From NCBI GenBank assembly GCA_011033025.1, contig WFMF01000021.1, positions 372,001 through 436,000 of the forward strand: DNA of 64,000 nucleotides. Direction: 5' to 3'. The position numbers were made by a program, and so were the translations under genes. The notes under the pieces are model-generated. The model saw nothing but the letters and a program-made list of their open reading frames with translations, was not told the DNA's origin and searched no databases. Shown here in pieces: positions 1-64,000 of this stretch (its first letter is position 1; each line of letters begins with the position of its first letter). This DNA comes from Beroe forskalii. Lineage: Eukaryota; Ctenophora; Nuda; Beroida; Beroidae.

Positions 1-862
1 CACGTGCATTTTAACGAAAAATCTACCATTTCGTTATTGTGTATTTTGGAAACGTTTCCACTGTTAAATTCATAATTAACGTTCCCAATGGAATTTTCGA
101 GTTTGGTAAAAAGAGTACGACTGCAGGAGACAATCAATATTTTAGGAGAGGAGAAAAGGTAAGAGTTGAACATTTTGTTCCATAGTGAACATCAGCAATA
201 ATTCATTCATGTGAAGATATTAATTGTAGTTTCGATGGTTTGCTGCGATAAATCGACCGTCGACGGAATGAAGAATTCGTATTGACTGAAGCTAGAAGTG
301 AGTTATAAACAGATAACTGATAAAATTGCGAACAATTTAGGACTTCAATGAGCTTGGATTCAAATTTGTTGCCCATCTATTCTCCCAATCTGAACTAAAG
401 TTTAAAAAAGGATTGTTCTTGAGTTCTTCCTAATTACCAACTGTTTGCTCGAGGTTGATATGCAATCGTAAAATTTTTTCATTTATTTTCAAAGCCTATG
501 TGAATATTTCGCAATTTCGTTACGTTGCGCCCCCACCCCCAGCAACAAAAAATTGCATCAATGACTTACTTAGTGTTAGATATCACATTTGACACTTCCA
601 AACTTTAAAACCGCCATTGATCATGTTTCAATTTCATACGTTTTACAAACATTTGTTTTTGTTATTAATTTCTATAGTTCAATATTTACGAAATCTGCGT
701 TGTGATCCATGAATTTTGAAAATACTGTGTATGTCCATATTTTAGGAAACTAGGGTCCTGGTTAGGGCAATCATATGTTACTGTTGTGGTACTCTGTAGC
801 CAGCATTGAAATGGTCGGGTGTCCTGTGACCTAGAAGGCCCAACGGGCCTTCTAGTATAGTA
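1..862. other. left edge, no gene recognised
   Basis: AT-rich sequence without a convincing exon. The only clear structure is a short GC-rich hairpin at about 832-856 with 12-base arms around AGAAGGCCC/GGGCCTTCT. A copy of the motif CCTGGTTAGGGCAA, which also forms the end of small elements elsewhere in the window, lies at about 755-770. Confidence 0.5.
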
Positions 863-925
863 TATACCCCTGTTCGCATCGCGTCGCGCGTCGCGTACAT
901 GACAGACACTTATGTGGGCTTAAGA
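863..925. repeat. CpG-rich micro-palindromic repeat, copy 1
   Basis: Read on the minus strand this runs from TTCTTAAGCCCACATAAGTG through a CGCG-rich core to CAGGGGTATA. Related copies lie at 6739-6800 and, mostly in the opposite orientation, in the cluster at 61779-63090. The two ends are imperfect inverted repeats of each other, so it looks like a very short non-autonomous element. No family name is recognised. Confidence 0.55.
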
Positions 926-953
926 ACATTGGTTTTCTGAGCCCTCATAGATG

Positions 954-1020
954 TTCCCCTAACCAGGCTTGCCGCGCCGCGCACTCCGTGCGCGTAACCA
1001 GGGTCCTGGTTAGGGCAACA
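954..1020. mobile_element. 67-bp inverted-repeat micro-element in copy A
   Basis: The insertion begins TTCCCCTAACCAGG and ends CCTGGTTAGGGCAACA, which are imperfect inverted repeats. It is flanked by the direct repeat ATAGATG (947-953 and 1021-1027). Copy B has no element here and reads from CCTCATAGATG straight into CAATGTGCG. This supports a recent small non-autonomous DNA element. A related element of about 172 bp with the same ends lies at 62975-63146. Confidence 0.65.
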
Positions 1021-1096
1021 ATAGATGCAATTTGCGTGCTCATTGAGTATTGGAGTATTGATGACCAGGATCCATCCACTGGTCATATACTTCTCT

Positions 1097-1404
1097 TTAG
1101 TTTCAGGAGTTTCGATAATTTTTTTTATTCATCAGTAATTTATCAAATTTGTTTTACTCTCAGTTTATTCTATAATCAGATTTGTAATCATGTTTCTCGG
1201 TGCTCTGGGAGTCCCCAACATCAAATTACATTATATGACATTCATATACGTTGCTTTTATATATTGATATTCGTCAGACTGTTGAAAATATTTTGACTTC
1301 AGATATTATTATCGTTTCTTAATCATTGTAATTGTGATACACCTCTCATTACAAATGTTGGGTGCTTTCTCAACCTGTATTTGACTCTCTTCGGAGATTT
1401 TTCC
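1097..1404. other. 308-bp insertion in copy A flanked by 8-bp direct repeats
   Basis: The 8-base sequence ACTTCTCT is present on both sides (1089-1096 and 1405-1412) and once at the matching place in copy B (near 7239-7246). No terminal inverted repeats and no tail are visible, so the class is unknown. Either an element inserted into copy A, or copy B lost the segment by recombination between the direct repeats. Confidence 0.5.
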
Positions 1405-1760
1405 ACTTCTCTTCACTTAGTGTGTTGCTTAATTTCTTTGCATGGAGTAAAGACAAAGACCAACGAGCAATTTCAGTTTCATTCAAGCAGGTGGTCACTG
1501 CACTTGATGGTGCTATACCCTGGTACCAGGGGATGACTGCTGGGGGCCTTCCTTATAAAAAGACCTTGCAATTTAAACACCCAGAAAGCTGATGTAAGTA
1601 TTGGACTGATGATGCCTGCACGTCACTCATCTTGGTGTGACTCACTTAGATCCTACTGCTCTCCATATTGTATTACCTAAAGGGATCATGTTGGTGTTCA
1701 AGTTCAGAATTGATAAAAAGTGTTGCAGATTAAAGTCTTGCCGATTGATGTCTCGAAGAA
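1405..1760. repeat. dispersed sequence shared with 7239-7650 and, inverted, with 63493-63680
   Basis: The stretch containing TACCAGGGGATGACTGCTGG and TATTGGACTGATGATGCCTG occurs in both tandem copies. A diverged relative sits in inverted orientation at 63493-63680, next to the same kinds of micro-palindromes. Short open frames across it are not conserved between the copies. It may be an upstream exon or control region of the neighbouring gene that was copied with it, or an unrecognised repeat. Confidence 0.45.
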
Positions 1761-2243
1761 AAATTAAGTGAACAAAGTTTTAAATAAACAAAGTTTTTAT
1801 TGATCTCCACAATTTACAATCAAACAACACTCAAAAGAAGGATGAAGATATAATGCTACCACATTTCAACAATCATATTAGTATCTAAGGTAGATAATTC
1901 ATTTCGGATACACTAAATATTGTTAAGATTCTCGTTTTGAATTCTTCAGATACAGTAGGTACAGACAATCAAATAATTTAAGAATGGTTCATGATAGTAT
2001 GATTTGTAGCCTATAATAGTTATATTTGATTATAATGAATCATAATTGTTACTTTCAATGATTTAATTAATTAATGAAAGACAGCAGTTTTATTAAATAT
2101 TCATTATCAATGATAGAAAAAGCATGTCTTAACATGTATTGAGTCTATGGAAACAGGTGGTTGCATTGCTCAAGTGTTATTTTGTCTATTAGAGCATCTG
2201 GATTGTGCTTTACATATCTATTATCTAACAATCCTGTTTCTAG

Positions 2244-3029
2244 ATGTCAGTTTTATGCAAGTGTTTCAACAGTGCATCAACATGGCAAAGATCTAAATTG
2301 TGTTGGCCTATGGCTTCAATGCATTCTAGAAGTAAACGACCTAATAGTATCACTCCTGATAAATTGAAAATTGACAGAACTTTTCTTGGTAAACCTGTAT
2401 TTACTGGAAAATCATATTGGAACGACATTCTGTTCAAAAATTTAAGGAAATCCCATAGCATAATGGTTCCACAGATACTAGTAAATCTTAGTGGATTTGG
2501 TGCCCCACTAATAGACTACTATCATTACACAACTATACCAGTTTGTGCAACAATTTTCATCATTATTTATCCTGCAATGTATTGGTTTGCTTCAATGCAG
2601 ATTATGAATCTTTCTGTAGAAGTATCAACAAAAACTTTGTTCATAAGAACATGCACTAATTCTGTTCACTCATTTCCAATTGACCAATGCTCTTTGAAAG
2701 GAGTGTCTCTGAAAGTAGGGCAACAAAATCTTTACTTTTATAAAATGGGTGAGTTTGATACAAGAAATCTAAATGTTTTGAAGCAACTGATGATTAGTTC
2801 AGGGGATTCTGAAAGAATAAAGCCAGACATCTATATCAATAAAGTTGATGGTATGTTTACAAAAGAGTCTTTGTTGATATTGATTGGAACATGTTTTATT
2901 TTGGCTGGTCTATACTTGTTAACTGGTTATTCTGACCTTCTTTACTTCATGTCATTAGTAGGGAAGACTCAAGAAAGTTTATTTGGTTCCAACTTTTTCC
3001 TAAACAGATTTGGGCACATATTACTCTGA
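2244..3029 (+). CDS. predicted mitochondrial multi-pass membrane protein (TMEM186/TMEM223-like shape)
   Basis: This is an intronless frame of 261 codons. The first 40 or so residues are rich in Ser, Lys and Arg with almost no acidic residues, as in a mitochondrial targeting peptide. A hydrophobic hairpin follows at about residues 88-126 (around VCATIFIIIYPAMYWFASM), then a soluble stretch ending QQNLYFYKMGEFDTRNLN, then a third hydrophobic segment at about residues 210-235. Two membrane segments plus a small C-terminal domain recall the TMEM186/TMEM223 type of respiratory-complex assembly factors, but I cannot assign an orthologue, and the third segment is unusual for them. The start was chosen at the first Met that gives the basic presequence. 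It lies about 650 bases upstream of the first PHRF1 coding exon on the same strand. A broken copy is at 7941-8727. Confidence 0.6.
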   Translation: MSVLCKCFNSASTWQRSKLCWPMASMHSRSKRPNSITPDKLKIDRTFLGKPVFTGKSYWNDILFKNLRKSHSIMVPQILVNLSGFGAPLIDYYHYTTIPVCATIFIIIYPAMYWFASMQIMNLSVEVSTKTLFIRTCTNSVHSFPIDQCSLKGVSLKVGQQNLYFYKMGEFDTRNLNVLKQLMISSGDSERIKPDIYINKVDGMFTKESLLILIGTCFILAGLYLLTGYSDLLYFMSLVGKTQESLFGSNFFLNRFGHILL

Positions 3030-3684
3030 GGGAGATGTTGCGAGCTCTGAGAATACCTTCTAATTTCCACACAACCACCATTTGTTTGTACATACTACTT
3101 ACTGTAAATACTACTTACTGATTCAACCATATTCACAAAAGTATTTGTGGGGCCACATAACTTGGAAATTTCAGAATCATTCTTATTCCTATAGTCATGA
3201 CATTCACGTAAAAGTTGTGTACAACAATTGTCATATGGCTTCATATATATAATGACTGAAATGAATTTATTGATTGATCAATCTGAATTAATCTCTGGAT
3301 ATTATTAAAAGATTTGAAGTATTAATTTGTCTTATGATACAGATTGACTTTCATGAAGGCACCACCAAGGTATGCCACATAAAGTCTGTGATGGTTAATA
3401 AGGCACAAGATGTATCAGAACCTATAGACTTCTTTACAGTTTTATTGGAGGTAGGAGCTACGTTCAATTCAATCCTGTACATCATAAATCTTATAACTTA
3501 TTAATCATGATGCCATAGGAATACTACATGGAGTAAACTGTATGCACAGCTGACTAAATTTATGTGTCTAGTTCTGATCATAAGTCATAATGCCTTATTC
3601 TTATATATGCCAAATTAAATTAGCAAATAGTTCAAATTGGTCAGATCAAAGATTGTGTTCACATTATTTGATCCATAGCCTGTC
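3030..3684 (+). other. spacer between the membrane-protein gene and PHRF1 copy A
   Basis: No coding sequence was recognised. A possible non-coding first exon of the PHRF1-like gene lies near 3341-3369, with acceptor GATACAG and donor AAG|GTATGC. An acceptor-like CCATAG sits a few bases before the PHRF1 start codon. Copy B keeps the same arrangement, with the possible donor changed to GTTTGC. Confidence 0.3.
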
Positions 3685-5741
3685 ATGGCAAGTGCTCAGT
3701 ATGGAGGGAAGATACTCATATCAGAAAATGGAAGTCCCATCAGACCTGACCTTCCTGTTGAGAACAAAGAGTCACTTGATTGTGAGGATGTAGAGGAAGA
3801 AGAGGTGGAAGAAGAGGAGGAAGAAGAAGAGGAAGAAGAATTCGCATTGGAGGAAGAAGAAGAAGAAGGTAATCAAAATATTCTAATGTATCTATCATAC
3901 CTAAATAATTTATAGGTGCACACTATGCAATGGTATTATATATTGTTTTAATGACTTATAATTTATGTCAACTTATTTGCATCGACAACAATCTAATTAA
4001 ACTTAACCTATCAACAAAGTATCAGGTCCCTTGGTGATAATAACTGTGATTGGTAATTTAGGAGGAGCTAATTACCATTGACCTGCTTTTATTACCTTCA
4101 ATTGAAAGTACAGCAGTAATATGGGATCGTTCACATAATATTACATAATCAGTTAGGGGGATTTCCAAATGATCATTTTATTGGGGTTATTGTAACAAAT
4201 AAACTAATGTTTTGGCCGATATCAACCCCCCCCCCCTCTTTCGTAATCAAGTTTACCTTAAAAGGTAAACTTGATTACGAAAGAGGGGGGGGGGTTGATA
4301 TCGGCCAAAAATTGAATACGTGATATGTGTGAACAATCCCTTTACAGTATTCAATGTTAAAGGATTCAAAAACCAAGCATTATCTAATTATTTATACTTT
4401 CAGAAGCATTTGTGTGCCCTATATGCCAAGGAGGGGAAGATGAAACTGATTCTTATGCAAGATTGGAAGAATGTAGACATTTATTTTGTGAGCCATGTAT
4501 CACAGAATGGTCTAAAAATGCAAATACATGTCCTATCTGTAGGTGCAGGTAGGAAGACCTTTTTCCTACTTTTAAGGTCACAATTCACAACAATCACTCT
4601 GATATAGGAACCACATACATAAAATAAAATTCATATTTCATGTACCTCGAGACATATTTAAGTACCAACATTGTGTGATGGTGTGATATTGCTTTTGGGT
4701 AATGACTTGTCTGACAATACAATTGATTTACTCTTCAGTCTCAAATAGACGGGGGGGGGAGACGATTGCAGTTTTTTGGATTTTTACTACGGTGGGGGAC
4801 AGTTATTTAACACCCTCCCCGTTTAGAAATTTTGAAAATTTTGAAAAAATACATACATAAATCAAAGAAAAATTCATATTTTTTGTTAGAATTGAGCAAA
4901 ATCAAGCAGCAACCTGAAAGCTTTGCCAACTGTTTCTCAGAATTACGATATTGTTCTCGATCTGAGTCCATATCTTTGATCAATGTGGGTGCTTCAAACC
5001 ATTCGATTGAAATTTACCTCCCCTCCCTCTTATTTGCCACCCCCCCTTTTTACGACATTTTTGAAAAACCTACACAGTTATTACAGCCCCCCGTCTATTT
5101 GAGACTGAAGAGTAAGTTGAAAGACTGTATTGTTTGGTTGTTAATAAGAGTGTCACTCCACCATAACATAAAAGTTGCACCATATCTTTATTTTATTGAT
5201 CTTTATTTTATTTATTGATATATCCCCTCTCTGCAGGTTTGAACACCTATTCACTTGTTCTCACGTCAAGGGAGACTTCACCCACAAAGTGGCTATTGAG
5301 TTCAAACGTCCCAAGGAGGCTGCCGATGACCACTACACTTGCAGAATCTGTAATTCTGGAGATCAAGAAGGTAACGGAACTTAATTCGTAGCCTTTTAGT
5401 TATGCTTGTTTTAATGCTATTTTTAATGAATTCGAATGCAAAAAAGGATCAAACTCAAAGGAAGTCTTCCATTTTCCAATGCACCCCTCGGGTCTTGGGA
5501 CTTGCAACCAGTGTGCACCCCTGTTCCTTTTACTCACTAATTGCATACAAAATGTCTTTTCCATCACCTTTTCACTCTTCCACAGAGTTGTTGCTGTTGT
5601 GTGATGGGTGTGACGAGGCTTATCACACTTTCTGTGTCACCCCCTCCCTGGACGCTATTCCGGACGGGGATTGGTTTTGTCGACAGTGCACCGGAGGAGA
5701 GGAAGAAGAAGATACAGGACTCGAGATAAGCCCCGGAACGG
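3685..5741 (+). CDS. PHRF1: PHRF1-like gene, RING and PHD exons, copy A
   Basis: There are four coding exons: 3685-3868 (start codon, then a Glu-rich acidic run), 4404-4548 (RING), 5237-5370 and 5586-5741 (PHD). All are bounded by AG and GT, and the codon phases match throughout. The RING carries CPICQGG, then [10 protein letters not shown], then TCPIC; the spacing [11 protein letters not shown] resembles human PHRF1. The PHD finger starts at [10 protein letters not shown], is split by an intron before [16 protein letters not shown] and ends DWFCRQC, so all eight zinc ligands are present. PHRF1 is a nuclear RING/PHD protein that associates with RNA polymerase II and is described as a ubiquitin ligase. 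The last exon ends in phase 1. It could join the exon at 11231 or the second RING exon at 9936 in frame. Whether this copy is a separate gene, an alternative front end or an allele is not known. Confidence 0.8.
4210..4310. repeat. near-perfect hairpin of about 100 bp in copy A intron
   Basis: Two arms of about 50 bases face each other across a 2-base loop at CCTTAAAAGG. The arms contain GGCCGATATCAA followed by a run of 11 C, mirrored by a run of 10 G. It is absent from the matching intron of copy B. It could be a small palindromic element or a fold-back artefact of sequencing or assembly. Confidence 0.7.
4731..5112. mobile_element. 382-bp MITE with TA target duplication (Tc1/mariner-like)
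   Basis: The element begins CTCTTCAGTCTCAAATAGAC and ends with the exact reverse complement, about 24 bases of terminal inverted repeat running into a G or C tract. It is flanked by TA on both sides (4729-4730 and 5113-5114). Copy B has an empty site here (about 10251-10258, ATTGAATAAAGTTG). TA duplications are typical of the Tc1/mariner superfamily. No transposase is present. It lies in the intron between the RING and first PHD exons. Confidence 0.8.
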
Positions 5742-5860
5742 GTGAGACTTAGTTGTGCCATGGTGTAAATTGATGCGCCGCATGTATGAAAGTTTAAACC
5801 AGGCCTACTATAGATCTGATTAATAAATTGATAGAGTCTCATCGCCACTTCCCTTTGCAG

Positions 5861-5917
5861 CCTTAAACTTCATCCCACCCGCTCACGGCCACCATCCACT
5901 TCTTATCATATCCCAAG
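5861..5917 (+). CDS. candidate 57-nt exon after the copy A PHD exon
   Basis: The stretch follows a pyrimidine-rich acceptor (CCCTTTGCAG) and is followed by the donor CAAG|GTAATC. Entered with one carried base, it stays open for 18 codons and leaves one base. It is therefore a symmetric phase 1-1 exon, compatible with both the PHD exon at 5741 and the shared exon at 11231. It lies just outside the duplicated block and has no counterpart after copy B. It may equally be chance. Confidence 0.25.
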
Positions 5918-6738
5918 GTAATCATAGCATTTATGCACCCACTAAATTTTGCATTTAATGGCAAATCTTCTCATCAAGTGATTATACAGTAAAATATTAA
6001 CTAAATCAGATACCGTTACTACTAATCAATTAGGCTTGGGCCATGGTCGGGATTATCAAGAATAATTTGACTTTATGCGATATGACAAAAGGTTCTGTGT
6101 CTGATGACTTTTTGTAAATTGTTACCTCTTGTATCTCAAATGATTGCTTAACTGTTCAGTCTCTAGGTAATTTGAAATACATCCATATAATATAACAGGG
6201 TATGTTCTGTATTTCATTTGTTTTGTGGATCTCAGAGCCTGTTCTAAGCTTCTTTTGAGTATAAGAGACAGCTAGAACCTGCAAATTAAATTTCTATTAT
6301 CGTCTCAAAATCATGAAGCTTTTAGTTTCTATCGATGTGATTTATACGGAGCCACTGCTGTGAGCTGTACAACTGTATAATTTTCTGATTCATTACTTTG
6401 GTATTGCAGAGTGTAGTTTTCAATTTGTAAATCATCTGTATCAATCAGAATAGAAATTTTCATGTCTGCACAACTACAATGAGAATTTTCAATGAATACG
6501 CGTATTTTCTCAAATCTAGTTTTCCGATCTGTTTGGTTAATTTGCGGCGCGGCGTAACGCCATAGCGGCTCAAAAGAAAGCTTGGTCAGAAATAGGGGTG
6601 TCGTTTCGCGACACCCCTGGTTAGGGGAATCCTATGTTGACAAGTCGTAGGACCTATTTTTGGAAGAAAAGGCTTGCGCAGCACCATGCGCGCGATCAAA
6701 CAGGGACACATAACATGTGGCAAAGTTTTTGCTAATTA
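5918..6738. other. spacer between tandem copies
   Basis: No gene was seen. Near 6540-6640 there is a GC-rich stretch with GTGTCGTTTCGCGACACC, a 9-base-arm hairpin, followed by CCCCTGGTTAGGGGAA, the terminal motif of the small elements described at 954-1020 and 62975-63146. Confidence 0.45.
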
Positions 6739-6800
6739 CGTATACCCCTGTTCGCATCGCGCGTCGCGTAAATGACACACATCTATGTGGGCTTAAGAAC
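6739..6800. repeat. CpG-rich micro-palindromic repeat, copy 2
   Basis: Same sequence type and orientation as 863-925: a TATACCCCTG end, a CGCG-rich core, then CATCTATGTGGGCTTAAGAA. It marks the left edge of similarity between tandem copies A and B. Confidence 0.55.
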
Positions 6801-6835
6801 ATTGGTTTTATATGCCCTCATAGATGCAATGTGCG

Positions 6836-7083
6836 GTACGTCTCCCATGTAAACGGGAGCCTTCATTATCTATGACAATGACGTCACTCAGAAAAATATA
6901 ATTAAGCGCATCTAGCGCTTTAGAGGATAGGGTTACGGTTTTGGTTAGGGTCAGGATTTGTTAGGTTTAGGGTAAGGATCAAGGTTAGGGTTTTGGTTAG
7001 GGTCACAGTTAGGTTTAGGATACAGAAAAATTGACCTTTAGATCTGTGACGTCACTCAGCCCCGTTTACATGGGAGAGATACC
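6836..7083. mobile_element. 248-bp MITE with 9-bp target duplication
   Basis: The left end reads GTACGTCTCCCATGTAAACG; the right end is its imperfect reverse complement. A second inverted block, GACGTCACTCAG, lies inside each end. The direct repeat CAATGTGCG flanks it (6827-6835 and 7084-7092). Copy A has one uninterrupted version (CAATTTGCG, near 1028). The interior holds degenerate GGTTAGGG-type repeats. An 8-9 bp duplication fits hAT, P or Mutator-type elements; the superfamily is not settled. Confidence 0.8.
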
Positions 7084-7116
7084 CAATGTGCGTGCTCATT
7101 GAGTATTGGAGTATTG

Positions 7117-7200
7117 TTGCCAGATGTTGCCTGCCCCATATTTTTTTCAAGTCGGGCGCGCGCGTTCGCGCACGCGAGGGGGCCAGGCAACGACTGGCAA
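7117..7200. mobile_element. 84-bp micro-MITE with 8-bp target duplication
   Basis: The ends TTGCCAG and CTGGCAA are inverted repeats, and inner TTGCCTG pairs with CAGGCAA. The flanking 8-mer GAGTATTG (7109-7116) is repeated at 7201-7208. Copy A shows the empty site near 1047-1062. The size, inverted ends and 8-bp duplication suggest a minimal hAT-type derivative. The core is CpG-rich. Confidence 0.75.
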
Positions 7201-7526
7201 GAGTATTGATGACCAGGATCCATCCACTGATCATATACTTCTCTTCACTTAGTGTGTTGCTTAATTTCTTTGCATGGAGTAAAGACAAAGACCAACGAGC
7301 AATTTCAGTTTCATTCAAGCAGGTGGTCACTGCACTTGATGGTGCTATACCCTGGTACCAGGGGATGACTGCTGGTGGCCTTCCTTATAAAAAGACCTTG
7401 CAATTTAAACACCCAGAAAGCTGAGGTAAGTATTGGACTGATGATGCCTGCACACCACTCATCTTGGTGTGACTCACTTAGATCCTACTGCTCTCCATAT
7501 TTATATTGTATGTTGTATTACCTAAA

Positions 7527-7765
7527 GGGATCGTGTTGCCCAGTCGGCAAAATCCTTTTATTTATTTATTTATATTTATGTTGGTGTTCAAGTTCAGAAT
7601 TGGTAAAAAGTGTTGCAGATTGAAGTCTTGCCGATTAATGTCTTGAAGAAAAATTTCTTTGATTATTATGAATCAAATGATCAAGTGTTTTGAAGAATGA
7701 TGTGCCTTGGATCGTGTTGCCCAATTGGCAAAATCCTTTTATTTATTTTATTTATTTAATTGTTA
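7527..7765. repeat. two short retroelement 3'-tail fragments ending (TTTA)n
   Basis: GGATCGTGTTGCCCAGTCGG followed by AAAATCC and (TTTA)n occurs at 7527-7579. A close relative lies at 7707-7765. Copy A lacks the first one and reads GGGATCATGTTGGTG, so TGTTG is repeated around the insert in copy B. They look like extremely 5'-truncated ends of a LINE or SINE. Confidence 0.45.
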
Positions 7766-7940
7766 CTTTCAATGAAAGACAGCAGTTTTATTAAATACTC
7801 ATTATCAATGATAGAAAAAGCATGACTTAACATGTGTTGAGTCTATGGAAACAGGTGGTTGTATTGCTCAAGTGTTGATTGTCTATTAGAGCATCTGGAT
7901 TGTGCTTTACATATCTATTATCTAACAATCCTGTTTCTAG

Positions 7941-8727
7941 ATGTCAGTTTTATGCAAGTGTTTCAACAGTGCATCAACATGGCAAAGATCTAAATTGTGT
8001 TGGCCTATGGCTTCCAATGCATTCTAGAAGTAAACGACCTGATAGTATCACTCTGATAAATTGAAAATTGACAGAACTTTCTTGGTAAACCTGTATTTAC
8101 TGGAAAATCATATTGGAATGACATTCTGTTCAAAAATTTAAGGAAATCCCATAGCATAATGGTTCCACAGATACTAGTAAATCTTAGTGGATTTGGTGCC
8201 CCACTAATAGACTACTATCATTACACAACTATACCAGTTTGTGCAACAATTTTCATCATTATTTATCCTGCAATGTATTGGTTTGCTTCAATGCAGATTA
8301 TGAATCTTTCTTTAGAAGTATCAACGAAAACTTTGTTCATAAGAACATGCACTAATTCTGTTCACTCATTTCCAATTGACCAATGCTCTTTGAAAGGAGT
8401 GTCTCTGAAAGTAGGGCAACAAAATCTTTACTTTTATAAAATGGGCAAGTTTGATACAAGAAATCTAAATGTTTTGAAGCAACTGATGATTAGTTCAGGG
8501 GATTCTGAAAAAGAATAAACCAGACATCTATATCAATAAAGTTGATGGTATGTTTACAAAAGAGTCTTTGTTGATATTAGTTGGAACATGTTTCATTTTT
8601 GGCTGGTTTATACTTGTTAACTGGTTATTCTGACCTTCTTTACTTCATGTCATTAGTAGGGAAGACTCAAGAAAGTTTATTTGGTTCCAACTTTTTCCTA
8701 AACAGATTTGGGCACATATTACTCTGA
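7941..8727 (+). pseudogene. frameshifted copy of the membrane-protein gene at 2244-3029
   Basis: It is nearly identical to the upstream gene over its full length, but carries five or more single-base length changes. These include an extra C near 8014, a lost C in the ACTCCTGAT run, a lost T before CTTGG, extra A in the GAAAGAATAA run and an extra T in the ATTTTGG run. The frame is therefore broken near codons 30-45 and again near codons 190-215; the middle stays readable. It may be a decayed duplicate, or an allele with assembly errors in homopolymers. Confidence 0.7.
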
Positions 8728-9402
8728 GGGAGATGTTGTGAGTTCTAAGAATACCTCCTAATTTCCACACAACCACCATTTGTTTGTACATACTACTTAC
8801 TGTAAATACTACTTACTGATTCAACCATATTCACAAAAGTATTTGTGGGGCCACATAACTCGGAAATTTCAGAATCATTCTTATTCCTATAACTCATGAC
8901 ATTCACGTAAAAGTTGTGTACAACAATTGTCATATGGCTTCATCTTACTATATATAATGCGTATATATAATGACTGAAATGAATTTATTGATTGATCAAT
9001 CTGAATTAATCTCTGAATATTATTAAAAGATTTGAACTATTAATTTGTCTTATGATACAGATTGATTTTCATGAAGGCACCACCAAGGTTTGCCACATAT
9101 AGTCTGTGATGGTTAATAAGGCAGAAGATGCATCAAAACCTATAGACTTCTTTATAGTTTTATTGGAGGTAGGAGCTACCTTCAATTCAATCCTGTGCAT
9201 CATAAATCTTATAACTTATTAATCATGATGCCATAGGAATACTACATGGAGTAAACTGTATACGCCGCTGACTAAATTTATGTATCTAATCCTGATCATA
9301 AGTCATAATGCTTTATTTTTATTCATTCCAAATTAACTTAGCAAATAGTTCAAATTGGTCAGATCAAAGATTGTGTTCACATTATTTGATCCATAGCCTG
9401 TC

Positions 9403-12400
9403 ATGGCAAGTGCTCAATATGGAGGGAAGATACTCATATCAGAAAATGGAAGTCCCGTCAGACCTGACCTTCCTGTTGAGAACAAAGAGTCACTTGATTG
9501 TGAGGATGTAGAGGAAGAAGAGGTGGAAGAAGAGGAAGAAGAAGAAGAGGAAGAAGAATTAGCATTGGAGGAAGAAGAAGAAGAAGGTAATCAAAATATT
9601 CGTATGTATATATCATACCTAAATAATTAATAGGTGCACACTATGCAATGGTATTACTTATTGTTTTAACGACTTATATTTGATGTCAATTGTTTTATTG
9701 ATCAGTCATTATATTTGATGTCAACTTTATATTTCATTGACAACTATCTCATTTAATTTAACCAGAAAATATCAAAACTAGAACAAGGTCCAATAATAAC
9801 TGTGATTAGAAATTTAGGAGGAGCTAATTATTATTCTGCCTTTATTACCTTCAATTGAAAGTACAGCAGTAATATATATTCAATGTTTATTAAAAATTTA
9901 GAAACCAAGAATTATATAATAATTTTTACTTTCAGAAGCATTTGTGTGCCCTATATGCCAAGGAGGGGAAGATGAAACTGATTCTTATGCAAGATTGGAA
10001 GAATGTAGACATTTATTCTGTGAGCCATGTATCACAGAATGGTCTAAAAATGCTAATACATGTCCTATCTGTAGGTGCAGGTAGGAACACCTTTTTCCTA
10101 CTTTTAAGGTCACATCAATCACTCTGATATAAAAGCCACATACATAAAATAAAATTCATATTTCATATACCTTGAGACATATCTAAGTACCTACATTGTG
10201 TGATAGTGTGACATTGCTTTTGGGTAATGACTTGTCTGACAATACAATTGAATAAAGTTGAAAGACTGTATTGTTTGGTTGTTATTAAGAGTATCATTTA
10301 ATGGTCACTCCACCATAACATATAAAGTTGCATCATATCTTTATTTATTGATATCCCCTCTCTGCAGGTTCGAACACCTCTTCACTTGTTCCCACGTCAA
10401 AGGAGACTTCACCCACAAAGTGGCTATTGAGTTCAAACGTCCCAAGGAGGCTGCCGATGATGTTGATCACTACACTTGCAAGATCTGTAATTCTGGAGAT
10501 CAAGAAGGTAACGGAACTTAATTCGTAGCCTTTTAGTTCTTCTTTTGCGGTCACCGGTTTCTAGTCACAGCACCAGAGCTGTGTCTCTGTAGCCTTTTAG
10601 TTATGCTTGATTTAATGCTATTTTTAATGAATTCGAAGCAAAAAGGATCAAAGGAAGTCTTCCATTTTCCAATGCACCCCTTGGAACTTGCAACCAGTGT
10701 GCACCCCTGTTCTTTTGACTCACACCCCTGTTCTTTTTACTCCCACCAACTTTTCACTCTTCCACAGAGTTGTTGCTGTTGTGTGATGGGTGTGACGAGG
10801 CTTATCACACGTTCTGTGTCACCCCCTCCCTGGACGCTATTCCGGACGGGGATTGGTTTTGTCGACAGTGCACCGGAGGAGAGGAAGAAGAAGATACAGG
10901 ACTCGAGATAAGCCCCGGAACGGGTGAGACTCAGTTGTGCCATGGTGTAAATTGATGCGCCGCATGTATGAAATTTTAAACCAGGCCTACTATAGATCTG
11001 ATTGAGAAATTCGAGTTAATGTGAAGTTTTGATTTTTATACTTTTAAATAGCTTATTCAGAAGCTGATTTTCTACAATCTTCAAGATCAAGGATCCTTGA
11101 TTTGATGAATGTTACACTCTCTACTTGTCAAGACGTCTTGCTTCACCAATATTATCATCCAGTGACACTGTATCGTATGTAAATTAAGTTCAAGTAATCA
11201 ATTGATTTACTCAACATTACTTAATTGCAGGTTCCATCCAGTTCCGTCTGCCTTCCTCCACCAGGCGTCTTGCCATGGAGGACTTGGTGAGGCGCAGCCG
11301 AAGGACTACCGACAGACGAACCTCCGCTTCCTCATCCAGACGATCTGCCGCCATCTCCCAAGCTGCTCAACTCATATCCAGTATCACAGGGCGTGCTAGG
11401 ACTGCTAAGGTAAGCTCAACTCATATCTAGTATTACTAACAGTGCTAGAACTGCAAAGCTTTTGCCCTGAATTTCTTCCCGGTTGGAAGTCTATTCAACA
11501 TAATTGTTGTCGATGATTCTGCCTTGCCTATTACTGTAATTGTTAAGGACATTATAATCTTGACTACGCTGTTACATGATAAGATAGGGACATGATAACC
11601 AGTTGACAGTGTAAATTATATACTAAGTATTGTAAATAAGTAGTAATGAGACATCATTGAATCGCACTCAAATGATAGATCATCAAGAAGAGTAAAGAGT
11701 GACCTTGGTTGAGAATGTTTGGATGGTTCAAGTTAACGATTAGATGATGGTTTACGTCGATGATAGGATATTAATTTCATTGGAAATAGTGTATTCCCAG
11801 TACCTGTATGCTTTTTTTTGCTGCAAGCTTCCTAAAGTTTGTAAATGGAAAAGCGAGGAAGTTCTTCCAAAATAGCAAAAGATAAAATCTACAGATTCAA
11901 TGACTTGTAAATCTTACTTCCTTGACAAAGGAAGTACTTGATAATTGAAAACGTTGTCGTCATGCCATTGACAACGTTGTCGTCATGCCATACTTGATGA
12001 TTGACAACGTTGTCACCCTGCCATTGACAACGTTGTCACCATGCCATACTTGATAAAAGACAACACTGTCACCATGCCATTGTGCAGATCATTGAGCTGG
12101 TCGGTGCTTGGATCCCAATATTTCGTGAAAGGGGCCTCCCACCCCTTCTTAAGGCATTAGGGGGCTGTGTTGTCCCATGAGATTTTTAGCAGTTCTGTTT
12201 ACAGGGCGCTAAGATGGCGCGTGTTGCTACGAGAACAGTGGGACTCCACACATTACGAGCTTTGAGACACCGACCCAGTAAGAGAAAGAAGGAGCGAGCC
12301 CCCATTACCAGGTTATTAATAGCAAATAACTTCACTTTAAGAGCTGTACGAAGTCGAGGAGGTTGCACAGATAGAAAAGTAAGAAGATTCAAGGTATGCG

Positions 12401-15400
12401 GAAACCATATTTTGTCTTGACATTTGAGTAATTTTTTAAAACCAAGCATTGGCATGTAATTTGCATAGGAATCATGTAGAAAATAGTGTAGTACACTTTA
12501 CATGCTGGTATATCTCGTTGAACTAAATCTAATTTTTGTCACTAACCTTAATACAGACGATCACAGTATCCATTTTTCAGGGATTGGAGTCCAGTACCCA
12601 CGAGTCCAGAACGTCTTGAAGCTTGGAACAACCGAAGTGAGCACATTCCAAATCTTATTTCTACATTTCTTAAGTTACCTGGCCATTTTAGAACTAATGT
12701 AGACCCTAGTGTATTGCATAGGAGTTACCATATAATATAGCCTGAGGTCGTGTGGGTTAAAAAGATAAGAATACCTTAAAATACCTTACAGTACCTTAGA
12801 ATACCAGGCCTTATCAATTATAAGCGAGTTTAAGCCCTTTAAGAATTGCAGGGCAAAGCCAAGTTGTGGTTAGATAGCAATGTGATGCTTACATCCAAAG
12901 AAATAGCGCGTTATTTGGTGATTCTGTTGAAAAAAACCAGAATCTCGCCAGATAATTCCTAGTTGAACATGGGTATTTGAAGTCATTTTAAGTCGTACAT
13001 AAGGCTCTGAAAATCACGTCCTTTTCCATGTTCTAAGTACCAGTATTGCAATTGCTTATTGCAGTAAGGCCGTTTGTCTGCTCATCCCATAGTGACGTCC
13101 CCATGGCGTTCTGACGCATACAAAGCGAGTTTGATATTAACAGTTAATTCTATTCACCAGCCCATACCCTGTTGCACTTCTATGCTGATCTTTCTATCCC
13201 ACTAAATTGAGACAAAAGGTGGCAAGATTTCTTCGTTTGTTGTGTTTGCGTAACGCGCGATGACAGTTTAGTATGGCAAGAAAATTTTACTGCTGTACGC
13301 ATTGCGCGCATTTGCGATTTTAGCGAGCAAGCTTCGCAGATCTATCGATTGTCGGCAAAAATGTATTCCTTAATTCCACCCGTTTTTTGTGCCCGATCCT
13401 CTTGTGAAAAACAATTTTTCAGTATTCGCTTCAATGTCAAAACCATCCAATTCTATTTGAAATTAAACCATTCATTAAAAGTTGGTGTATTTTGCCACCC
13501 AGCAATTGCCCTATTTCTAACAAAGTATTTGTTTCAGATAAGGTGGAAGGTGACGTTGCTGGATTCTCTAAGGCAGCTCTGAGTGCCCACAAGGCTCACA
13601 AAGCTGAGTCTGTGTTGGGAGCCCGGCGCTTCTTCCAGAACTCCCCTGGGCCCTCATCATCTGCTGGGCCTTCCTCATCTGCTGCTGGGCCCTCTGCTGG
13701 ACCCTCATCATCTGCTGCTACAACCTCTGCTGGGCCCTCTTCTGCTGCTGCAACCACCCCCACACCAGTCGACCTTCTGGACATGATAACATCGGACATT
13801 ATCAACTCTACCTCCAAATCAGCAAGTGTAGACAAGCAGGGCACGGTGCTGTACAAGAGCAGAGAAGAGGTTTTTAAAGAAGAACACGCCATCATTCCCC
13901 TTCCCAAGGCTAAAGATGCAGAGGAGGAAATCAAAATGTCACGGGTTAAAATCAAGACACCTTCTGAGACGGAAAAGCGACGGCGTGACTCTAAGAGTTA
14001 TTCGGAAAGGAGGAGGAGTAGGAATGAAGATGATAAAAGTCCATCGTCGTCGAGCAAAGCTGGGAAGCCTGTTGGAGGTGATAAAAAAGAAAGTTCTGCG
14101 GCGAAAGCTAAGAGTCCTGTCACTAAATCGAAGGACAGATATAAGAATCATTCTAGTAGTTTGCACGATTTGAAGAAGAATGATGATAGTCCTAACACTA
14201 AGTCTAAGACTAGATCCAAGAATGATTCTAGTAGTTTAGATGTTTCGAAGGGAGATGAGAGTCCTGTGACCAAATCGAGGGCAAGATCCAAGAATCATTC
14301 CAGTAGTTCACAAGATGCGAAGAAGAAAGATGAAAGTCATGAAACTAAGTCCAAGACCAGATCCAAGAATCATCGTAGTAGTCGGAAAGATCTGCCGAAG
14401 AAAGATGGAAGTCCTGTCACGGAATCCAAGAATAGTACTATTAGCCAGCAAGATGCCCCAAAGAAAGATGATAGTCCTAACACTAAGTCTAAGACTAGAA
14501 CCAAGAATCATTCCAGTAGTTCACAAGATGTTTCGAATAAGAAAGATGAGAGTCCTGTCACGAAATCCAAGACCAGATCCAAGAATGATTCTTGTAGTAG
14601 GCAAGATGTGACGAATCCCAAAGATACGAGTCCAAGAAAAAACTTAAAAGGTAACGATAAAAAGGATGTCAAGAAGAAGAAGAAGACTGAAGATAAACCT
14701 GACAGTAAAGACAATTTGAGTGAAGGAGAGCTTTCAAAGGATTCAACTTCCTCCGATAGTTCATCCGATTCTGATAGCGCTGTGCGAGTTGAGAAAGACG
14801 TTACGAAAGACAGTGCCACTCATGCGAGGAAAGAGAGCAAAAGTTCGGTGAGAGATGAGAATAAACAAAGCTCGAGAGACTCCAGCTCCTCCCCTCACAG
14901 GAATAGGCCGGAAAGAGATAAGTCAAGAGATAAGTCACGGCCCAAGAAGTCAGACCAGACTCAAAATCGTGATCCCGAGAAAGTGGAGCCATCTAAGAAG
15001 AAGGATCCTACCGGCAACAGCGTCTCTGAATCATCTGAACATGAGCCTAAATCAAGAAAAACAAAGGAAAAGCGGCAGCAAAGCAGGGAGGTGGAACCTG
15101 AGAAGCCTAAGAAGGCGTCTAAGAAGGAGAAACGAGAGAAAAGCAGCTCGGAGGCTGAACTATCTCGGAAGAAATCGAAGAGGGAGAAGAGAAGGAGGCA
15201 TATTTCCCAGGAAAGTGACGATGAGAGCCAAAGAGACTCCTCCAAAGGACATGAAAAGAGTAAAAAGAAAAGGGCAAAGAGCAAGGGAGAAAGGAGAAGC
15301 CGTAAAGATCGTAAAGGAGATCGAGAAAAAGGTGAGCGGAGTAAGGGAACGAAAGTAAAAGTAGAAAAAGCTTCTGTGCCGAAAAAGAAATCAAAATCTG

Positions 15401-17265
15401 ACTCCAGATCACCCTCGCTTGAAATTATCGAAAGTTTCAAAGACAAGAAAGAGGAAAAGAGGTCCTCGTCTTTGAAACGGAAAAGAGATTCCGATCAACA
15501 TCCGAGGAGGGATGAGACTCCATCTCGAAACCGCAAATCCTCACCTAAACGTCTCGATGAATTCGGTAGAGATTTGTCGTTAAAAGTACCAGTGAAGAAA
15601 CAGCCCGCAAAAGAAGAAACGCCCACAAAAGTAGATACACCAACTAGCAACCACCAGAAAACGCAGAAACTTCTCGAAGCATTGAAGTTCTCTCTCAGAC
15701 CGGCTGATATCCCTAAACCGAGCCCTTCCAAACTACCGCCATCTTCCTCAAATCGCCCCCGGAAAGACTCCACATCACATTTCCCAGCTAAAGCAGATGA
15801 GAGACGATCTAGCAGTTGTGTAAGTGACACCCCTGCTGCAGAAACACTTGACGAGGTCTATTCACCGGGTGAAGAGTCCCCCATTGACGATGTGTGGCCT
15901 ACCAAGCGCTCCGTTTCCGAGAGTGAAACGAAACCCGTGTTTGGTGAAATGCTACAAAACGACAATGTAACGAAGTCTGTCGCTAAAAAGAAACCGGTGC
16001 CTAGTGGGAAAGGAGGAAGTGACACGCCAGATTCAGAGGATATGGTTATTGACTGTGGGAAATCTTCAAAATCTTCTTCTCCTCTCCAAAAGCAGCGATT
16101 GCTGAGTGCCGAAGAGTCGTTAAAGTCGTCAATGTCGGAACTTAAGAGCGGACAGTCCGACCAGTCCTGTCCTGAACCACCAGCACGCGCGCTAAAAACC
16201 GAGGGCTCTCCTTCCTCCCCACTTCTTGACACTGTCGCCGACCTCGTCAACAAGATGAAGCAAGCTGAAGCTAAGACTATGACAGCTGCCGAAACTCCCT
16301 CTCCCAAAACTCCGGACTTTTTAGCCGGGTCCGACAAGTCGTCCATCCCCTCGCCCCTGGACGTGCCGTCCCCCGAGTACTGCATGACACCTACTGAGGT
16401 ACAGGCTGCCAGACGCAAGGAGAGACTCAAGAAGGCGAGTGACTTGGAGAATAAATTCACTACTGGAAAATCGCAGACAGCAGCGGACCCCAAAGAAAAA
16501 CGTCCGTCTATCAACAAGCAAGAGTCGAGGAGGCAAGCCAAACGCTCGGAAGAAGCTGCCAAACCCTCGCGGAGAAGTGCAGCAGAAAGAAGCAATAAAG
16601 AATCCTATCGGCGGAGATCCAAACACTCAGAATCAGAGCGCAAGTCACAGGAAGTTAGGAAGACAAGTCACAGGAAAACAGGAACAGAAAACAGGAGGGT
16701 CGCGTCCTCCAGATCGCACCATCATTCTAAAGAAAAGCATGAAAAAGCCGGGAGTCGTCAGGACAAGCCACGCCCCCGGAGCCCCAAGTCCTACCACGCT
16801 CCCTGTAGGAAGACCAGCTCCCCGCCCCCCAAGGAAGCGGCGATCCCGCTGCTGGAGTCCCCGCCGCCACCGCCCCCGCCGCCTCGTGACAGCGTGGTGA
16901 TCCAGGACCTGCACGCCGCCCAGGAGGGGCACGCCGCCACACCGCCCCCTCACGCCATGCCAGCTGGAGCCGTCCCGGAGAGTGCGCCCCTAGTTTATGT
17001 AAACAATAACCATGCGAGACAGCACGCCCACTCAACCCCTGATTTTAGCAATGGCTCCATGGTAAGGAAGCGAGCCCGGCTGGAGCCGCCCTCCACCCTA
17101 TCCGTCACCAACATCATGGGCTCCCACTCCGACATGTTCGGCTGCCTCAACGACTCCTACGCTATGGAGCAGTTCAACGACGCCTGGGACAAGGAGGCGG
17201 AGTCCCCCACCGCCTTCACGGAAGGTGGGTGCCGAGTGCGATTAGTGGGTGCCGAGTGCGATTAG
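9403..17265 (+). CDS. PHRF1: PHRF1-like RING/PHD protein, copy B front end plus shared exons
   Basis: Exons: 9403-9586 (start, acidic run), 9936-10080 (RING), 10368-10507 and 10768-10923 (PHD), 11231-11409 (Arg/Ser-rich), 12205-12378 or 12393 (basic), 12581-12636 and 13538 onward. Phases match from the start codon to 11409 and from 12636 into 13538. The step from the 12205 exon to the 12581 exon leaves a phase conflict, so an exon, donor or base is missing there. The RING shows CPICQGG and CRHLFCEPC; the PHD has all its Cys/His ligands. Compared with copy A the PHD exon has two extra residues (DDVDHYTC). Order and spacing match PHRF1: RING, PHD, basic linker, long S/R/K-rich region. Human PHRF1 ends in a helical domain that binds phosphorylated RNA polymerase II tail; I do not find it. 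The frame instead ends inside satellite DNA. Confidence 0.82.
9936..10923 (+). CDS. PHRF1: RING and PHD exons, copy B
   Basis: These three exons hold the catalytic and reader modules. The RING is read from 9936-10080 with [13 protein letters not shown] and CPIC ligand pairs. 10368-10507 joins RING to PHD and ends with the first PHD zinc pair (CKIC). 10768-10923 holds [16 protein letters not shown] and WFCRQC. Differences from copy A in coding sequence are few and mostly silent, apart from a 6-nt insertion just before the PHD. This suggests selection on both copies or recent origin. Confidence 0.8.
11943..12080. repeat. intronic minisatellite built on GACAACGTTGTC
   Basis: About five units of 23-36 bases contain the perfect 12-base palindrome GACAACGTTGTC or a close variant, each followed by a CATGCC block. 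It lies in the PHRF1 intron between 11409 and 12205. Nothing suggests coding. Confidence 0.7.
12637..13537. other. PHRF1 intron before the large exon
   Basis: No repeat or exon was recognised beyond short ATACCTTA direct repeats at 12770-12805. The only features are the donor GTGAGC at 12637 and the pyrimidine-rich acceptor ending at 13537. Confidence 0.4.
13538..17265 (+). CDS. PHRF1: PHRF1-like large exon: disordered Ser/Lys/Arg-rich tail
   Basis: This is one exon with about 1,240 open codons, entered after TTTGTTTCAG. First comes a Pro/Ser/Ala/Gly low-complexity run (13640-13770), then PVDLLDMITSDIINSTSKSA, which resembles a short conserved patch of PHRF1. About eight imperfect repeats of 20-25 residues around KSKTRSKNHSSS follow (14120-14620), then Lys/Glu/Arg-rich sequence to 15560 and a small patch KTQKLLEALKFSLRP near 15660. 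A Pro run lies near 16860. The end, LNDSYAMEQFNDAWDKEAES, is followed by a possible donor GAAG|GTGGGT at 17224. If not spliced, translation continues about 13 codons into the satellite and stops at 17263-17265. Long antisense frames here are by-products of AAG/GAT-rich codons. Confidence 0.85.
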
Positions 17266-18430
17266 TTGGTGCCGAGTGCGATTAGTTGGTGCCGAGTGCG
17301 ATTAGTGGGTGCCGAGTGCAATTAGTTGGTGCCGAGTGCGATTAGTTGGTGCCGAGTGCGATACGAAGGTGCAGAGTGTGATAAGCTGGTGCCGAGTGCA
17401 ATTAGTGGGTGCCGAGTGCGATTAGTTGGTGCCGAGTGCGATTAGTTGGTGCCGAGTGCGATTAGTGGGTGCCGAGTGTGGTTAGTGGGTGCCGAGTGCG
17501 ATTAGTTGGTGCCGAGTGCGATTAGTTGGTGCCGAGTGCGATTAGTGGGTGCCGAGTGCGATTAGTTGGTGCCGAGTGCGATTAGTTAGTGCCGAGAGCG
17601 ATTAGTGGGTGCCGAGTGCGATTAGTGGGTGCCGAGTGCGATTAGTGGGTGCCGAGTGCGATTAGTTGGTGCCGAGTGCGATTAGTTGGTGAAGAGTGCG
17701 ATTAGGGGGTGCCGAGTGCGATTAGTTGGTGCCGAGTGCGATTAGTTGGTGCCGAGTGCGATAAGTGGGTGCCGAGTGCAATTAGTGGGTGCCGAGTGCG
17801 ATTAGTGGGTGCCGAGTGCGATTAGTTGGTGCCAAGTGCGATTAGTGGGTGCCGAGTGCGATTAGTGGGTGCCGAGTGTGATTAGTTGATGCCGAGTGCG
17901 ATTAGTTGGTGCCGAGTGCGATTAGTTGGTGCCGAGTGCGATTAGTTGGTGCCGAGTGCGATTAGTGGGTGCCAAGTGCGATTAGTTGGTTCCGAGTGCG
18001 ATAAGTGGTGCCGAGTGCGATTAGTTGGTGAAGAGTGCGATTAGTGGGTGCCGAGTGCGATTAGTTGATGCCGAGTGCGATTAGTGAGAGCCGAGTGCGA
18101 TTAGTAGGTACCGAGTGCGATTAGTAGGTACCGAGTGCGATTAGTTGGTGCAGAGTGCGATTAGTGGGTGCCGACTGCCGAGTGCGATTAGTGGGTGCCG
18201 AGTGCGATTAGTTGGTGCCGAGTGCGATTAGTTGGTGCCGAGTGCGATTAGTAGGTACCAAGTGCGATTAGTAGGTACCGAGTGCGATTAGTAGGTACCG
18301 AGTGCGATTAGTTGGTGCAGAGTGCGATTAGTGGGTGCCGAGTGCGATTAGTGGGTGCCAAGTGCGATAAGTTGGTGCCGAGTGTGGTTAGTTGGTGCCG
18401 AGTGTGGTTAGTGGGTGCCGAGTGCGATAA
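17226..18430. repeat. 20-bp satellite, left array
   Basis: About 60 units of GGTGCCGAGTGCGATTAGTT with single-base variants. It starts directly at the end of the PHRF1 large exon. The array contains local higher-order blocks, for example several units with TAGGTACC near 18100 and 18250. An inverted array of the same unit is at 27540-28100. A rare variant unit (TACGAAGGTGCAGAG near 17362) is shared with the far end of the right array, marking the edge of the inverted repeat. Confidence 0.95.
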
Positions 18431-19924
18431 GTGTAGTGTTCCACGCCCGGAAAACCGACTCGAAAATCCGCGCGGAATTCCGCCTTTTGAAAACCCGGAA
18501 AAAGCTTGGGTTGTTCCATGCAACGAAATTCCGAATCAGCCAATTTGAAATTGAATGATTGTCATGCAAGAGTGTAAGTGTGTCTAACAATTAATGTCTG
18601 TGTAGTTTGTGTAATGTGTAGGTGAGTCTGGGTGCAGGACATTGCAAGTCAGAGCAACCTATTTACAGACTCACTTCTTGAGACAAGAAAAGACTGTCAG
18701 GAAGCCAGAGTTGACACAATCAATTATAGCATATCTGTAACTCTCTGACTCTCTGAAACCTTTCTGACGCTTCACTGATGACTTAAACCATTGCGACGCA
18801 GCTCTGGCCATATTTCGATGTTTTATTAAAGTATTAAGTGTATTAGAATCACTGACACCAGTCGGGCACACTGACGTTACGTATCACTGACATCAGTCGG
18901 GCACCCTGACGTTACCTATCACTGACACCAGTTTGGCCGTTGCGTATCAGATATCACTGACACCAGTCTGGCACATTGACGTTACGTATCACTGACACCA
19001 GTCGTGCACTCTGACGTTACGTATCACTGACACCAGTCTGGCCGTTGCATATCACTGACACCAGTCTGGCACATTGACGTTACGTATCACTGACACCAGT
19101 CGGGCACACTGACGTTACGTATCACTGAGAGGTGACACCAGTCTGGCCGTTGCGTATCACTGACACCAGTCTGGCACATTGTCGTTACGTATCACTGACA
19201 CCAGTCTGGCACATTGACGTTACGTATCACTGACACCAGTCTGGCACCATGACCAATCGCCGACGACTATTTGGTGTATGTGTGATGTGTACTATAAATA
19301 ACTACTAGCCGATAGAATTTGAAAATTATGTCGGAAAATTATCTAGAAAAAAGTATCTTGAATTTGAGACTCATAGAAGTTGAGAGATCGTATTAAAGTT
19401 CCAATAATCCAATAGCCTAGCCACATATTTCTAGCTCAAAATATCATCTAACTCACCATTTGTTTGAAAGCCGAAAGGAAACTGTTGTCTAGTTATGAAT
19501 ATAACAAGTGTATGGCTATCAATTAAGGTTGAAAAACTTTAATTTATCAGTACCTAGATTGTGTTTCAGGCTTCCAAAATTCACATTGACCAACCTACTA
19601 TATTCTATGTTTGTTATTTGTTCTTTGAAAGTTGAAGAGTGAAGGGAGCTGTGCGCTGTGTAATGTGTGTATCTGCTATGTACATGATAATAACCAACTC
19701 TGTACACGTTGATTGCGTTAATTGAATCTCTAGCCAGGCTCAGTCCAAAGTACTTCCTGCAATCTCCGATTTTAGTCGGTTTTCCGAGCTTTTTCCTATT
19801 TCATGAAATAGGAAAAATCAACTCGGTTTTTCACCCGGAAAACCGCGGATTTTCATCCGGATTTTGCTTTCTCGGTTTTTCGCACACAGAATTCCGAGCA
19901 AAAACCGGGCATGGAACACTACAC
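18431..19924. mobile_element. 1.5-kb inverted-repeat element inside the 20-bp satellite
   Basis: The left end GTGTAGTGTTCCACGCCCGG matches the reverse complement of the right end at 19 of 20 bases. The satellite phase resumes on the other side (GCGATAA before, TTAGTGGG after), suggesting a 3-bp TAA/TTA target duplication as in Harbinger-type elements. No transposase frame is visible. The second half of the right end is rich in CGGTTTT-type sequence. The interior includes a 35-bp minisatellite. Confidence 0.75.
18846..19250. repeat. 35-bp minisatellite inside the 1.5-kb element
   Basis: About ten units of ATCACTGACACCAGTCTGGC plus a CATTGACGTTACGT tail repeat here. Some units are shortened to end in CCGTTGCGT. 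Non-coding. Confidence 0.85.
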
Positions 19925-20098
19925 TTAGTGGGTGCCGAGTGCGATTAGTGGGTGCCGAGTGCGATTATTTTGTTCGATTACATTGAGTCGGCGCGATACT
20001 AGTTTACCCATTGGTCCCTCTGACATTGGCTCTAAACTCAATGTTCAGACGATGAGTAAAACTGGAAGTATTTTCACTCTGACACATAATCCTCTGGA

Positions 20099-20500
20099 AT
20101 ATTAGCTTACCCATAGGATCGCGAAATCGTCAAGACATTGACCAATCAACGAACGAGTTTGCAGTCAACTCGCGCACTGATTGGCCAATGTCAAATGGAC
20201 CTGTGGGTAAACTAATATACGCAATAATCCTCTGGAATATATTCAGGCTCGCCAAGAGCGCCTCGTTCCGCTAGATTAGCTGCCAGTGAACTTAGTAAGT
20301 TTAGCTGTGTCCCTCTGTAATCTCCCTGTGAGAAGTGAATGCTCTCTTGCTCCCTTCAAGCTTTAGTGATGTCGGCGCGTGTTAGCTTACCCATTGCATC
20401 CCAGAATAGTTCTGCCATTGACCAATCAGCGTGCCAGTTAACGGTCGACTCGCACGCTGATTGGTCAATATGAAATGGACCTGTGGGTAAACTAATACGC
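20099..20500. repeat. two palindromic repeats of about 120 bp with inverted CCAAT motifs
   Basis: Segments 20099-20219 and 20381-20500 each start with TTAGCTTACCCAT and end with GTGGGTAAACTAATA, which are inverted repeats. Each contains GACCAATCA facing TGATTGG near the middle. Mirror copies sit in the right arm at about 27018-27133 and 27283-27400. They look like a small palindromic element family that was in place before the inverted repeat formed. Confidence 0.65.
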
Positions 20501-20621
20501 GGTCGATAAAATGATCACATGATCAATACACAGTAACACACGTGACAGGGGTTACCCATCGAAAATTGCCATGAAATTTCCTCGCTGTGCGCAACGTGAC
20601 TGTACGTGATTATACAGCTAC

Positions 20622-20869
20622 GGCTGGCTGCTTGGTTGAGTGGTATCGGCTGCCATCATGATCTTGCGCTCAGGCGAGAGATCGGCAGTTCGATGCTCGG
20701 GGAAATCCTCACTCATAAAAGGGGTAAACGTGCCATTGTGCCAACATAACCTTGGGTAGCTCACTTTTCCGAATTGCAAGTCTGAGAGTATATCTATATC
20801 TGTCAGCCTGATAGCGTGTATGCTAGTGCACTGCATGAGTTCTACTGTACACCCCCTCAGCATCATCAT
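20622..20869 (+). mobile_element. tRNA-derived SINE, 248 bp
   Basis: The head contains an RNA polymerase III A box, TGGTTGAGTGG (20633-20643), and a B box, AGTTCGATGCT (20687-20697). This is the usual spacing for a tRNA-like promoter. The 3' end is a short (CAT)n tail. The flanks ACAGCTAC (20614-20621) and ACTGCTAC (20870-20877) are a near-perfect 8-bp target duplication. The mirror position in the right arm of the large inverted repeat (near 26890) has the empty site. The tRNA parent is not identified. Confidence 0.75.
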
Positions 20870-21183
20870 ACTGCTACGTCAGTATCACGTACGTTTGGCG
20901 TACGAGTGGAAATTTCAGAATAATTCTCAGATGCGGGATCCCTGTTACCGTGCATAATTCTCGTGTTATTCATCACTATTGATATGCATACACTCCTTTG
21001 ATTCTTGAAACTTTGTGGGAATGGCTATCTTCTTTTATTTTATTGCCTGAAACACTCTGTATTTGTCCATGATATTGGTCACTTAACGGCGTGTTACGTT
21101 AGAAACACTAAACATTTACCAAATATTCAGGCGAGGAAGAGACAGAGAAGAAACCTCTTTTACCGCAACCCCTCCCAATCCAA

Positions 21184-24100
21184 TCCTTACCCACCCAATC
21201 CAGAGGTAATTAAATCCACCCAATCCAGAGGTAATTAGATCCACCCAATCCAGAGGTAATTAGATCCAGCCAATCCAGAAGTAATTAGATCCACCCAATC
21301 CAGTGGTAATTACATCCACCCAATCCAGAGGTAATTAGATCCACCCAATCCAGAGGTAATTAGACCCACCCAATCCAGAGGTAATTAGATCCACCCAATC
21401 CAGAAGTAGTTAGATCCACCCAATCCAGAGGTAATTAGATCCACCCAATCCAGAGGTAATTAGACCCACCCAATCCAGAGGTAATTAGATCCATCCAATC
21501 CAGAGGTAATTAGATCCACCCGATCCAGAGGTAATTAGACCCACCCAATCCAGAGGTAATTAGATCCATCCAATCCAGAGGTAATTAGATCCACCCGATC
21601 CAGAGGTAATTAGATCCACCCAATCCAGAAGTAATTAGATCCACCCAATCCAGAAGTAATTAGATCCACCCAATCCAGAGGTAATTAGATCCGCCAAATC
21701 AAGAGGAAATTAGATCCACCCAATCCAGAGGTAATTAGATCCACCCAATCCAGAGGTAATTAGATCCACCCAATCCAGAGGTAATTAGATCCACCCAATC
21801 CAGAGGTAATTAGATCCACCCAATCCAGAGGTAATTAGATCCACCCAATCCAGAGGTAAATAGATCCACCCAATCCGGAGGTAATTAGATCCAGCCAATC
21901 CAGAGGTAATTAGATCCATCCAATCCAGAGGTAATTAGATCCACCCAATCCAGAGGTAATTAGATCCGCCCAATCCAGAGGTAATTAGATCCACCCAATC
22001 CAGAGGTAATTAAATCCACCCATTTCAGAGGTAATTAGATCCACCCAATCCAGAGGTAATTAGATCCATCCAATCCAGAAGTAATAAGATCAACCCAATC
22101 CAGAGGTAATTAGATCCACCCAATCCAGAAGTAATTAGATCCACCCATTCCAGAGGTAATTAGATCCATCCAATCCAGAAGTAATAAGATCAACCCAATC
22201 CAGAGGTAATTAGATCCACCCAATCCAGAAGTAATTAGATCCACCCATTCCAGAGGTAATTAGATCCACCCAATCCAGAGGTAATTAGACCCACCCAATC
22301 CAGAGATAATTAGATCCATCCAATCCAGAGGTAATTAGATTCACCCAATCCAGAAGTAATTAAATCCACCCAATCCAGAGGTAATTAGATCCATCCAATC
22401 CAGATTTAATTAGATTCACCCAATCCAGAGGTAATTAGATCCACCCAATCCAGAGGTAATAAGATCCACCCAGTCCAGAGGTAATTAGATCCACCAAATC
22501 CAGAGGTCATTAGATCCACCCAATCCAGGGGTAATTAGATCCACCCAATCCAGAGGTAATTAGATCCACCCAATCCAGAGGTAATAAGATCCACCCATTC
22601 CAGATGTAATTAGATCCACCCAATCCAGAGGTAATTAAATCCACCCAATCCAGATTTAATTAGATTCACCCAATCCAGATGTAATTAGATTCACCCAATC
22701 TAGAGATAATTAAATCCACCCAATCCAGAGGTAATTAGATCCACCGAATCCAGAGGTAATTAGATCCACCCAATCCAGAGGTAATAAGATCCACCCAATC
22801 CAGAGGTAATTAGATCCACTCAATCCAGAGGTAATTAGATCCACCCAATACAGAGGTAATTAGATCCACCCAATCCAGAGGTAATTAGAACCACCCAATC
22901 CGGAGGTAATAAGATCCACCCAATCCAGAGGTAATTATAACCACCCAATCCAGATGTAATTAGATCCATCCAATCCAGAGGTAATCCCAGTGGAATAATT
23001 TTAAAAAGTGGCTGGGAATAAGGATTTAGCAGGAGAAAAAGGCTTTTTTGTTTAGCGGCGTCTCTTCAGTCATGATATCATATCTCTATCATGTGGAATT
23101 CCATATCTTCACTACGCAACATATTTACACGATTAATTTGAAGAGTTACAGCTCCACAGATGCAAATGAAATAATGCAACGTGACTTACTTTTCACATTG
23201 TGCAACGTGCACGCATGATTAAAGTGTTTCAGGCAAAAGTAGGAAGTATTATGTTGCGACGCGCACACACTCGATGATTACACTAAATGCTTTTTACACA
23301 TATTACGTGTACAAAGCAATTAGTGTAATCATCGAGTGGTGTGCGCGTCGCGCGCGCAGCACAAATTAACTTATTAAATTAAGCTTGGGACTCTGGTGCC
23401 ATAACGCAAAGAGCTGAATGTTGATTACAATTTATACTATCATGGAGATTGGAGTTTTAATCAAGCAATTTATATGCCTTTTTGAGTAATGGGGGATTTC
23501 ACTATCCAGACCAAAATCTCGACGTCGACCTTACTATAACATTATTTCGGTCCATATATGGTATATGGCTTCTATTGTTCACTATGAATCAGATAAACAC
23601 TACTTTACGACAATAAGATGACATAATTAGTTCCTGGCTGTATCAACAAGCGATGGTAGCCTTGCACTCCCTTGCAGGAGTCTCATGGCTACTTTGGGAT
23701 CCTGCAGCTTTTTTAAGAGTCTTATGGCTTTTTTTGGAGTGTGACAGCTCTTTTTAGAGTGAATGACGCGCGTTCTGTGCGCGTTAATTGGATTCTGACG
23801 CAGTTTGCAAATTACTCCTTCATCAAAACTAACAAGTTGAGACGATATAAATAAATGCGCGGCGTAAAATAGGCGAATACTAATGTCAACCTAAATTGGC
23901 TTTTTTGCTTCGATTGGGACAAGTTTTGGCTGGGATTGTCGCTCCCGCAATCCTCGTATTATTCCACTGGGGAGGTAATTAAATCCACTCAATCCAGAGG
24001 TAATTAGAACCACCCAATCCAGAAGTAATTAGATCCATCCAATCCAGAGGTAATTATATCCACCCAATCCAGAGGTAATTAGATCCACCCAATCCAGAGG

Positions 24101-24340
24101 TAATAAGATCAACCCAATCCAGAGTTAATTAGATCCACCCAATCCAGAGGTAATTAGATCCACCCAATCCAGAGGTAATTAGATCCAACCAGAGGTAATT
24201 AGATCACAATCCAGAGTAATTAAATCCACCCAATCCAGAAGTAATTAGATCCACCCAATCCAGAGGTAATTAGATCCACCCAATCCAGAGGTAATTAGAT
24301 CCCCCCAGAATCCAGAGGTAATTAGATCCACCCAATTACA
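21184..24340. repeat. 25-bp satellite, left array
   Basis: About 87 units of GGTAATTAGATCCACCCAAT followed by CCAGA, interrupted by the element at 22986-23971. Variants include CCATCC, TTAGAC and GAAGTAAT, and short blocks of variants repeat as higher-order groups (for example near 22060-22250). Confidence 0.95.
22986..23971. mobile_element. 986-bp non-autonomous hAT-like element in the satellite
   Basis: The ends are CCCAGTGGAATAAT and its exact reverse complement. The 8-mer GAGGTAAT lies immediately on both sides (22978-22985 and 23972-23979). The satellite register steps back by these 8 bases across the insertion, so this is a true duplication rather than array periodicity. An internal hairpin at about 23255-23351 has arms of about 30 bases around CGATGATTACACTAA. 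No transposase was seen. The right satellite array lacks it. Confidence 0.8.
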
Positions 24341-26597
24341 TCTGGATTGGGTGGATCTAATTACTTCTGGATTGGGTGGATATAATTACCTCTGGATTGG
24401 GTGGATATAATTACCTCTGCAGTTTGGTGGATCTAATTACACTGGATTGGGTGGATCTAATTACCTCTGGATTGGGTGGATTTAATTACCTCTGGATTTG
24501 GTGGATCTAATTACCTCTGGATTGGGCGGATCTAATTACATCTGGATTGGGTTGATCTAATTACCACTGGATTGCGTGGATCTCATTACTACTGGATTGG
24601 GTGGATCTAATTACCTCTGGATTGGGTGGATATAATTACCTCTGGATTGGGTGGATCTAATTACCTCTGGATTGGGTGGAATTAATTACCTCTGGATTGG
24701 GTGGATCTAATTACCTCTGGATTGGGTGGATCTAATTGCCTCTAGATGGGTGAATCTAGTACTTCTGGATTGGGTGGATCTAACCTCTCTGGATTGGGTG
24801 GAAGTAGTACCTCTAGGTGGGTGAATTTATTGCTTCTCGATTGGATGGATCTATTACTCTGGATTGGGTGGATTTAATTACCTCTAGATAGGGTGGATCT
24901 ATTACCTCTGGATTGGGTGGATCTCATTACTTCTGGATTGGGTGGATCTAATTACCTCTGGATTGGGCGGATCTTATTACCTCTGGATTGGGTGGATCTA
25001 ATTACCTCTGGATTGGGTGGATCTAATTACCTCTGGATTGGGTGGATCTAATTACCTCTGGATTGGGTGGATCTAATTACCTCTGGATTGGGTGGATCTA
25101 ATTACTTCTGGATTGGGTGGATCTAATTACCTCTGGATTGGGTGGATCTAATTACTTCTGGATTGGGTGGATTTAATTTCCTCTGGATTAGGTGGATCTA
25201 ATTACCTCTGGAATGGGGTGGATCTAATTACCTCTTGATTGGGTGGATCTAATTACTTCTGGATTGGGTGGATCTAATTACCTCTGGATTGGGTGGATTT
25301 AATTACCTCTGGAATGGGGTGGATCTAATTACCTCTGGATTGGGTGGATCTAATTACTTCTGGATTGGGTGGATCTAATTACCTCTGGATTGGGCGGATC
25401 TTATTACCTCTGGATTGGGTGGATCTAATTACCTCTGGAATGGGGTGGATCTAATTACCTCTGGATTGGGTGGATCTAATTACCTCTGGATTGGGCGGAT
25501 CTTATTACCTCTGGATTGGGTGGATCTAATTATCTCTGCATTGGGTGGATCTAATTACTTCTGGATTGGGTGGATCTAATTACCTCTGGATTGGGTGGGT
25601 CTAATTACCTCTGGATTGGGTGGATCTAATTACCTCTGGATTGGGTGGATTTAATCACCTCTGGATTGGGTGGATCTAATTATCTCTGGATTGGGTGGAT
25701 CTAATTACCTCTGGATTTGGTGGATCTAATTACTTCTGGATTGGGTGGATCTAATAACCTCTCGATTGGGTGGATCTAATTACCTCTGCATTGGGTGGAT
25801 CTAATTACCCCTTGAATGGGTGGATCTAATTACTTCTGGATTGGGTGGGTCTAATTACCTCTGGATTGGGTGGATCTAATTACCTCTGGTTAGGTGGATC
25901 TGAAGCCCTCTGGATTGCGGTGGATCTAACTACTTCTGGATTGGGTGGATTTAATTACCTCTGGATTGGTGGATCTAATTACCTCTGGATTGGGTGGGAT
26001 TACCTCTATTGGGTATCCTCTGTTTGGTGGATCTAATTACCTCTGGATTGGGTGGATCTAATTACCTCTGGATTTGGTGGATCTAATTACCTCTGGATTG
26101 GGTGGATCTAATTACCTCTGGATTGGGTGGTCTAATTGGATCTGGAATTGGATCTAATTACCTCTGGATTGGGTATCTACCTCTGGATTGGGTGGATCTA
26201 GTACATCTGAATTGGGTGGATTTAATTACCTCTGGATTGGGTGGATCTTATTACTTCTGAATTGGGTGGATCTAATTACCTCTGGATTGAGTGGATCTAA
26301 TTACCCCTTGAATGGGTGGATCTAATTACCTCTGGATTGGGTGGATCTAATTACTTCTGAATTGGGTGGATCTAATTACCTCTGGATTGGTTGGATCTAA
26401 TTACCTCTGGATTGGTTGGATCTAATTACCTCTGGATTGGGTGGATTTAATTACCTCTGGATTGGGTGGATCTAATTACCTCTGGATTGGGTGGATCTTA
26501 TTACATTTGGATTGGGTGGATCTAATTACCTCTGGATTGGGTGGGTCTAATTACCTCTGGATTGGGTGGATCTAATTACCTCTGGATTGGGTGGGTA
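24341..26597. repeat. 25-bp satellite, right array (inverted)
   Basis: About 90 units of the same repeat read as TCTGGATTGGGTGGATCTAA. Almost the same total length as the left array without its insertion. The turn between orientations is at TAGATCCACCCAAT facing ATTGGGTGGATCTA, with about 9 bases between. Confidence 0.95.
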
Positions 26598-27539
26598 AGG
26601 ATTGGATTGGGAGGGGTTGCGGTAAAAGAGGTTTCTTCTCAGTCTCTTCCTCGCCTGAATATTTGGTGAATTTTTAGTGTTTATGGCATAACACGAAAAA
26701 TACAGAGTGTTTCAGGCAATAAAATAAAGAAGATAGCCATTCCCACAAAGTTTCAAGAATCAAAGGAGAATATGCATATCAATAGTGATGAATAACACGA
26801 GAATTATGCACTGTAACAGGTGTCCCACATCTGAGAATGATTCTGAAATTTCCACTCGTGCACCAAACGTACGTGATACTGACCTAGCAGTTTAACCACG
26901 TACGCACACGTTGTGCACAGCGTGGAAAATTCATGGCAATTTTCATTTCTCGATGGGCAACCCCTGTCACGTGTGTTACTGTGTATTGATCATGTGATCA
27001 TTTATTCGACGGCGTATTAGTTTACCCACAGGTCCATTTCATATGGACCAATCAGCGTGCGAGTCGACCGTTTACTAGCACGCTGATTGGTCAATGGCAC
27101 AACTATTCTGGGATGGGTAAGCTAACACGCGCCGACATCACTAAAGCTAGAAGGGAGCAAGAGAGCATTCACTTCTCACGCAGATTACAGAGGTACACAG
27201 CTAAACTTACTAAGTTCACTGGCAGCTAATCTAGCGGAACGAGGCGCTCTTGGCGAGCCTGAATATATTCCAGAGGATTATTGCGTATTAGTTTACCCAG
27301 AGGTCCGTTTGACATTGGCCAATCAGTGCGCGAGTTGACTGCAAACCCGTTCGTTGATTGGTCAATGTCTTGACAATTTTGCGATCCTATGGGTAAGCTA
27401 ATATTCCAGAGGATTATGTGTCAGAGTGAAAATACTTCCAGTTTTATTCATCGTCAGGTCATTGAGTTTAGAGTCAATGTCAGAGGGGCTTATGGGTAAA
27501 CTAGTGTCGCGCCGACAATTGTAATGGTGCTCAATGTAA

Positions 27540-28100
27540 TCGCACCCACTAATCGCACTCGGCACCCACTAACCACACTCGGCACCCACTAATCGCACTC
27601 GGCACCAACTAATCGCACTCGGCACCAACTAATCGCACTCTGCACCAACTAATCGCACTCGGCACCAACTAACCACACTCGGCACTAACTAATCGCACTC
27701 GGCACCAACTAACCGCACTCGGCACCTACTAATCGCACTCGGCACCAACTAACCACACTCGGCACCCACTAATCGCACTCGGCACCAACTAATCGCACTT
27801 GGCATCCACTTACCGCAATATCGCACTCGGCACCCACTAATCGAACTCGGCACCCACTAATCGCACTCGGCACCAACTAATCGCACTCGACACCCACTTA
27901 TCGAACTAGGCACTCACTAATCGCACTCGGCACCCACTAATCGCACTCGGCACCAACTAATCGCACTTGGCATCCACTTACCGCAATATCGCACTCGGCA
28001 CCCACTAATCGAACTCGGCACCCACTAATCGCACTCGGCACCAACTAATCGCACTCGGCACCAACTAATCTCACTCTGCACCTTCGTATCGCACTTAGGA
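27540..28100. repeat. 20-bp satellite, right array (inverted)
   Basis: About 28 units read as AATCGCACTCGGCACCAACT. A block with CATCCACTTACCGCAATATC occurs twice (near 27805 and 27970), showing a local segmental duplication of about 165 bases inside the array. Confidence 0.95.
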
Positions 28101-28111
28101 AACGACCGGTT

Positions 28112-28320
28112 ACAGTTTTTCGAAAATTCCGGTTTCGGTTTCGGTTTCGGTTTACCAATTTATGGAATGTCGGTAACGGTTACGGTTTCGGTTTGCCAAA
28201 TTCATTAACGTCGGTTACGGTTTCGGTTACGGTTAGTAACAGCCAATAACCGCGGTTACGGTTTCGGTTACGGTTTGCTCAAATTAACGGTTTTTATTCG
28301 GTTCGGTTCGGTTAGTGGAC
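28112..28320. repeat. GGTTTCGGTTACGG simple-sequence tract
   Basis: Irregular hexamer-like repeats of GGTTTC and GGTTAC run for about 200 bases, starting right at the outer edge of the right satellite. Confidence 0.8.
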
Positions 28321-28935
28321 ATTTTAAAATCTGTGACTCAAAATTTTAAATGGTCTCTAAACTATCCTATAGTAGTGAAGTACCTTTCCCATATTTGTCG
28401 ATAAACATAATATTATGCATTATGCGAACTGTACCAAACGAGTTACAATATGAACTGCTGTCTCAAGACTCACACTCGAAATATCATGTTAACTTCAATA
28501 TCTTCTATAGTTGTATTCAATCATTTAATAATGTTACCTGAGCTGGTTATCAAATTTACCACATTTCATGGCATTTACTCGTCTTTCCGGCTGGTAACTG
28601 GTAAGTGGTGAGTTTGCTAGTGTTTCACATGTTCACAATGTAACACTTGTACTTAACAGTATAAATTACTGTTAACTAGCACATGACTAAATATATTCTT
28701 AACTAAAGTATATTACTACTAAATATATTAGTATATTGTATGAAACTGTCCGATTGCAATCATGGTTAGATAGCATTTAAAAGTTTAAACTGCTTATAAT
28801 TCATCCGTGACATACAATTTATATGAACTAAATTACCATTTGATACACATTTGATAGTAATTCTACCGTGCGAGTTACTGAGTTAGCAGAAATATAAAAA
28901 TTAATTTTGAATGATGATTCAATTTTTTCGAAAAA
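28321..28935. other. AT-rich sequence, nothing recognised
   Basis: No exon or repeat was identified. Confidence 0.4.
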
Positions 28936-29280
28936 AGGGCGCGGCCTCCAACACCCCTCAGGGTGACCAAATAATTCGGTCAAAATTCCCGAAATTTTTA
29001 TTCGTCATAAGCAACTCGATTGCGAAGGAATTTTGAAAAAATTCAAAAGTTTAAATTCTTCGAAAAAAAGGGCGTGGTCTCCCACGCCCCTCAGGGAGAC
29101 CCAATAATTCAGACAAAATTCTCAAAATTTTCATTCATCAAGCAACTCGATGGTGAAGGAATTTTGAAAAAATTCGAAAATTTAATTTTTGCGCTAAAAA
29201 GGGCGTGGCCCCAACGCCCCTCAGGGTGGCCGAAAAAATTTCTCATTATTTTTCTGATTTATTATAAGGGGGCGAGGAGT
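28936..29280. repeat. tandem repeat of about 132 bp, 2.6 copies
   Basis: Units begin GGGCGTGGTCTCCCACGCCC or a variant and include AATTTTGAAAAAATTC. They lie at about 28937, 29070 and 29201. They directly precede the LINE region and may be part of its 5' end. Confidence 0.7.
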
Positions 29281-30485
29281 AATAACCTCATGCTGGAGCG
29301 GTGTCAGGCAAGTGGTGTCAGGGACGGCCCGCTACTCCAATATGTGGGAATATCTCCAGAGTCTTTTAGACTAAGACCTGCATACGTGGATTGGAGCCAC
29401 AAGCCTTCAAGAGGTGCCCCTGTCATGCTGAAAATGCAGGATCGACCCAGGACCAGGATATCAGGTCCTTCCCTTGTCTGGACTCCAACCAGCAAGGACC
29501 CTTCTTGGTTCGGCGCCACGGTCCGGACGGGCATCATCGTCATGCCTACGAGTGGCACATCTCTTTTCTCTCGGCTTATGCCTGCTGCTTTCCGTGTTTT
29601 TATGGATTTTTATTTAACATCTTTCGCGGAAACAGTTAGAAGTTGTCTCTACACTCTTTATGAGGATGAAGGCAGCGCTAACTGCGTACGCACCCTGCTT
29701 TACACCAGGACTCTGGGCAGCGCATGGCTCTACCATCGCGAGCCGGGAGACTGTGTGTCACTGTCCGGACTAGCAACGACCCTTCCACGTGTAGGACCTG
29801 ATCTGACTGAACTGAACCCCACCACAGTGCGATATCCTTTCAAAGGAGAATCAAACAGGGTGGGGGGAGGGACGGAAAGAACGGGGATCCATACGGGAGG
29901 GGCACCGAGCGACGTCGGGCCCACTCCCACCAGAACGTGGAGACCTTTCAAGGTAGCTCTGCGAATGGCTGGGAAACTCCCACCAAAACATGGCCTCCCC
30001 TCAAAGGAGTGCCTAGCATGGCTGGGGAATCTCTCACCACAGCATGGCCTCCCCTCAAAGGAGTGCCTAACGTGGATGGGAAAACGGTACGTGTGCATTA
30101 TTCTGATAAGAAGTTGCATAGGCGCTGGTACGTTATCTATACTTTAATGACGGAAGGCGCGATGACATTTCTATTGATGATTTTGCGCATATATCCAATT
30201 ATCAGGCGGTGCGCGCGGAAAACCCGCGCGCATACTGATAACACTCTTCATCAAACGGGCGAAGTCGGTGCGTGGTCTTCTTACACCGTAAACATACGCA
30301 GCATGTGTCCCCGGATTCAGTGCTGTGTTGTAATTGCGGGCTGGAAGACCACTCGTTGGAAAGCAGGGACTTTCTGTCCCCTGCACTTGGAGGGGAGCTT
30401 CACGCCCTAACGGGGAAGTGAGGACCCTCCCAAAACGAATCGGAATCATGACTAAAAATGGTTCCGTCACCGGCCGACACCCAAG
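29281..30485 (+). other. probable 5' region of the LINE, decayed
   Basis: A 375-codon frame (29020-30147) crosses this stretch but shows no family resemblance and contains two to three copies of a 54-bp repeat (GGCCTCCCCTCAAAGGAGTG), so it is doubtful. Near 30315-30360 one frame reads CCNCGLEDHSLESRD, a zinc-knuckle-like pattern lacking its last Cys. That fits the remains of a nucleic-acid-binding ORF1 upstream of a LINE polymerase. Confidence 0.4.
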
Positions 30486-33400
30486 ATGAAGAAACGCGAG
30501 TTCAATGACAGTCTTGGCTTTGTCCAGATCAATTTGAACAAGCAACGGCAGGCCACCAAAGATCTGGGAACCTATATCCGCGATATAGATAAACCAATGA
30601 TATTGGTACAAGAGCCACATGTCAACGGAAAAGGTGTTATCTCTAAGGGGTCATACTGTCTTCGGGCCGCGGCCTGTAAGTCTCGGGAGACACCAATTAG
30701 AGCAAGCATCTTTTTCCACTCATGCATGGAACGACAAGTTTGGTTTAAAGAGTCCATTACAACCGCGGACTGTGCAGTCGTGCAGACTAAGGTGGATGGA
30801 GTCGAAACACTAATTGCGTCATGTTACATGGATGGAACTGATACACAATGCCCATCGCCAGACTTCATGAAAGTCGTTGAGTACGCGAAGAAGCATAGTA
30901 TCGCACTGATCATCGGAACTGACTCCAACGCTCATAACACGGCATGGAATAGCAGGATAGGTGATCAAAAGCGCAAGAACGAGGGAACAAACTTCTCGAG
31001 TACATCCTTGCCAATGACCTGTTTATTGAGAATGCGGGGTCAACGCCCACCTTTGACAACGGCCGCTGGAGTAATTTATTGACCTCACGATCACGAACAA
31101 GGCCGGGGCACAGTCTCGCAGCCGGCTGGTTTGTGGACGTGAAGGATCGGGTAGAGCACTCCTCGGACCACCGCTTCATCGCATTCAAATCAACAGGGTC
31201 AACCCCTTCTCGCCAGACAGAACTTCAGAGATATCTCAAAAACCAATTGGGAACACTTTGAGTCTGATCCTGAACCTCCGGATGTCTTCCAAAGCCGAGA
31301 TGTTCAGGAATATCGACTCTGTCGAGAAAATGGACACCGCGGCATCTGAACTCTCTTCGTCCATTCTTAGTGCCTTCAACTCGGCGACTGAACTGACATA
31401 CGTGTCAGCGAAGATCAAACCACTTCCGTGGGATACGCCAGAGGTGAGGAAGCTAGAGGATATGAGGCAAAGATAAGGAGAAGAAGACAGCGGGAAAATA
31501 CCTCGGGACTCGGAACTTGATACTATCAGGAAAGAGGCCCGTAAGAGGTATGAAAACTGCGGGACAATACTTGGACCGCGAAATACAGGAATTCTGTGCG
31601 AATTTGGAATCCAAATCCGAATCCCAAAAGGATATCCTGTCTCATAAAGGACAACAAGGACACTAAGTTATGTGCGGTTAAGAAAAGGATGGTCTCCTCA
31701 CGGAGACGCCATCCGAAAACTTTGGACCGCATGACTGAAGTGCACTTTGATGTCCTTCTGGCCGACCCCAACCCTCCGGGCACTGCTGCGGGAGTGGACA
31801 TCGAAGATCGGTGGAGTCTGGATCACATATTCTCTGAGAATAGAGTGAAACGGGCACTACAAGAATTCGATCCACTCTCAGCGGCGGGACCGGATGGGGT
31901 ACGCCCAATCATGCTTCAAAAAGGATGGGGGAGCATTGGAGGTGCTTTTCACGAGCATCGCCAAGGCTAGCTACCGGATGGGGTATACTCCTGCAATATG
32001 AAGGGACTCTAATATGTTTCTCCCGAAACCTGGGAAGGATGATTATACCAATCCTAAGTCATTTAGGACAATCACACTGTCACCTGTCATCCTGAAATGG
32101 ATGGAGAGGGTGATTCTGTGGCACATGGAAGCAGATCTGAAAGTGTACGAGCGCCTAAGCAAGAAACAATTTGGATTCAAGCGAGGAAGCTCAACAACAG
32201 CTGCGATCCATAAACTAGTCAGGAAACTCGAGATGGCCATCCTAAACAAGGGGATGGCGCTCGGGACTTTCCTTGACATAGAAGGAGCGTTCGATAATGT
32301 CGTTCGACTCAATCGATAAGGCCCCAACCAAGAACTGCAAATCGCCTGGCGTGAATAGATGGATCATGTCAATGATCGGTCTAGGCGCACCACGGTGGAG
32401 CTGCAGGGCAAGGAGAGAAGGTCATATCCATTTTGCGAGGATGCCCGCAGGGGGGATTCTATCCCCCATTCCTATGGAACCTTGTAATAAACGATCTACT
32501 TGAGTTCACCAGGACAAAATACCGTGCGACCTCAGGGGTTTGCTGACGATATATCCCTGGTCTCGTAGTGACAACGCCTAAACCACCAACTGGCAGCAAC
32601 CGTCAAGGCTTTGACTCGGATACCCCTTCGGGAGGTAACCCAAAGAAGCCTAAACAGTATCAACCAGTGGTGTAGGGCAAAATGGTCTGAAGCTATCTCA
32701 GCTGAAGACCCACTGCGTCATGTTTACGAATAGGAGGAACTGGTCATTCAGTAAGCCCTGAAAGTAGACGGCGTCGAAATCGAAGTGAGAACTTCCACTA
32801 AGTTTCTAGAATCACCCTAGACTCCAAAGCTGACATGTGGAACAATCACATCGAAACTGTGTGCAAGAAGGCCAAATCTATCTTAATGCAGTGCAGGAAA
32901 GCGGTTGGTCCCACCTGGGGCCTGAAACCGATCACCATGCGCTGGATTTACGAGGTAATGGTTCGACCAATACACGTATGGTTCAACGATATGGATTGCT
33001 GGCACACAAAAACACACAACCAGCAGCTGCTAAAGGGAGTTCAGAGGTTGGCAAACGTACTTATTACGGGCCTTACCTTCGACCCCAACTTACAGCTGGA
33101 TGTCGTCACGGGATTATCCCAATCACGCTGTGGACTAGGGAGGTCGCTGCGAAGGAAACCCATGCGTCTGAAGTGCCAAGGTCATTGGTGCTTCCCTCCG
33201 CCTGGAAAGCCTTCAGCGCGCATCACCAGCCACATCAGTGAAATGAAAGTTTATCAGGGCCCGCAGATTTAACTTCAAAGAACAAGATCCCGTGAAACCG
33301 ATTCTCAGTATAAAACCAACGGTTCACTGTGCTAGTCCCGTCTCGGGAGGAGTACAAAGACCGAAGGGTGAAAGGACTTTGATGTCGTGTGCTATACGGA

Positions 33401-34560
33401 CGGTTCTAAAATCAACGACCACACGGGAGCAGGAGTTGTGATCAAAGGTGGACCATCCTGGAACACTTGGACCCTCTGCGAATCCATCTTGGGCTACACA
33501 GTACAGTGTTCCGGGCAGAAGTCTTTGCTGTTGCTAAAACAGCAGAATACTGCAGGGAACATGCTAAATAACCAAAATCTTGATAAATTGTGATAAGCAA
33601 ATCGGCTATTCAGGCGATAAATGCTACGATTATCAGAGCAAGGTGCCACTTCGGGCATCAAACTCCCTCAACTCACTTTGGAAACACCAAACAAGGTCAC
33701 ACTTAAAGGTTGGATTCCAGCTCACACAGTGGGTACGAGGGGAAGCTGGCGGACCAGACAGCGAAAAAGCTGGGGCGACCAACTCAAACGACAGCGCATT
33801 CAGGGTCTCCTCATACCGCGTGGGTATGTTTTGCGGCAATGAGGAGGAAAGACCAAAAGAGGACTGGATAAGCTCCTACAAAAGCTGATCCTCCCAGAAT
33901 GTTCAACATGATGTGGAGGGACAAATTTGCAAAGGAGCTATCCAGTATTATGGGTAGGAAGGATCTGAGTGGCTACTCAACTCCTGACAGGCCACACAGT
34001 CCTAAACTACCACCTCAAAAACTGAATCCCCTGTCCCTGTAACCTGTCCTCTCTGCGAAAGGAAGATGAAACAGTATCGCACTTCCTGGGAAATGCCCTC
34101 CCTAGGGGTATTGGGGCCGAGTACTTCGACACCTACTACTGTGCAGGTACCGACATCGTGGACAGGTTCAAACTCAACAGGATCGTCAGCTACGCCCACA
34201 GGACTGGTCGCTTCTGGTACCTAAAAGAGAGTATGCGACGTTCTGCAACTACTTGAGGCTCTGTCCTCACCGGACTGAGCCTTCAGTCACTGGGATACAC
34301 TCAAGCTGTCCCCAGAGGATGTCGCGGAGGTAGCCCTCGCTCCGGCCACAGAAGTAGAGGGGCTAAGCCCCGCCGCTGGGTCAGGAACGCCGTCCTGTTC
34401 CGACAGGATGGCAACGGGGAGAACGGACTCCCGTCCCATCCCGGCGCATGGGGCTCGGAAGCGCTTGTCTCGGCAGTTGCTTCCTCTCCTGGGCGCCTGG
34501 GCCCTGCTTGGCCCATCCCCTTCTAATGTGTATAGATTTATTATAAATTTTTGCGACATG
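30486..34560 (+). pseudogene. decayed non-LTR retrotransposon (endonuclease, RT, RNase H)
   Basis: Domains follow in order but over several frames. The endonuclease runs 30486-31190, with IIGTDSNAHNTAWN and the late motif SSDHRFIAF. The reverse transcriptase runs about 31830-32580, with PLSAAGPDGVRP, FLPKPGKDD, QFGFKRGSST, FLDIEGAFDNV and GFADDISLV. An RT-thumb region with GLKPITMRWIYEVMVRP lies near 32920. RNase H has CYTDGSK near 33390 and GWIPAHT near 33710. A C-terminal CPLCERKDETVSHFLG-type knuckle lies near 34040. This order is typical of the I/R1-like group. Frameshifts and stops show it is dead. The 3' end near 34560 is A-rich. Confidence 0.85.
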
Positions 34561-34634
34561 ATGAAAAAAAAAATTTCGTTGCCTACTTGAGAAATCGTGT
34601 CGTCCCCATATGGTCGTATGAAAGTATACCTGTC

Positions 34635-35583
34635 CTTACTGACCCCCTGTGAACCCCACTACAGAGTACTGACTCCCCTGCTGACCCCCCGGTGAACCCC
34701 TACTGACCCCTGCTGACCCCTGGAGCCCCTACTGACCCCTTATTGGCCCCCCGGTGAACCCTTTTTGACCCCCCGCGGCCCCCACATTTTTTGAACCCCT
34801 GCTGACCCCGGGGAACCCCCACTGAGTACTTGGGCCCCCCTTACCCCCATGACCCCCTTTAACCCTACTGACCCCTTTTTAACCCCTACTGAACCCCCCC
34901 GGTGAACCCCTTTTAACCCCCCTGACCCCCGGGGAACCCCTACTGACCCCCCCTTTTACCCCTGGTGAACCCCTTTACCCCCGCTGACCCCCGGGGGAAC
35001 CCCTACTGACCCCCACTGACCCCCGGAGGGAACCCCCCCTTTACCCCCCCTGCGCCCTACTGAACCCCCTGGGGAACCCCCACTGACCCCTTTTGACCCC
35101 CCTTGAAACCCCCAACCCGAACCCCCGTTTTACCCCCCTAGAAATCCCCTTTCTGAACCCCCCCAGGGAAACCCCCTGGGCCCCTTTCCCCCCCCTGACC
35201 CCTTGACCCTCCGGAAACCCCCCACTGACCCCCCGGTGAACCCCTCTGACCCCCCCCTGGTGAACCCCACCGACCCCCTGACCCCCCGGGAACCCCCACT
35301 GACCCCCCTCCCATTTACCCCTTGGGCATTACCCCTGGGAAACCCCAAATTAATCCTTGTTGACCCCGGTGAACCCCCCTACCCCCTTACCCTACTGACC
35401 CCAGGGAAACCCCCACGAAGTACTTTTGACCCCCGGGGGAACCCCTACTGACCCCCCCCCTTTTGAAACCCCCACTTAACCCCCACTGACCCCAAACCCC
35501 CTTTCTGACCCCCTTTCCCCCGACCCCTACTGCCCCCCGGTTTGAACCCCTACTGGCCCCCGACCCCCCCGTGGTTTTACCCC
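34635..35583. repeat. C-rich minisatellite ending in an assembly gap
   Basis: Irregular units like CTGACCCCCCGGTGAACCCC fill about 950 bases up to the gap. The minus strand is strongly G-rich with many GGGG runs, so it could form quadruplexes. The frames over it are repeat artefacts. Confidence 0.9.
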
Positions 35584-35683
35584 NNNNNNNNNNNNNNNNN
35601 NNNNNNNNNNNNNNNNNNNNNNNNNNNNNNNNNNNNNNNNNNNNNNNNNNNNNNNNNNNNNNNNNNNNNNNNNNNNNNNNNNN
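35584..35683. other. assembly gap (100 N)
   Basis: Exactly 100 N, the usual placeholder for a gap of unknown length. Contig order across it is only as good as the scaffolding. Confidence 1.
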
Positions 35684-35849
35684 GGTGTAAGATTCTATTG
35701 AAAAAGTGAAAAATTGTATTATTTGAAAACAATTTGGAAATCCTTTAACTTAGATTGAGCCAATAATAATACCTCTGGGATGAATCTGCTATGAATCCAG
35801 CCACTCCCCGACTGAAGGAAGCACTGTCCGAGTGTCCTCCCCATCTCAC

Positions 35850-38800
35850 CTGCACATTGCCCTCCTTGGCCTCTATCTTGAGAAGTCTCTCCAGGTTAGC
35901 CTTGTCCGCCAGCTCGCTCTGCAGCCTAGCGACCATATCCCGGGCTGTAACGTGCATCCTGGTCTCGTGTGCCAGCTTGGTCTGGGTCTCTGCCAAGTCC
36001 TTTTCGAACTGAGTCACCTTGTCAGCGTGCTCCTGCAGCTGCTTCTTGCTGTCCCTCGTTTGCTGAGGGAGAGAGATGTGAGGAGTTCGGGAAATAGGAA
36101 TTAGGTTGGGATAACTTAAGTACATACAGCCTACGACGGTGACAGGCAAGATGTGGTGGCATACCAAGAACTGCCGTTGATATTAGTTCAACAGTGCCAG
36201 AATTATACTCCGTATTGTATAATCACAAGCATTTGTTTTTACTCACATGAGTAATGATTATCACCGATTGCATTTGCCGTTTTTAAGTTTACTTAGACTA
36301 TGTATCATATAGGTACGACCTCCAAGTTTTTAAGTTGTAAGTTTTATTCTACGATTGGAAGATAAAAGCATCAAGTCGATACAATGTATCGGATTCTTTT
36401 CGCTTCCTTTGAGCTTTATCAAAGAACCGGACGGCATGAAATAAAATTAAACATGTGCCGTATAGCGCAATGGCGACTATCTTTATAAACTTCTTTCTCA
36501 TTTGTACTCGACATCTTCAATCAATTCTTCATAAAAATCACACAGTGTGAACTGGGAAAGTGTGGAGGAATGAAATCAAAACACTCATCACTATCCGCTG
36601 CAATACCCGCCACATTCAGAATATAGTGGTTATCTATTGCGTATGGTCCATAACATAAAGCATATCATAATGTGCAGTGTTTGCTATGATTACATTGCTT
36701 ACCAATTGGCGCAATGGTTCAGCGCCTTCAGCAATATATCAATAACACTGAATTAAAAGCTGCACACTTAACGAATATTTAGTGAGTTCATGATGCATGT
36801 GATTTCTAATAAAGCTGATTATTTTCAAATTAATGGATATATTTAAAATCTATATACATTACTACAAAAGGTAGATGAGTTACAGTATAATATGATCAGG
36901 TATTTGTGATAATAATGACTTGTTTTGTGTCGGACAATAGAGCGACGTGCAGAGGTCGCTCAATAGCCATTTGAATACCTCCACACCTGCGTGTGTTTCG
37001 CATTATTGTTGTGCATCTGTTGGACAGAAAAATAATAAAAAGTGACAAGCACAGCAAGCTTGACACACTTGTAATCGTACGCAAAGCTTTATAACATCAT
37101 GTCGACTGGAGGATACATGACGTCTTCTTTTGGACTGATTTGTCAAGAAAAACAAAACAAATCTTTGGAAACGTGTGTATCACAATATTACAACTTTATT
37201 ACATCGGTGTACGTTACTATTGGAAGTCTTCAAATCACTCATACAGTTTTATTGCTACAATAATAACAAGCGTGTGAAATTAATGCTGTTTATTTTTGTG
37301 GCGATAAGATTGGATAGAGCAAAACAGAAGAAAGGTTAAAAACTGTTTGAAACATTAAAAGCTTTTTGCTTATTGAAGAATGAGTTATAGTTGACTTATA
37401 GAATTACACTTTAATTAAAAGGATTTCTACAACGTTCTCATCTGATTGTGAATATGAGAATATGACAGATGATACTTATTCTTTGAACCATGGCGGCACT
37501 GCACTTAGCGGGCACTTCACTTGGCGGGCACTTCACTTGGACAATGGACACTTCACCAGGCATGGATCCACCGGGGGCGTGCGGGGGCGTGCGCACGCCC
37601 CCATCAGAAATTTGGGGGCGTGCATGGGGGCGTGCAATTTTTGAAAACTTGATGCTTGTGATTTAATTCAAGATGCCAAATATAAACTTAATGTAAAACT
37701 TTCATTCATTCGTTACTTCTAGAAGCATATTCTAAATTTGAATACCTCTGATAATGATATTTTATCTACATAAAACAGTACAGGGTAGCTTTACTATGAT
37801 AAATCATATTTCTATAGTTAGCAAAGGGGAAAAGAAACAAAACAGAGGGCCCATGCGTTACGCATTAACAAAAAGCACACCTCCAGAACCATATCAAAAG
37901 GGTTACATGAACTAAAAGTAATTTTTTAATAGTAAAGTAATAAGGCTTGAAAAGTGAAAAAATAGCTCACGGGCAAAAACGGGTCATTTAGTTGTGCAAG
38001 GGTGATTGTGTAGTACAAAGTGTACTACACACGATTTTTCGGCCTCCAGGCTCCATCCAAAAAATAATATTCATGCCAATAGCCTTGAAGGCTTGAGACA
38101 AAAACAGAATTTAGAGTTTTTGAATCCTATTGATTCAAAAACTCTACTGCCTTTGCAGTATTACAAAAACGAAAATAAAAGTCGCAAATAACAGGCACAA
38201 TGCGATTGATTTCCAATTTCTTTATTTCTTAATACTTCAGACCTCTAACTTCTGGGGGCTGCTGCCCCCACAGGTACTTTTGATTTTATATTATATCAAT
38301 GAGATTTTGTACGACAGCATTAACAGCGCTGTTATATTGAAAGCAATGCCCAAAAACTATTTAGTTGCCATTTCTTTATACTCCAGACCTCTGGCTTCTG
38401 GGGGCTGCCGCCCCCAGACCCCTGCTGCTCCTTTGATTCTAAATATAATATTCATTGGAATTTCGTACGACAGCAACAACAGCGCTGTTAAGTTGAAAAC
38501 AATGCCCAAACACTATAATGAGTTGCTAATTCTTCATACTCCAGACCTTTCGAGCTATGGGGCTGCCGCCCCCAGACCCCTGCTGCTCTTTTGATTCTAG
38601 TATAACATTTATTGGAATTTTTATGACAGAAACAACAGCACTGTTATTAAGTTGAAAATAATGCCCAAACACTATTGACTCACCATTTCTCTATACTTCA
38701 GACCTCTGGCTTCTGGGGGCTGCCGCCCCCAGACCCCTGCTGCTCCTTTGATTCTAAATATGATATTTATTGAGATTTCGTACAACAGCAACGAGAGCGT

Positions 38801-41800
38801 CGTTAAGTTGACAACAATGCCCAAACACTATTTAGTTGCTAATTCTTTATACTCTAGACCTCTGGCCTTTAATTATCCTTCAAATATTCAAGAACTTCCT
38901 ATGTGCGAACGAGGTGCCGCGAAGCGGCGCCGAGTGAGCTGTATAAATTTGCACGCCCCCAAAAATTCTGGGCTGGATCCCAGGATCCATGCCTGCACTT
39001 CACTTAGCGAACACTTCATTTGGCGGGCACTTCACTTGGACACTGTACTTGGACACTGTACTTGGACACTTCACATTAAATTACAAACCTTTCTGAGGTT
39101 CTTGTTCTCCTTTGCGAATATGATGTTCTGCTCCTTTAACTCGTCAGGCTTCACTTTGAAGGAGTTAAACTCTCCCTTAACCTGCCGTAACTCGGACTCC
39201 TTCTCAGCTAACTGTCTTCTTAGCGTGACCACTGGTGAGAAACGAACTAAGATGATTTAGAAAACATAGGTGAGATACGAACTATGGTAAGATGATTTAG
39301 AAAACATTGGTGAGATACGAACTAAGATGATTTAGAAAACATTAGGGGAGTGGAATGTAATGAACCTTATTCTGGGGCGAGGGGGGTCGTCCCCCTTGTA
39401 GTAGGGCCTAGGGGGAGGAAGATCCCCTATTATCTATCAGAGACAAGACATATTTAACAGCATGACCGAACACCTTCTGCACTAACGTTAGAGTTGACGA
39501 CGGCCATATCGGAGTAATTAGTTTCTAAACAAGGATATCAAGAGCAGCCTTCTGTCACAAACCGGTGCCGGAGGAAGCGGACTTTTCTCGTTTCAGATTC
39601 TCCACCTCTTTCGTCAGATCCTCTTCTTTTCTCGTTTTCTCTATTAATTCAGTCTGCAAAAGTCTACGTTATGTACATTGTACCTATGTATGTAAGTTTA
39701 TAAGAGTGAAATGTGTGCCGCCTGATTTTCTCTCAAAATTAAAGAATTTCAAAGGAGAATACGGCTAACTTAAAGATTTTAAAATTGTTTACCCCTTTCC
39801 AGTACTCTATTACCTGTAAGCTAGCAACGACAGTGTTAGCAGTTTGGGTCTCAGATTTCTGCTTTTCTGTTTGAAATTGGGCTGTGTTTTCTCCCGATCT
39901 CAGAGTTTTAATTTCTCGTTCTGAAGAGGGACATACTGGTTGCGATGTTTGAATTACAATTGATAATTTATACTATTCTTTCGCACGAAATTACGTTTGC
40001 AATTTGGCAGTATCGAAGAAGCCCGACCACTCCACCGAGTTCCAAGTATGATTCCGCGGTATGATTCCACGGAGTCATATAAATATTGCTTATTGATGTG
40101 TACATAATAATAAGATTACAAAGCAAATGAAAATGGTTGAATTACCAAGGTGGGAGATAGTTTGAGCTTGACAGCTCCCCAATTGCTCGATAGACTTGAA
40201 GTTCTGCACGCTCTCCTCCAGGGAGGAGAGTTTCTTGTCCTGTGCCAGAACAGTCTTCTGGAGGTAGTCCAGCAGGTCCTGTTTCTCTGCAGCATTCTCA
40301 TGATCTGTCACGTGACTATTGGGGTGAGGAATCCCGTTCAACACGTTCCTCTTCATGGTCGCTCTCCTAAGTAGCAGAGCAGGAGTCATGGTGAAGTTGT
40401 AATGTTCAGGTGTCATTAAACAGTCACATAGCTATGTTGAGATCATAGTATTTTTTCAGGGGTTGAACTTCTCGGTGGCTAATTTCAGTAGGTAGTCAGT
40501 GGGATACTGAAACCCGAAATAAGAATAGGTCATATAATTATTGTCACAAAAGATAAAATGTCATCCCATAGGAAGTTAAAATGAGAAGTGAGAAAGTTAC
40601 CCAAGAAGAAGGGCTGAATGGTGTCGAGGTGGGAGGACTTCTTTGCTTTCCACCTGAAAAAGTGGCAAAATCAGAGTTTAAAGTTTACAGTGGAAAAATA
40701 TATCGTTTTGTGGTAAGGTACCTGATACTTGAAATCTTGCCAACGATGATCGGAATTAGGCATCACTATTCATTGAAATTCATTATTGAATCTCATTGCA
40801 TCACTGGTGTTGCCATGGGAAACTATCAAATGAGATTTGAGCATGTGCTCAAGTGCAGTAAATTTCAAATCTAATTCTAGATTGCATTGGCACAGATCCA
40901 TTCACGGATGAGGTTAACTAATAAATGCTTGACGTAATCTTTGCATTAGATGATGCAGAATCAATATAGAATTACAGGAACCTCAAACATTAATAGAGAA
41001 AGTTAATAGTTTAGAAATATGACGAACATTGATTTCAATGACCTGCAATGTTCACAGCTATTGAATGAAATTTAGAACTACCTTGCCAATAGGAGCAGAG
41101 TTGGGTCTGAGATCAGTAGCCACAATAGTTGGAGGAATCAAGCCAGGAGTTAGGAAAGTGAATGATGGACTGTCTGAATGAAAAGGGTATTTTAAATGAA
41201 AAACTTATTAGCAAAAGATGACATTTTGATTACATAATCAGTTGCAAAAACCCTTCCCTCCCCAAAACACCATTGGATAATTGACCCATTTCAAACTATT
41301 TACTGAAAGCCATTAACTTACTTGGGCCCAGGCCAATAACGTCTCCACAGTTTAGTTTCACAGAAGCACCAGTAACCCTACATTGGTTAACAAATGTGCC
41401 ATCTGATGTTCCTAAGTCATGGAGAATGAACTCAGCCCCACTTCTCTTTTCAATTATTAGATGCTGCGGTGCTACCTCTGGCCCCTGAAATGGAAGTAAT
41501 GGAGCTAATTATGTTATCCAAAGGCTTCTCTTTTGTTGTAGTAGTGGTGTGCTGTATTAGTCCAGGACGTAAGGTCCAAAAAATGCCATCCGTTAGCAAC
41601 CCATGTTAAAAGCGATTTTTCGACGGTTACTAGGCCTTTAGACCACGTAGAATCGATCTAGCTCGGTCAGGACATCTGATCTCGATGGCGCCAAGTCGAT
41701 ATTGACCACGCCCTTTTTTAAGGTTACGCGCTGGCTTGATATTTCATAACTTGGCTCAGGAAGGTCGTAGAGAGTTCGTTTTGGGCGCAAACGAAGCGCA

Positions 41801-44800
41801 ATGGTCATGTTTCAGCACAATTGTTGAAGAAATTATGCACCAAAATGATCAGAGAAAAAGTTATGACCGAAAAACAGTTTTTAAGCCATATGCGGCGCAA
41901 ATTTTTGGTGATTTTCGAAAATCCGTTAGCAACCCGTGTTTAAAGCGATTTCTCGACGGTTACTTGGCCTTCAGATCATGTAGAATCGAATTAGCTTGGT
42001 CACGGCATCTGATCTCGACGGCGCCAAGTCGATATTGACCACGCCCTTTTTTAAGGTTACACGCAGGCCTGATATTTCATAACTTGGCTCATGAAGGTCG
42101 TAGAGAGTTCGTTTCGGGCGCAAACGAAGCGCAATGGTCATGTTTCTAGACAATTGTTAATAAAGATATGCCCTAAAATGCTCATGAAGATTGTTGTGGC
42201 CGAAAAACTGATTTTTGGGCACCCGCGGGACAGCGGAGGCTATTTTTGTATCTTGGCCCAGGAAAATCGTAGAGAGTTCGTTTTGGGCGCTAATGAATTG
42301 CAATAGTCATGTTTATATACGACTATTTGCCCTAAGATGGCCAGGAAGAGAGTTATGGGCGAAAAATGATTTTTCTAGGTACCTGCAAGGCATAGCAGAG
42401 GCAATTTTTGTATCTTGGCCCAGGAAGATCGTAGAGGCTTTGTTATGGGTGCAAACGAATCGAAATGACCATGTTTATATACGACTTGTAAATAAAGATA
42501 AACTCATGAACAGAGGTATGAGCGAACAACTGATTTTTTGGGCACCTGTGATGCATAGCACCTGCCTCTTGTGCCTCTTTTCCGTTTCCAAAGTTCCAAT
42601 GGGGACCCTATAAGACCACCTGTTGTCGAAGGCCTGTGGTTCATTCCAGTAATAAGTTTTAGTTCGGCTTAGTGTAACCTGGCACTGGAGGGGATGTCAA
42701 TAGTCAATAACGCCTATGTTATTCTTGGCAGGTACCCAAAAATCGGTTTTTCGCTTTTAATTTTGTAAAGGATCGTTTTAGAGCATATTATGCCTAATGC
42801 GTATTGGCAACAACTATTGTTGATAAGTATATATGCAATTAAATGATCGAGAACAGGGTGTTAGCTACAGTGGGGGCGAACACCCCATTGTGGAACCAAT
42901 TTTAAATCGAAAGTCAAGTTGAGTTGTGTAGAAAACATGGTTTTAATTGATGAACTTGCGAAATAGTCCCCTAGCTCCATAGAATGGTAGAATTCACCAG
43001 CCCCCACTAACAATCAAAAGATTCTTAATCTTAAGCTATGCAGCTCCCACAAAGCTCTCATTAGTTCCCACACAGCTTTTTTAATGAGCTCCCACGCAGA
43101 TTAGATGCAACACAGCTCCCAATTATTTGCTCCCATAGATATGAGATCGATCTCATATCTATGGGAGCAAATCATTCAAATTTTCCTTCACATAAGAGTA
43201 ACCACGATGGTACCTTGACTTTGCTGAGGCATTCGACAAAGTGAATCACGAGCTGGGTCAATGTTGGGTTTAGGGTAAACTTCTTCATTGGATCCTCAAA
43301 TACAGGAAATGATTCGTCACCATAAATGGCTTCCATTCTTCTCTCACTCGTCCTCAGTGAAGTACCTCAAGGGTCAGTCCTTAGTCCCTTACTCTTCCTC
43401 GCACACAAACAATCTGCAATGCCATATCACAGGCTCCGTTGCTGGTTGTTTTGCCGATGGCACCAGAATCAGCAAACAAATATCGTCTAATTGTGAAGAT
43501 GTCTCTGTTCTCCAGGACGACCTCAATTCCGTGGTGAAATGGGCGACTCAGAATAGCATGAAAACAAATTCGATATCTCGCCTACAACACTTCATTCAAT
43601 AAGATTCTGTTACTGTTCGTGTTGATAATATCTTGAAGATCTTTCTTTCGCTGTTGTGTGGGTCCAGTACAGCACCCCGTCAGGACATATTCGTAGGTAC
43701 CTCAGCAACCCGTGTCAAATACCTTGGTGTCCACCTCAGTCCAGAGTCCAGAGTCCAGGCATAAAGTAGTCTCTTCAGGCAGTTGCTGCCCAAAAAAAAG
43801 TAAAATAGCTAACTGGGTGCTCAGTGTATTCTCAGACCGGTCGAAAGATGTCCTTATTATGCTGTACAAAAGTATCTTTCACAGTCAACTTGAATATTCC
43901 TATCCAGTTTGGAGCCCTAAAACAGACAAACTGCAATCCACCCAACGTGCTTTTACACACTAGAACATTGGAACTTGTACTACTGGGAAAGGTTGAACAG
44001 ATTTGGTAGATAATGCCCCTCCAGAGGCAGAGAGAGCGGTATGTGATAATGTACATGTGGAAGATCTGGCATTATGTCGTGTCAAACATAATGCCAGAAT
44101 CCCTCTGAATTGGACCACGGACGGCCTTCAACAGGTGAACCAATTAGGTTTCCATCAGATGCAGACAAGAAGTGGGTGCTATTCATCACTGGCGCCCAAA
44201 AAATTGACAGTTTTTCGCTCATAATTCTGTTCCTGCGCATATCTTTATCAAGTAAGTCATATATAAACTTGGTCATTTCGATTAATTTGTGCTCAAAATA
44301 AAGTGTCTGGGACCTTCCTGGGCCAAAGTAAAAAATTGTCTACACTAGTCCACTACGCCCTGCAGGTGTCCAAATTATCAGTTTTTCATCCATTACTCTG
44401 TTCCTGAGCAATATGTTTATCAGTAAGTTGTGTATAAACATGGTCATTGCAATTCGTTTGCACGACATTCCTGGGCCATACGACATAATATAGGGTCCCC
44501 ATTGGAACTTTAGAAACGGAAAAGAGGCACAAGAGGTAGGTGATATGCATCACAGGTGCCCAAAAAATCAGTTGTTCGCTCATACCTCTGTTCATGAGTA
44601 TATTATCTATATTTACAAGTCGTATATAAACATGGTCATTGCGATTCTTTTGCACCCACAACGAAGCCTCTACGATCTTCTTGGGCCAAGATACAAAAAT
44701 CGCCTCTGCTATGCCTTGCGGGTACCAAGAAAAATCACTTTTCGCCCATAACTCTCTTCCTGACCATCTTTGGGCAAATTTTTATCAACAAGTCGTATAT

Positions 44801-46185
44801 AAACATGACTATTGCGATTCATTAGCGCCCAAAACGAACTCTCTACGATTTTCCAGGGCCAAAATACAAAAATAGCCTCCGCTATGTCCCGCGAGTGCCC
44901 AAAAATCAGTTTTTCGCCCACAACAATCTTCATGAGCATTTTAGGGCATATCTTTATTAACAATTGTCTAGAAACATGACCATTGCGCTTCGTTTGCGCC
45001 TAAAACGAACTCTCTACGACCTTCCTGAGCCAAGTTATGAAATATCAAGCCTGCGCGTAACCTTAAAAAAGGGCGTGGTCAATATCGACTTGGCGCCGTC
45101 GAGATCAGATGTCGTGACCAAGCTAATTCGATTCTACATGATCTAAAGGCCTAGTAACCGTCGAGAAATCGCTTTAAACACGGGTTGCTAACGGATTTTC
45201 GAAAATCACCAAAAATTTGCGCCGCATATGGCTTAAAAACTGTTTTTTGGTCATAACTTTTTCTTTGATCATTTTGGTGCATAATTTCTTCAACAATTGT
45301 GTAGAAACATGGCCATTGCGCTTCGTTTGCGCCCAAAACGAACTCTCTACGACCTTCCTGAGCCAAGTTATGGTATATCAAGCCTGCGCGTAACCTTAAA
45401 AAAGGGCGTGGTCAATATCGACTTGGCGCCATCGAGATCAGATGTCCTGACCGAGCTAGATCGATTCTACGTGGTCTAAAGGCCTAGTAACCGTCGAAAA
45501 ATCGCTTTTAACACGGGTTGCTAACGGATGGACCTTACGTCTTGGACTATATCTGAGTCTCATAATAACTGATATTTCAAGAGTTTTAGTTCTTTCTGAG
45601 TAGACTCAATAAGAAGCAGTTTTTAAATTACTTTATCAACGTAACGATGTTCAACATCATATTCATAGTCTCAAATTTGATTCAGGGGCATAGCCATATT
45701 TTTGAAAAGGAGGTGGCGAGATACATTCATTTATTTTGCCTGGCTCAAAGCTATCATTTTATCAAAATTAACAAAATTTTCATATTGTCTGTCCAAAAAG
45801 GGGGAGGCAGCCGCCTGAGTCCTTGAGTCGCCTTCCCCCTGGCTATGTCCCTGATTTGATTGTATAAAGTAGTGTTGTAAAGTTTTAAACTTTAAAAAGT
45901 TACAACACTACTTTACACAATCAAATTTGAGATTATGAATATGATGTTGAACATTGCAACTTTAATAAAGTTCGAGTAATTTGAAAACTGCTTCTAATTG
46001 AGTCTACTCAGATGCATTTCTCCCTCCTGCGCAGTGTGCGCGTTGCCAAGGGGCGTGACATACAGAAAATGTGTCTTTATAAGTAAGATACCTACCTGTA
46101 TAACAAAGTCACAGTCTCTGCTTCCAATAGTAGTTTTAGGAACTGAAAGTGAATATTGGCTGTTTTCAGGGTGCTGTCTCAACAT
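35850..46185 (-). CDS. FHAD1: FHAD1-like protein, 5' half (FHA domain plus coiled coil)
   Basis: Nine exons in transcript order: 46185-46096, 41484-41322, 41173-41082, 40653-40601, 40366-40146, 39920-39814, 39653-39563, 39231-39089 and 36062-35850. All have AG/GT borders and codon phases agree throughout. Exon 1 starts MLRQHPENSQYSL and includes KTTIGSRDCDFVIQ, the first strands of an FHA domain. Exon 2 completes it with PQHLIIEKRSGAEFILHDLG, SDGTFVNQCRV and GDVIGLGP; the Gly-Ser-Arg and Ser-Asp-Gly-Thr motifs match phosphothreonine-binding FHA sites. A Pro/Ser linker follows, then heptad-rich exons such as KQDLLDYLQKTVLAQDKKL and RLQSELADKANLERLL. An FHA domain at the N-terminus followed by long coiled coil is the FHAD1 plan. 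The gene continues past 35850, toward the gap. Intron 1 holds a 4-kb foldback element. Confidence 0.85.
36063..37556. other. FHAD1 intron, mostly unremarkable
   Basis: No exon was recognised. At 37490-37556 there are short direct repeats of GGGCACTTCACTTGG, the site of the hAT-like insertion that follows. Confidence 0.4.
37557..38995. mobile_element. 1.44-kb non-autonomous hAT-like element
   Basis: The ends are CAGGCATGGATCC and its reverse complement. The 8-mer CACTTCAC is repeated directly on both sides. A second inverted block, GGGGGCGTGCA, lies inside each end. The interior has about four tandem units of 155 bp (38219-38870) containing GGGGGCTGCCGCCCCCAGAC. No transposase frame is present. 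It lies in the FHAD1 intron between exons 8 and 9. Confidence 0.8.
39232..39350. repeat. three tandem copies of a unit of about 40 bp in an FHAD1 intron
   Basis: Units read GGTGAGATACGAACTAAGAT followed by GATTTAGAAAACATT. The array begins next to the acceptor of exon 8. Confidence 0.7.
41558..45549. mobile_element. foldback-like element, copy 1 (3992 bp)
   Basis: It starts TAGTCCAGGACGTAAGGTCC and ends with the near-exact reverse complement, flanked by TAT on both sides (41555-41557 and 45550-45552). Left arm 41558 to about 42612 and right arm about 44490-45549 are inverted copies. Each arm holds two larger blocks with the motif GTTAGCAACCCGTGTT and several units of about 120 bp around CGTAGAGAGTTCGTTTTGGG. 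The centre carries a dead RT fragment (43217-44100) and a CCCATAGATATGAGATCGAT palindrome at about 43131. No transposase was recognised. Long, internally repeated arms resemble Foldback/Galileo-type elements. It lies in FHAD1 intron 1. Confidence 0.85.
43217..44100 (+). pseudogene. reverse-transcriptase fragment within foldback copy 1
   Basis: Pieces in different frames read [43 protein letters not shown] and [11 protein letters not shown], then a short stretch like the C-terminal thumb of CR1/Rex-type LINEs. The catalytic FADD motif is FADG, so the enzyme could not work. The same change is in copy 2, meaning the fragment was already dead when the element spread. Confidence 0.75.
45597..46012. 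mobile_element. long palindromic element interrupted by a hAT-like MITE
   Basis: The left arm begins TGAGTAGACTCAATAAGAAG and the right arm ends CTTCTAATTGAGTCTACTCA. Without the 171-bp insertion and its duplication, the arms of about 118 bases form one continuous hairpin whose turn is at about 45890 (GTTTTAAACTTTAAAAAG). It lies between foldback copy 1 and FHAD1 exon 1. Confidence 0.75.
45683..45853. mobile_element. 171-bp hAT-like MITE
   Basis: The ends CAGGGGCATAGCCA and TGGCTATGTCCCTG are inverted repeats with one mismatch. The 8-mer ATTTGATT is repeated exactly on both sides (45675-45682 and 45854-45861). CAGGG ends and 8-bp duplications are typical of hAT. It sits in the left arm of the palindrome at 45597-46012. 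Confidence 0.85.
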
Positions 46186-46814
46186 TTATACCTAAAAATA
46201 TCGTTTTGTGATTCACTGTCATTCACATTGTGTATGCTGGCTCAAAGCCAGTGAATGAATAAAAAACCAAAATCACAATAATAGAATTTGAAACATATGT
46301 AAGTTTCTATATGTAGAGGTTTAGAAAAGTGGAAGTCTGCAATTCAAAACCTTGAATCCTTGAAATTACATTTCATACAGATAGAGTAACACCAAAATCT
46401 GGCAATCAAAGGCTATGAATATTATTAGGTATCATTATTTTGACCAAAATTTCATAAAAGAAAGTAGTCAGAAAACTATTTTAGATTACATAATCAAAAC
46501 TATTATAGATTATGTAATCAAAATATCTTAATTTTCATGAAAATTTTCAAGGATTTTGAATTTTATCCAACCAAAAATTGACCGTTTCCAGAAAAAATTG
46601 TAAAAATTTCATAATTATGATTGAAATAGTATAAATCTATGATGTATTATAGAATATTATCTCACTCAAAATTATCAATGTTTCACTCGAAAACAAAATC
46701 TACTCAATATGTTTCAGAATGTACAGTTCCTTTAGTGCTGCCCATAGAGGGGGGGGGCTGTTCTCCATTCATGGAACTCTTCTGAACCTCTACAGTGCAT
46801 CTCTGTATGTTTTG
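46186..46814. other. upstream of FHAD1 exon 1, AT-rich
   Basis: No exon was recognised. A hairpin with TAGATTACATAATCAAAA-type arms lies at about 46481-46522. FHAD1 promoter sequence would be expected here, but no specific element stands out. Confidence 0.4.
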
Positions 46815-46971
46815 CATATGTGTGCAGACTGCTCAATTGACAGAGGCCTCGATAAAGATGCACGGATTTCCTCTGCGCACTTCAACTTTCAATACAAATT
46901 CCGTCAAAAGCACACAATTTTTGCGCGTCTCTATCGAGCCCTTTTTCAATGGAGCGGTCTGCACACATATG
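46815..46971. mobile_element. 157-bp palindromic MITE
   Basis: The ends CATATGTGTGCAGACTGCTC and GAGCGGTCTGCACACATATG are inverted repeats with one mismatch. The similarity continues inward to about 45 bases (CTCGATA near each inner edge). No clear target duplication was found. Confidence 0.65.
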
Positions 46972-47930
46972 GGTAAGGTTTGCTGCTGTGCTTGATCAGA
47001 AGTCTGGAGGCCTTTCTTTTCCGAGAGCTGAGGCCGTAGCAGGTCTTGGTGTACATCTGCAGCTCTAGGGGTACATCCGCAGCTCCATTATCCAGGAATC
47101 AATCTTTTTGATGGAGGTGAAGGTGGCAGCAGCTGTCTGTGAAGCGTCTGTTGCAACATAAAGGGCCTCCCTCCCAGGCTTGATGGATTCTCTGACTCTG
47201 ACGCAGGAAGATTCCACATGAAGATGGATGCATAACAAAGTCTTGAGATGTTGAGATTGTGAAGGTACTTCTGGTCTGGTACTGGTGGAATTGTCAAAGT
47301 TGAGAGGAGCCAAGTGTTGAGGGTCTGGAAGGTGAAGAGGGGGTAAGGCCCGTGGGGGAGGTAGTTCAAGTGAAGGTCAGGATTCATCAGGAGCTTCAAA
47401 CATCATCTGTAGTGAAGTGGCTACTCTGATCTGGAACTTAGGTTCTGTCGGCTTGTGAGGCAGATGGGAAGGGACTCTGATCTGGAATTTAGGTTATGTT
47501 AGCTTGGGAGGTAGATGGGCAGGGATTCTGATCTGGATGGTGGGTTCTGTGGCATCGACAGGGAGATGGGGAGGGACTCTGATCTGGATCAGATTATCAA
47601 TATGGAGAATAATAACCAGCATAGCCCTCCAGAAAAATGTGCGACCACAAATCAAAACTAGTCCCCCTCAGTTTTTTGGTAGATTGCTGGAAAAGTGCTT
47701 GAAATTCAATAAAAATCCAAATTTTCCAAAAGTTTCACCTGCGGCAGGCATGTCTGCCACTTAATAAGTAATAACTTTACAAAATTTCCATGTCCCCTCC
47801 AGTTTTTATTTTCGATTTACGGCCCTGATTTTGGCACTGCACAGGAATGATTTCACTTGTCATTTCTGGTCAAGAATCATTCCCTATCAGTGTAATATTA
47901 CATAATTTGAAAAACTTATCTATTCATGCC
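46972..47930 (-). other. unassigned stretch with a possible minus-strand coding remnant
   Basis: A minus-strand frame at 47065-47313 reads REALYVATDASQTAAATFTS and similar, without family resemblance. Upstream of it on that strand, 47400-47590 contains two to three repeats of about 70 bp around GGGACTCTGATCTGGA. It may be an exon of an unrecognised gene or repeat-derived. Missing 3' exons of GPN1 would be expected between 46.2 and 50.2 kb, but nothing here resembles them. Confidence 0.25.
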
Positions 47931-48198
47931 TGTACAACTTTTTCATCTCCCAGAACATTCTCCATCATAACCAGTATGGCTTCAGAAAATCTCATTCAAC
48001 CAGTCATGCATTGAACTATTCAGTATCATATATAGAATCTGCCCTTCAAAGGAAGGAACGCATACTTGGCATATTTATTGACTTGAGTAAGGCCTTTGAT
48101 ACTATTGATCACGAGACTCTCCTGCATAATTTATCCCACTATGGAGTTCGTGGAACCACTCACTCACTCATTAAGTCATATCTGTCAAATAGAAGTCA
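47930..48198 (+). pseudogene. LINE reverse-transcriptase fragment
   Basis: One frame reads HNQYGFRKSHSTSHALN, then FIDLSKAFDTIDHETLLHNL and YGVRGTTHSLIKSYLSNRSQ. These are the RT motifs around the first catalytic aspartate. It is cut off exactly where the next element's tail begins. Confidence 0.8.
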
Positions 48199-49320
48199 AT
48201 AAGATAAGATAAGATAAGATAAAATTAATGGTATTGAACCATCACAAATCTTAACAATAATTCAATTCATTGGTTTACATTAAGAACACACCTTTAAACA
48301 CAGGTGTCCATTTATCAATAACATTTTGAAACATTTCATAGAATAAATAGGATTCAATATTATATTATAGAAATGAATTGAAATAACTTAAATTAAAAGT
48401 AGCATGCATTTGTTAATTGTGATTTCCAAATTAAAAACCTATGAAATGAATGCACAAAAGATATCTCATGTCAGCTGCTATAAGATAAAAACCCTTCAGA
48501 AACAACAATATATACAATCATACCATGAAAACAGGAACTTGACATGAGAAAAAGAGATTAACAAAATATCAATTCAATATCAATATAAAAATCAAAGGTG
48601 ATGTTTGCAAATAAATGACTAATATTTATCCCTTTTCGTTTGGCCACAAACGGATTACTCATCAGGTAATCATTAAACTTCTTTTATTAGATAAATAGTT
48701 ACTTCCCTCTATTTTTCTAGTACCAAAGAAGAAACATACCAAAAGTTATCTGGATTTAAAGTACCACAATCCTTCTTATAACATTCTAGACTAGCCTTGA
48801 AAGAGTTAACACTTGATACATCTCTCACAGATTTAGGTAGATTGTTCCAATAAGGTCTGACTCTCTCTGATATAAAACTATCATTCAATTTACGAAAGTC
48901 ACTAGAGCAATATGTAGTATTATACTTATTAGTTAACAAGTTTCTTCTGCTTCTACCAAGTTTAAATAAGTCCTTACTGCATATGCTTCATTACTAACAA
49001 CTTTGAAAGTCTCTATAAGATCACCCCTATCCTCCTTTCAGCTAATGTTGTCAATTTAAAGTTGGTCAAGCCCTCACTATATGGAATTATTATAATGCCA
49101 TTTATCAGTCTTGTGAAACGCTGGACACCTTCCAGCTCCAAGATGAGTAGCCCAGTTCCCATGGTGAGCAGCAGGACTCCACAGTTGGACACAGTACTCT
49201 AGCTTTGGCCTTATAAGTGCTGTATATTCTCAACATTATATCAATATCTTTATTAATTACATTTCTACTAACCCAAGCAATTGTTCTATACTGATGTGCT
49301 GAGCCACCAACCCTCGAAAC
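48199..49320 (-). pseudogene. 5'-truncated LINE with (CTTAT)n tail
   Basis: On the minus strand, decayed frames read STYKA, LEYCVQLWSPA-like sequence and then YWNNLPKSVRDVSSVNSFKA, the typical C-terminal end of CR1/RTE-type ORF2 proteins (48709-48939). The element ends at 48198-48222 with a five-base repeat tail. It inserted into, or next to, the plus-strand RT fragment. Confidence 0.75.
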
Positions 49321-50193
49321 TAGAAATACAATATGGAGCCCAGCGAAACGTTTCGGATTTTTTCGAGGTAACAGCGCGAATATAAGAATTTTAATTTCGC
49401 CGCCGACGTACATGGCTTCATTAGCGCGGCGTAATCACAATATGATATAGGGAGCCGCGCATTTTGAATTTCATATTGTTTGCAGTTCATTAACGCTGAT
49501 CATTGAACTGACGTTCAGTTATCGCGTGGAAGAGTTAACCATCAATTGACCAATGAGGCTGGTTATTTCAAAATTTTTGTGACGTTGCGTTGCAGCTCCT
49601 CCTTCATGAGTCTTTGTCTCGAAGTCAAGCTTTATGATTGCTTCGACCCCTCGTAGGATGTTACCCTACCCTCGCGCGCGCGGCGCTACGTTCCACATTT
49701 GGACGTCACTTTGCGCCTTCCAACAGCAAGTCAGAAGAAAGGGACGGACATCGCCCGTCGATTCGACCCCTATATATCAATGACTGAGAGCGAGTCAGCG
49801 AGAATTATGCGTACGCGTTTTAATTGCTTGTAGTTGTACCTTGATGTATTTGCGAGACGATTAACTTTTTAGTTAATTAGTGATAATTATTAACAACCCG
49901 TTCATTCAGTATTCACACCCAGCCCTCCTAAATCGCCGCATAATTTATATTTTTAACACTTTTTTTGAGTATTACTATTATTTTCTTGTAGTTGTACCTA
50001 ATCGTAATCGTATAACGTTTTGCATGATCCGGCCCATTATTCATCTCGCTATTTGGGCAATTTTACAATTCACACAGGAATTTGGATTATTCAAATGGTC
50101 ACCTACCTTATTTAAGTATTTATAAAAACTACCTTCAACTTAATAAGCAGTTACATAGAAAACTCCCCCTACCCCAACAGAAACTTAAACTAC
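49321..50193. other. spacer in the GPN1 3' region
   Basis: No exon was recognised. GTAGGATGTTACCCTACCCT followed by CGCGCGCG at about 49655 matches, inverted, a motif near 62565-62590 in the right-hand micro-palindrome cluster. Confidence 0.4.
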
Positions 50194-53100
50194 CTTTAAC
50201 TTCTTGAGCTGTGCATCCATTTCCTCCTCCTTCCTTTTCTCGATGATAGTCCTCAGCTGCTCCAAATGTGGTACATATTCTTCATAGTACTCCTTCACTG
50301 CATTACTCACTTCTTTGAAAAAACTGGTGCACCCATTTCCTGTCACAGATGATATACCAACTGTTCGAAGATCCTGAGGATTGAATTATTGTGTATCAAC
50401 ATCTTATTATAACTTGATAAAATGATAAGCATTGCTTGATCTATCAAATTTGATGCAATAAGTAATGACCGACAACATGATATCATTGAAACCCTTGAAC
50501 ATACCTGGGGCAGTATTGGAAGCACCTATTAACTTGCAACTTTCAGTACATAGATTGTCGCCTCCATGCACCATGTACTGAAAGTTTCAAGTGCTTTTGA
50601 TACTGCCCCATGTAAGTTACAAAAATTCAATTGTGTGCAGTAGTCAGCCAATACTTATTCTCTTATTGTGCCGATTTTACATGCATTTGATCAGATTTGA
50701 TAGACTAATAGTCCAGGACGTAAGGTCCAAAAAATGCCATCCGTTAGCAACCCGTGTTAAAAGCGATTTTTCGACGGTTACTAGGCCTTTAGATCATGTA
50801 GAATCGATCTAGCTCGGTCAGAACATCTGATCTCGCTGGCGCCAAGTCGATATTGACCACGCCCTTTTTTTAAGGTGCAGCGCCAGGCTTGATATTTCAT
50901 AACTTTGGCTCAGGAAGGTCGTAGAGACTTCGTTTTGGGCGCAAACGAAGCGCAATGGCCATGTTTCTACACAATTGTTGAAGAAATTATGCACCAAAGT
51001 GATCAGAGAAAAAGTTATGACCGAAAAACAGCTTTTAAGCCATATGCGAAGCAAATTTCTGGTGATTTTCGAAAATCCGTTAGCAACCCGTGTTTAAAGC
51101 GATTTCTCGACGGTTACTAGGCCTTTAGATCATGTTGAATCGAATAAGCTTGATCACGACATCTGATCTCGATGGCGCCAAGTAGATATTGACCACGCCC
51201 TTTTTTAAGGTTAGGCGCAGGCTTGATATTTCATAACTTGGCTCAGGAAGATCGTAGAGACTTCATTTTGGGCGCAAACGAAGCGCAATGGTCATGTTTC
51301 TAGACAATTGTCAATAAAGATATGCCCTAAAATGCTCAGGAAGATTGTTGTGGGCGAAAAACTGATTTTTGGGTACCCGCGGGACATAGCGGAGGAGATT
51401 TTTGTATCTTGGCCCAGGAAGATCGTAGAGGCTTCGTTGTGGGTGCAAACGAATCGCAATGACCATGTTTATATACGACTTGTAAATAAAGACATATTCA
51501 TGAACAGAGGTAGGTATGAGCGAACAACTGATTTTTTGGGCACCTGTGATGCATAGCACCCACCTCTTGTGCCTCATTTCCGTTTCCAAAGTTCCAATGG
51601 GGACCCTATAAGACCACCTGTTGTAGACTGCCCGTGTTTCAATCCAGTAATAAGTTTTAGTTCGGCTTAGTGTAACCTGGAACTGGAGGGGATGTCAATA
51701 GTCAATAACGCCTATGTTATTCTTGGCAGGTACCCAAAAATCTGTTTTTCCCTCTTAATTTTGTTAATGATCGTTTTAGAGCTTATTATGTGTATTGGCA
51801 ACAACTATTGTTGATTATGGGTCAGGGACGGAAGTTCGACACCCGGAAGTTCGACAACCCGGAAGTTAGACACTCTCACTGCTTGTCGAACTTCCGGGCG
51901 TCAACAGACTGAAGTCCGACAGTCCTAAAGCTCGACAGCAGGATCAGGTGTCGAACTTCTGGTCGTCAACAGACTGAAGTTCGACGCCCGAAAGTTCGAC
52001 ACCCTTTCCAAGCTCTAATAAAAGGGAATTCGCCTTCTGCATTGAGTGCCCCTTTATACTAAAGGTAATTACAGGCTTTGTGAGACTTGTATCGATAGAT
52101 CTAATCAGACAAGACGTTATGATAATGAGTATGTATAAGAGTATATGATAAGTAAATATGATAAGATAAGTTAATATAATAACTTAATAAGATAATAAAT
52201 CCATGAATTACTTGAACCTCATTTCAACCTCATTACATCAAACGTTTCATCAAGTTCGCTAATCTTGTCAAAGACCCTGTTATGGCTCGTACCTACAACT
52301 CGTACCTCTAATTCCTGATTAGGTTGGTGATCATAGCCTCACTACATTGCCTTTGCTTCAAGAATCGTAATGACAGCCTATTCAAAGCAAAGTCAAAAGT
52401 TCACTGATTAAACAAGTTAACAAGTTCAGTCATCCCTATCACAGTTCACGTCACGACTCGTGCTCGGAACCATGATAGCATGATGAGGTTGGTGTCTGGT
52501 GATAACAACCCATCACATCTAGCGTTCACCGCTCATCAAGTTCTATTGTCCCCCTTATCGAGGGTCACATGACGGATCGTACTGCAAACTTTCCTTCGGC
52601 GGACCTAAGGCGGACTCGCTTTATCAGGCCTATGGAGAACCTAATCGGGGAAGGATAATGATTGAGATGATTATAAGGGTTAGGGTAAGCGTTTGGGTTC
52701 TAGTTGTGGCAACAAATAGTGCTATGGTTAGGGTTAGGGTGAGTCCGCCTTAGGTCCGCCGAGGGAATGTCGGTGTTCTTTAGACTTTAACCGGTTCTCA
52801 AATCGCCAACTCAAAAGCCTAATGAAAAACATAACTGAAAGATTAATAAACTTCATCAAAGATGACATGACCACCAGACATTAAATAATGGGCGCATGCA
52901 AGTACTTTATCCGATATAACTTGGTGAGGTCGCCTTATTGAACATTAAAAGGGCCCTTCGAAGAGTAAAAAAAGGTGGAGAGCTTGTCGAACTTCCGGGC
53001 GTCAACAGACTGAAGTCCGACACCCAGAAGTTCGACAGCGGGATCAGGTGTCGAACCTCCGGTCGTCAACAGACTGAAGTTCGACAGTCCTAAAGCTCGA

Positions 53101-56100
53101 CAGTGTCTAACTTCTGGGTTGTCGAACTTCTGGGTTGTCGAACTTCCGTCCCCCAACCGTTGATAAGTATATATGCAATTAATAAATGATCAAGAACAGG
53201 GTGTTAGCTGCTACAGTGGGAGCGAACACCCCATTGTGGAACCAATTTTAAATCGAAAATCAAGTTGAGTTGTGTAGAAAAAATGGTTTTAATTGATGAA
53301 CTTGCGAAATAGTCCCCTAGCTCCATAGAATGGTAGAATTCACCAGCCCCCACTAACAAACAAAATATTCTTAATCTTAAGCCATGCAGCTCCCACAAAG
53401 CTCTCATTAGTTCCCACACAGCTCCCTTAATGAGCTCCCACGCAGATTAGATGCAACACAGCACCCAATTATTTGATCCCATAGATATGAGATCATTCAA
53501 ATTTTCCTTCACAAGAGTAACCACGATGGTACCTTGACTTAGCTGAGGCATTCGACAAAGTGAATCACGAGCTGGGTCAATGGCAGGTTTTGGGTAAACT
53601 TCTTCATTGGATCCTCAAATACAGGAAATGATTCGTCACCATAAATGGCTTCCATTCTTCTCTCACTCGTCCTCAGTGAAGTACCTCAAGGGTCAGTCCT
53701 TAGTCCCTTACTCTTCCTCGCACACATAAACAATCTGCAATGCCATATCACAGGCTCCGTTGCTGGTTGTTTTGCCGATGGCACCAGAATCAGCAAACAA
53801 ATATTGTCTAATTGTGAAGATGTCTCTGTTCTCCAGGACGACCTCAATTCCGTGGTGAAATGGGCGACTCAGAATAGCATGAAAACAAATTCGATATCTC
53901 GCCTACAACACTTCATTCAATAAGATTCTGTTACTGTTCGTGTTGATAATATCTTGAAGATCTTTCTTTCGCTGTTGTGTGGGTCCAGTACAGCACCCCA
54001 TCAGGACATATTCGTAGGTACCTCAGCAACCCGTGTCAAATACCTTGGTGTCCACCTCAGTCCAGAGTCCAGACATAAAGTGGTCTCTTCAGGCAGTTGC
54101 TGCCCAAAATAAAAGTAAAATAGCTAACTGGGTGCTCAGTGTATTCTCAGACCGGTCGAAAGATGTCCTTATTATGCTGTACAAAAGTATCTTTCACAGT
54201 CAACTTGAATATTCCTATCCAGTTTGGAGCCCTCAAACAGACAAACTGGAATCCACCCACCGTGCTTTTACACACTAGAACACTGGAAGTACTTCTGGGA
54301 AAGGTTGAAGAGATTTGGTAGATAATGTCCCTCCAGAGGCAGAGAGAGCGGTATGTGATAATGTACATGTGGAAGATCTGGCATTATGTCGTGTCAAACA
54401 TAATGCCAGAATCCCTCTGAATTGGACCACGGACGGCCTTCAACATGTGAACTAATTAGGTTTCCATTAGATGCAGACAAGAAGTGGGTGCTATTCATCA
54501 CAGGCGCCCAAAAAATTAACAGTTTTTCGCTCATAATTCTGTTCCTGCGCATATCTTTATCAAGTAAGACATATATAAACTTGGTAATTTCGATTCGTTT
54601 GCGCTCAAAATAAAGTGTCTGGGACCTTCCTGGGCCAAAACACAAAATTGTCTACACTAGTCACTACGCCCAGCAGGTGTCCAAATTATCAGTTTTTCAT
54701 CCATTACTCTGTTCCTATCAGTAAGTTGTTTATAAACATGGTCATTGCAATTCGTTTGCACGACGTTCCTGGGCCAAACGACATATAGGGTCCCCATTGT
54801 AACTTTGGAAACGGAAAAGAGGCACATACAAGGTAGGTGATATGCATCACAGGTGCCCAAAAAATCAGTTGTTCGCTCATACCTCTGTTCATGAGTATGT
54901 CTTTGTTTACAAGTCGTATATAAACATGGTCATTGCGATTCTTTTGCACCCACAACGAAGCCTCTACGGTCTTCTTGGGCCAAGATACAAAAATCGCCTC
55001 TGCCACGCCTTGCGGGTACCAAGAAAAATCAGTTTTTCGCCCATAACTCTCTTCCTGACCATCTTAGGGCATATGTTTATTAACAAGTCGTATATAAACA
55101 TGGTCATTGCGATTCGTTTGCACCCACAACGAAGCCTCTACGATCTTCCTGGGCCAAGATACAAAAATCTCCTCCGCTATGTCCCGCGGGTACCCAAAAA
55201 TCAGTTTTTCGCCCACAACAATCTTCCTGAGCATTTTAGGGCATATCTTTATTGACAATTGTCTAGAAACATGACCATTGCGCTTCGTTTGCGCCCAAAA
55301 TGAAGTCTCTACGATCTTCCTGAGCCAAGTTATGAAATATCAAGCCTGCGCCTAACCTTAAAAAAAGGGCGTGGTCAATATCTACTTGGCGCCATCGAGA
55401 TCAGATGTCGTGATCAAGCTTATTCGATTCAACATGATCTAAAGGCCTAGTAACCGTCGAGAAATCGCTTTAAACACGGGTTGCTAACGGATTTTCGAAA
55501 ATCACCAGAAATTTGCTTCGCATATGGCTTAAAAACTGTTTTTCGGTCGTAACTTTTTCTCTGATCACTTTGGTGCATAATTTCTTCAACAATTGTGTAG
55601 AAACATGGCCATTGCGCTTCGTTTGCGCCCAAAACGAAGTCTCTACGACCTTCCTGAGCCAAGTTATGAAATATCAAGCCTGCGCGTAACCTTAAAAAAG
55701 GGCGTGGTCAATATCGACTTGGCGCCAGCGAGATCAGATGTTCTGACCGAGCTAGATCGATTCTACATGATCTAAAGGCCTAGTAACCGTCGAAAAATCG
55801 CTTTTAACACGGGTTGCTAACGGATGGACCTTACGTCTTGGACTATAATAGGTTTCATTGTTACAAAATAACTAACCTGATAAAACTCATCTAGAACAAG
55901 ACTCATGGACCGTGAAAGGTTACTAGAATAACTTGGATGAGCATCCAATGCCTCTTGAAATGTCTCAAAGTCCTTCATCCAATCTACAGCAAATTTATTA
56001 TCTACTATGTCAGTCTGAAAGCAGTTTAAAGTTAACAAGGAGATTTATAATCAGCTCTGAGTGATAATATTGCCACTGCAAAAATTTGTATGTATGCAAT

Positions 56101-59100
56101 TCACTTTAATTGGCAAATCGATTAGACATAGAATTGAGTATTGGCCAAGAAATCAATAATGGAAATCAATTTTAGATTAGTATTCAAAATGGTTGCTGCT
56201 TTGCTGACATCTGTACTTGTTTTGTTCATGAAATTTTATTACCTTGTTCATAACGACTATCAAAGGAAGTCTAGTTTTATACATTATACTGCATGCATAC
56301 ATCATATTAGACATGAATGTCACTGGATTGGTACACCTGCAACATTATTAGGAGATGAGAGCATATTATCACAGTATACAAATCATTCTCTAAATCAATG
56401 GAATTTATTGATTCACTTAAAAACATTTTTGCTATATATGAATTTAATGATGATCAGTATTGATCCATCTCTCCATGAAAGATAGCTCACCTCACAGTAT
56501 CCATAACATAAGCAATTACAGTAGGGTAACTTCTTGCTATTGCATCAGATATAATGGTACCACTAGCACTCCAAGTAAAGACTTCTATCTGTCCAGGTGT
56601 ATCTATTAGTATGAAATCTATGTCATCCTTTTTCTGTAAAATATCTAGAACCTGAGAAATCTCATATTAGTGAGCCAAAATAAATTCTAAAGGGAAATCA
56701 TTTTATAAATCTGGGGTTGTGTTGAGAAACACACTTTGTTCATTCCAACATTAGATACGATAGCTGCTTGTCACACTAAATTCAAGTGATATTGGGGAAT
56801 TTTGTTCAGCAGTTTGAAGTAGGGCTTCTTTGCCCTGCGGAAGCTCTGCCAAAATTTTAAATTTCACTACTCAAAAAACATAGAATAAATTGAATCTGTA
56901 CAATCCTCTACGAATCATTATAACTTAAATTTGATTGTAGAAACAGTATTGTCAAGTTAAAACACAGAAATATACAAATAACTAGTACAAATATGCATAA
57001 GAATATAATTAATTAATCAAGAAATAATTAATTAATTAACCTTAATTAGTTTAAATGATATACAAGTATATTTACAAAATAAAAATAAAAATAAAAATAA
57101 ATAATACTGTATCAGATTACTAATCCTCTAAAAGTAATCTCTTACTCAGTACTGGGAAAGATATATATATGGAATAAAAATAAACACAAAAAACATGGTT
57201 GAGAAAATAATGAAATGGTGTAACCAAAACTCACTAGAAATCAGCACACTTAAAACAAAAGTAATTTTCTGGTCTGCAACCAGGAAAATAAACACCCAAA
57301 ATCAATCAAAACTTGATGGTCACAAAATTGAGATATCAAAACAGTAAAATACTTAGAATAACAATTGATAATAAACTAAAATGGAATGATCACATCGAGA
57401 ATGTAGTCAAAAAGAGTAATAAGGCTCTTTTTGCCACAAAAGGGCAATAGGTAGCAAAATGGGGAATATCTCCACAACAAATGCTCTGGATATACAAGAC
57501 AATCATCATACCGATTATAAGTTATGGATCTATTGTTTGGGGCAATGAACCTAACAAAATCACAAATAGCTAAAATAACTCCTATACAAACTATGGCACA
57601 ACATATGATAACAAGGTGTAAAATTAGTACTCCCAAAGTACTCCCTAAATTTACTCCCTTAATATGGCACCAATTGAGTTAAAATTAGAAGAAACAGCTT
57701 TAGAAAGAGCATTAACTCTCAAGACTGAAAGACACTGGAACATGAATAACTATAAAATGAAAAAAATACAATCAACACAAGAAATAATTGATTGAAATTA
57801 AAAATGTGATAAAAATTGACCCAAACCCAATTTCAGACAAAATTAGTCCTTTCTCAATCTTAAACAAAACATACAAAATCAACATTGAAAACAGGGACAG
57901 TATACAAATGAAAGAATGTGAATCAAACCTTCTAATCTTCACAGATGGGTCAAAAAATGAAAAAGGCAACACAGGAATCGGTATGACATTCAGTGAAGAA
58001 GAAATAAATGAGGTAGCAGAACCACTCCCAACACACACCAGCATTTACCAAGCAGAAGCAATTGCCATATGGAAAGCTAGCGAAATCATACGAAACAAAA
58101 ACTTAAGTAATTTAAATATCGAATTCTACTCAGATTCACAAGCAGTACTTAAAGGCCCCCGAACGCAAAATTTTGACTTTGGCTAATTCTATAGATCTTA
58201 GGGCGTGAATAAGAATGTACTTTGTCCCACCCTCTAACTCTAATTAGTTTAGCTGCTATGAGCGATTGAAAATAGGTCGGGCAGCAGAGAATTCATGTTT
58301 ACAACACCATAATTTGAATAAACGGCAATCTTTGATGCCTCATAATAAGACTTACAAAACAATCAATTTTGACAAGAAAGTTTTTTTTGGTGAGTCCGGT
58401 CAAAAACATTGTCTAAATGATAAAATGGTTGCCGAGTATGTAAAATTATTTTTACCGATGAATAATTGCATTTTAATTTACCCCATGAATATCAACTGTT
58501 GCCCTTTATAGATTTTGTTAGAATAACACGTAACATGCACTGTAATGTGATACGTATCATCATCACGTCTGAAGAAATATCCGCCGTACTACAGGGAAAA
58601 TTCTGCTGCCCTTTGAGTGTTTCGTAACGTTGTCTGCATGATGGCTTGGAGCATCATATAGAAACCGAGTTTTTCGGCTCTTATTGTTGATATTTCATCT
58701 ATAAGAACACATTCCACCATAAAAAATGGAAAATTAAAATTTGAAATTTCATGGTCGGGGGCCTTTAAGTCTCTAATGAACAAACATACAAAAAATGAAT
58801 TAATAAAAATGTGCCATAACTCACTTAATGAGCTGGGAGGAAATAACACAGTCAATCTCAACTGGATTGCATGGCCACGAAGGTCATGAAGAAATGAAAT
58901 AGGATGACTACCTTGCTAAGAAGGTTCCCCTAAACAATATCAAACTCCGCTATATATCAAAGCACCATTCACAACATTTATTAATATCATTAACAAACAC
59001 TACCATAGATCAATAGAAAACAGATTTATATATAGTGATATAAGCTGTGAGGCTAAGATACTTACATCTGGTTTAGTCAAAGCTTATAAATACAGGACAA

Positions 59101-60321
59101 ATAAAATGACAAACAAAATCTTAACACTAAACTATGAGAAAATAAGTACTTTTAATTAAAATATTATCAATCATAACAACCTAAACTATCACATGACAAA
59201 AACAAAACAGAGTTATAATGAACACTGAATACTGTACAGAAGTAATGAAATACGTTGACTACAACTGGGAAGAGAACTGCCTAAAAACAGGCGCATCATA
59301 TACTGTGTAAAATACTCTTATTTCAGCAATAAAAGAAAGAAATATTCAACAACAATTAAATAGATAAATTTTCAATATCAACACCAATATTTTTGAAAAT
59401 ACACAAATTTTTGAAAGAAAAAAGTCAAGCCTTTTCCCCAACCAGAACACTATCTCACAAAACTAACAAAACGTAGAAGAAGCACACCTACACAAGGTAA
59501 TAATAATAAAGACGACGATACACCAGCTGATTCAAGAAAAATAATGGAAGGAGAGCAGAGGGTCCTGACATTTCGATAATCACCACTCAAAAAGCCGTAC
59601 CACTTTTTAAATACACTTATGTTGGCCGAAGGCAACCCAGCTCACGTGCCTTCTTCAAAACTACACTTACCTTTATGACTTTTTGACCACCCATGGCATG
59701 GACAGAGAGAGTAAATCTATTTTTCTGTGCTTTGGACAGAGATATGTTGACTCAAACTGTAGTGTGCAGCAGTAAAGGCGGCTTGTCTGGCCTAACACCA
59801 GGACCCCCATTTAGCAGTGAAGTTCACCAAATAATCGTCACTGAAATGCTGTTCTTTCCCAATAAAGCCAGAGCACCCAGTGGGTACCAGTGGCAACTTG
59901 CGTCGCTATAAGTGGTGTCCCGTGGCCCCAGTGCTGGCAGTGCCCTTAAGGAGTACTGTCACACACACACTACTTCAGCTGGGGGAACCACCACAATACA
60001 ATACAATACAAAATAGCTGCTTGGAAATCTTATGAATATCTTATGATCTTGTCTTTTTAGACAATTATGAACTTTAAATTTTCTATTGATCAAAATGCTC
60101 TTCAGTAAACATTTTATTTATCTACTGAAAAGAAACTTGATATGGTTCAAAAATAATGAATTTCACTGAATCAGTGCTCGGTTAAGTTCAAATTTAACCT
60201 TTTATGATTGAACAATGCCAAAATATGTTAATTACCTGATCAAATTTTGTAGCAAATAAATTCAAAGATGTTATGATTCCACCATTTGGTCCCAATTGGT
60301 ATTGCTTCATTACATCTTTAT
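50194..60321 (-). CDS. GPN1: GPN1 GPN-loop GTPase, central exons
   Basis: Exons in transcript order: (gap)60321-60236, 56651-56491, 56336-56243, 56014-55877 and 50373-50194, all with AG/GT borders and matching phases. Exon 60236 carries [14 protein letters not shown], with the Gly-Pro-Asn loop that names the family. 56651-56491 holds [20 protein letters not shown] (G3). 56336-56243 holds [15 protein letters not shown] and ends VVMNK, joined to TD of the next exon to make the NKxD guanine-specificity motif. 55877 ends [11 protein letters not shown]. 50194 encodes [16 protein letters not shown] and a charged helix. GPN1 with GPN3 assembles and imports RNA polymerase II. The P-loop exon lies in or beyond the gap, and the acidic C-terminal exons were not found. 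Introns hold a foldback element and a LINE. Confidence 0.9.
51816..53157. mobile_element. 1.3-kb element nested in foldback copy 2
   Basis: Both ends carry GGGACGGAAGTTCGACA in opposite orientation. Each terminal 180 bases holds a cluster of TGTCGAACTTC/GAAGTTCGACA motifs in both directions, separated by CGTCAACAGACTGAAGT. Foldback copy 1 has the uninterrupted site (TATTGTTGATAAGTATAT near 42810). GTTGAT is present on both sides here, so a short target duplication is likely. It contains the smaller repeat at 52597-52761. No transposase was seen. Confidence 0.75.
52597..52761. mobile_element. 165-bp MITE with 21-bp perfect inverted ends
   Basis: The ends start CGGCGGACCTAAGGCGGACT and match exactly in reverse at the other side. 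The interior has GGTTAGGG-like repeats, as in the 248-bp MITE at 6836-7083. Three levels of nesting are therefore visible here. No target duplication was recognised. Confidence 0.7.
53527..54420 (+). pseudogene. reverse-transcriptase fragment within foldback copy 2
   Basis: The counterpart of 43217-44100. One longer frame (53645-53923) reads [19 protein letters not shown] and [11 protein letters not shown], so here the RT motif before the active site is intact, but the active site is again [16 protein letters not shown] follows near 54210 and a CR1-like C-terminal stretch near 54330. Confidence 0.75.
56652..57189. other. GPN1 intron, AT-rich
   Basis: No exon or element was recognised. A short (AAAAT)n-type run lies at about 57078-57105. 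Confidence 0.4.
57190..60015 (+). pseudogene. decayed LINE with RNase H, in a GPN1 intron
   Basis: Frames in order: [20 protein letters not shown] and [19 protein letters not shown] (late RT region), [19 protein letters not shown] (thumb), then RNase H with LLIFTDGSK (57935-57960), [16 protein letters not shown] and [11 protein letters not shown]. The RNase H domain is split at 58152 by a 612-bp insertion and resumes at 58769 through NWIAW and YLAKK. A non-coding stretch follows to a (ATACA)n tail at 59993-60013. This order again fits the I-like group. It is 5'-truncated and dead. Confidence 0.75.
58153..58764. mobile_element. 612-bp piggyBac-like non-autonomous element with TTAA target
   Basis: It begins AGGCCCCCGA and ends TCGGGGGCCT, with TTAA on both sides (58149-58152 and 58765-58768). 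The LINE RNase H frame continues directly across when the element and one TTAA are taken as inserted, which fixes the borders. TTAA duplication is diagnostic for piggyBac-type transposition. No transposase is present. Confidence 0.85.
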
Positions 60322-60421
60322 NNNNNNNNNNNNNNNNNNNNNNNNNNNNNNNNNNNNNNNNNNNNNNNNNNNNNNNNNNNNNNNNNNNNNNNNNNNNNNN
60401 NNNNNNNNNNNNNNNNNNNNN
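60322..60421. other. assembly gap (100 N) inside a GPN1 exon
   Basis: Exactly 100 N. The 5' part of the exon with [14 protein letters not shown] is lost in it. Confidence 1.
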
Positions 60422-61778
60422 CTTCCTAATCATGAATTAGTTAAATTAAATTTAAAAAATTGTTCAAATTGATGTAATAAATTATCAAAAACAGTTTGAA
60501 TAAAAGGTAAAAACAACTGTTATCAAACTCTGCTACCTTATGGAATAAAGAAAAATATCTGATCATGCCTACATAATGATATAGCATGGAAGAACAACAT
60601 CTGATTAACCAGGAATGTAATTAAAACAAGCCTATAACTGAAAGTATAAATAATGGTGATCATAGCAACCACACTAAATAACTACTGTTATTAACAACAA
60701 AACCACAACCATTGAATGTCAATGGCCAAAGCCTAATTTTACACTCAGTTAACAATATACATAATGCACTCATCTGTAACAAGAGTTTAAAACTGACAAA
60801 GTTTTTCATGACCATGTATCCTATGATTAAGTGTTGAACCTTAACTGGAAGTATTTTTGGAGTGTTTTCAGAGGAGACATTTCACAATGAAGGCATAATT
60901 TCAACATGTCAAGGTTGTCAAATTCTGGGGAAAGGAACACACAGGCTGTTGCTATAGTGCGAACCTGAACAGAATTGACAGATTAGTTTGGTTTTTTAGT
61001 ACCACCTGGGCAAGTGGTAGTTGAATTTTGTGCTAAAGTTTTACTTATTTGCTATGTTGAGATTTGCCTTTTTCATTAAAAACTTTCCAGCTGATGCAGT
61101 AGTATCTTAGAAGATGGAGAATTTGTTTATTAATGGTGCCAATTGGGCTACTATAATTAAATGGTAAATTAGTAATAAACTTTATTTCAAATATAAATCA
61201 ACAATAAATAAATAATTTAAATTTCAGGGAGAACTGTGAAAAAACACTTAACAACTCATAGATGGATGAAGCCAATTCCCTCAATACCATTATTTGTAAC
61301 ATATGCAATCAAAGTGATAGTCAACTATGGGCATATTTAATATTATGCAGTTGCTGAATGGGGACATTGCATTTGGGATAGTTATTTGGGATATGTTTTT
61401 GCCCCTGATAGAAATCCAGAAACAACAAGCCCAAGCATGGGTCAAATAAGCTGACGAGTTGGTTGGAAATTAAATTTTCTTTATATCAAAATCATGGCTT
61501 GGAAGCCAGTGGAGGTTGTCATGCTTATGCTGGTTATCAAGTAGCATTTTCTTAAGGATTTCTTTGACAGAAGCAATTTTACATGAAAAATCGTCAGATA
61601 TACCAACTAAGATTATTAATCATACATACCTACTCTATTTATAATTTATGATTACTCATCTTCTCCACTTCCATTGATCTCTACATCCGATCCCCATTTC
61701 TCTCTAAACCGTGATGCTCAGAATTCCAGAGTTATGGGTGGCCCAGCCTTGCAGTTTTAGGCTGTGAGTGGATGGTTT
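60422..61778. other. AT-rich sequence, GPN1 5' intron or flank
   Basis: I looked for the GPN1 P-loop exon (GMAGSGKTT-type) on the minus strand and did not find it. A short open stretch on the plus strand near 61350-61440 (WDSYLGYVFAPDRNPETT) shows no known family. Confidence 0.4.
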
Positions 61779-63090
61779 CCTAAGCCCACATAGGTGAGGA
61801 AGCACGCCACGCGACGATAACAGGGGTATACGTATGCAGTGTTTAGCAAGCGGATGGTGGGCCAAGGCCAAAACCCCCAAGTACAAGTCCTCTCTGTCTT
61901 CTCTTGTCACCTGCTCATGGAAAATCCTTGTCACAGTTGACGAGGGAGGGCCTTGCCTCTGCCTTCACAAATGTCCATGATGCCAGTATAAATGTTATTA
62001 TGTTATGACTAAATGAGTTCAAAATCGCAAAAATGATCATGAACCACTGTTTGGGTTTTTGATAATTTGTAATTCACCCTGCCTGTAGTCTCACATACAA
62101 ACTCGGTGATCTGAAAATGAGCGGGGCTAATTGAACCCACAACCTCCTGATTGCCGGACTTCCTAAGCCCGCGGCCGCATAGGTGTGCGTACGCGCGCCG
62201 CGCAACGCAGACAGGCTAGGGATATACGTGTTTAGCAATTGCCTTCCTAAGCCCGCATAGGTGTGTGTTTAGCAAGCAATTGCCGGACGCGCGCGCCCGC
62301 CGAAGGCGAAGGGGTCATTTAGACAACGTCTGACATTCTGAAAACCCTCGCATGCCATCAACGCCATCCATGAAATGAAAGAAAATAAACGAGCAACGAC
62401 GCAACGTCTGTTGATATTTGCTTTGCGCGGCCCGGTGCGCTTCCACAGAAGGGATTAGGGAAGCGCATTGCATTGCTAAACACGTATATCCCTGTGTTGA
62501 TGGATTTCTCCCACCCTTAGCACGCAACACTCGAAGGCTCGGAGGTCGGAAAACCTTGCGTGCGCGGCGGAGGGTAGGGTAACATCCTACAAATCCCTGT
62601 GTTGCAGTTGTGTGTGGCCGTGGCTCGCGCGGCGCGCTTCCCCAGCTGCAGCATAGAGATTAGAGTTCCTAAGCCCGCATAGGTGTGCGTACGCGCGCCG
62701 CGCAACGCAGACAGGGATATACGTGTTTAGCAAAGATTAGAGAATTGCGCGTCGCATGCGTACGCACATTACCACATGTTACGCGACGTGTCCCTGTTTG
62801 TTGCGCTTGCGCGCGCTTTTCGTATAGAAGAAATAAAGCTCCAAAATAAGGCGAAAAATAAGGCTCCGTAACATGGAGTGAGTAACATGGAGTAAGTACG
62901 CACACCTATCACCTATGCGGGCTTAGTAACGCCGGACAAGACCAGTTCCAATTCCATGTACAATATTTGCTATATTGCCCTAACCAGCGCCCTGGTTTTC
63001 CTAAGCCCGCATACTCACATAGGTGTGCGTACGCGCGCCGCGCTACCCTACGCGCAACGCAGACAGGGATATACGTGTTTAGCAAGCCCT
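61779..63090. repeat. cluster of CpG-rich micro-palindromes
   Basis: At least six whole or partial copies of a unit of about 70 bp start TTCCTAAGCCCGCATAGGTG, pass through a GCGCGCCGCGC core and end ATATACGTGTTTAGCAA. They lie at about 61779-61852, 62160-62238, 62243-62285, 62476-62500, 62665-62733 and 62998-63090. The two ends are imperfect inverted repeats. The same family in opposite orientation flanks the tandem block at 863 and 6739. Confidence 0.7.
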
Positions 63091-63146
63091 GGTTTCGCGC
63101 ACGGAGTGCGCGGCGCGGCAAGCAGCGACGCCCCTGGTTAGGGGAA
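62975..63146. mobile_element. 172-bp inverted-repeat element containing a micro-palindrome
   Basis: The ends TTGCCCTAACCAG and CTGGTTAGGGGAA match those of the 67-bp element at 954-1020. The GC-rich core includes CGCGCACGGAGTGCGCGGCG, also present reversed near 970-1000, and a nested TTCCTAAGCCCGCATA unit. ATTTGCT occurs on both sides, giving a likely imperfect target duplication. Confidence 0.6.
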
Positions 63147-63492
63147 TTTGCTTAAATAATCAAAAGAATTTTTCAATTTTACCCTACTCTCCATTGAGCA
63201 GTGTTTTTATGTTAGAATCACGTTGGTAGTTGGTTTATTTCCTAAATTTAACCTTCAGTTTGAGTGTCTTTTTGAATTTAAATTCAGATATAAGTTTCAT
63301 TATAGTTCAGATGTGGTTTTAAATACTGCTTATATTTCTTAATGTGATCCTTCATGATAGGTGATTATGTAATGTGAACTATAATCGCTAACCCGGATGA
63401 ATCTATAATGAAAACTGTATTTATTTTCAATGAAGATAAAATAGCCCTAAAAAAATGAAAAAAATGTAAAAATGAAAATAAAAAGCGATTTC

Positions 63493-63680
63493 TTCAAAAC
63501 ATCAATCTGCAAGACTTTTCTCCAACTCTGAACACCAACACAATCACATTAAGTAATGCAGGCATTATCAGTCCAATACCTGTCTCAGCTTTTGGGTTGT
63601 TTGAATTGGGAAAGCATTTTATGAGGTTACTCATCCCTCCCCCAGCAGACACCTCTAGTACCAGTAGAATGAAGTAATCT
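63493..63680 (-). repeat. diverged inverted relative of the 1405-1760 sequence
   Basis: Read on the minus strand it contains TGGTACTAGAGGTGTCTGCT, CCCAAAAGCTGAGACAGGTA and TTGGACTGATAATGCCTGCA. These align with TGGTACCAGGGGATGACTGC and the following bases at 1520-1620. One minus-strand frame is open, but it is not conserved in the other copies. Confidence 0.5.
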
Positions 63681-63961
63681 TGCAAAATTTAAAACAATTT
63701 GTCCTCTATAAAACAAATACACCTGTTTTGTGCACTGTATTTACTGTATTGTTGTATAGTCTAAACAGTTTTCATGATGATTTTCCCTCAGTGCAGTATT
63801 TAATTTTTAATTTTTAATTTTGTCAGTTCTGCTATGAAATAACAAGTGAATCGAATTATAATAAAGTTTTCTATTTACATGGGTTTGACTGAGTCTTAGA
63901 ATCCTATACATAGATATTACAGTTTATTTATTTTTAATCACAGTTCACTGTTAAAGGATCT

Positions 63962-64000
63962 ATGGCTACTGATACCACCAGCCCCAATGACTCAAATCAG
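63962..64000 (+). CDS. possible start of a coding region running off the window
   Basis: An ATG followed by G opens a frame, MATDTTSPNDSNQ, that is still open at the last base. The composition is typical of a disordered N-terminus. With 13 codons and no other support this is only a suggestion. Confidence 0.2.
   Translation, partial: MATDTTSPNDSNQ

Follow-up and report, generated by a model that had tools for sequence, protein, structure and literature searches.

Two stretches within a 64,000-nucleotide window of the Beroe forskalii genome (contig WFMF01000021.1, positions 372,001 to 436,000; window positions are used throughout) belong to a real, dispersed, apparently non-autonomous DNA transposon family, which is new but of an already known general kind, that of the long-armed foldback transposons. 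A literature search in PMC returned nothing recognised as this element; an entry in Repbase is possible. The two copies, their parts and the adjoining host exons are as follows:

41323..41487, minus strand: host exon with an FHA domain (PF00498, E 5.1e-11), adjoining copy 1
41555..41557 (left) and 45550-45552 (right): target site duplication (TSD) TAT of copy 1
41558..45549, plus strand: copy 1, whole element, 3992 bp; ends, terminal inverted repeats (TIRs) and TSD read directly, and matched genome-wide
41558..42612, plus strand: copy 1 left arm, containing a tandem 333-nt unit at 41588-42216
43190..44190, plus strand: copy 1 core derived from a reverse transcriptase (RT), a dead LINE fragment with FADG, 97% identical in DNA to the copy 2 core and aligned with a LINE from the same genome
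44489..45549, minus strand: copy 1 right arm, 94% complementary to the copy 1 left arm
50706..50708 (left) and 55846-55848 (right): TSD TAA of copy 2
50709..55845, plus strand: copy 2, whole element, 5137 bp
50709..51611, plus strand: copy 2 left arm, inner limit approximate
51816..53158: later 1343-bp insertion nested within copy 2, repeat family D17, absent from copy 1
53510..54501, plus strand: copy 2 RT-derived core, with an RVT_1 match (E 2.4e-6, falling 1.7 bits short of the curated cut-off) on the ORF at 53645-53923
54783..55845, minus strand: copy 2 right arm, inner limit approximate
55877..56014, minus strand: GPN1-type host exon (PF03029, E 1.4e-5, falling 1.5 bits short of the curated cut-off), adjoining copy 2

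On re-reading, the coordinates, common ends and duplications that an initial annotation had assigned to the two copies proved exact: both begin with TAGTCCAGGACG and end in GGACTA, flanked on either side by TAT in copy 1 and by TAA in copy 2. The inverted arms of about 1 kb, described in that annotation as made of subrepeats, align in copy 1 over 1071 nt at 94% identity, and the arms contain tandem units of 333 and 173 nt. The copies lie 5 kb apart and, as had also been claimed, in the same orientation, while the extra length of copy 2 is mainly the nested 1343-bp insertion, which shows an apparent 6-bp TSD, GTTGAT, identified by eye in a direct comparison of both copies. The limits given for the RT-derived cores are those of the query used, not mapped boundaries.

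The same ends recur at many loci, as the initial annotation had anticipated. A 20-nt end pattern, allowing up to 2 mismatches, returned 138 matches in the 216-Mb genome, inner motifs of a sister family included, versus a single match for a reversed-pattern control; the end of a second subfamily returned 39 matches versus none for its control. Exact 3-bp TSDs of varied sequence, including TCC, CTG, AGT, AAT, TCT, CAA, ACA and TGA, were found in 16 of the 19 copies for which both ends were read, the exceptions being L015, L018 and L025. This tally began at 11/15 pairs, became 14/18 with subfamily 2, 15/18 once L024 was paired with its second left end (GTA/GTA) and 16/19 with L014 (ATT/ATT); six of the 20 loci (L009, L011, L013, L016, L017 and L026), where the right end was not read, stand outside the count. 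Agreement did not extend to four flanking bases in any of 11 TSD-matching pairs, and flanks paired across different copies as a control agreed in 10 of 306 cases. Furthermore, a natural empty site, the only clean one found, is available for L028: its joined flanks match a neighbouring duplicate, gap-free at the junction, with ACA present once.

These data also bear on whether copies 1 and 2 arose together with their flanking DNA in one segmental duplication, rather than by transposition, as their 5-kb spacing and like orientation might suggest. However, their TSDs differ, no listed repeat joins their outer flanks, and element copies with other TSDs are scattered over many contigs; given the different TSDs and unjoined outer flanks, a single segmental duplication therefore retains a practically negligible probability.

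According to the initial annotation, both copies contain the same dead RT fragment, and the element spread as a unit after taking in this LINE piece. The RVT_1 match in copy 2 and the DNA identity of the copy 1 core substantiate the first statement, the copy 1 ORF that holds the motif giving no RVT_1 match in Pfam. The second agrees with the linkage between core and ends: the RT-derived core of approximately 1 kb was scored at 40 loci, out of 80 candidates, and at 39 of these 40 an element end is no more than 7 kb away (32 by a computed list and 7 more by inspection). Only the core at C203:277682 has no end within this distance in the end lists, i.e., 100 of the 138 places for the family studied here (termed the TAG family) and the subfamily-2 list. 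The FADD-to-FADG change claimed for both window copies does not hold family-wide: among 21 cores FADG occurs in eight and FADD in two, while in 11 the motif is gone through a shared deletion.

The presence of the core in 20 of 22 loci (it is missing from L017 and L026, both one-ended), together with short stretches of related RT sequence in copies of the sister family, could be taken to indicate a retroelement, in which a functional RT core moves the inverted-arm unit by reverse transcription. This is very improbable, however, since the core is broken, with nine stops in a one-frame reading of 43198-43962 and a 2-nt gap relative to the LINE that is common to all six element rows of the alignment; one clade lacks the catalytic motif through the deletion mentioned above, and the combination of TIRs and a constant 3-bp TSD characterises class II elements. 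Among the copies read, none was seen whose RT frame is unbroken and subject to selection, as would define a LINE retrotransposon, and what lies between the TIR arms is a broken fragment. Moreover, differences among copies are spread across the three codon positions (0.18/0.15/0.21 for L066, 0.10/0.06/0.12 for L021 and 0.06/0.05/0.04 for L028), those between RT core and LINE being 0.40/0.29/0.56. These patterns suggest that the fragment was probably under selection before its capture and has drifted since, although the among-copy values are not perfectly even (e.g., L021). The captured fragment is old and common to the two subfamilies, at 71-78% DNA identity.

Relative to the tips, ten of the 21 cores have orientation A and 11 orientation B, which corresponds to at least two changes on the tree; the second depends on L011, without which one change is left. 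L011 has one end only, and its left-type tip stands ahead of an arm resembling the right arm of L010, so that the second orientation change may be a tip conversion. In the tree of arms, the left and right arms of copy 2 group together (100/100), as do the arms of copy 1, L015 and L025 (99/99) and the B arms (92/100); the exceptions are the two L028 arms, which were not resolved, and the L020 left arm, which joins the L021 right arm. Over 125 nt, the identity between a copy's own arms was the highest in its row for 6 of 13 copies. Arm likeness thus follows lineage more than side, and the putative arm exchange stands out at the level of lineages rather than in every single copy. The combination found in L011 and the clustering of arms by lineage would also be expected if the apparent core inversion were a conversion of the outermost tip only, where a 10-bp insert distinguishes left from right. 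Nothing decisive speaks against this, the L021 left arm (B clade) being about equally similar to both copy 1 arms (90.0% for the left, 90.5% for the right), which fits either account; such tip conversion is a serious possibility, if not the probable one. Assembly errors within inverted repeats could likewise imitate core flips.

The sister family also exhibits 3-bp duplications, in 13 of 14 pairs (by eye), and terminates in TACTCC, compared to TAGTCC in the TAG family. The TAG-family end motif sits approximately 530-550 bp inside sister-family arms, and TAGCCC lies 8 bp inside the true outer ends of that family. Places with TACTCC were tried as simple end variants and rejected, being located inside longer arms. 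It is conceivable, if rather unlikely, that a lineage with 3-bp TSDs and TA(G/C)TCCAG ends, which may be a superfamily or transposase group not yet described, comprises families nested in an onion-like manner: the end of one family would persist as an inner arm motif of the next, new families would arise by switching between inner and outer ends, arms would be homogenised, the core could flip, and the old RT core would mark common descent.

The autonomous relative with the same ends that the initial annotation had envisaged was not found among the copies read, and no transposase was recognised in these between TAG-family ends, most ORFs being judged by eye. The longest inner ORFs were listed for 11 of 20 loci (L010, L011, L012, L014, L017, L018, L020, L021, L022, L024 and L026) and for stretches of C330, C481, C398, C203, C581, C264, C99 and C248. 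A Pfam search of five of these ORFs, from four loci, identified RVT_1 in C330 and a PIF1-like helicase piece in C264, and returned no match for a second C264 ORF, a 548-aa ORF of C581 and a 151-aa ORF of L018. By eye, the 548-aa ORF looks RT/GIY-YIG-like.

PIF/Harbinger elements have the target duplication TWA. A non-autonomous group of this type would agree with the 3-bp TSD and with the 35 matches to PF13359 (DDE_Tnp_4, Harbinger-type) in this genome. The TSDs, however, are not confined to TWA (TCC, CTG, AGT, CAA and TGA are among them), and inspection of the end places listed (100 places each from totals of 138, 160 and 165, plus the subfamily-2 list) revealed no PF13359 match nearby; the Harbinger assignment is accordingly disfavoured and improbable. 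EnSpm/CACTA elements terminate in CACT(A/G), which neither TAGTCC nor TACTCC matches. A search with PF02992 (Transposase_21) returned no matches, its control being equally silent. Mobilisation by a Zator- or AcademX-type transposase is suggested by TSD length alone, as these groups have TSDs of 3 bp and 3-4 bp, respectively (PMC10045372), compared to 3 bp in 16/19 pairs here. A search with PF07592 (ISAzo13-related transposase) gave no matches, but the control was silent as well. A Zator or AcademX origin is doubtful.

The family works like Galileo/Foldback elements, yet fails to show the 7-bp duplication of Galileo. The likeness to these Drosophila elements comprises long, internally repetitive inverted arms, here built of subrepeats, many transposase-less copies and sequence exchange among copies, while Galileo, of the P superfamily, is bounded by 7-bp duplications (PMC3573991). 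The present family differs in its 3-bp TSD, its ends and RT-derived core, and in that no P-type transposase was seen, ORFs being mostly judged by eye. MULEs have TSDs of 8-11 bp. Plant MULEs with tandem TIRs resemble the nesting described above in having an inner end inside an outer end, with no TSD around the inner TIR (PMC3310237). Here, in contrast, inner- and outer-type ends also bound families of their own, which move separately and have 3-bp TSDs. Pack-type transposons capture foreign DNA, and the carriage and multiplication of a foreign gene fragment between ends is shared with them, although the capture here is an old LINE fragment common to two subfamilies. The MULE report (PMC3310237) likewise describes a gene fragment carried by a MULE.

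Taken as a whole, the data are very probably explained by a non-autonomous class II family moved in trans, with a 3-nt staggered cut, an old LINE RT capture and arms kept alike by exchange. No transposase was recognised between TAG-family ends in the copies read, which makes trans-mobilisation an inference: a DDE transposase supplied in trans would recognise the TAGTCCARGACGTAAGG ends and act by cut-and-paste, insertion through a 3-nt staggered cut producing the 3-bp duplication of varied sequence. The LINE fragment, captured long ago, would since have been a decaying passenger. Exchange between arms, by gene conversion or crossing-over in fold-back or repair, would keep the long arms alike, and the same exchange would also account for cores pointing either way with respect to the tips.

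Consistent with the initial annotation, the copies adjoin different minus-strand genes, with the FHA-domain exon beside copy 1 and the GPN1-type exon beside copy 2; we take these genes to be FHAD1 and GPN1, respectively, and one adjoining exon each points to a probable intron position for both copies. One-kb inverted arms next to exons are likely rearrangement sites. By itself the family reveals no new enzyme; it constitutes a many-copy natural record of foldback evolution, covering end-motif choice, arm likeness and core reorientation, steps whose pedigree can be followed with the captured RT core, a near-neutral marker.

The ends, inverted arms and target duplications that the initial annotation had assigned to two foldback-like elements were borne out by sequence reading and genome matching.

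Foldback-like copies and nested insertion in the window
41558-45549: copy 1, 3992 bp, TAT on either side
50709-55845: copy 2, 5137 bp, TAA on either side
51816-53158: insertion nested in copy 2, 1343 bp, apparent 6-bp GTTGAT duplication (by eye)

The two arms of copy 1 are 94% identical across 1071 aligned nt and contain tandem units, one of 333 nt and one of 173 nt. The greater length of copy 2 is due mainly to the nested insertion, which is another transposon, with GTCGAACTTCCGG...AGACTGAAGTCCGAC units repeated close to both of its ends. Minus-strand exons adjoin both copies, encoding an FHA domain beside copy 1 (PF00498, 5.1e-11) and ATP_bind_1 beside copy 2 (PF03029, 1.4e-5, slightly under the curated cut-off); these presumably belong to FHAD1 and GPN1, respectively, and splice-site position suggests that both copies are intronic. 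Between the copies lie a tandem repeat with a 51-bp unit (47425-47588, three copies found), a LINE reverse-transcriptase (RT) ORF (47906-48202; RVT_1, 1.6e-13), which judged by its letters differs from the captured RT core, and, just ahead of copy 2, a short palindromic MITE-like stretch seen by eye (50520-50605; TGGGGCAGTATTGGAAGCAC...).

In the 216-Mb genome (1134 contigs), the 20-nt end pattern TAGTCCARGACGTAAGGTCC returned 138 matches at up to two mismatches, compared to one for the reversed pattern; the ends are thus common to many loci, as had been anticipated, the 138 including some inner motifs of a sister family. Twenty left-end loci of 10 kb each were fetched. The left ends read, unlike right ends, contain a 10-bp insertion (main type: AAAAAATGCC), and the element therefore has a direction. 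The 3-bp target duplications predicted for further copies were exact in 11 of the 15 end pairs of the first set, which includes the window copies; none of these 11 agreed over four bases, and flanks paired across different copies agreed over three bases in 10 of 306 cases. Addition of three copies of a second subfamily brought the tally to 14/18, and L024, which has two left ends, gave GTA/GTA from the second of these and its right end (15/18). Seven fetched loci (L009, L011, L013, L014, L016, L017 and L026) were without a right end at first reading, which was later read for L014 only, an 11.3-kb copy flanked by ATT/ATT, so that 16 of 19 pairs are exact, L015, L018 and L025 being the others. 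The duplications observed (TAA, TCC, CTG, AGT, AAT, TCT, CAA, TTA, ACA, TAT, TGA, ATA, GTA and ATT) are varied, and there is therefore no fixed target. The joined flanks of 14 copies, compared with the loci fetched by then, yielded one natural empty site of the kind sought: the flank of L028 has a nearby duplicate that lacks the element and carries ACA once, with an ungapped junction. Spanning matches for L015 were not counted because they lie inside tandem repeats.

RT-core DNA was present in 20 of the 22 loci compared and was not found in L017 or L026, each of which is one-ended. When the genome was searched for the 1001-nt copy 1 core, 40 of 80 candidate loci were scored, with 24 cores at 81-100% and 16 at 71-78% identity to the query, whose limits were chosen by us, and common capture boundaries are therefore not shown by this search. 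Among the matches listed, 32 of the 40 lie within 7 kb of a TAGTCCARGACGTAAGGTCC-type end, while ends of the second subfamily (39 pattern matches versus 0 for the control) place seven more by inspection; at 39 of 40, with C203:277682 the sole exception, the proposal that the RT piece travels with the shared ends is upheld. The nearest relatives of the core among this genome's LINEs with long open frames share approximately 53-55% protein identity, and differences from one such LINE at codon positions 1/2/3 amount to 0.40/0.29/0.56, compared to 0.18/0.15/0.21, 0.17/0.13/0.22, 0.10/0.06/0.12 and 0.06/0.05/0.04 between the copy 1 core and those of L066, L065, L021 and L028, respectively. As untreated proportions, the element-element profile is much flatter than the element-LINE profile, albeit not perfectly even, and may be read as that of a core under selection before capture and drifting since. 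Both subfamilies carry the core, with the same 2-nt gap when aligned to the LINE, and capture therefore predates their split. The FADD-to-FADG change, initially taken as a shared mark, holds for the 8 of 21 cores with FADG, and a glycine codon occupies the motif position in both second-subfamily copies read, but two cores (L010 and L011) have FADD and 11 have lost the motif region by a shared deletion; given this distribution, FADG does not simply mark the capture.

With the left tip as reference, 10 of 21 cores run forward and the other 11 backward, both ends having been read for 16 of the 21 (eight per orientation). On the RT tree, in which the forward-oriented second-subfamily copies serve as outgroup, the orientations require at least two changes, or one without L011. 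This one-ended locus has a left-type tip ahead of an arm resembling the right arm of L010, and tip conversion therefore explains it as well as a flip. For the B-orientation clade, core flip and tip conversion would likewise fit equally well, as the left arm of L021 matches both arms of copy 1 to about the same degree. Under either account the arms exchange sequence. In a tree built from both arms of 10 copies (20 arms), grouping is by lineage, not side, as for the two arms of copy 2 (support 100/100), the copy 1-L015-L025 group (99/99) and the B-orientation group (92/100), while the two arms of L028 are unresolved and the left arm of L020 is joined with the right arm of L021 (91/97). In a comparison of the outer 125 nt, a copy's own partner arm was the best in its row for 6 of 13 copies, which, with the exceptions in the tree, places the signal more between lineages than single copies. 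This likeness is naturally read as the outcome of gene conversion or crossing-over between arms, and exchange of sequence between arms is likewise discussed for Galileo (PMC3573991).

Of ten TACTCC- or AACTCC-type pairs read, seven have matching inverted flanks, and five of these seven, read 360 bp further outward, continued as inverted arm, two of the five being read further still; places of this type with inverted flanks belong to the sister family. Its outer ends are TACTCCAG or TACTAGAG followed by TAGCCC, and the outer pattern gave 160 genomic matches versus 7 for reversed controls, its longer form 165 versus 1. Of the 14 pairs with outer flanks read, 13 are bounded by an exact 3-bp duplication, located by eye 8 bp beyond the script-printed boundary (C1005, C1024, C1126, C861, C925, C219, C405, C246 (two), C581, C99, C248 and C330); in the fourteenth, C264, the arms are longer again and enclose the motif (95% identity over 343 nt), and C1 was left out since its left outer end is truncated. 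Approximately 530-550 bp inward lies an inner motif nearly identical to the window family's end, the arms of the two families are related, and short core-related RT pieces occur in all four sister-family copies tested (C330, C481, C99 and C248). Inverted outer-arm copies border the inner motif on either side, and it is therefore not a simple nested insertion; inner and outer TIRs in tandem are known from plant MULEs (PMC3310237). Separately, a 548-aa open frame inside the right arm of the C581 copy (L067, 6518-8161) resembles by eye a Penelope-type RT with GIY-YIG and had no Pfam match, and a related long-armed element on C264 (L068) holds a PIF1-like helicase piece (6935-7363; PF05970, 1.3e-12), which may be a further capture or belong to a nested element. 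Two TAGCCC-type ends facing each other only about 0.4 kb apart (C358:2040344-2040751) possibly represent a MITE derived from the sister family.

Inspection of the copies read, for most ORFs by eye only, revealed no recognisable transposase between these ends. Genome profile searches gave no matches to PF07592 (Zator) or PF02992 (EnSpm/CACTA), for which the controls were silent too, and 35 to PF13359 (Harbinger), none near an end among the matches listed. Zator and AcademX, as described in PMC10045372, fit the 3-bp duplications in TSD length, the likeness extending to nothing more. No description matching the element was seen in the PMC literature searched. The window copies belong to a DNA transposon family that is real, large, foldback-like in build and apparently non-autonomous, and that has an old, dead LINE fragment as passenger. 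Elements of this kind are already known; the 3-bp duplication, nested ends, RT pedigree and two core orientations make this a distinct variant.
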